Assembly (NCBI GenBank): GCA_003233095.1
Contig: QIKT01000076.1
Coordinates: forward strand, 1 to 45,918
DNA: 45,918 nucleotides
Reading direction: 5' to 3'
DNA from: Oceanospirillales bacterium
GTDB lineage: Bacteria; Pseudomonadota; Gammaproteobacteria; Xanthomonadales; SZUA-38
Shown here piece by piece: positions 1-45,918 of the stretch (within the stretch, counting starts at the first letter, position 1; each line of letters begins with the position of its first letter). The position numbers and the translations under genes are program-made. Below the pieces are notes generated by a model, which was given only the letters and a program-made list of their open reading frames with translations, did not search any database and was not told the origin of the DNA.

Positions 1-1
1 G

Positions 2-103
2 GGACGCGGTTTGACGACACAGCCAAAGCTCGCTATCGGAGACGGTGCTCTTGGTTTCTGGAAGGCCATGGCCAGGACCTGGCCCCAAACTCGGCATCGA
101 GGA
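2..103 (+). pseudogene. IS256-family transposase remnant (cut by window edge)
   Basis: The frame beginning at base 2 reads R-G-L, then continues through IGDGALGFWKA to a T-R-H triplet. This is the conserved core of IS256-group (mutator-type) transposases, where a GDGALGFWKAL block is followed by TRHQRCWVHK. Here the similarity is lost just after TRH: the expected Gln-Arg-Cys-Trp block is missing and the frame runs about 30 unrelated residues to a stop near 193. It is therefore a decayed or deleted fragment, not a working transposase. How much lies before base 1 cannot be seen. No terminal inverted repeat was recognised between here and the paaJ stop at 239. It marks an old insertion at the downstream end of the paa operon. 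Confidence 0.7.
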
Positions 104-238
104 CTTTCACTTCATGAGTTCATGCCCATGCTGAGCGTACACACACGCGTTAAAGGCGACGCTCGTACCTCGCGTGCTTTAGGCGGGCGTTAGGTGCGCA
201 CCAATAATTCAGGTAGCAAACGGTTTTGGCCGGTCTGT

Positions 239-1447
239 TCAAACCCGCCGAATCAACACCGCAATCCCCTGACCCACACCAATGCACATGGTGCACAAGG
301 CGTGTTCGCCGTCGCTGCGTTCCAGCTGGTTGATGGCTGTGGTGATCAACCGAGCCCCACTCATGCCCAGTGGGTGCCCCAGCGCAATGGCGCCGCCATT
401 CGGATTGACTCGCGGGTCTTCATCGTCCAGGTCCAGCTCGCGAAGACAGGCTAGCGACTGAGCGGCGAAGGCTTCGTTCAGTTCGATGGTATCCATGTGC
501 GCCAGTGTCATGCCGGTCAGCGTCAGCAGTTTTCGGGTCGCATTGACCGGGCCCATACCCATCAGGCGCGGTTCGACGCCAGCGGTTGCCATGGCGATGA
601 CTTCGGCTCTGGGCGTCAATTGATGATCGCTGCAGGCCTGTTCTGAGGCCAGCAGCAGCGCACAGGCACCGTCGTTGATGCCCGACGCATTGCCGGCTGT
701 GACGGTGCCGTCGTCCCGAAACGGCGTGCCGAGGCGCGCCAAGGCCTCCATGCTTGTCTGCCGGAGGTGTTCGTCCTGATTGAAGATCACAGGGTCCTGC
801 TTGCGTTTGGGAACCGATACAGGGGTGATCTCTGTCTGGTAAAACTGCTGAGCCTGAGCACGCTCGGCTTTCTGCTGGGACAGCAGCGCAAATCGATCCT
901 GGTCCTCGCGCGAAATGTTGAACTCTTCGGCCACGTTCTCTGCCGTTTCGGGCATCGAATGGACCCCATACTGCTGTTTGAGCAGTGGGTTGATGAAACG
1001 CCAGCCCATCGTGGTGTCATACATCTGCACATTGCGTGAAAAGGCCGAATCGGCCTTGGCCATCACAAACGGTGAACGAGACATCGACTCGACGCCTCCG
1101 GCCATCATGATGGCGGTCTCGCCGGTGCGGATCGCTCGGGAGCAATCACCCACCGATTGCAGACCCGAACCACACAGCCGATTGACCGTGACGCCCGGGA
1201 CAGTCCACGGCAAACCGGCCAGAAGACCGCTCATGCGTGCCACGTTGCGATTGTCCTCACCGGCCTGATTGGCACAGCCATAGACCAGATCGTCAATCAG
1301 TGCCAGATCCAGGTTGGGCTGACGTTCAATCAGAGCGCGAATCGGGATGGCGCCCAGATCATCGGTTCGTACTGACGACAGGCTGCCACCGTAACGACCG
1401 ATGGGGGTGCGAATGGCATCAACAATGAGGGAGCGATGTGGGTTCAT
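239..1447 (-). CDS. paaJ: 3-oxoadipyl-CoA / acetyl-CoA acyltransferase (thiolase)
   Basis: This 402-aa type II thiolase should cleave 3-oxoadipyl-CoA to succinyl-CoA and acetyl-CoA, the last step of the phenylacetate CoA pathway. The nucleophile lies in NRLCGSGLQS (Cys92), GHPLG supplies His358, and the second active-site Cys388 is in CIGVGQG near the C-terminus. The length matches the PaaJ/PcaF family. The ATG at 1447 begins MNPHRSLIVDAIRTPIGRYG, the usual thiolase start; an upstream extension to 1540 has no family resemblance and would overlap paaH. It is the last gene of the leftward paaFGHJ unit, 29 nt after paaH. PcaF of the beta-ketoadipate pathway has the same activity and is excluded only by context. 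Confidence 0.92.
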   Translation of the reverse strand: MNPHRSLIVDAIRTPIGRYGGSLSSVRTDDLGAIPIRALIERQPNLDLALIDDLVYGCANQAGEDNRNVARMSGLLAGLPWTVPGVTVNRLCGSGLQSVGDCSRAIRTGETAIMMAGGVESMSRSPFVMAKADSAFSRNVQMYDTTMGWRFINPLLKQQYGVHSMPETAENVAEEFNISREDQDRFALLSQQKAERAQAQQFYQTEITPVSVPKRKQDPVIFNQDEHLRQTSMEALARLGTPFRDDGTVTAGNASGINDGACALLLASEQACSDHQLTPRAEVIAMATAGVEPRLMGMGPVNATRKLLTLTGMTLAHMDTIELNEAFAAQSLACLRELDLDDEDPRVNPNGGAIALGHPLGMSGARLITTAINQLERSDGEHALCTMCIGVGQGIAVLIRRV

Positions 1448-1476
1448 GAAAGGTTCCTGTACTCTGGTAGTCCAAG

Positions 1477-3012
1477 TCAGTGGCTGTATTGTTCGGGTTG
1501 CTGGTCGTCTGCTTGTGCATATTCCTGGCGACGTAACCATGAAGACACCCGGTAGCGGGATTCCTGATAGTGCAGCGACAAATTGTCAAGAACCTCGACC
1601 ACACAGCTCAAACCGATTTGGCGCGCCCATTCGATCGGGCCGCGTGGGTAATTGACCCCAAACTGCATCGCCAGATCGACATCCGATTCGCTGGCGACCT
1701 GTTGGCCCACCGCATCGGCTGCCTCGTTGGCAAGCATGCAGACGGTGCGCAGGCAGATCATGCCGGGGATATCATCAATCAGAAGACAGTCAATCCCCAG
1801 TGCGGAAAAGAAACCGGTCGCCACATCCAGTGCATCGTCACCGGCCTGGTCGGACACGGCGATCGCCAGAAAACTGACGTGATCGTAATCGGCTGCCAGG
1901 TCAAAGATGACCGTGTCATCATGGCGGCTCTCGGCGGCCATCTGCGTCGCGGATCGGCCATCCGAGGGCCGAATGCAGATGCCGTCGATCATCAGATAGC
2001 CATCACCGGTGCACTGTTCGACCTTGATGCCGGCAGCCTCTGAGCGGCGCTTGAGCGCGTGGGCAATCCCGAGGCGGCCCATCAGTCGCAGACGATCGGG
2101 CAGAAGGCCCGGTTCGACAATTTTCAGCGGCGGCTCGGTAGCGCCGTCCGAGTAGTTAAAGTATCCCTGACCGCTTTTGCGACCCAGGCGTCCGGCAGCC
2201 ACCATGTCGGCTTGCAGCAAACTAGGGCGAAAACGAGTGTCCTGGTAGTAGGCGTCATAGACCGAACGGGTGACAGCATAGTTGACGTCGTTGCCAATCA
2301 GGTCCATCAACTCGAATGGGCCCATGCGAAATCCGGTTGAGCTCTTCAGGCAGGCATCGACTTCAGCGGCTGTTGCACCACCTTCCTCGACAATCCGCAA
2401 ACCTTCGGCGTAAAAAGGACGAGCCACTCGATTGACAATGAAGCCAGGAGTGGATCTCGCATGCACCGCGACCTTGCCCCAGCTCATTGCGGTTTGATAG
2501 ATCAACTCGACAATGCCTGGGTCGGTGGCCAGGCCGCTGATCACCTCGACCAGTTTCATGATCGGAGCAGGGTTGAAGAAATGCATACCGACCAGTCGTT
2601 CGGGTCGAGCCATGCCGGCGCTGATTGCGGTGACCGAGATGGACGAGGTGTTGGTGGCGAGAATACAGTCGTCGGCGCAGAGTGCTTCCAAGGTCTGAAA
2701 CAGTCCGGCCTTGATATCCCGATCTTCGACAATGGCCTCGATCACCAGGCCGGCATCAGCCAGATCGTCCAGCCGTTCGGCCGGTGTGATCCGAGCCATC
2801 AGGGTATCGACATCCTCGCGGCTCATCTTGCCGCGCTCGACCAGCTTGTCTAGACCTTTGCCCGTGCGCTTGATGCCTTCATGGACGGCCTCGGCTTGCT
2901 GATCAAAGAGTCGCACCGGATGACCTGCTGCTGCGGCCACCTGTGCAATCCCCGCGCCCATGGTACCCGCGCCGATGATGGCGACGACTCGGTCGGTGGC
3001 AAGTCCACTCAT
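1477..3012 (-). CDS. paaH: 3-hydroxyadipyl-CoA dehydrogenase
   Basis: This 511-aa NAD-dependent dehydrogenase oxidises 3-hydroxyadipyl-CoA to 3-oxoadipyl-CoA. The N-terminal Rossmann motif is IIGAGTMGAGIAQ (residues 12-24), and the catalytic His144 lies in GMHFFNPAP. Two 3HCDH C-terminal helical domains follow, giving the longer PaaH/PaaC architecture rather than the roughly 280-aa single-domain enzyme. The ATG at 3012 is preceded by AAGGGGAG at good spacing, so it is preferred over an in-frame TTG at 3018. It begins 3 bases after the paaG stop, consistent with translational coupling, and feeds its product to PaaJ. Confidence 0.93.
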   Translation of the reverse strand: MSGLATDRVVAIIGAGTMGAGIAQVAAAAGHPVRLFDQQAEAVHEGIKRTGKGLDKLVERGKMSREDVDTLMARITPAERLDDLADAGLVIEAIVEDRDIKAGLFQTLEALCADDCILATNTSSISVTAISAGMARPERLVGMHFFNPAPIMKLVEVISGLATDPGIVELIYQTAMSWGKVAVHARSTPGFIVNRVARPFYAEGLRIVEEGGATAAEVDACLKSSTGFRMGPFELMDLIGNDVNYAVTRSVYDAYYQDTRFRPSLLQADMVAAGRLGRKSGQGYFNYSDGATEPPLKIVEPGLLPDRLRLMGRLGIAHALKRRSEAAGIKVEQCTGDGYLMIDGICIRPSDGRSATQMAAESRHDDTVIFDLAADYDHVSFLAIAVSDQAGDDALDVATGFFSALGIDCLLIDDIPGMICLRTVCMLANEAADAVGQQVASESDVDLAMQFGVNYPRGPIEWARQIGLSCVVEVLDNLSLHYQESRYRVSSWLRRQEYAQADDQQPEQYSH

Positions 3013-3014
3013 GT

Positions 3015-3806
3015 TCAACTCCCCTTGAATTGCGGCGCGCGCTTTTCCAGGAATGCGGCCACGCCTTCGCGATAGTCGTCGCTGCGACCGGCTACTGTTT
3101 GCAACTGAAGCTCCAGGTCCAGCTGCTGATCCAGCGTGTTGCTGGCACCCTCGTTCAGGGCGCGTTTGATCTTGGCCAGACCGGCGGTCGGACGAGTGGC
3201 CAGATGCGCAGCCATCTGCCGGGCTTCGCTCATCAGCGCGTCATCCTCGATGCAACGCCAGATCAACCCCCACTGCTCGGCCTGCCGAGCTGGCAGCTTG
3301 TCACCGAGCATGGCCAGACCTTTGGCGCGTGCCAGGCCGACCATATTGGGCAACATCCAGGTTCCTCCGGAATCGGGCAACAGTCCGATGTTGCAGAATA
3401 CCTGGACAAAGCTGGCTGATTCGGCTGCCAGCACAATGTCACAGGCCAGCGCGATGTTGGCACCGGCGCCGGCGGCAACGCCATTGACGGCGCAGATGAC
3501 TGGCATCTCAAGTGCAGTCAGGCTGCGAACCAGCGGATTGTAATTCTGTTCGATGGACTCGCCCAGATCCGGAGGACCGGTATCGGCGGCCACCTTGCGG
3601 TCGCTCAAGTCCTGTCCGGCACAGAAACCTCGCCCGGCCCCGGTCAGCAGCAGGCAGCGGATGGTTGAATCGCGGCGAATGGTCACAAGAGCAGACTTCA
3701 GGGCCTCATGCATTTCGGCATTGAAACTGTTCAGTCGCTCCGGGCGGTTCAGAGTGATTTCGGCAACGCCATCACGACAGTCAAGAAGAATGGAAGAATC
3801 GGTCAT
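3015..3806 (-). CDS. paaG: 1,2-epoxyphenylacetyl-CoA isomerase (enoyl-CoA hydratase/isomerase family)
   Basis: A 263-aa crotonase-fold protein. PaaG converts ring-1,2-epoxyphenylacetyl-CoA to oxepin-CoA and also shifts double bonds in the later beta-oxidation-like steps. The oxyanion-hole block GAGRGFCAGQDL and the isomerase-type IGLLPDSGGTWMLP, with its catalytic Asp, distinguish it from the neighbouring hydratase. The start codon shares one base with the paaF stop (TGATG), so the genes are translationally coupled. It is second in the paaF-G-H-J unit. Sequence alone cannot separate it fully from other crotonases, but the Asp motif and operon make PaaG the clear choice. Confidence 0.92.
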   Translation of the reverse strand: MTDSSILLDCRDGVAEITLNRPERLNSFNAEMHEALKSALVTIRRDSTIRCLLLTGAGRGFCAGQDLSDRKVAADTGPPDLGESIEQNYNPLVRSLTALEMPVICAVNGVAAGAGANIALACDIVLAAESASFVQVFCNIGLLPDSGGTWMLPNMVGLARAKGLAMLGDKLPARQAEQWGLIWRCIEDDALMSEARQMAAHLATRPTAGLAKIKRALNEGASNTLDQQLDLELQLQTVAGRSDDYREGVAAFLEKRAPQFKGS

Positions 3807-4564
3807 CAGCGTCCCTCGAATTGGGCAGGTCGTTTGTCAAAAAATGCAGCAATCCCTTCCTGGCGATCCGCGGTGTCTGCCAGCAGGCTGAAGGCGCGGC
3901 GCTCCATGTCCAGGCCTTGTTGCAACGGTGTCTCATAGGCGGTCAACAACAACTTGCGGGCCTCCCGAACAGCAAGCGGTGGTTGTTGGGTGATGCGGGC
4001 GGCCAGCGCCACGGCGGTCTCTATGGTTAGCTCATTGACGCTGACCTCACTGATTAATCCGCAATCGTGGGCCTGTCGTGCGGTCAGCCATTCGCCGGCC
4101 AGCACCATGCGCATTGCCGTTGATTTGCCCACCGCGCGGATTAGTCGCTGGGTACCGCCAGCACCTGGAATCATGCCGAGGGTAATCTCAGGCTGGCCGA
4201 AGCGGGCCGACTCGCCGGCAATGATGATATCGGCATGCAACGCGAGTTCACAGCCGGCTCCAAGCGCCAGGCCATTGACGGCTGCGATCCAGGGAATCGG
4301 GCTGTGATAGAGACGTTTCCAGAGTTCAGGGCGCGGGTCCAGATGGCAGTCGATTGCCTTCATGGTGGCCAGTTCCTTCAGATCGGCGCCGGCAGCAAAC
4401 ACCTTTGGGTTGCCAGTGACGACGGCACATCGAGCTTTGCCCTCATGCAGTGCATCGCCGATGGCCTTGAGCACGTCATTGGTCAATGCGTTGCGCTGTT
4501 CAGGTCGGTTCAAAGTGATCTGGAGGACGTTATCAGTCGGGTGACTGCAGAGGATGACGGACAT
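3806..4564 (-). CDS. paaF: 2,3-dehydroadipyl-CoA hydratase
   Basis: A 252-aa enoyl-CoA hydratase of the crotonase superfamily that should hydrate 2,3-dehydroadipyl-CoA to 3-hydroxyadipyl-CoA, the substrate of PaaH. The oxyanion motif [10 protein letters not shown] and the [20 protein letters not shown] region carry the hydratase glutamate in PEI and the GAGGTQRL helix. Length is typical. The ATG at 4564 has GGAG about 9 nt upstream, and a TAATAT hexamer in the divergent region is a candidate -10. It is the first gene of the leftward paa operon and faces paaY across 114 nt, so this gap probably carries both promoters and any repressor operator. Confidence 0.92.
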
Positions 4565-4678
4565 CGTGATGGACTCCGTTTTCTGTCAGAGAATCAACAC
4601 GCGATATTAGCACGAATCGACGCAGCGCCGAGGGGCTTGTTGTACAATGGCTGGATGGATTCTCAACTCGCTTTGCCG
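4565..4678. promoter_or_regulatory. Divergent paaF / paaY promoter region
   Basis: This 114-bp gap is the only non-coding space between the two halves of the paa cluster, so it must hold the promoters of paaFGHJ (leftward) and probably paaYZ (rightward). Leftward, TAATAT near 4604-4609 is a plausible -10. Rightward, TACAAT at 4643-4648 could be a -10 about 30 nt before the paaY start. Neither has a convincing -35 at standard spacing, which would fit an activator or derepression-controlled promoter. No clear palindromic PaaX/PaaR operator was recognised. Confidence 0.4.
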
Positions 4679-5284
4679 ATGGTTTATCAGATTGACGGCA
4701 TCACTCCGGTGATCGACCCGACTGCCTTTGTTCACCCGACCGCGGTCCTGATCGGCGATGTCATTGTCGGCCCGGGTGCGTATGTGGGGCCGCTGGCGTC
4801 ACTGCGCGGCGACATGGGTCGCATCGAGCTGAAAGCCGGCTCGAATGTGCAGGATCATTGTGTGGCACATTCGTTTCCAGGCAAGGACGTCCTTGTTGAA
4901 ATCGATGGTCACATCGGCCATGCGGCGGTGTTGCACGGTTGCTTGATCGGAGAGAATGCGCTGATCGGAATGAACAGCGTGATCATGGATGATGTGCAGA
5001 TTGGGCCTAACTGCATTGTCGGCGCCAACGCATTTGTACGAGCCGGAACGGTGTTCGAGGCCAACCAGCTGATTGTCGGATCACCGGCTCGAATTCTGCG
5101 CACACTGACCGATCAGGAGAAAGACTGGAAGCGACAGGGCACTGCCGAATACCATCAACTGGTGCACCGCTGCAAACAGAGCCTCAGGCCGGTCATACCG
5201 CTTGAGCAGGTAGAATCTGATCGCCCCCGTTTTCAAGCGGACCATCTCAAACCTCTGAATCAGATACGGAACTCATCATCATGA
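4679..5284 (+). CDS. paaY: PaaY gamma-class hexapeptide protein (phenylacetate degradation)
   Basis: A 201-aa left-handed beta-helix protein of the gamma-carbonic-anhydrase superfamily. PaaY of paa clusters is reported as a thioesterase that relieves dead-end CoA adducts in the pathway; that role is family knowledge. The metal-ligand histidines are visible as VAHSF (His64) and [10 protein letters not shown] (His81, His86), surrounded by hexapeptide repeats. The start [11 protein letters not shown] at 4679 aligns with other PaaY proteins; an in-frame ATG at 4655 would add eight residues. The stop overlaps the paaZ ATG by 4 nt (ATGA). A second, different gamma-CA homologue lies at 32809-33345. 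Confidence 0.9.
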
Positions 5285-7332
5285 AGAAAATTGCCAGCTA
5301 TGTGAACGGCCACTGGTTTGAAAGCGACTCTCAGGGGCGTGCCGTCCACAATGCCGTGACCGGTGAGCTGATTGGCACCGTCAGCTCTGACGGAGTCGAT
5401 TTCAAGGCCGTGCTGGAATACGGACGCTCCTCGACGCTGCGTCACATGACGATCCATGAACGTGCTCTGGCCATCAAGGCGCTGGCGGTTCACCTGGACT
5501 CAAAAAAGGAGAGTTTCTACCGTCTTTCTAGCATGACCGGAGCTACCCGCGGTGATGGTTGGGTGGATATCGAAGGGGGCATTGGCACCTTGTTTGCGAT
5601 GTCCTCGATTGCCCGGCGTGAGCTACCCAACGAGCCGTTCATTGTCGAAGGCGAGCCAATCCCGCTGTCGAAGAACGGGACGTTTCTCGGACAACACATT
5701 CTGACTCCCAAGCTGGGCGTTTCGGTGCATATCAATGCCTTCAATTTTCCCTGCTGGGGAATGCTCGAGAAGATCGCTCCATCGTTGATTGCCGGGATGC
5801 CGGTGATCGTCAAACCCGGAACCGTGACTTCCTATCTGACCGAGGCGATGGTGCGCGAAATCATCGCTAGTGGCTTGTTTCCGGAAGGCTCGGTACAACT
5901 GATCTGCGGGGGTGTCGGCGATCTGTTCGACCATCTGACCTCTCAGGATGTGGTGACATTTACCGGATCAGCCAACACCGCCGAGAAGTTGAAATCTCAT
6001 CCCAACATTCTTAATAACTGTATCCCCTTCAATACCGAAGCCGACTCTCTGAACTGTGTGATCCTGGGGGCGAGCGTGTCCGAAGATGACCCCGAATTCG
6101 GCTTGTTCATCAAGGAAGTGGTTCGCGAGATGACCGTCAAATGTGGGCAAAAATGTACGGCCATCAGGCGCTCCATTGTTCCGGCGGGCATGATCGACAC
6201 AGTCATTCAGGCCATCAGCGAACGACTCGATGGGGTGGTCATAGGTGACCCCGATCACGAGGGTGTGCGCATGGGGCCTCTGGTCGGGACATCGCAGCGC
6301 CAGGACGTCAGAGACAACGTCGAACGGCTGAAGGAGACCTGCACGGTCGTCTACGGCGGTGAGTCCGAGTTTGAGGTCGTCGGGGCTGATCGCGAGGCCG
6401 GGGCGTTTTTCCCGCCGACCTTGCTGTTGTGCGAGCAGGCGATGCAAATCACTGACGGCCCACACGCCATCGAAGCCTTTGGTCCAGTCAATACGCTAAT
6501 GCCGTATGAGTCTCTGGACGACGCCATCGAATTGGCCAGGCGCGGGTTGGGGTCTCTGGCAGGGTCGGTATTCAGTCATGATGACGAGGAGTCCCGTCAA
6601 CTGATTCTGGGCACAGCAATGTTTCACGGCCGAATGCTGGTGATCAATCGGGATTGCGCGGGTGAGTCCACAGGCCATGGCTCACCGATGCCGATGCTGG
6701 TTCATGGCGGTCCGGGTCGTGCGGGCGGTGGTGAAGAGCTGGGCGGCTCACTGGCCATCAAGCACTACATGCAACGCACTGCTATCCAGGGTTCTCCCAC
6801 CACGTTGATGGCTATTACTCGACAGTATGTGCCTGGAGCCAGAACCACTACCGATGTGGTGCACCCGTTCCGAAAATATTTCGAGCAGTTGGCGATTGGT
6901 GAATGCTATCAGACGCATCGGCGTACCGTGACCGAGGCAGATATTGTCAATTTTGGCTGCTTGTCAGGCGATCATTTCTACGCGCATTTTGATGACATTG
7001 CCGCGAAACAGTCGCCGGTGTTTGGCAAGCGAGTGGCGCACGGATACTTTCTGATTTCGGCAGCAGCAGGTCTGTTTGTAGATCCGGCGCCAGGTCCGGT
7101 TCTGGCAAACTATGGCCTGGATAATCTGCGATTTATCACGCCGGTCGGCATTGGTGACACGATTTCGGTCAAGCTGGTGGTCAAGCAGAAGATTCGCAAG
7201 GCCCCACGGGACGATGAGCCCTTGCAGGGAATTGTCAAATGGGCAGTGCAAATAAGCAACCAGCATGATGAGCTGGTTGCTCTGTATGACGTGCTGACAC
7301 TGGTACTGCTTGCAGAGGGGCAGCCTGATTGA
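5281..7332 (+). CDS. paaZ: Bifunctional oxepin-CoA hydrolase / 3-oxo-5,6-dehydrosuberyl-CoA semialdehyde dehydrogenase
   Basis: A 683-aa fusion that opens the oxepin-CoA ring and oxidises the resulting aldehyde. The aldehyde dehydrogenase domain (about 1-515) shows Glu253 in NTEADSLN and the nucleophile Cys292 in [12 protein letters not shown], each three residues earlier than the E. coli E256/C295 pair. The C-terminal MaoC-like hydratase domain (about 535-683) has GDHFYAH with Asp564 and His569. Both catalytic sets are intact, so both activities are expected. It follows paaY by a 4-nt overlap. Its stop directly abuts the stop of the convergent lipoprotein gene, with no space for a separate terminator. 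Confidence 0.96.
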
Positions 7333-7689
7333 TCAGGGCTGTCTCATCCAGCGGCCTTGCAGTATTGCGTAAGTAGGCGCATTGCTGATCGTCAACACAT
7401 CCTCGGATACTGTGTATTCAAGCAACACGCTTTCCTCGTAGACGATCATGGTGATGCGTCCGCCATCGCCCTGCCAATCGCTCAGGTCGTAGTTCACGCC
7501 ACCTTTGACACTGAGACGACCACTGCTGTCGGCATTGAGTGTCAGGATTGAGTCAGCGTATTCACCCGAGGTTAGTCTCCAGGTCCCGGTCAAATCAGCC
7601 ACCGGATCACTGCATCCGGTGAGTATGATCGTCATGCAAAGAACGATCATGGTGGTGACGAGACCCTGATGGAATGGTCTTCTCTTCAT
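7333..7689 (-). CDS. Small lipoprotein of unknown function
   Basis: A 118-aa protein with a basic N-terminus, a hydrophobic stretch (about 10-23) and the lipobox ILTGC, so it should be lipidated and membrane-anchored in the envelope. The mature part is about 93 residues, beta-rich, and contains a DLTGTWRLTSGEYADSILTL segment that resembles small lipocalin-like domains, where GTW marks the first strand. That fold assignment is inference. The ATG at 7689 follows a GAGGAGGGT Shine-Dalgarno. It is divergent from gloB and converges on paaZ, and nothing links it to either pathway. Confidence 0.75.
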   Translation of the reverse strand: MKRRPFHQGLVTTMIVLCMTIILTGCSDPVADLTGTWRLTSGEYADSILTLNADSSGRLSVKGGVNYDLSDWQGDGGRITMIVYEESVLLEYTVSEDVLTISNAPTYAILQGRWMRQP

Positions 7690-7830
7690 GGTACCCTCCT
7701 CGTCGTATCAACCAGTATATCCCAATGCTCTGTTGTCAGCACCGGGCCATAGGTCAGCTCTGAGGATGGCCCCATCGACGTGATGATTGGTGTCTGCACA
7801 AACAGGGCATGAACGTCAGAGAGGACCCGC

Positions 7831-8622
7831 ATGATCGTCGAACGAATCTGGATCAATAATCGCCTTCGCAACTACAACTATCTGATCGCCTGTCCGCAAA
7901 CCGGCGAAGCGATGGCGCTTGACCCTTTGGCTCATCAGCTCTGTTTGCAGCGAGCCCAGCTACGAGGTTGGGAGATTACCAGTATTCTGAATACGCATGA
8001 ACACCCGGATCATACAGCGGGTAATGTGCCGCTGATGAGCATGACCGGCGCCCCGGTTCTGGCACATCACGGCGCTCAAGGAAAGATTCCGGGAATGAGT
8101 CATGCGCTGCGAGCCGGTGATTCTGTTCGAGTGGGCACGAGTGTTGTATTGAAGGTGCTGGATACGCCGGGTCACACCCGCACTCATGTCTGTCTGCTCT
8201 GGGAGACCGAGACACCCGCTCTGTTTTGTGGCGATACCTTGTTCAATGCCGGCGTGGGCAATTGTCACAATGGCGGTCATCCCGAAGCGCTTTATCAGAC
8301 GTTCAGCACCCAACTGGCTTGTCTGGATGAGTCGACTCAGGTTTATCCGGGGCATGATTACATGGTCAACAACCTTGAGTTCACGCTGGACCGTGAGCCT
8401 TCAAATCAGGCTGCGGCTGCCCTGTTGGAAAGGGTTCGTGACCTGGACCCGACCGAGTTGCCGATCACTACCCTGGGCATGGAGAAGCAGATCAATACGT
8501 TTTTCAGGCTCAGTCAGCCAGAGGTCATCGAGCGACTCCGGGATCAGACGCCCGGTCTGGCTGAGGATCCCTCCGAGGAAGCCGTCTTCCTGCGCCTTCG
8601 CCAATTGCGCAACGACTGGTAA
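7831..8622 (+). CDS. gloB: Hydroxyacylglutathione hydrolase (glyoxalase II)
   Basis: A 263-aa metallo-beta-lactamase-fold hydrolase that releases D-lactate and glutathione from S-D-lactoylglutathione in methylglyoxal detoxification. The metal motif THEHPDHTAG gives His56, His58, Asp60 and His61. Further ligands are in DTPGHTRTH, CGDTLF and YPGHDYM. The C-terminal HAGH-type substrate domain includes LGMEKQINTFFRL. The ATG at 7831 has GAGAGGA upstream. The length is close to the usual 250-260 residues. It stands alone between a divergent lipoprotein and a convergent small ORF. Confidence 0.93.
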   Translation: MIVERIWINNRLRNYNYLIACPQTGEAMALDPLAHQLCLQRAQLRGWEITSILNTHEHPDHTAGNVPLMSMTGAPVLAHHGAQGKIPGMSHALRAGDSVRVGTSVVLKVLDTPGHTRTHVCLLWETETPALFCGDTLFNAGVGNCHNGGHPEALYQTFSTQLACLDESTQVYPGHDYMVNNLEFTLDREPSNQAAAALLERVRDLDPTELPITTLGMEKQINTFFRLSQPEVIERLRDQTPGLAEDPSEEAVFLRLRQLRNDW

Positions 8623-8632
8623 GCGTGTCGTC

Positions 8633-8899
8633 TCACTCGTCATTCTGATTCGCAGCGTGGGCGGCAAATACTTCTGCACCGGTCAACCGTGCGGTGTCAT
8701 TGGCGAAGGCATAGTACTGCGGTTGCTCATCGACAAAGATTTGCTGGGTCATGGCCACCGGGTTAACGGTGCCAAATTGAACCGTTTCGGAAAGCGGGTT
8801 TGCTTCGAAACTAAACAGCCAGTTTCCTTTGACGTAATCGATCTGAAGGTAGTCGGACCGAACAGGCTGATAGGGTCGCAGAAGCCAGGGTCGTGACAT
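8633..8899 (-). CDS. Hypothetical 88-aa protein
   Basis: No family was recognised. The product is rich in aromatic residues in its first half (WLLRPYQPVRSDYLQIDYVK, then a NWLFSF segment), with a small, acidic C-terminus ending NQNDE. There is no signal peptide, membrane segment or metal motif. It converges on gloB with a 10-nt gap, as neatly placed as the window's other genes, which supports it being real. Its upstream side opens onto the repeat-rich 8900-9476 stretch and no clear Shine-Dalgarno was found. It could instead be a chance ORF or a remnant. Confidence 0.45.
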   Translation of the reverse strand: MSRPWLLRPYQPVRSDYLQIDYVKGNWLFSFEANPLSETVQFGTVNPVAMTQQIFVDEQPQYYAFANDTARLTGAEVFAAHAANQNDE

Positions 8900-8922
8900 T
8901 CAATCTCTGAGGGTTCTATTCC

Positions 8923-8999
8923 ACGCCGCTTGCGGCGAATAAACGCTAAGCGAGCGAATTCTTCTAAATACCCCGCCCCTTGGGGCGGGGATGTTTATT
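8923..8999. repeat. C-rich palindrome pair, possible IS200/IS605-type end
   Basis: Two hairpins lie close together: CGCCGCTTGCGGCG at about 8925-8938 and the stronger CCCCGCCCCTTGGGGCGGGG at about 8971-8990, the latter flanked by AAATA and GATGTTTATTT. An AT-rich context around a short G/C hairpin with a TT loop resembles the subterminal hairpins of IS200/IS605 elements and their MITE derivatives. No TnpA or TnpB coding sequence is nearby, so this would be a solo end or a REP-like palindrome. It lacks an adjacent T-run and is not a good intrinsic terminator. The element assignment is inference. Confidence 0.45.
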
Positions 9000-9175
9000 T
9001 GTCACTTCCTGTGACTGTTGATCAAATTCCGGTGCCAGCCAATGCAGTCAAGACACTGTCCGTTCCAATACTGTTGCAGGCGAGTGGTGAATTGATCAGA
9101 GCCATCGAGTTGTGCAAGAAGCGTGTTGCGACCCACCAGTCAAAGCGGTTGACCGGAGTCATCAAAACTTAGCCA

Positions 9176-9413
9176 GGGAGCCTCTGAACAAGTCGTTAAC
9201 GGCTGTCTTGAGCGCGAAATACGCCCGCTCGGCGTTGTCTGAGCTAAGGAACCTCTGAACCAGTCATGACCGGTTGTCTTGAGCGTCAAACACGCCTCCT
9301 CTGCGTTGCATGAACCGAGCCATAGCAACAACTTATGACTCGGTTCATGCGCCTTGATCGGACGTATTTGCCATCTCAATCCAACTCGCTTAAGACTTGT
9401 TCAAAGGCTCCCT
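9176..9413. mobile_element. Family 1 hairpin element (MITE-like), rearranged double copy
   Basis: Two left halves stand in tandem before one right half. The first left arm begins GGGAGCCTCTGAACAAGTC at 9176 and carries GTCTTGAGCG before breaking off near 9246. A second, diverged left arm, AGGAACCTCTGAACCAGTC, starts at 9247 and continues to the right terminus, which ends GACTTGTTCAAAGGCTCCC-like at about 9412. The inner stem of the second copy is a perfect 12-bp inverted repeat: GCATGAACCGAG (9308-9319) with CTCGGTTCATGC (9339-9350). The copy at 36026-36189 has the simple organisation. There is no coding capacity, so mobilisation would have to be in trans. Confidence 0.8.
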
Positions 9414-9476
9414 AAGAAACTAAAAAATTAAAGCATACTGTGTTAACAGTGAATCAAGGTGAGTCTCGCTCAATGA

Positions 9477-10349
9477 TCAGTCCCAGAGCCTGATCAGTCC
9501 TTCCTGGTTGACCGAGGCGACCAGGTCTCCCTGCTGGTTGAAGACCTGGCCGCGTGACAGTCCCCGCCCACCGATGGCGATCGGGCTTTCCAGGCTGTAC
9601 AGCAACCAGTCATCGATGCGGAAATCGCGGTGGAAGAACATCGCATGATCGAGGCTGGCCAGCTGCAGGTTTTCGGTAAACAGGGTGACCTTGTGCGGTA
9701 GCAGTGAGGTGGTCAGCAGGCCGTAGTCACTGGCGTAGGCCAGCATCGCCCGATGCAGGATAGGATCATCGGGCAGAATTCCGGACGCTTTGAACCACAA
9801 TTGTCGAACCGGCTCCTGAACCTGCGGATCTTTCAATTGAGGTTTCTGCACCCAGCGAAAGTTGAATGGTCGAGTCTCGAACAGAAAACGCCGCGTCTTG
9901 GGCGGCAATTGATCGGCTCCATCGAGGGTTTCTTCGGACTGATCGGTCAGCGTGCTGTAGTGAGGGACGTCCGGCATCGGGCGCTGATGACACAGGCCCT
10001 CCTCATGCTTCTGGAAGGAACAGGCCAGATTGAGGATCGGCTTGCCGTGCTGAATGGCGACCACCCGACGATTGGAAAAACTGGAGCCTTCCAGTTGCTG
10101 ATCGACTTCGTAGACAATCGGCGCCTGCATGTCGCCCGGACGCAGGAAATAGGCATGCAAGGAGTGCACGCTGCGGTTGTCGACTGTGCGATGCGCGGCC
10201 GATAGAGCCTGTCCCAGCACCTGACCACCAAACACCTGCTTGCCGCCAATATCGCGGCTTTCACCACGAAACAGGTTCACTTCAAGCTGTTCGAGCGTCA
10301 GAACGCGAACCACTTCATCGAGTTTCTGCTGATCGGTCAGTCCGGGCAT
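9477..10349 (-). CDS. tesB: Acyl-CoA thioesterase II
   Basis: A 290-aa double-hotdog thioesterase that hydrolyses medium- and long-chain acyl-CoAs. The C-terminal hotdog shows the residues expected from E. coli TesB: Asp in LAYASDYGLL and Gln in ASVNQEG. At the usual Thr position (ATIDHSMWFHR in E. coli) this protein has Ser within ASLDHAMFFHR, a conservative change. The ATG at 10349 with GGAGAG upstream starts MPGLTDQQKLDEVVRVLTLE, the typical TesB N-terminus; a longer reading frame to 10490 would run into the peptidase gene. It lies 13 nt downstream of that peptidase gene and is probably co-transcribed with it. Confidence 0.93.
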   Translation of the reverse strand: MPGLTDQQKLDEVVRVLTLEQLEVNLFRGESRDIGGKQVFGGQVLGQALSAAHRTVDNRSVHSLHAYFLRPGDMQAPIVYEVDQQLEGSSFSNRRVVAIQHGKPILNLACSFQKHEEGLCHQRPMPDVPHYSTLTDQSEETLDGADQLPPKTRRFLFETRPFNFRWVQKPQLKDPQVQEPVRQLWFKASGILPDDPILHRAMLAYASDYGLLTTSLLPHKVTLFTENLQLASLDHAMFFHRDFRIDDWLLYSLESPIAIGGRGLSRGQVFNQQGDLVASVNQEGLIRLWD

Positions 10350-10362
10350 AGTGTCTCTCCGT

Positions 10363-12951
10363 TCAGTGGGCGTCCAGGGACCCGATTTCAGGCAGGCGCG
10401 TGCGCTGAATGATCGGGCCGAAGTACAGGGCGTTGATATACAGTCGCTGGGTGCCGGTCCAGAACCCTCGGAAGTTGGGATTGTCGGCAAACCGGATCAG
10501 GCTGCCGCTGCCGAGGCGGCTGGCGATCACGGCCGGCTGTCCGGCCATCTGCTGACGGCGCTGGTCACCGAGAAAACCACTGAGCAGCGGCTCATCGGCA
10601 TAATTCATCGGCGTGTCGTAAGGATTGTCAGTCATCTCCAGAATGACGGTGCCGCGTTTGAACAGGGGCAGCGAGTCGGACGCCAGGCCCCAGGCGAGGG
10701 GATGGCTCTGGTCCACATCCGCTTTGACAATGGCTCCGCCGATGATGGTATCGCTCAAATCCTGGCTAAAATCGGAATAGGGGCGTCGTTCGATGGCTTC
10801 GGACTCGTCGCTGTCCGACGCATCATCGGGGCGGTCGGGGAAGAAGGTCTTGCTGGTCTGCAACCACTCGCTGGCCGTGCTGGTTGTGATCAAGGTGCCG
10901 CCGGCCTGAACCCAGCTCTTGAGCGCGTCACGACGCGCTTCGTTCATGGCGTCGTAGCGACCATTGACCATCAATACGTGGCTGTACTGGTCCAGATCAA
11001 TTGACTCCAGACGAGCCATTTCGACCATGCTAAGCGGCAGTTCGAGACGCTGATCGAGCAGGTGCCAGACCTCGCCGACGTCCAGCGGCGAAACACCGTC
11101 ACCGATGATGATCAGCGGCGTAACGGCCGACAGAGAGGGCATGCTGGGGCCGCCCAGGTCGGGTCCTTCCGGGGTCAGATAGGATCGAATTGGCACCACT
11201 GGAAGCTGATCTTCGTTGGCCAGGGTTGCCAGCAGAGTCTCAACGGCCTGCTGCTGGGCCGGGGTAGCCGGCATGATCATGATCGCACCGGGGATGAATT
11301 TTCGCTGACCGGTCGGAGTTTGTGCCGTAAAGGGCTTTGTTGCCACACGAACCGGAATCTCGGCTTTGAGCAAGCGGTTGAGTGCGCGCGGTGCATGAAC
11401 GTGTGACCAGTCAAAGGCATAGGCGGTTGAACCACTGACCGCCTGAGCGGGGCTGTTCCGGTTGTCGTTGACACGCTCACCCATCAGATCGCTGGTCTTG
11501 CTCAGGCTGATGCTGTCAAGATCATAAGCCATGGCCATGTTCCAGGCCGAGACATCGTAAAAGGTATTGTCTTCGAATTCTGTGCGGGTCTCGAACAGGC
11601 TCTTCAGCAATCGATAGGCCGGCTGTTGCATCGAGACGATGTAGGCAGTTCCTGGTTCGTATCGGACGCCCTCGCGTGTCAACGCTTCGCTCAGGTGGTG
11701 AACCTCGATCTGATGGCCGCGCAGCATGTCGGCAAGCTGGCGTGCCTTGACCGGATCATTGACGCGGCCAAACAGCACGGCCTTGATGCGGTCACGAGAG
11801 GCCAGATCAGCAGTTTGCAGGCGGAAGTCGCGGCGATAGGTCAGCAGTTTCTGATGGTTTGCAATGGCGCCCTCAATGGTCGATAGCGAGGTCAGGAACT
11901 GGTTTCGAATGGCCGTCTGGAAGGACAGTAGCCCGTTGCTAGAATCGGCCAGATGACCTCGAGCACTGGCTTGTTCAAACAGAATGCCAATGGCGCCGAG
12001 CGCATCGGGGTAGGTCGAGCCTTTACCGTAATAGAAGTCGTCAAACTGCTCTTCGGTAAAGTAGGGCTGATTGACTGAGTCCAGGGCGCGAGCATGGTAG
12101 GTGGCCAGTTCGGCCGTAATGTCGAAGTTTTCGGTGGGCGTCCAGGGGTTTTGACGACTGCGAACACCGGGCTGAAAGAAATAGGTCGAGTCAGTGCCCA
12201 TCTCGTGATAATCGGCGACGACATGCGGGCGCCAACGATTCATCACCGCAACCCGGTTGCGTGATTCGGGGTGCACCAGCGGCAGCCAGTCACGATTGAG
12301 GTCAAACCAGAAGTGATTGAAACGCCCACCGGGCCAGACTTCGTTGTGTTCACGGTTGTCTCGATCGCTGACCAGCGCCTGTATGCCGCGATGGCTGTTG
12401 ACCCACTGTGCAAAACGGCCCAGACCATCGGGGTTCAGTGACGGGTCGATCAGCACGACCGTATTGTCCAGCCAGGACTCGGCCTCATCACCCTGCATGG
12501 CGGCCAGATGGTAGGCGGTTAGCATCGAGGCGTTCGAGCCGCTGGCCTCATTGCCGTGAATGCTGTAGCCCAGCCAGACGACCAGAGGCGCATCAGGGTC
12601 GACGGTGTCGCTGTTCAACTGTCGCTGATGATGCGCCAGAATGTCATCAATGCGGGCGATGTTTTCGGCACTGCTGACAGTGAGAGTAACCTGTCTGCGA
12701 TTCTCATGGGTGCGGCCGATATCGTCGATCAATACCCGATCGGAGGCAGTGGCAACTGCTTCCATGTAATGAACCAGTGCATCATGTCGGATGTGCCAGT
12801 CACCAACCTCGAAGCCGATCACAGATTCAGGCGTTGGGATACGCTCGTCGTAGCCTGGCGGGTCGCTCAGGAAACGTGTCATGTCGGCTTGTCCAGTGGA
12901 ACAGAGCAGTGTCAGGATGAGAGCAGAAAGAACGGTCAGTCGTCGGGTCAT
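10363..12951 (-). CDS. Exported M14-family zinc carboxypeptidase, 862 aa
   Basis: The N-terminus is a signal peptide (basic MTRRL, hydrophobic core, predicted cleavage after GQA near residue 22), so the protein is exported. The M14 zinc site is His132 and Glu135 in IHGNEASGSN and His249 in DYHEMGTDSTYFF. NPDG follows the first pair, and Glu326 in GILFEQASARG is the likely catalytic glutamate. The peptidase domain ends near residue 370. A C-terminal region of roughly 490 residues follows, including a glutamine-amidotransferase-like GGTLITTSTASEWL segment (about 680-700). Similar large M14 peptidases occur in peptide-degrading marine gammaproteobacteria. The substrate is unknown. It lies between ubiA and tesB. 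Confidence 0.88.
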   Translation of the reverse strand: MTRRLTVLSALILTLLCSTGQADMTRFLSDPPGYDERIPTPESVIGFEVGDWHIRHDALVHYMEAVATASDRVLIDDIGRTHENRRQVTLTVSSAENIARIDDILAHHQRQLNSDTVDPDAPLVVWLGYSIHGNEASGSNASMLTAYHLAAMQGDEAESWLDNTVVLIDPSLNPDGLGRFAQWVNSHRGIQALVSDRDNREHNEVWPGGRFNHFWFDLNRDWLPLVHPESRNRVAVMNRWRPHVVADYHEMGTDSTYFFQPGVRSRQNPWTPTENFDITAELATYHARALDSVNQPYFTEEQFDDFYYGKGSTYPDALGAIGILFEQASARGHLADSSNGLLSFQTAIRNQFLTSLSTIEGAIANHQKLLTYRRDFRLQTADLASRDRIKAVLFGRVNDPVKARQLADMLRGHQIEVHHLSEALTREGVRYEPGTAYIVSMQQPAYRLLKSLFETRTEFEDNTFYDVSAWNMAMAYDLDSISLSKTSDLMGERVNDNRNSPAQAVSGSTAYAFDWSHVHAPRALNRLLKAEIPVRVATKPFTAQTPTGQRKFIPGAIMIMPATPAQQQAVETLLATLANEDQLPVVPIRSYLTPEGPDLGGPSMPSLSAVTPLIIIGDGVSPLDVGEVWHLLDQRLELPLSMVEMARLESIDLDQYSHVLMVNGRYDAMNEARRDALKSWVQAGGTLITTSTASEWLQTSKTFFPDRPDDASDSDESEAIERRPYSDFSQDLSDTIIGGAIVKADVDQSHPLAWGLASDSLPLFKRGTVILEMTDNPYDTPMNYADEPLLSGFLGDQRRQQMAGQPAVIASRLGSGSLIRFADNPNFRGFWTGTQRLYINALYFGPIIQRTRLPEIGSLDAH

Positions 12952-12969
12952 TATGAGCGGTTCCGAAGG

Positions 12970-13875
12970 TCAGGATGAGGTCAGAGTGTCAATCAGCGCG
13001 CCGACAAAAATGGCCACGCCAATCCAGTTATTGTGCAGGAAGGCTTCGAAGCAACCTTCTCGGTCGCGATGGCGAATCAGCCATTGATGATACACCATCA
13101 ATCCGGCGGCCACGGCCAGGCCGGTCAGCCAGGGTGTGCCAAATCCGGCGCGAGATCCGGCCAGGTGCAGGGTCCACAGCATCATGGCCTGTGTGATGCC
13201 GATCGCGATCCGATCGATGTCGCCAAACAGAATGGCCGTGGAGCGAATCCCGAGACGAATGTCATCATCGCGATCGACCATGGCATACATGGTGTCGTAG
13301 ACCGTGGCCCACAGCACTGTGGCAATCAGCAGCAGCCATGCAATGCTGTCAATCCCGCCCGTCTCGGCGGCCCAGGCCATCGGCACGGCCCAGCCGAATG
13401 CAGCGCCCAGATACACCTGAGGCAGCCAGGTATAGCGCTTCATGAACGGATAGGTGATGGCCAGAAACAGGCCCACCAGAGACAGCAGGATAGTCAGTTT
13501 ATTGGTCATCAAAACCAGGCCAAAGGCCAGCAGTGCGAGCACGATGAACACAATCAGTGCCTCTCGTGGGCTGATCAGTCCGGTTGCCAGAGGCCTGTCA
13601 CGGGTGCGTTCGACCTGGCCATCGAAGTTTCGATCGGCCAGGTCATTGATCACGCAGCCCGCCATTCGCATGACGATGACACCCAAGGTGAATATGATCA
13701 GGTTCGCGATCGACGGAATCCCGCCTGCGGCAAACCAGAGCGCCCACCAGGTTGGCCAGAGCAGCAGAAAGAAGCCGATCGGCTTGTCCAGGCGCAACAG
13801 GCGAATCAGGGCTGATCGACGTTCGGGTTCAGCCAGCAGGCCAGGAAGTGGAAGGTTGGCCAACGGGTTGCCCAT
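12970..13875 (-). CDS. ubiA: 4-hydroxybenzoate polyprenyltransferase
   Basis: A 301-aa integral membrane prenyltransferase that attaches the polyprenyl tail to 4-hydroxybenzoate in ubiquinone synthesis. Two Asp-rich Mg/diphosphate sites are visible: [10 protein letters not shown] (Asn77 to Asp85) and a second in [13 protein letters not shown]. Around these are seven to nine hydrophobic helices, including [18 protein letters not shown]. The start codon overlaps the ubiC stop by one base (TGATG), so the two consecutive enzymes of the pathway are translationally coupled. The peptidase gene starts 18 nt downstream. Confidence 0.96.
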
Positions 13876-14450
13876 CAGTGATGGTCTCGGGTTGTCTGCT
13901 CGAAAAGCGCGGGCAGAAACGCTTCATAAATGAGCAACCTCTGGTCGCGTGCCGACAGCACAGAGCGTCGGCACCAGGCTGGATCTCGCAGTTCCTCGAA
14001 GACGCTGTCGTGGCGTCTCAGAAGCGCAATTTCCAATGATTCACGCTCGATATCCGGGTCGGCGAACAGCAAGGGACCCAGCGGTTCGTTTTTTCGTTCC
14101 AGTAGCTTTTCGATGGCGCTGGACATGGCGCTTTCGGGGATTACCACACGGGCCAGCACGCGCGAATGGCCATGTGCTGTCAGGCGAACGTGACGAACCA
14201 GGCAGCGCATATCTTCTTCAATTTCCAACAGCGTCGCTTCATTGGGCATCGGCTGTTCCCAACCCTGGTTGACCAGCACCAGACCCAGCGCGTCGCCCAG
14301 GTTTTCCTGCAGTAAACGAGTCAGCGAACCTGGGTGCAGCAACCAGCGCTGGACGCGAGCGTTCGGTTGCTCAGCGGCTGGCATCTGGTCGATGGATTGC
14401 CATGGGGTCGATGGCAGGTCCGTATCAGCGATGGTTGACGATGTGGCCAA
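13875..14450 (-). CDS. ubiC: Chorismate pyruvate-lyase
   Basis: A 191-aa protein that converts chorismate to 4-hydroxybenzoate plus pyruvate, the entry step to ubiquinone. Diagnostic segments are [14 protein letters not shown], the VRHVRL strand, and the C-terminal WCRRSVLSA to [10 protein letters not shown] stretch. The family is divergent, but these blocks and the coupled ubiA downstream make the call strong. The start appears to be TTG at 14450: AGGA lies 5 nt upstream, no in-frame ATG occurs further upstream, and the next ATG (residue 23) would remove the N-terminal strand. No promoter was convincing in the 140-bp gap to recG. Confidence 0.9.
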
Positions 14451-14590
14451 GCGATTCCTCAGATGATCGATGATGTCCGGGCGACCTCACAAGGCCGGCG
14501 ATCATTATGCCAGAAGCGATGCGGGAGGGTCAGTGCCATAGCCGCTGAACCTGTCAACGGACAGTGCGGATGTCCCTTGCCTGAGGGGTA

Positions 14591-16675
14591 TCAAACGTCG
14601 GCATAGGCTGCGGCCTGACCCACCCAGCGATGAATCAGCGCCAGTGCGATACCCGGATGATCTGCGAGCAGGGTCTCACAGAGCGAACTGACCAGGCCCA
14701 ACAGGTGATGATCGCGTTCAAGATTGGCCACTCTGAAGACCATGTCGCCAGTTTGCCGGGTGCCCAGTACCTCGCCGGGGCCACGCAGCTCCAGATCCTT
14801 GCGGGCTATCTCGAACCCATCGTTGGTTTCACGCATCAATTGCAGTCGTTCGCGCGCCGTCTGACTCAGCGGAGATCTGTACAGCAGGACGCAAGTGGAT
14901 TGGGCTTCGCTGCGACCCACTCGACCGCGCAGTTGGTGTAACTGGGACAAGCCGAGGCGCTCGGCATTTTCGATCACCATCAGGCTGGCATTGGGAACAT
15001 CAACGCCCACTTCGATGACCGTCGTGGCGACCAGCAAGTCGGTGCGACCGGCCTTGAAATCGCTCATCAATGTGGTTTTTTCGTCACTGGATAATCGGCC
15101 ATGTACCAGTGCCACATTGAGGTCCGGCAGTTCGTCGTTCAGCTGCTCGGCGATTTCGGTCGCGGCTTCGGCCTCGAGATTGTCCGAGCTCTCGATCAGG
15201 GTGCACACCCAATAGGCCTGGCGGCCTTCAGCACAGGCATGTCGAATGCGTTCGATGATCTCAGCGCGGCGGCGATTGCTGATGGCGATGGTCTGGATGT
15301 CCTGCCGATTGGGCGGCAGCTCATCAATCACCGACACGTCCAGATCAGCGTATGCAGTCATCGCCAGCGTTCTCGGGATCGGCGTGGCAGTCATGATCAA
15401 CTGGTGCGGCGCCAGGTGTTGCGAGAGCCCCTTGTCGCGCAAAGCAAGGCGTTGGTCGACCCCGAAGCGGTGTTGTTCATCGACCACAACCAGGCCCAGG
15501 TTACGGAACTTTACAGCTTCCTGAAACAGGGCATGGGTGCCGATCATCAGCTGGCCTTCGCCACAGATGGCCTCAAGAGCAGCGGTTCGAGCCTTGCCGC
15601 GGACTTTGCCAGCCAGCCAGACCACGCGCACGCCGAGTGGTTCGAACCAGTCTCTGAGTGACTGCAAGTGTTGTTCGGCGAGGATCTCGGTGGGCGCAAT
15701 CATGGCCGCCTGGTAACCGGCTGCAATGCACTGGGCCAGCGCCGCCGCCGCGACCACGGTCTTGCCCGATCCGACGTCACCCTGAATCAGTCGCATGGCT
15801 GGCCGGGCTTCGCTCAGATCGTCACTGATTTCGTCAATCACGCGTTGCTGTGCACCGGTCAATGTAAACGGCAGCTGTGACAGGAAGGTGGTCTGCAACG
15901 CGCTGTTTGACTCGAGGGCGCCGCTTGAATGTGACTGAATTTTCTGTCGCAGCAAGCGCAGGCTGAGTCGATGCGCCAGCAGTTCATCGATGGCCAGACG
16001 TTGCTGGCAGGGGTGCTCGCCCTGCATCAGCAGTTGGGTGTCGGCGCCAGCGGGTGGTTGGTGCATGAAGCGAATTGACTCGTTGAGCGGCGGCAGCCCG
16101 ATCTGTTCCAGCAAACTGGCCGGAAGCAGCTCGAATTCGATTTGCCCCATTCGCTCAATCGCCTGCTGGCACAGACGGCTGATCAGGTTCTGCCCCAGCC
16201 CTTCAGTCAGCGGATAGATCGGCGTCAGGGTGGTTTCCAGCGGGACCGGCTTGTGAATGATTTCCCACTGTGGATGAATCATCTCAACGCCCCCCTGATA
16301 GCCCTGCCGGGCCACACCGTAGCAGCGCAGCCTGACGCCGCATTGCAGGCTTCGAATCTGATTGGGGTAGAAGTTGAACAGACGTAGGGTCATCACGCCA
16401 CTGTCATCTTCGAGTGCCAGCGTCAGCATCTTGTGACCAAATCGTCTGATCTGCACGTCAATGATCTCGCCCTCGATCAGGGCATTCTGATCCAGACTCA
16501 AGGACTGAATGGGGATCAGACAGGTCTTGTCCTGATAATGGGCTGGTAAATGAAAGAGCAGGTCAGACAGCTCCGAGAGCCCGAGCCGTGCGAGCTTTTT
16601 GGCCACTTTTTCACCGACGCCTCGAAGGGAGGTGAGTGGAGCCTGAAGCGTATCGGTCGATGGGTCGGTTGTCAT
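14591..16675 (-). CDS. recG: ATP-dependent DNA helicase RecG
   Basis: A 694-aa superfamily 2 helicase that remodels stalled forks and branched DNA. The N-terminal wedge/OB region (about 60-150) precedes the motor. Walker A is GDVGSGKT (residues 299-306), the Walker B box is VVVDEQH (398-401), and motif III is TATPIPRT. The accessory C-terminal motor motifs include ATTVIEVGVDVPNA and QLHQLRGRVGRS. Full length for the family. It begins 18 nt after the ridA stop, in the conserved rpoZ-spoT-ridA-recG order of many gammaproteobacteria. Confidence 0.97.
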   Translation of the reverse strand: MTTDPSTDTLQAPLTSLRGVGEKVAKKLARLGLSELSDLLFHLPAHYQDKTCLIPIQSLSLDQNALIEGEIIDVQIRRFGHKMLTLALEDDSGVMTLRLFNFYPNQIRSLQCGVRLRCYGVARQGYQGGVEMIHPQWEIIHKPVPLETTLTPIYPLTEGLGQNLISRLCQQAIERMGQIEFELLPASLLEQIGLPPLNESIRFMHQPPAGADTQLLMQGEHPCQQRLAIDELLAHRLSLRLLRQKIQSHSSGALESNSALQTTFLSQLPFTLTGAQQRVIDEISDDLSEARPAMRLIQGDVGSGKTVVAAAALAQCIAAGYQAAMIAPTEILAEQHLQSLRDWFEPLGVRVVWLAGKVRGKARTAALEAICGEGQLMIGTHALFQEAVKFRNLGLVVVDEQHRFGVDQRLALRDKGLSQHLAPHQLIMTATPIPRTLAMTAYADLDVSVIDELPPNRQDIQTIAISNRRRAEIIERIRHACAEGRQAYWVCTLIESSDNLEAEAATEIAEQLNDELPDLNVALVHGRLSSDEKTTLMSDFKAGRTDLLVATTVIEVGVDVPNASLMVIENAERLGLSQLHQLRGRVGRSEAQSTCVLLYRSPLSQTARERLQLMRETNDGFEIARKDLELRGPGEVLGTRQTGDMVFRVANLERDHHLLGLVSSLCETLLADHPGIALALIHRWVGQAAAYADV

Positions 16676-16693
16676 GCCGCTTGGGTCGAGGTG

Positions 16694-17086
16694 TCAGTCG
16701 ATGCAGGCAATGGCATCCATTTCGACCTGAGACTCTTTGGGCAACTGATTGACGCCCAGTGCTGCGCGCGCAGGATAGGGCTCGGAGAAATACTCGGCCA
16801 TGATGGTGTTGACGGTGCTGAAATTCGACAGGTCGGTCATGAAGATGTTCAGTTTGACAATGTGCTTCAGGTCGCCACCGGCTGCCTGGCAGACGGCTCG
16901 CAGATTGCGAAAGACCTGATGGGTCTGTTCGGCAAAATCCTCGCTGATCATGGTCATGCTGCTGGCGACCAGCGGGATCTGGCCTGACAGATAGACCATC
17001 TGATCCACACGCACCGCTTGCGAATAGGTGCCAATGGCTGCTGGAGCGTCATCGCTGTGAATGATGGTGCGGTGTGATTGGGTCAT
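16694..17086 (-). CDS. ridA: RidA family enamine/imine deaminase
   Basis: A 130-aa YjgF/YER057c/UK114 protein. RidA trimers hydrolyse reactive 2-aminoacrylate formed by PLP enzymes. The key arginine is present in YPARAALGVNQLPK, with GTYSQAVR and YLSGQIPL upstream forming the pocket and Glu in QVEMDAIA near the C-terminus. The ATG at 17086 gives the standard family length; longer readings overlap spoT and are not homologous. It lies 38 nt after spoT, a very common neighbour in this group of bacteria. Confidence 0.94.
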   Translation of the reverse strand: MTQSHRTIIHSDDAPAAIGTYSQAVRVDQMVYLSGQIPLVASSMTMISEDFAEQTHQVFRNLRAVCQAAGGDLKHIVKLNIFMTDLSNFSTVNTIMAEYFSEPYPARAALGVNQLPKESQVEMDAIACID

Positions 17087-17124
17087 CGGATCGATCCTGT
17101 GACGTCTGCTCGATTGCTGGCAGT

Positions 17125-19269
17125 CTAGCCGATACTGCGGTGAACTGAAATGACCACTTTCTTGTGTCGCAGCCGTCGAATGACGCGAGCCAAATGCTGA
17201 CGATTGGACACTTGCAGCGTGATGACCAGCATTGAGGTGTTGCCGTCTCGCTCGATGTTCTCCAGATGCTCGATATTGGTATCCAGTTCGGAGATGATCG
17301 AGGCCACCTGGGCCAGCACGCCAGGCTGGTTGTGTACTTCCACCCTGGTTTCGACGCTGAAGTGATGGTGATCGTCTTCGTCCCATTCGACATCAATGCG
17401 GCGATCGGGAACCTTGCGGAATTCCTTCAGGTTTCGACAGCTGACGCGGTGCACCACGATGCCCTTGCCCGCGGTGATGTAACCAACGATCTTGTCACCA
17501 GGAATCGGATGGCAGCATTTGGCGTAGCTGATCACATGTCCTTCATCACCCGTCAGCAGCAGAGCTTCAAGAGGTTGCACCAGATCTTCATCACCGGTTT
17601 TGTTCAGCAGTTGCCGGGCGACCATCGAGGGCATGCGATTGCCCAGGGCAATGTCGGTCAACAGCTCTTCAAGCCGCGAGAAGTTCAGGTCCTTCAGAAA
17701 GGCAGAGACCGCTTGTTCGGATAGATGGTCGAGCGAGGATTTACGCGCCACCAGAGCACGATCCAGCATTCGATGACCGACTTGAACGGCTTCCTCGTGC
17801 TTGAGGTTTTTCAAATGATGTCGGATGGCTGTGCGTGCCTTTCCGGTGACCACATAATCCAGCCAGCTGGCTCGTGGCTCGGCTGATTTGGCGGTGATGA
17901 TGTCGATCGTTTCACCGTTGTTAACCCGCTGCCGCAGGGGCGTCAGGTTCTTGTCTACCCAGGACTGAACTGAATGATTACCGACATCAGTATGGACCGC
18001 ATAGGCAAAATCCAGGACCGTGGCATTGCGCGGCATGCGGATGATTTTGCCGCGTGGGGTGAAGACATACACTTCATCGGGAAACAGCTCGACCTTGACG
18101 TTTTCGAGGAATTCCTGCGAATTACCGGCCTGAGCCTGGATGTCGAGCAAGCGGCGCAACCATTCCGAAGCGCGAGCGGCCGTTGTGCCGCCGTCGTTCT
18201 GGTCGAGCTTGTAAGCCCAGTGTGCAGCGATGCCCTGATCAGCCACCACCGCCATGTCCTGGGTGCGGATCTGTATTTCGATCGGGTCGCCATAGGGTCC
18301 GAATAGTCCGGTATGCAGGGATTGATAGCCGTTGGCCTTGGGCAGGGCGATGTAGTCCTTGAACCGATCGGGTCGTGGCTTGTACAGATTGTGGACCACG
18401 CCCAGGGCCATATAACAGTGCGGAACGGATTTGACGATAATCCGAAATCCCAGCAAATCCAGGATGTCGCGGAATGCCAGTGTCCGTTTTTTCATTTTTT
18501 GGTAGACACTGTAGGGAGTTTTAACGCGACCTTCGATCTGGCATTTGATTCGAGCTGATTTCAAACGAATGTTCAGAGCCTGGTTGATGTTGATCAGCCG
18601 CTCCTGATTGCGCCCCTCAGCCTGATTGACCAGTCCGGTGATGATGCGATAGCGCATCGGATGTCTTGCCCTGAAGCTCAGATCTTGCAGTTCGCGGCGA
18701 ATGCTGTCCATGCCCAGCCTCTGGGCGATGGGCGCATAGATATGCATGGTTTCGGTGGCAATTCGTCGCTGTTTTTCTCGCCGCATACTGCCCAAGGTGC
18801 GCATATTATGCAGTCGATCGGCCAGTTTGATCAGAATGACACGGATATCGCGGCTCATTGCCAGCATCATCTTGCGGAAGCTTTCTGCAGTGGCTTCGGT
18901 GCGGCTGGCGAAGTGGAACTTGTCCAGCTTGGTCACACCGTCAACCAGATCGGCAACGACCTCGCCAAACTGATTGGTGATGTCGTCTTTGGACAGCTCG
19001 GTATCTTCGATTGTGTCGTGCAGGATCGCCGCGATCACCGTGTCCTTATCCAGTCCGAAATCGGCCAGAATCTGGGCAACGGCAATGGGGTGGAAAATAT
19101 AGGCTTCGCCTGAATTACGAGTCTGGCCCCGATGAGCTTTCTCGCCCAGCAGATAGGCTTGTCGAATTTCGGATAGCCCCTTTCGATGCACCCGTTGTTT
19201 CAGACTCCGCTCCAGATGCAGGACCTGCTTGGGGATCTCGGTGCCAGTCTGGGGCGATGGAGTGGCCAT
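17125..19269 (-). CDS. spoT: Bifunctional (p)ppGpp synthetase/hydrolase
   Basis: A 714-aa RelA/SpoT homologue that controls the alarmone level. The HD hydrolase domain is intact: His60 in FHPIAV, then HDTIEDT (His84, Asp85, Glu88, Asp89) and LADRLHNMRTL. The synthetase domain (about 235-360) contains RVKTPYSVYQKMKKR, DLLGFRIIV and EIQIRTQ. A TGS domain (about 405-465), the conserved-cysteine region with YAKCCHPIPGD, and a C-terminal ACT domain (about 640-714) follow. Intact hydrolase residues distinguish it from RelA. It lies 79 nt after rpoZ and upstream of ridA. Confidence 0.97.
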   Translation of the reverse strand: MATPSPQTGTEIPKQVLHLERSLKQRVHRKGLSEIRQAYLLGEKAHRGQTRNSGEAYIFHPIAVAQILADFGLDKDTVIAAILHDTIEDTELSKDDITNQFGEVVADLVDGVTKLDKFHFASRTEATAESFRKMMLAMSRDIRVILIKLADRLHNMRTLGSMRREKQRRIATETMHIYAPIAQRLGMDSIRRELQDLSFRARHPMRYRIITGLVNQAEGRNQERLININQALNIRLKSARIKCQIEGRVKTPYSVYQKMKKRTLAFRDILDLLGFRIIVKSVPHCYMALGVVHNLYKPRPDRFKDYIALPKANGYQSLHTGLFGPYGDPIEIQIRTQDMAVVADQGIAAHWAYKLDQNDGGTTAARASEWLRRLLDIQAQAGNSQEFLENVKVELFPDEVYVFTPRGKIIRMPRNATVLDFAYAVHTDVGNHSVQSWVDKNLTPLRQRVNNGETIDIITAKSAEPRASWLDYVVTGKARTAIRHHLKNLKHEEAVQVGHRMLDRALVARKSSLDHLSEQAVSAFLKDLNFSRLEELLTDIALGNRMPSMVARQLLNKTGDEDLVQPLEALLLTGDEGHVISYAKCCHPIPGDKIVGYITAGKGIVVHRVSCRNLKEFRKVPDRRIDVEWDEDDHHHFSVETRVEVHNQPGVLAQVASIISELDTNIEHLENIERDGNTSMLVITLQVSNRQHLARVIRRLRHKKVVISVHRSIG

Positions 19270-19348
19270 CAGGGGAGTGTCTGGCTCAGTACGAGGTCAG
19301 GACGCATACGAGTCCTGACCTGTATTCGGAAGATCAAGGTGAAGCCGA

Positions 19349-19618
19349 TCAGTTTTCCTGAGCCTCTGCCATGGCTTCTGCGATCGAATCCTGCTCGGCC
19401 TGACGACGTTGTTGCTCTTCCATCTTGTCCATTGCAGCCTCGTTGACGTGACCAGCGGCGATTTCCCGAAGGGCCAAGACCGTGGGCTTGTCGTTTTCTT
19501 CTTCGACCAATGGCTCGACGCCGTTGGCAATCTGGCGAGCGCGTCTGGCGGCCAGTAGCACCAGCTCGAAGCGGTTATCAACCTTGCGCAGACAATCTTC
19601 TACAGTAATGCGTGCCAT
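19349..19618 (-). CDS. rpoZ: RNA polymerase omega subunit
   Basis: An 89-aa omega subunit that helps assemble beta-prime and takes part in ppGpp binding. The N-terminus [20 protein letters not shown] and the [10 protein letters not shown] helix are diagnostic. The C-terminus is the usual poorly conserved, Gln/Glu/Ala-rich tail. It is followed by spoT, linking alarmone metabolism and its target. The 44-bp gap after gmk is AT-rich (TAAAAT, GATAAAA on the reverse strand), so an internal promoter is likely but not clearly defined. Confidence 0.96.
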
Positions 19619-19662
19619 GTAATTCTCGTTTTATCAGGGTTAAACCTTATCATTTTACCTGC

Positions 19663-20298
19663 TTATGAAGTTGAGTCCAGCAATTGTTTGAGCAGCAGTC
19701 GATGAGCGTAACCTTGTCTCGGTGTTTTCAGTCGACGGGAGGCGACCAGATTCACCAGGTCGGCCAGTGCCTCGTCGAATACATCGTTGATGATCAGGTA
19801 GTCGAACTCGTCATGATGGCTCATTTCGTCGATTGCCTTGAGCATGCGCTTGGCGATCACCTCATCGCTGTCCTGGCCACGGTGCTGGAGCCGCTGCAGC
19901 AGGGCCTCACGCGAGGGAGGGATGATGAAGACGGTGTGTGCATCCGGATAATGCCGCTTGACCTGACGAGCACCTTGCCAGTCAATATCGAGCAGCACAT
20001 CGGTGCCCTGATCAAGCTTGGCATTGACCTCCTGATGCGAAGTGCCGTAATAGTTGCCGTAAACTTCAGCGTGTTCAAGAAAATCACCGCGTTCGATCAT
20101 CCTGCGAAAGCGGTCATGATCGACAAACTGATAATGAATGCTTTCTTCTTCCCCGGGGCGTGGGGCTCGAGTGGTGTGTGACACCGATGGACCGAGGTCA
20201 TCGAGCTGTTCGGTCAGCGCCTTGACGAGACTGGTTTTTCCGGTGCCAGAGGGGGCCGCAATGACGTAAATCTCTCCACGATAGGGCAGATTACTCAA
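19663..20298 (-). CDS. gmk: Guanylate kinase
   Basis: A 211-aa kinase converting GMP to GDP. The P-loop is APSGTGKTSL, and the GMP-binding region contains SHTTRAPRPGE and VYGNYYGTS. DIDWQGA carries the family Asp. Typical length. The ATG lies inside the 3' end of yicC, with an 8-nt overlap, so translation is coupled. It supplies guanine nucleotides upstream of the rpoZ-spoT pair. Confidence 0.97.
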   Translation of the reverse strand: MSNLPYRGEIYVIAAPSGTGKTSLVKALTEQLDDLGPSVSHTTRAPRPGEEESIHYQFVDHDRFRRMIERGDFLEHAEVYGNYYGTSHQEVNAKLDQGTDVLLDIDWQGARQVKRHYPDAHTVFIIPPSREALLQRLQHRGQDSDEVIAKRMLKAIDEMSHHDEFDYLIINDVFDEALADLVNLVASRRLKTPRQGYAHRLLLKQLLDSTS

Positions 20299-21160
20299 TG
20301 TTCTGTACCTGTTCTCGCATCTGTTCGATCAGGACCTTCAAATCCACCGAAATTCGCGAGGTACGAGCATCGACGGATTTTGAACCCAGCGTGTTGGCTT
20401 CCCGGTGCAATTCCTGCATCAGAAAGTCGAGTCGACGGCCGACCGGTTTGTCCTGGACCAGGGTGCGTTCGACCTCGCGGACATGCGCTCCAAGTCGATC
20501 GATCTCTTCGGCGATGTCCATTTTCTGCAGCAGCATCGCCAATTCCTGCTCCAGTCGATCCGGGTCGATTCGAGTGGTCAGTTGCTCGACTTTTTCCTGT
20601 AGACGCTGTTGCGCCAGAATCCGCAGTTCTGGAAGCAAACCGGTCACCTCATCGGCCAGTGCAGAAACCTCGGTCAGGCGTTCACGTATCATGCCTTCAA
20701 GCTGCTGTCCCTCACGCTGTCGCATGGCCTTCAGTGAGGTCAGCGCGGTGTGCATCAGGGTTGCGACTGCTTCGCTGAGTGCATCGATGTCCAGCGCTGG
20801 TTCATCGACCAGTCCCGGCCACTGAAGCCAATCGCTCAATCGGGCCGGTTCGGCGTTTGGAAACAGGCTTGCGGCCTTGTCGGAGAGGTCTGACAGGGCG
20901 GTGGCCAATGACTCGTTGAGCATCAGCGAGGATTGCCCTGTACTGTGATCGCGTGACAGGCGCAGGTTGATATCCAGCTTGCCTCGTGACACTGCTGACT
21001 TGACCGCGTTGCGGATCGTCGGTTCGATGCTGCGAAGACCTTCTGGCAACTTCAGGGACATTTCCAGGTATCGGTGGTTAACACTGCGCACTTCAAGGCT
21101 TAGAATACCGGCGTTGAAGTGGCCGCTGGCAGCGGCAAACGCCGTCATGCTGTAGATCAT
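20291..21160 (-). CDS. yicC: YicC family endoribonuclease
   Basis: A 289-aa YicC/YloC-type protein; members are reported as endoribonucleases affecting sRNA turnover. The start MIYSMTAFA at 21160 matches the family's M-I-x-S-M-T-A N-terminus. [10 protein letters not shown] follows, and the conserved C-terminal block includes [21 protein letters not shown]. The middle is a long Arg/Leu/Glu-rich, coiled-coil-like region. A longer frame to 21208 lacks family support. It heads the leftward yicC-gmk-rpoZ-spoT operon and is divergent from rph, an arrangement widespread in gammaproteobacteria. Confidence 0.94.
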
Positions 21161-21286
21161 TACTGTGTCTGGCCTGTACATGAGGTCGGTGTCCATGGTA
21201 ACAGTCACTCAGGATTCAGAACAGGTCCGACCCTTGTGGGTCAGATCGTCAACATCCCGACCATGGGATCATCAGGGAACTCAAAC

Positions 21287-22006
21287 ATGACGCGACACGA
21301 CGGTCGACAGACCGATGAACTTCGCGAGGTCCGGATCGAAACCGGTTACACCATGCACGCCGAAGGCTCGGTGCTGATCAGCTGCGGCAATACAAAAGTG
21401 TTGTGTAATGCCAGCGTTGAAGATCGGCTGCCCCCTTGGTTGCGCGGCGCGAAACAAGGCTGGGTGACCGCTGAATACAGCCTGCTGCCTCGATCTACAC
21501 ATACGCGAAACCAGCGAGAGGCATCGCGCGGCAAACAGGGTGGCCGCACTCTGGAAATCCAGAGGTTGATTGCCCGCTCGTTGCGCGCGGTGGTTGATCT
21601 GGAAGCGATTGTCGATCAGAGCATCACCGTGGATTGCGATGTGCTGCAGGCCGACGGTGGCACACGGACCGCGTCGATCACCGGCGCCTACGTTGCTCTG
21701 GTGCTGGCCACTCGCTGGCTACAATCAGAGGGTCGTATCAAGCGCGATCCCATTCATGGTTCTGTGGCTGCCGTGTCGGTCGGAATCTGCGGGTCTCAGC
21801 CGGTGCTGGATCTGGATTACGTCGAAGATTCGAACGCCGAGACAGACATGAATGTGGTCATGAACGAGGCGGGTGCCTTCATCGAGGTGCAAGGCACCGC
21901 AGAAGGCCATGCCTTCCAGCGCAGTGAACTGGATCAGATGCTGGAGTTGGCAGGTTCAGGCATCACTGAGTTGATGGTCTGTCAGCAGGCGGCGCTGGAT
22001 GCCTGA
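21287..22006 (+). CDS. rph: Ribonuclease PH
   Basis: A 239-aa phosphorolytic 3'-5' exoribonuclease that trims tRNA 3' ends. Diagnostic blocks are the N-terminal [32 protein letters not shown], the phosphate-binding [14 protein letters not shown], and [17 protein letters not shown]-terminal length is full, unlike the frameshifted E. coli K-12 allele. The ATG at 21287 has AGGGAA upstream; the frame extends further upstream without homology. It overlaps rdgB by 8 nt and leads an rph-rdgB-hemW operon. Confidence 0.97.
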
Positions 22007-22610
22007 TTGGTCGACTACCACCTGGGTGCTGGCTAGCGGCAACGCCGGCAAGATGCGCGAATTTCAGCAGCGGTTGGCCCCTCTGGGTATCACCTTGTTG
22101 CCGCAGACCGATTTTTTTCAGGATGAGGTCGAGGAGACCGGGCTGACCTTTATTGAAAACGCCATTCTCAAGGCACGTGCGGTGGCCCGGGTATGTGAGT
22201 ACCCGGTGCTGGCGGATGATTCCGGTCTCAGGGTTGAAGCGCTCGGCGGCGAACCGGGCGTATTTTCCGCGCGCTATGCTGGCGAACCACGCAGCGATGC
22301 CCGAAACAATGCCGCACTGCTCGAGGCCATGGCAGGTGAGTCAGATCGAGCGGCTAGTTTTTGCTGCGCTCTGGCACTGTTGCGTGGCCCGAGCGATCCA
22401 TTGCCGCTGATTGTTCAGGCGCAGTGGCATGGCGAGATTCTTGAGGCGCTATCGGGTGCTGACGGATTTGGCTACGATCCGTTGTTCCGGGTGCCGGAGA
22501 TGGCCTGCAGCAGCGCGCAGTTATCGGCCACTGACAAGAATCGACTCTCGCATCGGGGGCTCGCCATTGATCAGCTGCTGGCGCAGTTAACTGAATCAAG
22601 CCGCTCATAA
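21999..22610 (+). CDS. rdgB: dITP/XTP pyrophosphatase
   Basis: A 203-aa Ham1/RdgB-type nucleotide-sanitising enzyme that removes dITP, ITP and XTP. The N-terminal [14 protein letters not shown], the [18 protein letters not shown] helix and [20 protein letters not shown] are diagnostic. GFGYDPLF and the C-terminal SHRG complete the active site. It starts inside the end of rph, and its TAA directly abuts the hemW ATG, so the three genes are expected to be translated together. Confidence 0.96.
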
Positions 22611-23777
22611 ATGAGTGATCCGAGCACGCCTCTGACACCGCCTCCGCTGTCGCTATATCTGCATTTCCCCTGGTGTGTCCGCAAATGTCCTTATTGCGAC
22701 TTTAATTCGCATCAACGCAGCGGCGACTTGCCTCAGACCGAATATGTCGATGCCCTGATCACTGATCTGGAGCTGGATCTGCCTCATGTCTGGGGCCGTA
22801 GTATCTACAGCATCTTCATGGGCGGGGGCACGCCCAGCCTGTTCTCGCCAGAACAGATGGATCGATTGCTGTCAGCAGTGCGTGCGCGAATCCCGATTCG
22901 CCCGGATGCAGAGATCACCATGGAAGCCAACCCGGGGACGCTTGAATATGCGCCCATGGATGAATATCGGGCGGCTGGTATCAACCGTTTGTCGATCGGT
23001 GTGCAAACCTTTGATGATGCGCTGCTGTCGCGAATCGGGCGCATTCATTCATCAGCCGAAGCGGCTAGTGCGGTAAGCCGGGCACAGAGAGGTGGTTTTG
23101 ATCGAATCAACATCGACCTGATGTATGCATTGCCTGGGCAATCACTCGGGCAGGCTCTGTATGATGTTCGCATGGCACTGGATTTGGGGGTTGAACATCT
23201 GTCGCATTACCAGCTGACCATTGAGCCGAATACCCTGTTTCATGCCAAGCCGCCCGTGCTGCCTGGCGATGACGATGCCTGGACCATTCAGGAGCAGTGT
23301 CAGGCAAAGATTCAAGCCGCCGGGCTGGTTCAATATGAGGTCTCGGCCTATGCCCGGCCTGGCCAGGCCTGCCAGCACAACCTGAACTACTGGCGATTTG
23401 GTGACTATCTGGGGATTGGCGCCGGTGCGCATGGCAAGATCACATCGGGATCTTCGCAGCAGGTGATTCGGACTACGCGGCAGAAGCATCCGACCGCCTA
23501 CCTGGCCTCTGCCGGCACCGAGAAGGCTGTCATCGAGCGACGAGCACTGACTCAATCCGATCTGAGATTCGAGTACATGCTCAATGCAATGCGCATGAAC
23601 GAGGGGTTCGAGATCGATCACCACCAGCAGGCAACCGGTCTGATGCTGGATCAGGATCAGGCGCCCTGGCCGTCGCTGCGAGCCGATGGTCTGATTGAAC
23701 AGCAAGGCTTGCAGATCAAGCCCTCAGCGCGTGGCCGTCAATATCTGAATGAAATCACAGAGCGCTTTTTAGACTGA
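22611..23777 (+). CDS. hemW: Radical SAM haem chaperone HemW
   Basis: A 388-aa protein formerly annotated as an oxygen-independent coproporphyrinogen oxidase. The radical SAM cluster motif is Cys22, Cys26 and Cys29 in WCVRKCPYCDFNSH. GGGTPSLF and ANPGTLE follow in the SAM-binding region, and the C-terminal HemN-type domain ends near residue 385. The tyrosine after the third cluster Cys is absent (CDF), as in HemW and CPO-like proteins. It immediately follows rdgB, a frequent gammaproteobacterial arrangement, and converges on the next gene with an 8-nt gap. Confidence 0.94.
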   Translation: MSDPSTPLTPPPLSLYLHFPWCVRKCPYCDFNSHQRSGDLPQTEYVDALITDLELDLPHVWGRSIYSIFMGGGTPSLFSPEQMDRLLSAVRARIPIRPDAEITMEANPGTLEYAPMDEYRAAGINRLSIGVQTFDDALLSRIGRIHSSAEAASAVSRAQRGGFDRINIDLMYALPGQSLGQALYDVRMALDLGVEHLSHYQLTIEPNTLFHAKPPVLPGDDDAWTIQEQCQAKIQAAGLVQYEVSAYARPGQACQHNLNYWRFGDYLGIGAGAHGKITSGSSQQVIRTTRQKHPTAYLASAGTEKAVIERRALTQSDLRFEYMLNAMRMNEGFEIDHHQQATGLMLDQDQAPWPSLRADGLIEQQGLQIKPSARGRQYLNEITERFLD

Positions 23778-23785
23778 GAAAATGC

Positions 23786-24283
23786 TCAATCGCTGTCGAT
23801 CAGGCCCTGCTTGATGTCTTCCTCTTTCCAGACCACCAATTTCCAGTCAGCTCTACGAGGGCCATCGGCCTTCAGCCCGATGAAATATCGCTTTCCGGAC
23901 ACGAAATGATGCGTGAGAGAGGAAGCTCGGCTGCGCGACAGGTCACGGCTGATCCCGCGCACGAAGCTACGATCGACAATGGCGCGAGCCTTGATCGTGT
24001 GAGTGCCCGGCGTGATACGCCGAATCGGCCGATCCACCCGCATCCGTTTCAGGTCATTGTTGTCGACGAACCCTACGGTTTGCTCTTTGCCATCGATATT
24101 GTAGATTTCCACCGGAAAAATGGCTTCAGCAAGTCGACTGTCACCTGTCTGCAGGACCGCATACCGCTGTCCGGCCTGAGGGCCGCCATGCTGGGCGCAG
24201 GAGATCAGTGTGGCAGCGAGCAGCAAGACCGTTCCGAGTCGTGCAACTAGCAATCGAGCTGTGAGTCTGGATTCTGGGTTCAT
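23786..24283 (-). CDS. Putative lipoprotein, 165 aa
   Basis: The N-terminus has arginines, a hydrophobic core (about 15-27) and the lipobox-like LISC ending at Cys29, so it is probably a lipoprotein. The mature domain is beta-rich with an ITPGTHTIKARAIVD segment and a later HHFVSGKRYFIGLK strand. This arrangement, a PGTHTI turn followed by a KRYFI strand, is seen in small envelope lipoproteins of unknown function. No catalytic motif was found. It is convergent with hemW and separated by a 189-bp gap from the EEP-family gene. Confidence 0.7.
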   Translation of the reverse strand: MNPESRLTARLLVARLGTVLLLAATLISCAQHGGPQAGQRYAVLQTGDSRLAEAIFPVEIYNIDGKEQTVGFVDNNDLKRMRVDRPIRRITPGTHTIKARAIVDRSFVRGISRDLSRSRASSLTHHFVSGKRYFIGLKADGPRRADWKLVVWKEEDIKQGLIDSD

Positions 24284-24472
24284 CGTTTACTCCGCAAGTC
24301 ATTCAAGGCATGTGTCTGACATATGGACCGTCGATGGCCCAAAAGAGTTGCATGACCGGTATCAATCATCGATCAGTTCCATATCTCTGAATAGTCATTG
24401 TGAGCAAACCGTTGCAGCATAGCCTCAATGATTGAGCCTGGCGCCTTGATTGGTTGGGCAGGGTTAGCCGGC

Positions 24473-25243
24473 TTAATCGCTTCGAACGATCGTGGTGGCC
24501 ATAGGCAGATGGTCGGACAGATCGATGTTGATGACGTCCACATCGATGGCCTTCAGACTTGGCGAGGTGAGAATGAAGTCGATGCTGCGCTGAGGGTTCC
24601 AGCTCGGAAAGGTATGCGAGTCGCACACTGCTGGAGTCAGGCCCGAGGCCTCCAGGAATTCCCTGATCTCCGGTGTGTCGGACTGGGCATTCAGATCACC
24701 CATCATGACCACATGGCGTTTGTTGGCGATCAGATCCGACAGGTACTCCAGTTGCAGCGCACGAGATCGTTTGCCCAGAGACAGATGCGAAACGATCACA
24801 TGAAATGCATCATCCCCCTCGCCGTAGCGAGCGACCAGTGCACCACGGCCTGCAATTCGGCCAGGGAGTTTGTGGTCGTGGACTTCATCGGGCAGGTATC
24901 GGCTGAGCAGCGCGTTGGAACTGGCCGCGATCTTGCCGACTTTTCGGTTGGCCTGCGTGCTCCAGTAGGGGAAGCGGGCTTTTTCAGCCAGATACTGAGA
25001 CTGATTGAGAAAGCCGGATCGAAAGCTGCCATTGTCGAGCTCCTGCAAGCCAACGATGTCGTACTCACTGATCAGTTCTGCGATGGATGCCAGGTTGGCG
25101 CTGCGTTCTGAATGCGGCATCACGTGTTTCCAGCTTTTGGTCACGTAATCACGGTAGTTGACGGTGGTGGTTCCAGCCTGGATGTTGAAGGTCAGAAATC
25201 GCAGGCGATCAACGCGCTGCTTGGTTTGTGGGTCGATCAGCAT
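24473..25243 (-). CDS. Endonuclease/exonuclease/phosphatase family hydrolase
   Basis: A 256-aa EEP-fold enzyme. The metal-site signature is complete: TFNIQAG (Asn), GLQELDN (Glu), VSHLSL, MGDLNAQ (Asp, Asn) and LSDHLPM (Asp-His at the C-terminus). With no signal peptide and compact length it resembles the stand-alone EEP proteins found next to dsbA and cytochrome c4 in Pseudomonas and Xanthomonas relatives. Substrate (DNA, phospholipid or phosphodiester) cannot be read from sequence. It is transcribed in the same direction as dsbA but is separated from it by a strong terminator at 25285-25320. Confidence 0.85.
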   Translation of the reverse strand: MLIDPQTKQRVDRLRFLTFNIQAGTTTVNYRDYVTKSWKHVMPHSERSANLASIAELISEYDIVGLQELDNGSFRSGFLNQSQYLAEKARFPYWSTQANRKVGKIAASSNALLSRYLPDEVHDHKLPGRIAGRGALVARYGEGDDAFHVIVSHLSLGKRSRALQLEYLSDLIANKRHVVMMGDLNAQSDTPEIREFLEASGLTPAVCDSHTFPSWNPQRSIDFILTSPSLKAIDVDVINIDLSDHLPMATTIVRSD

Positions 25244-25284
25244 TCAGGTGGATGGACTCCCCTCCCATGAGCATGCAATGTACC

Positions 25285-25320
25285 AAAAAAACGGGCCGAT
25301 GACATGACATCATCGACCCG
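25285..25320 (-). terminator. Intrinsic terminator downstream of dsbA
   Basis: On the reverse strand an 11-bp stem with one mismatch (CGGGTCGATGA pairing with TCATCGGCCCG, 7-nt loop) is followed at once by seven Ts. It starts about 28 nt after the dsbA stop at 25349. The structure is a textbook rho-independent terminator and separates the dsbA transcript from the EEP-family gene. Confidence 0.88.
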
Positions 25321-25348
25321 CAGTCGCTTATTATTTTCAGCCGACGTG

Positions 25349-26050
25349 TCAGTCGCTGATGACAGTATCTGCGTTGTCAGTGGAACTCGCCTGCGCGGTC
25401 TCTATGGCATTGCGTTCTATGTCGATCAGGTAATTGACGACTTCAATCGCGCGTTGGGCACTGCCAGCCATGGATGCGGTGGTCAGATACTTGCCGTTCA
25501 CCACCACTGACGGGGTGCCGGTGATGCCATAGCCCTTGGTCATGCTGATTCCGCGCTTGAGCTTGGTTTCGATCGCAAAGGATTGCGCCGTTTTCAGGTA
25601 GTCCTCTTCGCTGATGCCATGCTCGGTCAGGAACTCGGCCATGGCTTCGTCGGTGGCCAGATTCTTGCGCTGATCGTGCAGGGCGTCGAAAATGGCGCCG
25701 TGTGCTTCTTCGGCCATTCCCAGGGCATCAATGGTGTAATAGGCTCGCGCCAGCGGAGCCCATTGAGGCCGGCCAAAAACGACGGGCTGACGACGGAAAT
25801 CGATGTCGTCACTGATGGTTTCCAGCCATCCATCAATGAACGGCTGAAAGCTCTTGCAGTGCGGGCACATGTAGCTGAAGACTTCGACAACTTCGATCAT
25901 TTCGGGATTGGCTGTCGGCTGTGCCGGGCTGATGATGGTGTAGTGCTGTCCGGCCTTGAATGCCTCCACTTGAGGGGCAAGCTGTGCTTGAGCGGTGGTC
26001 ATCGTGACGCAAGTTGCCGTCAGAGCCAGAAAGCTGAGCAGTTTGTTCAT
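25349..26050 (-). CDS. dsbA: Thiol:disulfide interchange protein DsbA (first paralogue)
   Basis: A 233-aa periplasmic disulfide oxidase with a signal peptide (predicted cleavage after AQA near residue 22). The thioredoxin-fold active site is Cys62-Pro-His-Cys65 in FSYMCPHCKSF, with the cis-proline loop GTPSVVVNG. It should receive electrons from folding envelope proteins and pass them to DsbB. An extended -10 promoter lies just upstream and a terminator just downstream, so it can be expressed separately from its neighbour. The C-terminal tail after the fold is Ser/Thr/Asp-rich. Confidence 0.94.
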   Translation of the reverse strand: MNKLLSFLALTATCVTMTTAQAQLAPQVEAFKAGQHYTIISPAQPTANPEMIEVVEVFSYMCPHCKSFQPFIDGWLETISDDIDFRRQPVVFGRPQWAPLARAYYTIDALGMAEEAHGAIFDALHDQRKNLATDEAMAEFLTEHGISEEDYLKTAQSFAIETKLKRGISMTKGYGITGTPSVVVNGKYLTTASMAGSAQRAIEVVNYLIDIERNAIETAQASSTDNADTVISD

Positions 26051-26085
26051 GTAGGTCGTACTCCAGAGTTTAAAGTTATGCGCTG

Positions 26086-26094
26086 ATTATAACA
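26086..26094 (-). promoter_or_regulatory. Extended -10 promoter of dsbA
   Basis: The reverse strand reads TGTTATAAT, a perfect TATAAT with the TGn extension, about 36 nt upstream of the dsbA ATG. No good -35 is present, as expected for an extended -10 promoter. It sits in the 69-bp gap between the two dsbA paralogues and would let the downstream one be expressed independently. Confidence 0.65.
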
Positions 26095-26119
26095 GACGGT
26101 CGTGTGAACGGAGACTGAA

Positions 26120-26770
26120 TCATGGGCTCTCGTTGACCGCTGCGGCCAGTCGTTGGCGTTCCATACTGACCAGGGTTTCGATCACTTCGGTGGCTTCGGT
26201 CATGCCACCTGCCATCCGCGGGGACGTGATGTAACGTCCATTGACAATAATGCTGGGTGTACCGCTGAGCTGGTAACTGCTGGCGAGTCCTGCACTGCGT
26301 CTGACCCGGGTATCGACGGCGAATGACTGCCATTGATCAGCGTTGACTCCGTAGTCCGCGAAGAAGCGCAGTTGAGCCTCGCTGTCTGCCAGATTGATGC
26401 GTTGGCCATGGATGGCGTTGAAAATGGCCATATGGCTGTCGTCTATCACACCCAGTGCATCGGCGGCATAGTACATTCTGGTAGCTTCAAGCCAGCTGGC
26501 GTGTCCCAGAGCAACCGGCAATCGAGTCAGGGTCACATCTGACTGTTGATCGAGCCAATCATGCAATGGTTGTTGAAAGCCTGCGCAATGCGGACAGAAG
26601 TAGCTGAATGCTTCGAGGACTTCGATGCGATTTCCATCAGAGGTGGGCCCTGGTGTTTCCAGGCGGAGGTAGTGAACACCCTCTTGCCAGCTTGGGTTCT
26701 CGGCGTTGTTGTTCTGGGCAAGCAGTGATAGCGGGATGATCAGGATGATCAGTGACAGTATCAGGCGCAT
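26120..26770 (-). CDS. DsbA-like thiol:disulfide oxidoreductase (second paralogue)
   Basis: A 216-aa DsbA-fold protein with a strongly hydrophobic signal peptide (about residues 3-18, LSLLAQ end). The redox motif is Cys59-Pro-His-Cys62 in FSYFCPHCAGF, and the cis-Pro loop is GTPSIIVNG. It aligns along its length with the adjacent DsbA but is clearly diverged, so the pair is an old tandem duplication. The ATG at 26770 has GGAG 8 nt upstream; two upstream in-frame ATGs (26782, 26794) lack this. Tandem DsbA genes beside cytochrome c4 and engB also occur in Xanthomonas-type genomes. Its specific substrates are unknown. Confidence 0.9.
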   Translation of the reverse strand: MRLILSLIILIIPLSLLAQNNNAENPSWQEGVHYLRLETPGPTSDGNRIEVLEAFSYFCPHCAGFQQPLHDWLDQQSDVTLTRLPVALGHASWLEATRMYYAADALGVIDDSHMAIFNAIHGQRINLADSEAQLRFFADYGVNADQWQSFAVDTRVRRSAGLASSYQLSGTPSIIVNGRYITSPRMAGGMTEATEVIETLVSMERQRLAAAVNESP

Positions 26771-26839
26771 GGGTGTCTCCATATGAGCGGGCACAGGTCA
26801 CTGCAACCTGCTGGTTTTCTGGTTCAGAACCGCTCAGAC

Positions 26840-26870
26840 AAAAAAACCCCGAAAAGTTTCGGGGTTTTTT
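26840..26870 (-). terminator. Intrinsic terminator downstream of cytochrome c4
   Basis: AAAAAACCCCGAAA and TTTCGGGGTTTTTT form a perfect 14-bp inverted repeat around a 3-nt loop, with A/T runs on both sides, so it can stop transcription in either direction. It lies 34 nt after the cytochrome c4 stop, ending the leftward transcript before the second DsbA paralogue. Confidence 0.93.
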
Positions 26871-26904
26871 ATAAGCGCGAGAATATCGTGCGATGCTCGT
26901 CGAT

Positions 26905-27531
26905 TCAGTACAGTCCAGAGATGTAGGATGCCAGGGCTTCGATTTCCTCATCAGTCAGACGTTCGGCGACCTTGGCCATGATGAGGTTCTCATCACGGCC
27001 AGTTCCCCAGACGGCACCGTCTCGAAAGGCTGTCAGCGTGGCCACCAGATACGCATCGAATTGTCCACCCAGACGAGGGAAGCCGCTGAACGGGATACCC
27101 AGGCCGTTAGGGCCGTGGCAACCGGCACAGGCAGCGATGTCGCGGGAGGCATCGCCACCCTTGTAGAGTGTGCGGGCCAGGTCGACTTGTTCGGGGTCGG
27201 CAGAACCATGGACCACGGTCTGGGACGCGTAGTAGGCTGAGAGATCTGCAATGTCCTGATCGGACAGGGTGGCAGCCACGCCGTACATGAGGGCATTCTC
27301 ACGGGAACCAGATCTGAACAGTGACAGCTGTCGCACCAGATAGTCTGAATGCTGACCAGCCAGTTTGGGCCAGATCGGATTGCCAACACCATTGCCATCC
27401 TCGCCGTGACAGGCGACACAGGTCGCTGTTTTGCTTGCGCCTGCTTCGATATCGCCTTCGGCAATGGCCGTCGACAGGTACAGGCACAGGGTCACGCCGA
27501 GCATCATGACATGCCAACGGTTCTTCATCAT
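26905..27531 (-). CDS. Dihaem cytochrome c4
   Basis: A 208-aa periplasmic cytochrome with a signal peptide (predicted cleavage after AIA near residue 24) and two homologous c-type domains. Haem sites are Cys38-Val-Ala-Cys-His42 and Cys135-Ala-Gly-Cys-His139. Likely axial methionines are in NALMYGVA and NLIMAKVA. PKLAGQ and PRLGGQ in the two halves are the usual c4 features. It should carry electrons from the bc1 complex to a terminal oxidase. The divergent partner engB is a well-known neighbour in Pseudomonas-like genomes. Confidence 0.95.
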   Translation of the reverse strand: MMKNRWHVMMLGVTLCLYLSTAIAEGDIEAGASKTATCVACHGEDGNGVGNPIWPKLAGQHSDYLVRQLSLFRSGSRENALMYGVAATLSDQDIADLSAYYASQTVVHGSADPEQVDLARTLYKGGDASRDIAACAGCHGPNGLGIPFSGFPRLGGQFDAYLVATLTAFRDGAVWGTGRDENLIMAKVAERLTDEEIEALASYISGLY

Positions 27532-27617
27532 TCGACTCCCGGAGTATTTTTAAATATCAAGACTCGCTATTATGCCACGAACAATTCATCGAATCGACCA
27601 GTGATATTGACCAAGCC

Positions 27618-28262
27618 ATGACCGATAACATCTCCAACAGCCATGTTTCGATAAGCATGGACGAAATTACCCGTTTGCTGGCTACCGCAACTTACGTGAC
27701 CAGTTCGCACACTCTCAAGCAATTGCCAGCCGATCAGGGGATCGAAGTGGCTGTTGCCGGTCGATCGAATGCCGGCAAATCAACGGCGATCAATCTGCTG
27801 ACACGACAGAAGTCTCTGGCTCGTACCAGCAAGACGCCAGGCCGAACTCAGCAGATTATCAGTTTTGATCTGGATGCCGATCGACGGCTGATGGATTTGC
27901 CAGGATACGGATACGCCAAGGTGTCCAAGCAACTGCAGGAGCACTGGCAGCATACTCTGGGTCAATATCTGCAGCAGCGTCAGTGCCTGCGTGGTTTGCT
28001 GCTGATCGCGGACATTCGCCATTCGCTCAAGAGCTTTGATGAACAGATGCTTCGCTGGGCGTCTCAAGCTGGGCTCCCCTGTCTGTTGTTGCTCAGCAAG
28101 GCCGACAAGCTCAAACGTGGGCCGGCACTTGATCAGGCTGCAAAAGTGCGCAAGTTGCTCAAGGGCGTGGGAGTTGATACTGGCGTGGTGCCGTTCTCGG
28201 GCAAGTCAGGGACTGGCAAGGACGAGGTCTTCAAGACGCTGGCGGCCTGGTACTCCGGGTAA
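27618..28262 (+). CDS. engB: Ribosome biogenesis GTP-binding protein EngB (YihA/YsxC)
   Basis: A 214-aa TRAFAC-class GTPase needed for large ribosomal subunit assembly. G motifs are in order: GRSNAGKS (G1), TPGRTQ (G2), DLPGYGYAKV (G3), LSKADK (G4, Ser in place of the common Thr) and the G5 region PFSGKSGTGK. Length matches the family. It is divergent from cytochrome c4 across 86 bp and converges on the signalling gene with a 10-bp gap. Confidence 0.96.
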   Translation: MTDNISNSHVSISMDEITRLLATATYVTSSHTLKQLPADQGIEVAVAGRSNAGKSTAINLLTRQKSLARTSKTPGRTQQIISFDLDADRRLMDLPGYGYAKVSKQLQEHWQHTLGQYLQQRQCLRGLLLIADIRHSLKSFDEQMLRWASQAGLPCLLLLSKADKLKRGPALDQAAKVRKLLKGVGVDTGVVPFSGKSGTGKDEVFKTLAAWYSG

Positions 28263-28272
28263 CGACTCTCTA

Positions 28273-30858
28273 TCAGGTACCGCCGCTGTCGTTGATCGAA
28301 TGGTTGATCACGGCGTCCAGGTTCAGCTGGTCCATGCGAATGGGCTGTCCAAAATAATTGCCCTGCACGTAGTCGATCTGACTGTCACGTGCCGCTTCGA
28401 GGATCATCGAGGAGTCGACGTGTTCACCGATAGTCTTCAAACCCAGTGAATGGGCCATGTTGGCGATCGAGTTGACCATCGTTCTGTCGACTTCGTTATG
28501 CACCATGGACTGGACAAACATGCCGTCGATCTTGATGAAATCGACGGCCAGATGCTTCAGGTGCGAGAACGACGAGAAACCGGTGCCGAAATCATCCAGT
28601 GCAAATCGACACCCAAGCTTCTTGATTTCATTGATGAAACGACGGGCGTTATGCAGACTTTCAATTTCGGCCGTTTCGGTGATTTCAAAGATCAGCCGGC
28701 TGGCCAGCTCAGGCTTTTCGCCGATCGCCTCACCGATCGCTTCGAGGCTGGCCGGGTCCTGCAAGGTAAGGTTGGACAAGTTCAGTGTCAGGTGGATCAG
28801 GTAGCGAGCATCGTTGCGATTGTCGAGAAATTTCAGCGCATGTCGAATGACCCACAGATCGATTTCCTGAATCATCTGTACTCGCTCGGCCAGCGGTACA
28901 AACACGCTTGGCGAAATCCAGTCGTGGTCTCCGCCATGCATGCGAATGAGCGCTTCGAACACCAGTTCAATCCGTTGCTGGCTGCTGCCAGGGCCCCGCA
29001 CAACGGGAATCTGAAGCTGATTCGGGTTATCCCGTTTCCAGTTGACCGGGATATCCCGAAGCGGGACGATTGGCTGGATCAGCATGGTAAATTGATTGTT
29101 TCGCAATGCGGTCTTGAAGCGATCCGACCAGCCGTCTTCGATCTTGCGCGCCATTTGAGTGTCTTCGTCAGGCAAGTACAGATAGGTCTGGTCGCGTCCG
29201 CGTTTCTTCGCTGTTTCGCAGGCTTCCGAAGCTTGCCGCATGGCGTATTCGGCCGATGTGGTTGTGGATGCAATGATCACCACGCCGACTGAGGCGGCAA
29301 TCTGTCTTGGGTCGCCATTGTCAAGATAAGTCACTTCGGAGACGCTGGTTCGGTAGTTTTCGGCCACAGTAAACAGGTTGGCAAGCTGAATTCCGGAGAG
29401 CAGCAGAATGAAGGTATCTGCCTCGAAGCGGGCCAGCATGTCGCGATCGCGCAGCCCGGATGACAGTTTCTTGGCGACATCAGCGATGATCCGGTCGGCT
29501 TCGGCATGAGAGGTCGAATCGACCACTTCCTCGAACCGATCCAGGTCGATCCAGAGCAGGGCATGATGGGTATCGCTGTCCTGGGATGCAGAGACAGATT
29601 CTTCCAGATGGGTCATGAATTGCCGCTTGTTCAGTAGTCCGGTCAGCCCGTCATGACTCAACTCCCATTGCAGTTGCTCAACAGTCTTGCGTTCGGAGAT
29701 ATCCCGAAAGACGACGACCGATCCTTCGCGGGCCGACTCGATCGACAGTGGAAAGACCGTGCACTCGATTGGCAGTGTGACCTGATCACGAGTCTGGAAC
29801 ACGGTTTCGTGTGCGTTCAGGGTTTCGCCAGTGCGATAGCTGTGCAGCAGCGCGGCAATGGTGGGGTCCGAATCATCCAGGTCGCCGTGGAGAATGCTGC
29901 AGGCCGTCTTTCCGATCAGCTTTTGGCTACTCTCATATCCCAAAATAGTGATTGCTACCGGGTTGATGAAGCTGATTCGACCCTGCTCGTCCACGCCATA
30001 GACACCATCGCCGACCGAACCCAGTATGCCTTCCAGGCGGCTGCGTTCAGCCTCGACTGATTGCTGGGTCTGAATGGTCCGCGCCAGTGAGCTGACTCGA
30101 GTGATGAACAGCTCCTTTGCTTCATTCTTGAAAATACAGTCCGAAGCACCGGCGTCCAGACAGTTCTTGATGATCTCTTCTTTGTAGGTGCCGGTGATGA
30201 TGGCCATCTTGGGCGTCGGGTTCTTGTGCTCGGACAATGTGGCACACAGTTGATCACCGGTCCCGTCAGGCAGGTAGTAGTCGACGATCACCAGGTCAAA
30301 GTGGCTTGCCAATGCTATCGCGCGCGCTTTCGTCAGATCGCTGGCCAGCGTGACGGGAAACCCCATCGATTCGAGCAGTCGCGAGTAGACATAGCGAGCA
30401 CTTTGCGAATCATCGACGAACAATACCTTGACGTCGCGAAAACTTGGAGTGCGGGGCGGAATGATGGCCTGATTGCCCTGATCAGTGGGCTTGGGGACGT
30501 GTTGGTGAAGCGTGGCAAATTGCTTCCAGGGCACGGTGGTGCAGCGACCTCGTTGTTCCATCCAGGCTTCCAGCGAATGGACTGGGTTGTGCTGCAGAAC
30601 AATCACCGGGATTTCGGCGGCCTGCGGATTATTGCGCAGGAAGCCGAGAATGGGCTTGATCGGATTGGCAAACGGTTCGGGGATGCCCAGAACAATGGTT
30701 GAATAGACCGAGTCTGATGACACGTTCTCCCTCAGCAATGTCAATGCCTGGTCGAGCTGATTGATGACCGTAGTGGTCGAATGGCCTCCGGCATGCAAGG
30801 CTCGGATGAGCAGGTTGGACAGCGTTGAGGACTGCTCGATGATCAGAATGCCTGCCAC
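28273..30858 (-). CDS. Multidomain REC-REC-PAS-GGDEF-EAL signalling protein
   Basis: An 861-aa cytoplasmic c-di-GMP protein. The first receiver-like domain (1-120) has no Asp at the phosphoacceptor strand (VYSTIVLGIPEP). The second (143-262) is intact: Asp149/150, phosphoacceptor Asp193, Thr in ITGT, Lys244. A PAS domain (272-390) follows. The GGDEF domain (395-555) has EADTF (479-483) instead of GGDEF, so cyclase activity is unlikely. The EAL domain (575-850) retains Glu635 in FEALIRM, Asn in LNLSNL, Glu in EITETAE, Asp755-Asp756, Lys776 and QGNYFGQP. AEGVE is replaced by GEHVD. A phosphorylation-controlled phosphodiesterase is the best reading. An insertion of about 25 residues (603-630) precedes the EAL motif. 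Confidence 0.93.
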   Translation of the reverse strand: MAGILIIEQSSTLSNLLIRALHAGGHSTTTVINQLDQALTLLRENVSSDSVYSTIVLGIPEPFANPIKPILGFLRNNPQAAEIPVIVLQHNPVHSLEAWMEQRGRCTTVPWKQFATLHQHVPKPTDQGNQAIIPPRTPSFRDVKVLFVDDSQSARYVYSRLLESMGFPVTLASDLTKARAIALASHFDLVIVDYYLPDGTGDQLCATLSEHKNPTPKMAIITGTYKEEIIKNCLDAGASDCIFKNEAKELFITRVSSLARTIQTQQSVEAERSRLEGILGSVGDGVYGVDEQGRISFINPVAITILGYESSQKLIGKTACSILHGDLDDSDPTIAALLHSYRTGETLNAHETVFQTRDQVTLPIECTVFPLSIESAREGSVVVFRDISERKTVEQLQWELSHDGLTGLLNKRQFMTHLEESVSASQDSDTHHALLWIDLDRFEEVVDSTSHAEADRIIADVAKKLSSGLRDRDMLARFEADTFILLLSGIQLANLFTVAENYRTSVSEVTYLDNGDPRQIAASVGVVIIASTTTSAEYAMRQASEACETAKKRGRDQTYLYLPDEDTQMARKIEDGWSDRFKTALRNNQFTMLIQPIVPLRDIPVNWKRDNPNQLQIPVVRGPGSSQQRIELVFEALIRMHGGDHDWISPSVFVPLAERVQMIQEIDLWVIRHALKFLDNRNDARYLIHLTLNLSNLTLQDPASLEAIGEAIGEKPELASRLIFEITETAEIESLHNARRFINEIKKLGCRFALDDFGTGFSSFSHLKHLAVDFIKIDGMFVQSMVHNEVDRTMVNSIANMAHSLGLKTIGEHVDSSMILEAARDSQIDYVQGNYFGQPIRMDQLNLDAVINHSINDSGGT

Positions 30859-30907
30859 ATCATCCCCCTGATGGCGATGGAAAAGACCAGTGAGCTATCC
30901 TACCTAG

Positions 30908-32805
<1,898 letters not shown>

Positions 32806-32808
32806 TCG

Positions 32809-33345
32809 TCAGCCATCCACGGCCAGATAGTCATCCATCAGCGTGACGTAATTTTTCGCCGAGTATTCGAGCATCTCGATTTCCTCTGTGGTCAGGTCGC
32901 GGACCCGTCGGGCCGGGTTGCCCCGCCACAGGCTGCCACGGTCAAGGTGCTTGCCAGGGGCGACCACTGAACCGGCGGCGACCAGAACATGATCGTCGAT
33001 CCTCGCGCCGTCCAGAACCACGGCACCCATGCCGATCAGGCTGAAGTCACCAATGCTGCAGGCATGCAGGACCGCGCTGTGGCCCACCGTGACGCCTCTG
33101 CCAATCAACAGCGGGATTCCTCCGGGGCTGTAACGACCATCATGGGTGACATGCAGCACGGCATTGTCCTGTATGTTGCTCTGGGCACCCACATGGATGT
33201 GATTGACATCACCGCGAAGTCTGGCGCCGGGCCAGATCGAGACCTCCTCATCCAGTCGAACCTGACCGATGACGGTGGCATCCGGATCGATGTAGACTCG
33301 TTGTGCAATGACGGGGGTATGCTGCAAGTAGGCGCGAATGCTCAT
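32809..33345 (-). CDS. Gamma-class carbonic anhydrase family protein (YrdA-like)
   Basis: A 178-aa left-handed beta-helix hexapeptide protein. The trimer-interface zinc histidines are His65 in AVLHVTHDG and His89 and His94 in VGHSAVLHAC, with the structural RGDVNHIHVG and QDN of the family. It is closer to the housekeeping YrdA/CaiE-like group than to PaaY at 4679. AAAGGAG lies 5 nt before the ATG at 33345; a family 2 hairpin element begins immediately beyond it, so this gene's leader contains the element. Readings starting further upstream translate the repeat and are rejected. Whether it hydrates CO2 is unknown; many members show no activity in vitro. Confidence 0.9.
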   Translation of the reverse strand: MSIRAYLQHTPVIAQRVYIDPDATVIGQVRLDEEVSIWPGARLRGDVNHIHVGAQSNIQDNAVLHVTHDGRYSPGGIPLLIGRGVTVGHSAVLHACSIGDFSLIGMGAVVLDGARIDDHVLVAAGSVVAPGKHLDRGSLWRGNPARRVRDLTTEEIEMLEYSAKNYVTLMDDYLAVDG

Positions 33346-33358
33346 CAAGACTCCTTTG

Positions 33359-33506
33359 GGAACCTCTAGAAACCGTAGCGAGCGGTTCGAGTGCAAGGCG
33401 CACGGAGCACGGAGCACAGGAACCGCAGTGTACTGGGCAGTACATGAGGGTTCCGAGCACCGCGCAACGACGCAATCGGAACGCGCAGCAGGTTTCTAGA
33501 GGTTCC
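33359..33506. mobile_element. Family 2 hairpin element (MITE-like), intact copy
   Basis: Perfect terminal inverted repeats GGAACCTCTAGAAACC and GGTTTCTAGAGGTTCC bound a 148-bp element. A central palindrome GTACTGGGCAGTAC is flanked by GGAACC and GGTTCC. CTTTG occurs directly before the element (33354-33358) and one base after it (33508-33512), a possible 5-bp target duplication. It sits between the VOC gene and the gamma-CA gene and overlaps the VOC stop codon. A reverse-oriented, end-truncated copy lies at 36191-36323. No coding capacity is evident. Confidence 0.8.
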
Positions 33507-33888
33507 TCTTTGTGTTGTTAATCCGCCAGGGCGGATGGGTTCGGTTGCTGCCGGCATGATACAGGCACAGGGTGTTACCACCAGGGTCGAGGAGGCGTGC
33601 TTCTCGCCACAACCAGCGTTGATCGGTTGGCTGCTGGGTGAACACGATGCCCTTCTCTAGCAGATCCGAGACGGTCTTGTCCAGATCCTCGCATTCGAAA
33701 TAGATGACCACTCCTGCGGTGTGGATCGGTGCCTCACAGGCATGCACTGAAAACGTGGCTGGGCCATTGGCAGACTCGAATCGGGCATAATGCGGTGAGT
33801 CGACGATTTGCCGGAGACCCAACTGTCGGTAAAAGGCAACCGACGCTTCAATATCCAACGCTGGCACGGTAATCTGATTGAGATTCAT
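33496..33888 (-). CDS. VOC (glyoxalase/bleomycin-resistance) family protein
   Basis: A 130-aa protein with two beta-alpha-beta-beta-beta modules of the vicinal oxygen chelate fold. The first runs from MNLNQITVPALDIEASVAFY to FSVHACEAP. The second is marked by VIYFECEDLDKTVSDL and the C-terminal LLDPGGNTLCLYHAG, where PxGN is the family signature. The substrate is unknown. The last residues and the TAG stop (33496-33498) come from the inverted repeat of the inserted element, so the original C-terminus has been replaced, though the fold ends before that point. It is divergent from prlC and in line with the downstream gamma-CA gene. Confidence 0.88.
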   Translation of the reverse strand: MNLNQITVPALDIEASVAFYRQLGLRQIVDSPHYARFESANGPATFSVHACEAPIHTAGVVIYFECEDLDKTVSDLLEKGIVFTQQPTDQRWLWREARLLDPGGNTLCLYHAGSNRTHPPWRINNTKRNL

Positions 33889-33939
33889 CTGTCCTCACCC
33901 TGCGGCCTGGCCGCTTTTTGAACTGTGGAAACCATTGCT

Positions 33940-35979
33940 GTGAAGACTACCGAAAACCCGTTACTTGAAACACCATCGGCGCTGCCCGAATTTGACCGCA
34001 TCAAGCCCGAACATGTGCTGCCAGCAATCGAATCTCGCATGGCGCAGTACCATGAACAACTGGCACCGGTCCTGACGCATCCCGATCAGACGGACTGGGA
34101 CGGTTTCGTGGCTGTTGAAGAACGTTTGCTGACCGATCTGGATGAGAGCTTTTCACCGGCCTCTCATTTGCATGCGGTGATGGATTCTCCGGAATGGCGA
34201 GAGGTTTATGCTGAGGCGGTCGTGCTGGTTACAGATTTTTCAACGACTCTTGATCAGAACCCAAAGCGCTTTGCCGCGTACCGGCACATCCATCAGTCAA
34301 CACAGTTCACAGCACTGAATTCCGCTCAGCAGGCCGTCATCATCAAGGCGCTGAGAGACTTTCGACTCAGCGGCATCGATCTGCCGGACGAGGATCAGCG
34401 CCGTTATCGCGACCTGGTGCGCGACCTGACCGAACTGAGCACGTCCTTTCAGCAGAATCTACAAGATGCGACCGACGGCTGGTTTTGCCAGTTTGACGAC
34501 GACTCAGCGCTCGATGGCTTGCCGGATCGTGCGCTGCAGATGGCCCGTCAATACGCCAAACAGCGAGACCTGACCGGGGTCGTGGTGAATCTGGAGTTTC
34601 CAAGTTATCAGGCCGTGATCACCTACGCCAACGATCGCACATTGCGTGAGCAGGTGTATACCGCCTATTGCACTCGAGCCTCTGATCAGGGTCCGCAAGC
34701 CGGACAGTGGGACAATGCGTCGCTGATCGAGGATATTCTGGCGCGGCGAGATGAATTGGCCAAACTGCTCGGATTTGACCGTTATATCGAGTATTCGCTG
34801 GAAACGAAAATGGCCCGCAGTCATCAGGAAGTCGATCAATTCCTGGTGGCGCTGGCCGACAAGGCTCGCCCTCGAGCCCTGGACGAACTTCAGTCGCTGA
34901 CCGACTTCGCTCAGCAGAACGGATTGCCGGCTGATCAGCCCCTGTGTGCCTGGGATATTCCTTACTTTTCCGAACGCCTGCGGCAGCAGCAGTATCAAGT
35001 CAGCGATGAGGAAATTCGCCCTTACTTTCCGGTTGAGAAATGTATTGATGGCTTGTTCGAGGTGGTTCAATCCTTGTTCGGGATCAGCATGCAGGCCGAT
35101 GCGTTGGTGGCGGTCTGGCATCCGGACGTTCGTTTCTATCGGTTGATGGACCACGACGGCGAGCCTATTGCGGCCTGTTACATGGACCTGTTTGCGCGCA
35201 AGGGTAAGCGCGGAGGTGCCTGGATGGCTGATTGTCGCTCTCTGCGAGAAACGGCCACAGGCAAGCAGCTGCCAGTGGCCTATCTAAACTGCAATTTTGC
35301 CGCCCCGGACGACGGCAATGACTCGCTACTCAATCATAATGAACTGACCACCCTGTTTCACGAGTTTGGTCATTGTCTGCACCATATGCTGACCCAAATC
35401 CCTTATCCAGCAGTGGGCGGGATTGCCAATGTCGAATGGGATGCGGTGGAATTGCCCAGCCAGTTTCTGGAGAACTGGTGCTGGCAGTATCCGGCCCTGG
35501 TTCGCTTCAGCGCTCATCATCAGAGCGGCGAGGTGCTGCCAGAAGCACTGTTTGAACGAATGAGAGCCGCAAGGCATTTTCAGTCCGGCCTGTTTCTGCT
35601 ACGCCAGATCGAATTCGGGCTGCTGGATTTCAGGCTGCATGCCCGACCGGGCGAGGCTCCCGAGTCGGTGGTCAATGAAGTTCGAGGAGAGGTTGCCGTC
35701 GTCGAGTATCCGGACTTCAATCGTTTCATCAATGGATTTGGGCACTTGTTTGCCGGTGGATATGCCGCCGGCTACTACAGCTATTTGTGGGCCGAGCAGT
35801 TGGCGGCCGATGCCTTTGATCGATTCGTCACCGAAGGCATTTTCAATGCACAGACCGGCGACTCCTTCCGCCGTGAGGTGCTCGCGCGCGGAGGGTCACG
35901 ACCTGCGGCCGAATCATTCGAGGCCTTTCGAGGCAGGCAACCAGTCATCGAACCACTGCTGGACAGTTACGGCTTGTGA
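33940..35979 (+). CDS. prlC: Oligopeptidase A (M3 metallopeptidase)
   Basis: A 679-aa cytoplasmic thimet-type zinc peptidase that degrades signal-peptide fragments and small peptides. The zinc site is HEFGHCLHHM (His474, Glu475, His478) with the downstream glutamate in NVEWDAVELPSQF. Full family length. The start is uncertain: GTG at 33940 with GGAA 8 nt upstream gives a TTENPLLETP N-terminus close to known PrlC proteins; GTG at 33925 would add five residues and lacks a ribosome binding site. The stop overlaps by 4 nt the start of an xthA remnant, showing that these genes once formed an operon. Confidence 0.95.
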   Translation: MKTTENPLLETPSALPEFDRIKPEHVLPAIESRMAQYHEQLAPVLTHPDQTDWDGFVAVEERLLTDLDESFSPASHLHAVMDSPEWREVYAEAVVLVTDFSTTLDQNPKRFAAYRHIHQSTQFTALNSAQQAVIIKALRDFRLSGIDLPDEDQRRYRDLVRDLTELSTSFQQNLQDATDGWFCQFDDDSALDGLPDRALQMARQYAKQRDLTGVVVNLEFPSYQAVITYANDRTLREQVYTAYCTRASDQGPQAGQWDNASLIEDILARRDELAKLLGFDRYIEYSLETKMARSHQEVDQFLVALADKARPRALDELQSLTDFAQQNGLPADQPLCAWDIPYFSERLRQQQYQVSDEEIRPYFPVEKCIDGLFEVVQSLFGISMQADALVAVWHPDVRFYRLMDHDGEPIAACYMDLFARKGKRGGAWMADCRSLRETATGKQLPVAYLNCNFAAPDDGNDSLLNHNELTTLFHEFGHCLHHMLTQIPYPAVGGIANVEWDAVELPSQFLENWCWQYPALVRFSAHHQSGEVLPEALFERMRAARHFQSGLFLLRQIEFGLLDFRLHARPGEAPESVVNEVRGEVAVVEYPDFNRFINGFGHLFAGGYAAGYYSYLWAEQLAADAFDRFVTEGIFNAQTGDSFRREVLARGGSRPAAESFEAFRGRQPVIEPLLDSYGL

Positions 35980-36025
35980 AAGTGGCCCGTTGGAACGTCA
36001 ACTCGCTTCGGGTTCGACTCGAGTA
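35976..36025 (+). pseudogene. xthA: 5' stump of exodeoxyribonuclease III, truncated by a repeat element
   Basis: GTG at 35976 overlaps the prlC stop (GTGA) and opens a 16-codon frame reading VKVARWNVNSLRVRLE before TAG. This is the invariant N-terminus of XthA-type AP endonucleases, where the WNVNS asparagine is a metal-site residue. Immediately after the stop a 164-bp family 1 element begins (GGGAGCC at 36026). No trace of the remaining roughly 240 codons was recognised up to the next gene. The stump cannot be active. It could also be described as a small ORF, but the match and operon-type overlap support a truncated gene. Confidence 0.82.
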
Positions 36026-36189
36026 GGGAGCCTCTGAACAAGTCGTGATCGGCTGTCTTGAGCGTGAAATACGCCGGCTCGGCGTTGCATGAGCTGAGCC
36101 ATAGCACCACTATGACTCAGCTCATGTGTCTTGATCGGACGTATTTGCCATCTCAATCCAACTCGCTTAAGACTTGTTCAGAGGCTCCC
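36026..36189. mobile_element. Family 1 hairpin element (MITE-like), intact copy
   Basis: A perfect 19-bp terminal inverted repeat (GGGAGCCTCTGAACAAGTC and its complement) bounds 164 bp. Inside it, GTCTTGAGCG pairs with CGCTTAAGAC, and AATACG with CGTATT. The core is a hairpin: ATGAGCTGAG (36089-36098) pairs perfectly with CTCAGCTCAT (36116-36125), and CATAG pairs with CTATG around a CACCA loop. The whole element can fold into one long imperfect hairpin. It truncates xthA on its left and joins a family 2 copy on its right after a single base. Confidence 0.85.
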
Positions 36190-36190
36190 T

Positions 36191-36323
36191 GGAAACCTGC
36201 TGCGCGTTCCGATTGCGGCGTTGCGCGGTGCTCACAATCCTCATGTACAGCCCAGTACACTGCGGTTCCTGTACTCCGTGCGCCTTGCACTCGAACCGCT
36301 CGCTACGGTTTCTAGTGGTTCCC
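36191..36323. mobile_element. Family 2 hairpin element, reverse copy lacking one terminus
   Basis: This is the reverse complement of the element at 33359-33506: GGAAACCTGCTGCGCGTTCC matches the far end of that copy, and the run closes with GGTTTCTAGTGGTTCCC. The outer GGAACCTCTA of the left terminus is missing exactly where the family 1 copy ends, so one element inserted into or recombined with the other. The 36324-36368 remainder before the dioxygenase stop holds nothing recognisable. Confidence 0.78.
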
Positions 36324-36368
36324 TATTGTCGACGACGACCGTGAAAGGCGCAAACCGACTGGAGGGTC

Positions 36369-37145
36369 TCAGTCTTCGTTGGGACGTTGCAGTACCACTT
36401 CGTCCAATCGGTCCGTGTTGCTGTCGGCAAGCGGGCTGACGTCGTCGCCGTGATAACTGGTTACCACGGAGTACTTGGTTTGATCGGTCCAATTACGGGA
36501 CGCCGCGTGCAGCGTTCTGGCGTGAAACAGCAGCAGATCCCCTGGGTCCAGGTCGACGGCCACTGATTGATCGATCAGAGTCTGATTGGCGGGAAGATCG
36601 GTCCTGAAAAACTGTTCGGCGTCGAGTTGACCATCGTTCAGGTCCAGATAACAAGATCCGGGGATCACAAGCAAGCCGCCGTTGTTCTGTCGTTCTGGAA
36701 CCAGGGCCAGCCAGGCGTTGATCAGGCGATGATCTGAAAATGACCAGTAGCGCGTGTCACGATGCCAGAGGGTGTCCGACGAATAGTCGGGACGTTTGGT
36801 CATAATGCAATTATGGTGGCTGCGGGTCAGATGCAGCCTCCGGGTGTTAAGCAGACCACATAGCAGGGAGATCAATCGAGGGTTTGACGCCCATCTGCGA
36901 TAGACCGCATCACGATCCCAGGCCTGCAGCAAGCGGCGAATGGTCTGACCACCCGGTGCCGACTCATTGGCCGGCGCATTGGGGTAGGGCAGGTTGGCCT
37001 CAAGTTCAAACGGTTCGATCCGCTGCTCGAGATGTCGGGCGGTCACGGTCAGCATCGAGCTGACCTCAGAGGCATTCAGGCAGCCTCGAACAACGAGGTA
37101 GCCGTCACGCTGGAACTGTCTGGCCTGATCCTTGCCAATGGTCAT
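36369..37145 (-). CDS. Phytanoyl-CoA dioxygenase (PhyH) family protein
   Basis: A 258-aa Fe(II)/2-oxoglutarate-dependent oxygenase of the double-stranded beta-helix fold. The iron ligands His128 and Asp130 are in LWHRDTRYW, and the distal His213 is in ARTLHAASRN, where Arg217 would bind 2-oxoglutarate. GDLLLFHA precedes the last site, as in PhyH/EctD-like enzymes. The hydroxylated substrate is not predictable. The ATG overlaps the stop of the reductase gene by 4 nt (ATGA), so the two are translationally coupled, although PhyH enzymes normally need no reductase. Confidence 0.88.
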   Translation of the reverse strand: MTIGKDQARQFQRDGYLVVRGCLNASEVSSMLTVTARHLEQRIEPFELEANLPYPNAPANESAPGGQTIRRLLQAWDRDAVYRRWASNPRLISLLCGLLNTRRLHLTRSHHNCIMTKRPDYSSDTLWHRDTRYWSFSDHRLINAWLALVPERQNNGGLLVIPGSCYLDLNDGQLDAEQFFRTDLPANQTLIDQSVAVDLDPGDLLLFHARTLHAASRNWTDQTKYSVVTSYHGDDVSPLADSNTDRLDEVVLQRPNED

Positions 37146-38239
37146 TCTGCTGCAGTCAACCCACTCGCAGCATCGTCCTGTTGAGCCATCAGGGCCAGAA
37201 TATCCGGAGCAAATTCGAAGGAGTCATAATAGAGGTGTCGACGCGGCAGGCCATGGCGACGAAAGGATGCTCGTCCAGCATCCACCAGCGCCGGCGGTCC
37301 ACTCATGTAGACATCAAAGCCTGCGAGGTCCGGGTGATCGTCGACGACCGCTTCGTGTACCCACCCCAGACGCAAACCGGAGTGGCCGTTGATATTACTG
37401 ATCACCGGTGTGTAGCTGAACCACGGTAACTCATCCACCCACTGAGTCACTCGATCATGCTGGTACAGTTCTCCCGCGCTCTGTGCACCCCAGTAAAGAT
37501 GTACCGGGCGAGACTCCTTGCTGTGCTCATGGCGAAGAATCAATTCTTCAACAATCGCCTTGATGGGGGCAAATCCGGTGCCGCCAGTGACACACAATAT
37601 CGGCCGTTCCGAACGACTGCGAAGGAAGAATGTCCCCAGCGGCACCTCAAGGTCGATCGGATCGCCAACCGTCATTTGATCAAAGACATGATCGGTAAAA
37701 CCGCCGCCCTGAACGTGTCGGATGTGAAGCTCGAGCAGTCCTGAATCGTCCGGTGCATTGGCGATCGAGAAGGCACGCCGCTTGCCACTGGTGAGGATCA
37801 CTTCCAGGTACTGACCGGCAAGATAAGTGAGCGGTTTGTGCTCTTCCAGGTCCAGTTTGATGCAGGCCACATCGTCAACCGGGAATTCAATGGAATGGAC
37901 GCGCGCTTGAGCGATTTTGGTCTGAATATTCTTCAATGCCGCCGGCTCACGGGCTATGATGGTCAGGTCCGATTCGGCGACTGCCTGACAGAGTAGAATT
38001 TTTCGGTTGCCGGTCGGCGCCTCGTCAGGCAGTGATTGCTCGGCCTCAAGAGCCACCGGTGGCAGCGCTGGATACGACACCTCACCCTCGACCAGCTCAG
38101 CCATGCAGCGGCCACAATGACCATTCAGGCAGCTGTGGTTGAAATGCAACTGTGCCCGTCGCGAAGCACTCAGCAAAGGTTCCTGACTACGAGCCTCGAA
38201 CAGGCTGCCTGTGGCGCGATTGGTGATCTTATAGTTCAA
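37142..38239 (-). CDS. 2Fe-2S flavoprotein reductase (CDP-glucoseen reductase / PaaE-like architecture)
   Basis: A 365-aa electron-transfer protein. The N-terminal plant-type ferredoxin domain has Cys37, Cys42, Cys45 and Cys84 (CLNGHCGRC, then LLC). The FAD domain has RAFSIANAP, and the NAD(P) domain has CVTGGTGFAPIK and the C-terminal YMSGPPALVDA. The domain order Fe-S, FAD, NAD matches AscD/RfbI and phenol-hydroxylase or methane-monooxygenase reductases, the reverse of PaaE. The start is probably TTG at 38239: AGGAAG lies 6 nt upstream and the domain begins NYKITNR; an ATG at 38305 adds 22 unconserved residues. The partner oxygenase is unknown. Confidence 0.88.
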   Translation of the reverse strand: MNYKITNRATGSLFEARSQEPLLSASRRAQLHFNHSCLNGHCGRCMAELVEGEVSYPALPPVALEAEQSLPDEAPTGNRKILLCQAVAESDLTIIAREPAALKNIQTKIAQARVHSIEFPVDDVACIKLDLEEHKPLTYLAGQYLEVILTSGKRRAFSIANAPDDSGLLELHIRHVQGGGFTDHVFDQMTVGDPIDLEVPLGTFFLRSRSERPILCVTGGTGFAPIKAIVEELILRHEHSKESRPVHLYWGAQSAGELYQHDRVTQWVDELPWFSYTPVISNINGHSGLRLGWVHEAVVDDHPDLAGFDVYMSGPPALVDAGRASFRRHGLPRRHLYYDSFEFAPDILALMAQQDDAASGLTAAE

Positions 38240-38347
38240 GGTGGCTTCCTGTACACTGCCTGCACATTGCTGTGGAGCAAGCTGTTGACTGTATCCCCAA
38301 GCCAATCAATATGGTGGCATGAGCCCTCATTATCCAGTGTGGGCGTG

Positions 38348-38746
38348 ATGACTGACAAGACCATGGTCAGTCATCTCGGAATTGAAGTCACTGACATCGG
38401 ACCGGATTATCTGACCGCAACCATGCCGGCTGATTCACGAACATTCCAGCCGATGGGTATTGTTCATGGTGGGGCCTATGTGGCACTGGCCGAAACGGTG
38501 GCCAGCTTTGCAGCCAATCTGGTTGTTGATGACTCTCGGCACTATGCGGTGGGGTTGGACATCAACGCCAATCATCTGCGCTCCGTTCGCAGTGGCACGG
38601 TGACCGGCACCGCAAGGCCTATCCACCTGGGCCGTTCAACCCAGGTCTGGGAAGTTCGTATCGAGGACGATCGCGAGCGACTGGTCTGTATCGCGCGCAT
38701 GACGGCAAGCATTCTGGATCGAACGCCCAGTGACACTACAGCATGA
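38348..38746 (+). CDS. PaaI/YdiI-type hotdog thioesterase
   Basis: A 132-aa single hotdog-fold thioesterase. The signature GIVHGGAYVALAETVAS carries the HGG oxyanion turn and the catalytic Glu/Asp position on the long helix. HLGIEVTDIG and the C-terminal STQVWEVRI strand are typical. Substrates could be phenylacetyl-CoA (PaaI), 1,4-dihydroxy-2-naphthoyl-CoA (YdiI) or other aryl/acyl-CoAs. The paa genes are 31 kb away, so PaaI is only a possibility. ATG at 38348 is chosen; an ATG at 38363 would trim five residues. The stop overlaps the kinase gene start by 4 nt. Confidence 0.88.
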   Translation: MTDKTMVSHLGIEVTDIGPDYLTATMPADSRTFQPMGIVHGGAYVALAETVASFAANLVVDDSRHYAVGLDINANHLRSVRSGTVTGTARPIHLGRSTQVWEVRIEDDRERLVCIARMTASILDRTPSDTTA

Positions 38747-39720
38747 GCGGCACAATTGACGAGCACCCCTATGATCGACTCGGTCCGGATCTGATCCTGG
38801 ACGCGGTTGAGTCAATTGGCTTTGAATGTGATGGTCGGCTGCTGGCACTGAACAGTTATGAGAACCGGGTGTATCAGGTTGGAATGGAAGAGGGGCCGCC
38901 ACTGATTGCCAAGTTCTATCGGCCCGAGCGCTGGACCGATGAGTCGATCGGTGAGGAGCATGCTCTGTCGTTTGCGTTGCGCGATGCGGACTTGCCAGTG
39001 GTTGCGCCGATGCTTCAGGACGGAGTCTCCCTGTTTGTCCACGAGCAGTTTCGATTCGCCCTGTTTCCGCGTCAGGGTGGACGGGAGCCGGTACTGGAAT
39101 CGGATGAGCATGTGGCATGGCTGGGACGATTGCTGGGGCGGTTTCATCTGGTCGGCCGACATCAAGCGATGGATCATCGGCGGCGATTGCTGGACTTGTC
39201 ACATACCCGGCGGCTGGTCGATCTGGTCGCGGTCGATGACCACATGGCCGATTATCTGCGCGACGATTACCGACACTTGTGTGCCAGCCTGATCGAGACG
39301 ATCGAGCAGCAGTTTTCACAGACACGCTGGACGCTCGGTGCAATTCACGGCGATTGCCATCGTGGCAACGTGCTGTGGACTGATCAGGGACCACATTTTG
39401 TCGATCTCGATGACAGCGTGCTTGGCGTGGCCGTTCAGGACTTCTGGATGTTGCTGGACGGCGACTCCGATCGAAGAGCACACCAGCTGGAAGTTCTGAT
39501 TGAGGCCTATGAACAATTTTGCCCGTTCGATCGGAGTGAACTGGGCCTGGTCGAGAGCTTGCGCACGAAGCGCATGATCGAGCATGCCGGTTGGCTGGCC
39601 AGTCGCTGGACAGATCCGGCCTTTCCGCGCAGCTTCCCGTGGTTTGGTGATGCGCGATATTTCGAGAATCACCTGCGTGTCCTGCAAGAGCAGCATGAAC
39701 GCCTGAGTCACAATCATTGA
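38743..39720 (+). CDS. srkA: Stress response kinase A (YihE/SrkA-like Ser/Thr kinase)
   Basis: A 325-aa aminoglycoside-phosphotransferase-fold protein kinase, reported in E. coli to protect against MazF-linked death and envelope stress. The N-lobe has YENRVYQVG and the ATP-lysine in LIAKFYRPERW. The catalytic loop is GAIHGDCHRGNVLW, with DLDDSVLGVAVQDFWML as the metal-binding motif. Length fits the family. In E. coli, SrkA lies beside dsbA; here it follows a thioesterase gene by 4-nt overlap and precedes plsC by 57 bp. Confidence 0.93.
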   Translation: MSGTIDEHPYDRLGPDLILDAVESIGFECDGRLLALNSYENRVYQVGMEEGPPLIAKFYRPERWTDESIGEEHALSFALRDADLPVVAPMLQDGVSLFVHEQFRFALFPRQGGREPVLESDEHVAWLGRLLGRFHLVGRHQAMDHRRRLLDLSHTRRLVDLVAVDDHMADYLRDDYRHLCASLIETIEQQFSQTRWTLGAIHGDCHRGNVLWTDQGPHFVDLDDSVLGVAVQDFWMLLDGDSDRRAHQLEVLIEAYEQFCPFDRSELGLVESLRTKRMIEHAGWLASRWTDPAFPRSFPWFGDARYFENHLRVLQEQHERLSHNH

Positions 39721-39777
39721 CCCAATGTCAGCCTCCATTAGACTAATCGCTCTATCGATTCCCTCTACCCTGTTGCG

Positions 39778-40554
39778 ATGACTTTCATTCGCTATTTTTA
39801 TCGCGTGCCGTTGGCATTGCTGATGCTCCTGATCGGCTTGCCGATGACCTTGATTGCCATTGCGCTGGTGGGCGACAAGCGCAAGCCTGGCTATCATTGG
39901 GTGGTTCGTACCTGGTCGTGGATGATGATGTGGGTCTTTGGTGTACGTATGCATCGTTTTGGACAGTTGATCGATGATCCGGTGGTTCTGTTGTCCAACC
40001 ATGTGTCGTGGATGGATATCTCGGCGCTGCATGCCGTTCATGGGGTGGGCTTTATTGCCAAGTCTGAAATCAATCGTTGGCCGCTGGTGGGCTATATGGC
40101 ACGTGCAGGCAGCACAATCTTTCATACGCGAGGGTCGCAGGACTCCCGTGAGTTGGTGGGGCAACGTATCCGTGAACGTCTGGCCGAAGGTCGCAGCATT
40201 GCCATTTTTGCCGAAGGCCGATCCGGCTACGGTGGCAAAGTGCTACCGTTTCATGGTCGAATGCTGCAACCCGCCAAGGATGAGCAGGTGCCCATACAAC
40301 CGGTTGCCATACGCTTCTTGGATGCTGCAGGTCATGAAGCAGCCATTGCGTTTCGACCTCATGAATCGTTTGTTGGCAATCTCTGGCGGGTGCTGGGATT
40401 GCCTGCCACTCGCTGTGAGGTGCACTGTCTGGAGCCGATCCCTCGAGAAGATGTGATTGAGATGGGTCGGCGTGACATTGCGCGTCTGGCCCATGATCGG
40501 GTTATCGCTGTCATGACCGAGTATGCACCAGAATCTACCGAGGACCATGACTGA
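39778..40554 (+). CDS. plsC: 1-acylglycerol-3-phosphate O-acyltransferase family protein
   Basis: A 258-aa membrane-associated acyltransferase. An N-terminal hydrophobic helix (about 11-30) precedes motif I NHVSWMD, with the catalytic His and Asp four residues apart. Motif II is STIFHTRGSQ, motif III FAEGRSG, and motif IV is near IQPVAIRF. PlsC makes phosphatidic acid; some homologues with this layout acylate other lysolipids. The hydrolase gene downstream starts 8 nt inside its 3' end. Whether it is the main housekeeping PlsC cannot be told. Confidence 0.88.
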   Translation: MTFIRYFYRVPLALLMLLIGLPMTLIAIALVGDKRKPGYHWVVRTWSWMMMWVFGVRMHRFGQLIDDPVVLLSNHVSWMDISALHAVHGVGFIAKSEINRWPLVGYMARAGSTIFHTRGSQDSRELVGQRIRERLAEGRSIAIFAEGRSGYGGKVLPFHGRMLQPAKDEQVPIQPVAIRFLDAAGHEAAIAFRPHESFVGNLWRVLGLPATRCEVHCLEPIPREDVIEMGRRDIARLAHDRVIAVMTEYAPESTEDHD

Positions 40555-41542
40555 CTCTCCCTTCAACGCACCAAAGCTGCTTCGAAACCGGCATGTCCAG
40601 TCCTTTCTGGCCAGCTCTGGCTTGCGTCGTAAACGATTTCTGAATCAGACGCCAGCACTGCATGCAGCGACTGAAGAACGAATCTTCTCAGTGCTTGATG
40701 AGTCGACTCAACTGCAGGGCATGTATTCGAAACATCCTGAGTCTCGCGGCCTGGCCGTGTTGTTTCATGGCTGGGAAGGATCGGTCGATTCGACCTACCT
40801 GCTGGACCTGGCAGCGGCCTTGTGGGAGTCGGGTTTGAGCATCTGTCGACTGCATTTTCGTGATCATGGCGCGACCCACCACCTGAACGAAGGTCTGTTT
40901 CACTCCTGTCGACTGGATGAGGTGGTCGATGCCGTCGGCCAGATCTGTGAAGAGATTGAAACGGGCCCCGTGTTTCTGGCCGGTTTTTCACTGGGGGGCA
41001 ACTTTGCGCTGCGGGTCGCTCGGCAACTGCAGGACAAGACGGACCGAATCAGACACGTGTTTGGTATTTGTCCGGTGATTGACCCGGGCAAGAGCCTGAA
41101 GGCGATTGAAGATGCCCTGTGGCATTACGAAGCCTATTTTTTGCTCAAATGGCGGCGATCGCTGAAGATCAAGCAAACCCACTTTCCAGAACAATATCGA
41201 CACGCTCCGGTTCGCCGAGGCTTGCGATTGGTGGATATGACTGCATATCTGGTCGAGGAATACACTGACTTTGCCAATGTTGATGACTATTTCAACGGCT
41301 ATGCCATCAAGGGTGATTACCTGTCAGACTTGCGAATCGATGCCACCATCGTCGCTTGTGCCGACGATCCGGTCATCCCTATTGACGACTTTCATGACCT
41401 GAAACTGGCTAGTCAGACACGGTTGATCATCAATCCGCAGGGCGGACATTGCGGCATGGTTGATCAGCTTTGGGGGCCATCGTGGGCCACCCGGCTGATC
41501 AATGGCAAGATATCCACCCTGTTGAGTGCCAAGACGAGGTAA
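40547..41542 (+). CDS. YheT-like alpha/beta hydrolase
   Basis: A 331-aa hydrolase of the YheT/ABHD1-3 type. The N-terminus LLRNRHVQSFLASSG is the family hallmark. HGWEGSVDSTY forms the oxyanion turn, and the nucleophilic Ser is in AGFSLGGN. The acid is probably Asp in CADDPVIP and the base His in GGHCGMVD. Lipid or ester substrates are typical but unproven. Translation is coupled to plsC by an 8-nt overlap, which suggests a role in lipid metabolism. The TPR-protein GTG follows 3 nt after its stop. Confidence 0.9.
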   Translation: MTDSPFNAPKLLRNRHVQSFLASSGLRRKRFLNQTPALHAATEERIFSVLDESTQLQGMYSKHPESRGLAVLFHGWEGSVDSTYLLDLAAALWESGLSICRLHFRDHGATHHLNEGLFHSCRLDEVVDAVGQICEEIETGPVFLAGFSLGGNFALRVARQLQDKTDRIRHVFGICPVIDPGKSLKAIEDALWHYEAYFLLKWRRSLKIKQTHFPEQYRHAPVRRGLRLVDMTAYLVEEYTDFANVDDYFNGYAIKGDYLSDLRIDATIVACADDPVIPIDDFHDLKLASQTRLIINPQGGHCGMVDQLWGPSWATRLINGKISTLLSAKTR

Positions 41543-41545
41543 CGC

Positions 41546-43612
41546 GTGCTAAACGAAGCCATGGACAAACATCGTGCCGGTGATTATGCCGGTGCCGAAT
41601 CGCTCTACCGCAAGATGCTGTCGGATGAGCCTGAGAATTTTGAACTGCTGCACCTGCTGGGTATTGCACGGATGGAGCAGGGCGACCTGACCGATGCCTA
41701 TGCCAACGTCAGCAAGGCGATTGAACTGCAGCCGTCCGGTGCAGCGTTCATGGTCACACTGGCGACCATCGAACACCGGCGCGGTCAGCTGGTGCCTGCG
41801 GTTGAACACATGAAGCAGGCGATCGCTCTGAATCCCAACTTGCCGCAATCGCATAATACTCTGGGCTATTTGCAGTTTCTGACCGGTGATATTGAGGCCG
41901 CAGAAACCACCCTCACCATCGCACGACGCCTTGAGCCTGAGTCGCATCGTGTGATGGTCAATCTTGGCCAGGTCAAGCTGTCCATGGGGGACCTGGATCG
42001 GGCGATTGCCTATTTTCAGGATGCTCTGGAAATTCAGCCTAATGATCTGGCGGCTCTGTCATCGCTTGGGGAAGCGTTTCTGTTCAAGGGAACCCCGGCA
42101 TTTGCTGAAGAATGCTTCAGCAAATGTCTGCAGCAGCGTCCCGATTCCATCAAACTGCAAAATCTGCTGGCACAGTCGAAGCTGGCAGCCGGGCAAGTCG
42201 ATGAAGCAGACTCGATGTTCAAGACCATTCTCGAGACCCGCCCCGAACAATTCGAAGCGCTCGTGGGTCAGGCCGATGTCGCTGTCTTTCGCATGCAGTA
42301 TGAACAGGCCGTGCGTCAATACCAGAATGCCTTGACAGTCCAGCGTGGGCACCCCCTGGTGGTTGAGAAACTGGCCGATTGTCTGCTGGCCATCGGCGAT
42401 GGTCTCACCGCTGCTCGCTGCTATCAGGCCCTGATCGATGAGGACTCACCGGTGGGTCGTATTCACGCCAAGCTGGGCCGAGCACTGCTGGAAGCCGGAC
42501 AGTTGAATGAAGCCGAAGGCTATCTGACCAATGCATTGTCTGCCAATCCCGATGACCTTCAACTACTCCTCAATACGGCCCAGCTCAGAGAGGCCCAGGG
42601 TCGTGACGATGATGCCATTGCTGTGCTGCACAAAGGGCTGGATGGGAGCGCCGATCCTGTCGTGATCCGCAGTTCACTGGCCAGTTTGTATCTGGCTGCC
42701 GGGCAGCCTGACCAGGCACTCGAAACGCTGCGCCCTCTGGGCGATCCCGATGACGCGCAGATGCATCTTCATGTTGAAGGTCTTCGCCTGAGGGCCTGTG
42801 ATGCCATGGGTGACCACGCGGCTGCCAGCGGTCATGCTGACGCGCTGTCAAAGGCTGAACTCAAGCCCGTGGCTATCCAGCAAGCGGTTGACCCGAAGCT
42901 GCTTGCCAGTTGGCCAGACGAGCCGCTTGATGATGATCGAGGGGAGCCTGTGTTTGTGGTCGGGCTGCCTGGCAGTGGTGTGGCGCAAATCGCAGCAATG
43001 CTGGATGATCTGGACACTATTGAAGTCATTGACGATCGATTTGCTGGCGACAGTGAACGCAACGATCTGTTCAGCCAACCGTCAGACCATGCAGCCCTTG
43101 ATGGCTTTGCAGAAGATGAGGTGCGGCGCGCGCGCAGACGCTATTGGAACGGTTGGCAACGGCTGCGTAAAAAAGTGGCCGATCGAGTGCTGGGTATTGA
43201 CTATCTGCCGGTCGAGCAACTGGATGTGGCCAGTCTCTGTCGGATCTTCCCCAAAGCCACATTGCTGGTGGTCAATCGAGCATCAGAAGATCTCTGGTTG
43301 CACGGACGATTGACCGGTTGGAGTCTGGGGTATCGACTTGAGTCAGACGCCATCGATCGCTTTAATCAACAGATTGATCTGGCGCGAGAATCGACCCAAC
43401 TGAATGTGATCGAGATCAACGGCGTGGATGAGCAACCGGCAGCCGTTGAAGCATTGCAGGCGCTTCTTGAGTTCCATCAGATCAGGCATCCGGATCTGAG
43501 TGAACTGCTGGACCAGCAATGGCAGCGGCATGCTCGAATCCAGCCATACTTTGCTGCAGGCCATGCGGACCATTACAAGGGTCTGATGGATGATCTGGCC
43601 AGCCGACACTGA
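41546..43612 (+). CDS. TPR-repeat protein with degenerate C-terminal sulfotransferase-like domain
   Basis: A 688-aa protein with no signal peptide. Residues 1-430 form about twelve tetratricopeptide repeats with repeated Ala-Glu-x-x-Tyr/Leu and Asn-Pro-(Asp/Asn)-Asp turns. From residue 469 the C-terminal domain opens VFVVGLPGSGVAQIAAMLDD. In TPR-sulfotransferases the same place has a GLPRSGTTL phosphosulfate-binding loop followed by an SHP turn. Here the Arg and second Thr are lost, and the rest of the family's motifs are weak. It may have become a binding domain. GTG at 41546 has GAGG 6 nt upstream. It lies 3 nt after the hydrolase gene. Confidence 0.85.
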   Translation: MLNEAMDKHRAGDYAGAESLYRKMLSDEPENFELLHLLGIARMEQGDLTDAYANVSKAIELQPSGAAFMVTLATIEHRRGQLVPAVEHMKQAIALNPNLPQSHNTLGYLQFLTGDIEAAETTLTIARRLEPESHRVMVNLGQVKLSMGDLDRAIAYFQDALEIQPNDLAALSSLGEAFLFKGTPAFAEECFSKCLQQRPDSIKLQNLLAQSKLAAGQVDEADSMFKTILETRPEQFEALVGQADVAVFRMQYEQAVRQYQNALTVQRGHPLVVEKLADCLLAIGDGLTAARCYQALIDEDSPVGRIHAKLGRALLEAGQLNEAEGYLTNALSANPDDLQLLLNTAQLREAQGRDDDAIAVLHKGLDGSADPVVIRSSLASLYLAAGQPDQALETLRPLGDPDDAQMHLHVEGLRLRACDAMGDHAAASGHADALSKAELKPVAIQQAVDPKLLASWPDEPLDDDRGEPVFVVGLPGSGVAQIAAMLDDLDTIEVIDDRFAGDSERNDLFSQPSDHAALDGFAEDEVRRARRRYWNGWQRLRKKVADRVLGIDYLPVEQLDVASLCRIFPKATLLVVNRASEDLWLHGRLTGWSLGYRLESDAIDRFNQQIDLARESTQLNVIEINGVDEQPAAVEALQALLEFHQIRHPDLSELLDQQWQRHARIQPYFAAGHADHYKGLMDDLASRH

Positions 43613-43628
43613 GACGCGGAGCGAGCAG

Positions 43629-44261
43629 ATGAAACTGACATCCGACAGCATGCAGCAAGGTACCTTTGTGAGTGCCCGTTTCGCTCTGGGTCAAATCGAT
43701 CCAGCTAATCACATGATTTTTTCTGACAATCTGAGTCCCCATCTTGCGTGGGACGATGTACCCGACCAAACGAGAAGTTTCGCGTTGCTCTGCGTTGATC
43801 CGGATGTGCCCACTGTTGCCGAGACGGTCAACAGCTCGTCACACACCATTACAGTCGATCAGCCACGCTGCGATTTTTATCACTGGAGCATGATCAATAT
43901 CTCTGCATCCCTTCGCCACCTGGCAGAGGGCACCTGTGCGCGGGGACTGGTTCGTGGGGGCAAACGTTCCCCTGAAGGCCCTGCCGGCACACGCCAGGGA
44001 CTGAACGGCTACAGCGATTTCTTTGCCGGTAGTGAGTTGATGGGTGACTACTTCGGTTACGATGGACCCTGTCCGCCCTGGAATGATGATCGGATGCATC
44101 ACTATCATTTCACAGTCTATGCGCTGTCGGTTGAACAGGTGACACTGTCTGACCGGTTTACCGGCGTTGAAGTTGGCGAGGCCATCCGCGATAGCATCAT
44201 TGATCAGGCAACCTTGTCGGTCCGCTATTCACTGAACCCGGTTCTCCACGAAGCACACTGA
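43629..44261 (+). CDS. YbhB/YbcL family (PEBP, Raf-kinase-inhibitor-like) protein
   Basis: A 210-aa phosphatidylethanolamine-binding-protein fold. Key blocks are NLSPHLAWDDVPDQTRSFAL, the DPDVP anion-site aspartate, the HWSMINI strand, and GYDGPCPPWNDDRMHHYHF, the second anion-site signature with Pro-Cys-Pro and His. It has an insertion of about 40 residues relative to compact YbhB proteins, around residues 85-130. No signal peptide. The role is unknown. The ATG at 43629 is 16 nt after the TPR gene and in the same transcription unit. Confidence 0.9.
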   Translation: MKLTSDSMQQGTFVSARFALGQIDPANHMIFSDNLSPHLAWDDVPDQTRSFALLCVDPDVPTVAETVNSSSHTITVDQPRCDFYHWSMINISASLRHLAEGTCARGLVRGGKRSPEGPAGTRQGLNGYSDFFAGSELMGDYFGYDGPCPPWNDDRMHHYHFTVYALSVEQVTLSDRFTGVEVGEAIRDSIIDQATLSVRYSLNPVLHEAH

Positions 44262-44273
44262 TCTGGGTACGGG

Positions 44274-44323
44274 CGCATTTCCCTTCTCAATCCAACTCGC
44301 TTAAGACTTGTTCAGAGGCTCCT
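44274..44323. mobile_element. Family 1 element, right-half remnant
   Basis: The 50-bp run ends CGCTTAAGACTTGTTCAGAG-GCTCC and matches the right arm of the element at 36026-36189 (from CGTATTTGCCATCTCAATCC to the terminus) with a few changes. The left arm and core hairpin are absent. It lies between the YbhB-type gene and glnA, just upstream of the glnA promoter. Confidence 0.8.
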
Positions 44324-44348
44324 TGGACTTTTTACTCTCAACACTCAC

Positions 44349-44377
44349 TTAATCTTGGCGAAGTGATTCGCTATACT
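44349..44377 (+). promoter_or_regulatory. Predicted sigma70 promoter of glnA
   Basis: TATACT at 44372-44377 is a good -10, with a weak TTAATC -35 at 44349-44354 and 17-bp spacing. This is about 37 nt upstream of the glnA ATG. A GG-(11)-GC arrangement in the same stretch is one base too wide for a sigma54 -24/-12 site, so nitrogen control from a sigma54 promoter is not supported here. Confidence 0.5.
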
Positions 44378-44413
44378 TGAGGCTCCGTCTCATTTTTATA
44401 CAGGACCCATCAC

Positions 44414-45823
44414 ATGTCTGCAGATAAAATCCTTGATCGAATGAAGGATGAAAAAATCCGTTTCGTTGATCTCCGTTTTTGTGACACGCTCGGCAAGGAG
44501 CAACACCTCACCATACCCGCCAGCGCTGTCGATGAGTCGCTGTTTGAGGATGGCAAGATGTTTGATGGGTCATCCATCGCCGGCTGGAAAGGGATCAATG
44601 AATCAGACATGATTCTGATGCCGGATACCGACACCGCAGTTGTTGATCCTTTTTCTGAAGAACTGACCCTGAACATTCGCTGCGATGTACTCGAGCCCAA
44701 TACCATGGAAGGCTATGACCGCTGCCCTCGATCCACCGCGCGTCGCGCTGAGGAGTATCTGATTTCAACGGGTCTGGCCGACACCGCCTATTTTGGCCCG
44801 GAGCCCGAGTTTTTCGTCTTCGACAGTGTCCGTTGGCAGTCCGAAATGAAAGGCTGCTCGTATGCCATTGATTCCGAAGAAGCCGCCTGGAATAGCAATA
44901 CCAAGTATGACCATGGCAACATGGGACATCGTCCTGGCGTCAAGGGTGGCTATTTCCCAGTGCCACCGGTGGATTCTCTCCACGACCTGCGCTCGGCCAT
45001 GTGTCTGACGCTTGAAGCCATGGGGACGCCCGTCGAAGTGCATCATCATGAAGTGGGCACTGCAGGTCAGTGCGAGATTGGAACCCGGTTTAACACCTTG
45101 ATGCGCAAGGCCGATGAAGTTCTGGATATGAAGTATGTGGTCCACAACGTGGCCCATTCCTATGGCAAGACAGCCACCTTCATGCCCAAGCCAATCGTCG
45201 GCGACAACGGCAGTGGCATGCATGTGCATCAGTCTCTGAGCAAAGATGGTGAGAACCTCTTTACTGGTGACGGTTACGGAGGGCTGTCCGAGGCGGCGCT
45301 GCATTACATTGGAGGCATCTTCAAGCACGCCCGCGCCATCAATGCGTTTGCCAACAGTGCCACTAACAGCTACAAGCGCCTTGTTCCGGGTTTCGAAGCG
45401 CCGGTGCTGCTCGCCTACTCGGCTCGCAACCGCTCCGCGTCTTGCCGGATTCCGTTCGTGGACAACCCCAGGGCGCGTCGCATCGAGATTCGCTTTGGTG
45501 ACTCGACCGGTAACCCATACTTCATTTTCACCGCCATGATGATGGCTGGCCTTGACGGTATTCGAAACAAGATCGACCCAGGGGCGCCGATGGACAAGGA
45601 TCTGTATGATCTGCCTCCGGAAGAAGAGCGAGACATCCCGTCAGTCTGTCATTCTCTCGATCAGGCTCTTGAGGCTCTGGACCAGGATCGTGAGTTCCTG
45701 AAAGCAGGTGGCGTCATGTCGGATGATCTGATCGATGCTTACATTGATCTGAAGATGAAGGAAGTGACCCGCTTCCGCATGACCACCCATCCTGTCGAAT
45801 TCGACATGTATTATTCTCTCTGA
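44414..45823 (+). CDS. glnA: Glutamine synthetase, type I
   Basis: A 469-aa glutamine synthetase of the adenylylated GSI-beta class, forming a dodecamer that makes glutamine from glutamate, ammonia and ATP. The N-terminal [17 protein letters not shown], the metal-binding [10 protein letters not shown] and [21 protein letters not shown] and the glutamate-loop [13 protein letters not shown] are all intact. Tyr398 in DLYDLPPEE is the adenylylation site, so GlnE-type control is expected. The adjacent genes do not include ntrBC, which may lie beyond the window. Confidence 0.98.
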
Positions 45824-45900
45824 GGGCCAGAGGCTCCTGGTTGGTATGAGACGGTCGATAAGCTGCTACACTGAGAACCACAGGATTGACGGAGTGTGTT

Positions 45901-45918
45901 CATGAGACGATCAGTTGC
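45901..45918 (+). CDS. Start of a gene cut by the window edge
   Basis: ATG at 45901 opens a six-codon visible frame (M-R-R-S-V-A) with ACGGAGT about 8 nt upstream and a TACACT hexamer about 30 bp upstream. The basic N-terminus could be a signal peptide start. The product cannot be named; after glnA, many gammaproteobacteria have a DUF4124 protein or ntrB, but this is only context. Confidence 0.4.

Follow-up and report, generated by a model that had tools for sequence, protein, structure and literature searches.

What became of the exonuclease III gene xthA behind prlC, and is an enzyme of this family still encoded in the genome? The question arose in a 45,918-nucleotide stretch of DNA from an Oceanospirillales bacterium (the window), which corresponds to contig C18 in a draft assembly of 2,888,411 bases and 232 contigs (92.8% complete). 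A preliminary description of this stretch proposed that a hairpin element had cut xthA down to its first 16 codons and that the strain had thereby lost this copy of a base-excision repair nuclease. We examined the stump, the prlC locus of related genomes, the elements at the junction and the exonuclease III-family genes of the whole assembly. Coordinates of the features are collected in Table 1.

Table 1. Features of the prlC-phyH interval in the window and of the corresponding interval in the same-family genome G002
Feature	Position	Strand	Remarks
Family 2 element, intact copy	33358..33507	+	across prlC from the copy at 36189 and opposite to it in orientation
prlC (oligopeptidase A, M3 family), intact	33925..35979	+	57-58% identity to same-family relatives over its length
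xthA stump, 16 codons (VKVARWNVNSLRVRLE) and TAG	35976..36026	+	GTGA overlap with the prlC stop; intact gene at this place in G001-G003
Family 1 element (putative MITE), 162 bp, GGAGCC...GGCTCC, terminal inverted repeat GGAGCCTCTGAACAAGTC	36027..36188	.	inner stem 36088-36126; flanks GTAG (left) and CTGG (right) unmatched
Family 2 element, terminal inverted repeat GGGAACCTCTAGAAACC	36189..36323	-	xthA-side repeat lacks its outer tip; family 1 lies at its internal CTAG (here CTGG)
Stretch of 45 bp from family 2 to phyH	36324..36368	.	no recognisable xthA or trmJ remnant
phyH-like dioxygenase (PF05721)	36369..37145	-	right-hand anchor of the deletion; TrmJ/YjtD-family gene adjoins it in relatives
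G002 prlC	6413-8467
G002 xthA	8464-9231
G002 TrmJ/YjtD-family methyltransferase	9238-9957	-	TIGR00050, 197 bits against a cut-off of 167
G002 phyH	9954-10739	-

The xthA stump and the prlC locus in relatives

Direct reading of the sequence showed that prlC ends in ...GGC TTG TGA, with its stop codon at 35977-35979, and that the GTG at 35976 opens the frame VKVARWNVNSLRVRLE, which is closed by TAG at 36024-36026. The stump shares 11 of its 16 residues with the start of the relatives' xthA (MKIASWNVNSLKVRLP), and the N-terminal motif W-N-V-N-S-L-x-V-R-L is recognisable in it at the syntenic place. When all 91,742 stretches of 16 residues from the window's six reading frames were scored against the N-terminus of a relative, the stump came first with a BLOSUM62 score of 61; the runner-up scored 29. 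This bears out the earlier reading of the frame as the beginning of exonuclease III, with GTGA shared between its start and the prlC stop. The catalytic residues of a working exonuclease III (the Glu of QETK, the Asp and Asn of GDxN, and SDH) are absent from the 16 codons that remain. Judged by its sequence, the stump is a remnant of a prlC-linked exonuclease III, and the similarity is not due to chance. An accidental open frame, or a short leader peptide with no relation to xthA, would accord with a length of just 16 codons, but it would leave unexplained both the score of 61 against 29 and a position and stop-start overlap exactly as in the intact xthA of three relatives; we consider this reading practically negligible.

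The comparison genomes G001, G002 and G003 belong to the same family as the host, not to the same genus. All three carry an intact xthA of 255 amino acids, whose ATG overlaps the prlC stop, at the position of the stump. The pair is rarer further out in the order: in G014 and G038, xthA begins 125 and 59 bases downstream of the PrlC match, and at the remaining order-level PrlC loci compared no xthA lay within the examined flank. A PrlC search of an 84,980-species collection for a closer relative gave best segments about 51% identical and none nearer than the same-family genomes. The preliminary description had named relatives with no xthA after prlC as the finding that would speak against a loss. 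Because the pair is present in G001-G003, and nearby in G014 and G038, the claim survives this comparison.

The remainder of the gene was sought at the junction and beyond. A tblastn search with a relative's XthA across 35961-36420 matched the stump and gave no further credible hit. Nothing convincing was found when 36324-36400 was read in three frames for the 3' end of xthA, nor by relaxed tblastn for xthA or trmJ remnants near the junction. Searches of the 92.8%-complete assembly with an exonuclease III profile, and with a relative's protein at E ≤ 10, likewise failed to recover the missing part, in agreement with the earlier statement that the rest of the prlC-linked gene is gone.

The two-gene gap and its origin

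In G002 the gene order is GGDEF (-), hemB, aroE, gamma-carbonic anhydrase (-), prlC, xthA, TrmJ/YjtD-family gene (-) and phyH (-). The window has the same order from hemB through aroE and the gamma-carbonic anhydrase gene to prlC, with a VOC-like gene before prlC, and continues with the xthA stump and phyH. The TrmJ/YjtD-family gene directly follows phyH in all three relatives; in G001 and G003 this pair sits elsewhere, and the full ancestral order prlC-xthA-trmJ-like-phyH was seen in G002 only. The distance from xthA codon 17 to the phyH stop is about 1.44 kb in G002 versus 342 bp in the window, where it consists of 297 bp of mobile elements and 45 bp of unrecognisable sequence. One local gap has therefore removed codons 17-255 of xthA and the whole trmJ-like (RNA-methylase) gene of the locus.

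The hairpin beside the stump proved to be two nested MITEs, with family 1 inside the terminal repeat of family 2. Inverted termini were found at 36025-36051 and 36164-36190, with an inner stem of 17 bp, and target-site analysis set the element proper to 36027-36188. The xthA stop had been described as lying directly against the GGGAGCC end of family 1. Its G does double as the first G of GGGAGCC; with the refined boundary, the stop codon lies inside the 4-bp left flank GTAG. Both termini of family 1 are intact. Its right flank is family 2's own CTAG, present as CTGG, and its left flank joins xthA. A plain nested insertion is disfavoured, because it would have left the outer tip of family 2 in place. 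On its own, the flank mismatch says little, since 43 of the 62 family 1 copies with both flanks have imperfect 4-bp flanks.

The stump is most probably a pseudogene remnant, the product of a local deletion that affected an ancestral prlC-xthA (NExo type)-trmJ-like-phyH locus and ended at the MITE nest. For the order and mechanism of the events we infer the following. An ancestor with this gene order would have received a family 2 element in the prlC-phyH interval, and a family 1 MITE would then have landed at CTAG within the family 2 terminal repeat. Finally, about 1.4 kb would have been deleted up to the outer end of family 1, taking with it xthA from codon 17 onwards and the whole trmJ-like gene. 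Because the deletion end-point falls at the element, either of two routes is suggested: an adjacent deletion driven by a transposase, or homologous recombination involving a second family 1 copy once present in xthA. Adjacent deletions and recombination between copies are both documented to leave elements without target duplications (PMC11708052). Insertion-sequence deletions in E. coli long-term lines resemble the present case in ending at an element without a matching duplication (PMC11708052).

Such elements normally arrive by insertion, and the intact termini of family 1 would agree with family 1, or families 1 and 2 together, having landed in an intact xthA whose 3' part decayed later through separate small deletions. 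Yet the 45 bp between the element and phyH hold no vestige of xthA codons 17-255 or trmJ, the family 1 flanks are not a duplication, and the outer repeat tip of family 2 is absent on the xthA side. We regard simple insertion as improbable and prefer a deletion ending at the nest. The earlier proposal that a hairpin element cut xthA is right about the loss of the gene. The element was not a simple cutter of the gene, however, because the deletion also took the trmJ-like gene and two elements are nested there with discordant flanks.

Faulty assembly was also considered. In a draft of 232 contigs, with the junction within repeats and family 1 present more than 160 times in the genome (337 termini), two loci could have been joined at a repeat while the true genome kept an intact xthA after prlC; several family 1 copies, L006 for example, have half-nested flanks. 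Against this, exact identity between the junction region and other compared copies extends over 52 bp at most, so that family 1 copies can be told apart. The displaced 3' part of xthA occurs nowhere in the assembly, even at E ≤ 10, and phyH is the right-hand neighbour expected from G002, which a random chimera would not yield. For these reasons a chimeric join, or an unassembled xthA remainder at the junction, is unlikely.

The event seen at this locus is an ordinary MITE-associated gene loss. It offers a clean case of a MITE-bounded deletion, in which two genes went at once and a readable stump was left. Because an intact second repair gene, of another sub-type, is kept elsewhere in the genome, this ordinary loss has a specific, testable consequence.

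Lost and retained exonuclease III sub-types

The preliminary description held that this copy of a repair nuclease had been lost, with no other XthA or Nfo visible in the window. The prlC-linked copy is indeed lost, and Nfo was not detected in a search of the genome. The genome profile search nevertheless identified one intact exonuclease III-family gene (C2:47337-48095) on another contig, outside the window, and the genome is therefore not without an enzyme of this family. The EEP protein at 24473 matched the broad PF03372 and PF14529 models only and no exonuclease III model, consistent with the earlier view that it is no obvious replacement. A reading of "repair gene lost" from a single window needs a genome-wide check for paralogues.

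In Neisseria meningitidis, NExo acts as a 3'-phosphatase and lacks AP endonuclease activity, whereas NApe has the opposite specificity, with Asn108 and His167 contributing to the difference; His167 of NExo blocks AP sites, and ExoIII has been called an orthologue of NExo (PMC6294502). Among solved structures, the relatives' prlC-linked protein was closest to NExo (2jc4, E 6.9e-82) and matched the E. coli ExoIII structure 1ako at E 3.9e-48; the protein kept on C2 was closest to NApe (2jc5, E 1.4e-91). In a tree, the C2 protein grouped with the relatives' second copies and NApe, and NExo and the prlC-linked copies stood apart with 100/100 support. Both sub-types are thus present in same-family relatives. 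The prlC-linked proteins of G001-G003 have Asn at position 108 and, in all three, Leu in place of NExo His167. The C2 protein has Ser and Gly at the equivalents of 108 and 167, as NApe does, and its catalytic motifs are kept.

By structure matches and tree position, the kept copy is of the NApe (AP endonuclease) sub-type. The lost copy was probably of the NExo/ExoIII sub-type, judged on its orthologues in G001-G003, which have Leu in place of the AP-blocking His167 and may or may not, therefore, act as AP endonucleases. From these assignments we infer a specific prediction: AP-site incision would be kept, and 3'-phosphatase activity and 3'-end cleaning by the exonuclease III family would be lost.

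The arrangement resembles the NExo/NApe pair of N. meningitidis (PMC6294502) in that same-family relatives have both enzymes, the kept protein matching NApe and the relatives of the lost one matching NExo. It differs in that the NExo-type copy is gone here and that the relatives' prlC-linked enzymes have Leu rather than His167. E. coli xthA (ExoIII) is of the same sub-type as the lost gene, but in E. coli Nfo serves as a back-up, whereas here an NApe-type enzyme remains and Nfo was undetected. The host genome, with 2.9 Mb (92.8% complete), is under half the size of those of its family relatives (6.2-6.5 Mb). That loss of the NExo-type nuclease in the absence of Nfo itself helped the burst of elements and the rearrangements in this genome seems very doubtful to us; were it so, the genome would offer a natural example of the division of labour between NExo and NApe upset on one side.

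The two element families in the genome

A search with a 17-base core (at most 1 mismatch) found 337 family 1 termini in the genome versus none for a reversed control pattern, and the copy number is about 170. The same terminus search found none in the three same-family relatives; scattered termini occur elsewhere in the order (69 in G006, for example). The 4-bp duplications were perfect in 19 of the 62 copies with both flanks, mostly as CTTG, TTAG, CTAA or CTAG. A YTAR-like 4-bp target duplication is the pattern of IS5-type elements. Family 1 is short and non-coding, with inverted terminal repeats, a YTAR-like 4-bp duplication, no transposase gene and a very high copy number, features that point to a MITE of the IS5 kind. 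Unlike the usual IS5-type MITEs, it occurs here nested with an unrelated family, with CTAG in the family 2 terminal repeat as its target. Family 2 has 34 matches in the genome, and family 1 was found repeatedly at the CTAG of its terminal repeat (L021/L107, L110, L114 and L117). A literature search found no paper for the YTAR rule or for the family 1 terminal repeat sequence.

Four PF01609 loci were found in the genome in the search for an autonomous IS5-type partner, none of them bounded by family 1 termini. At the end of contig C19 (L195) and the start of C115 (L197), two DDE_Tnp_1 gene halves each stop at a family 1 terminus that has CTAG as its flank; the halves may be one transposase gene interrupted by a family 1 copy.

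The commonest flank pair of family 1 was CCAG...CTGG (7/62 copies, including L010, L012, L020, L025, L031 and L099). It corresponds to a CTAG duplication with two T-to-C changes and resembles a very-short-patch-type change at CTAGG. Very-short-patch repair as its source is left unsupported, because the genome search found no Vsr. At L028:1501-2474 (G000:C129), a ParD-like/ParE-like toxin-antitoxin pair (PF11903, PF15781) lies between two copies of family 1 whose outer ends carry a perfect CTAA duplication, an arrangement suggestive of mobilisation of the pair as a composite unit.

The two family 2 copies that bracket prlC are inverted, 2.7 kb apart and 91% complementary, an arrangement with the potential to invert prlC. 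Family 2 sequences (window 36243-36318; L103, L104, L108 and L112) matched the Rfam family sX9 below its gathering score, with a best E of about 0.001, hinting that this Xanthomonas sRNA family may be related to the family 2 repeat.
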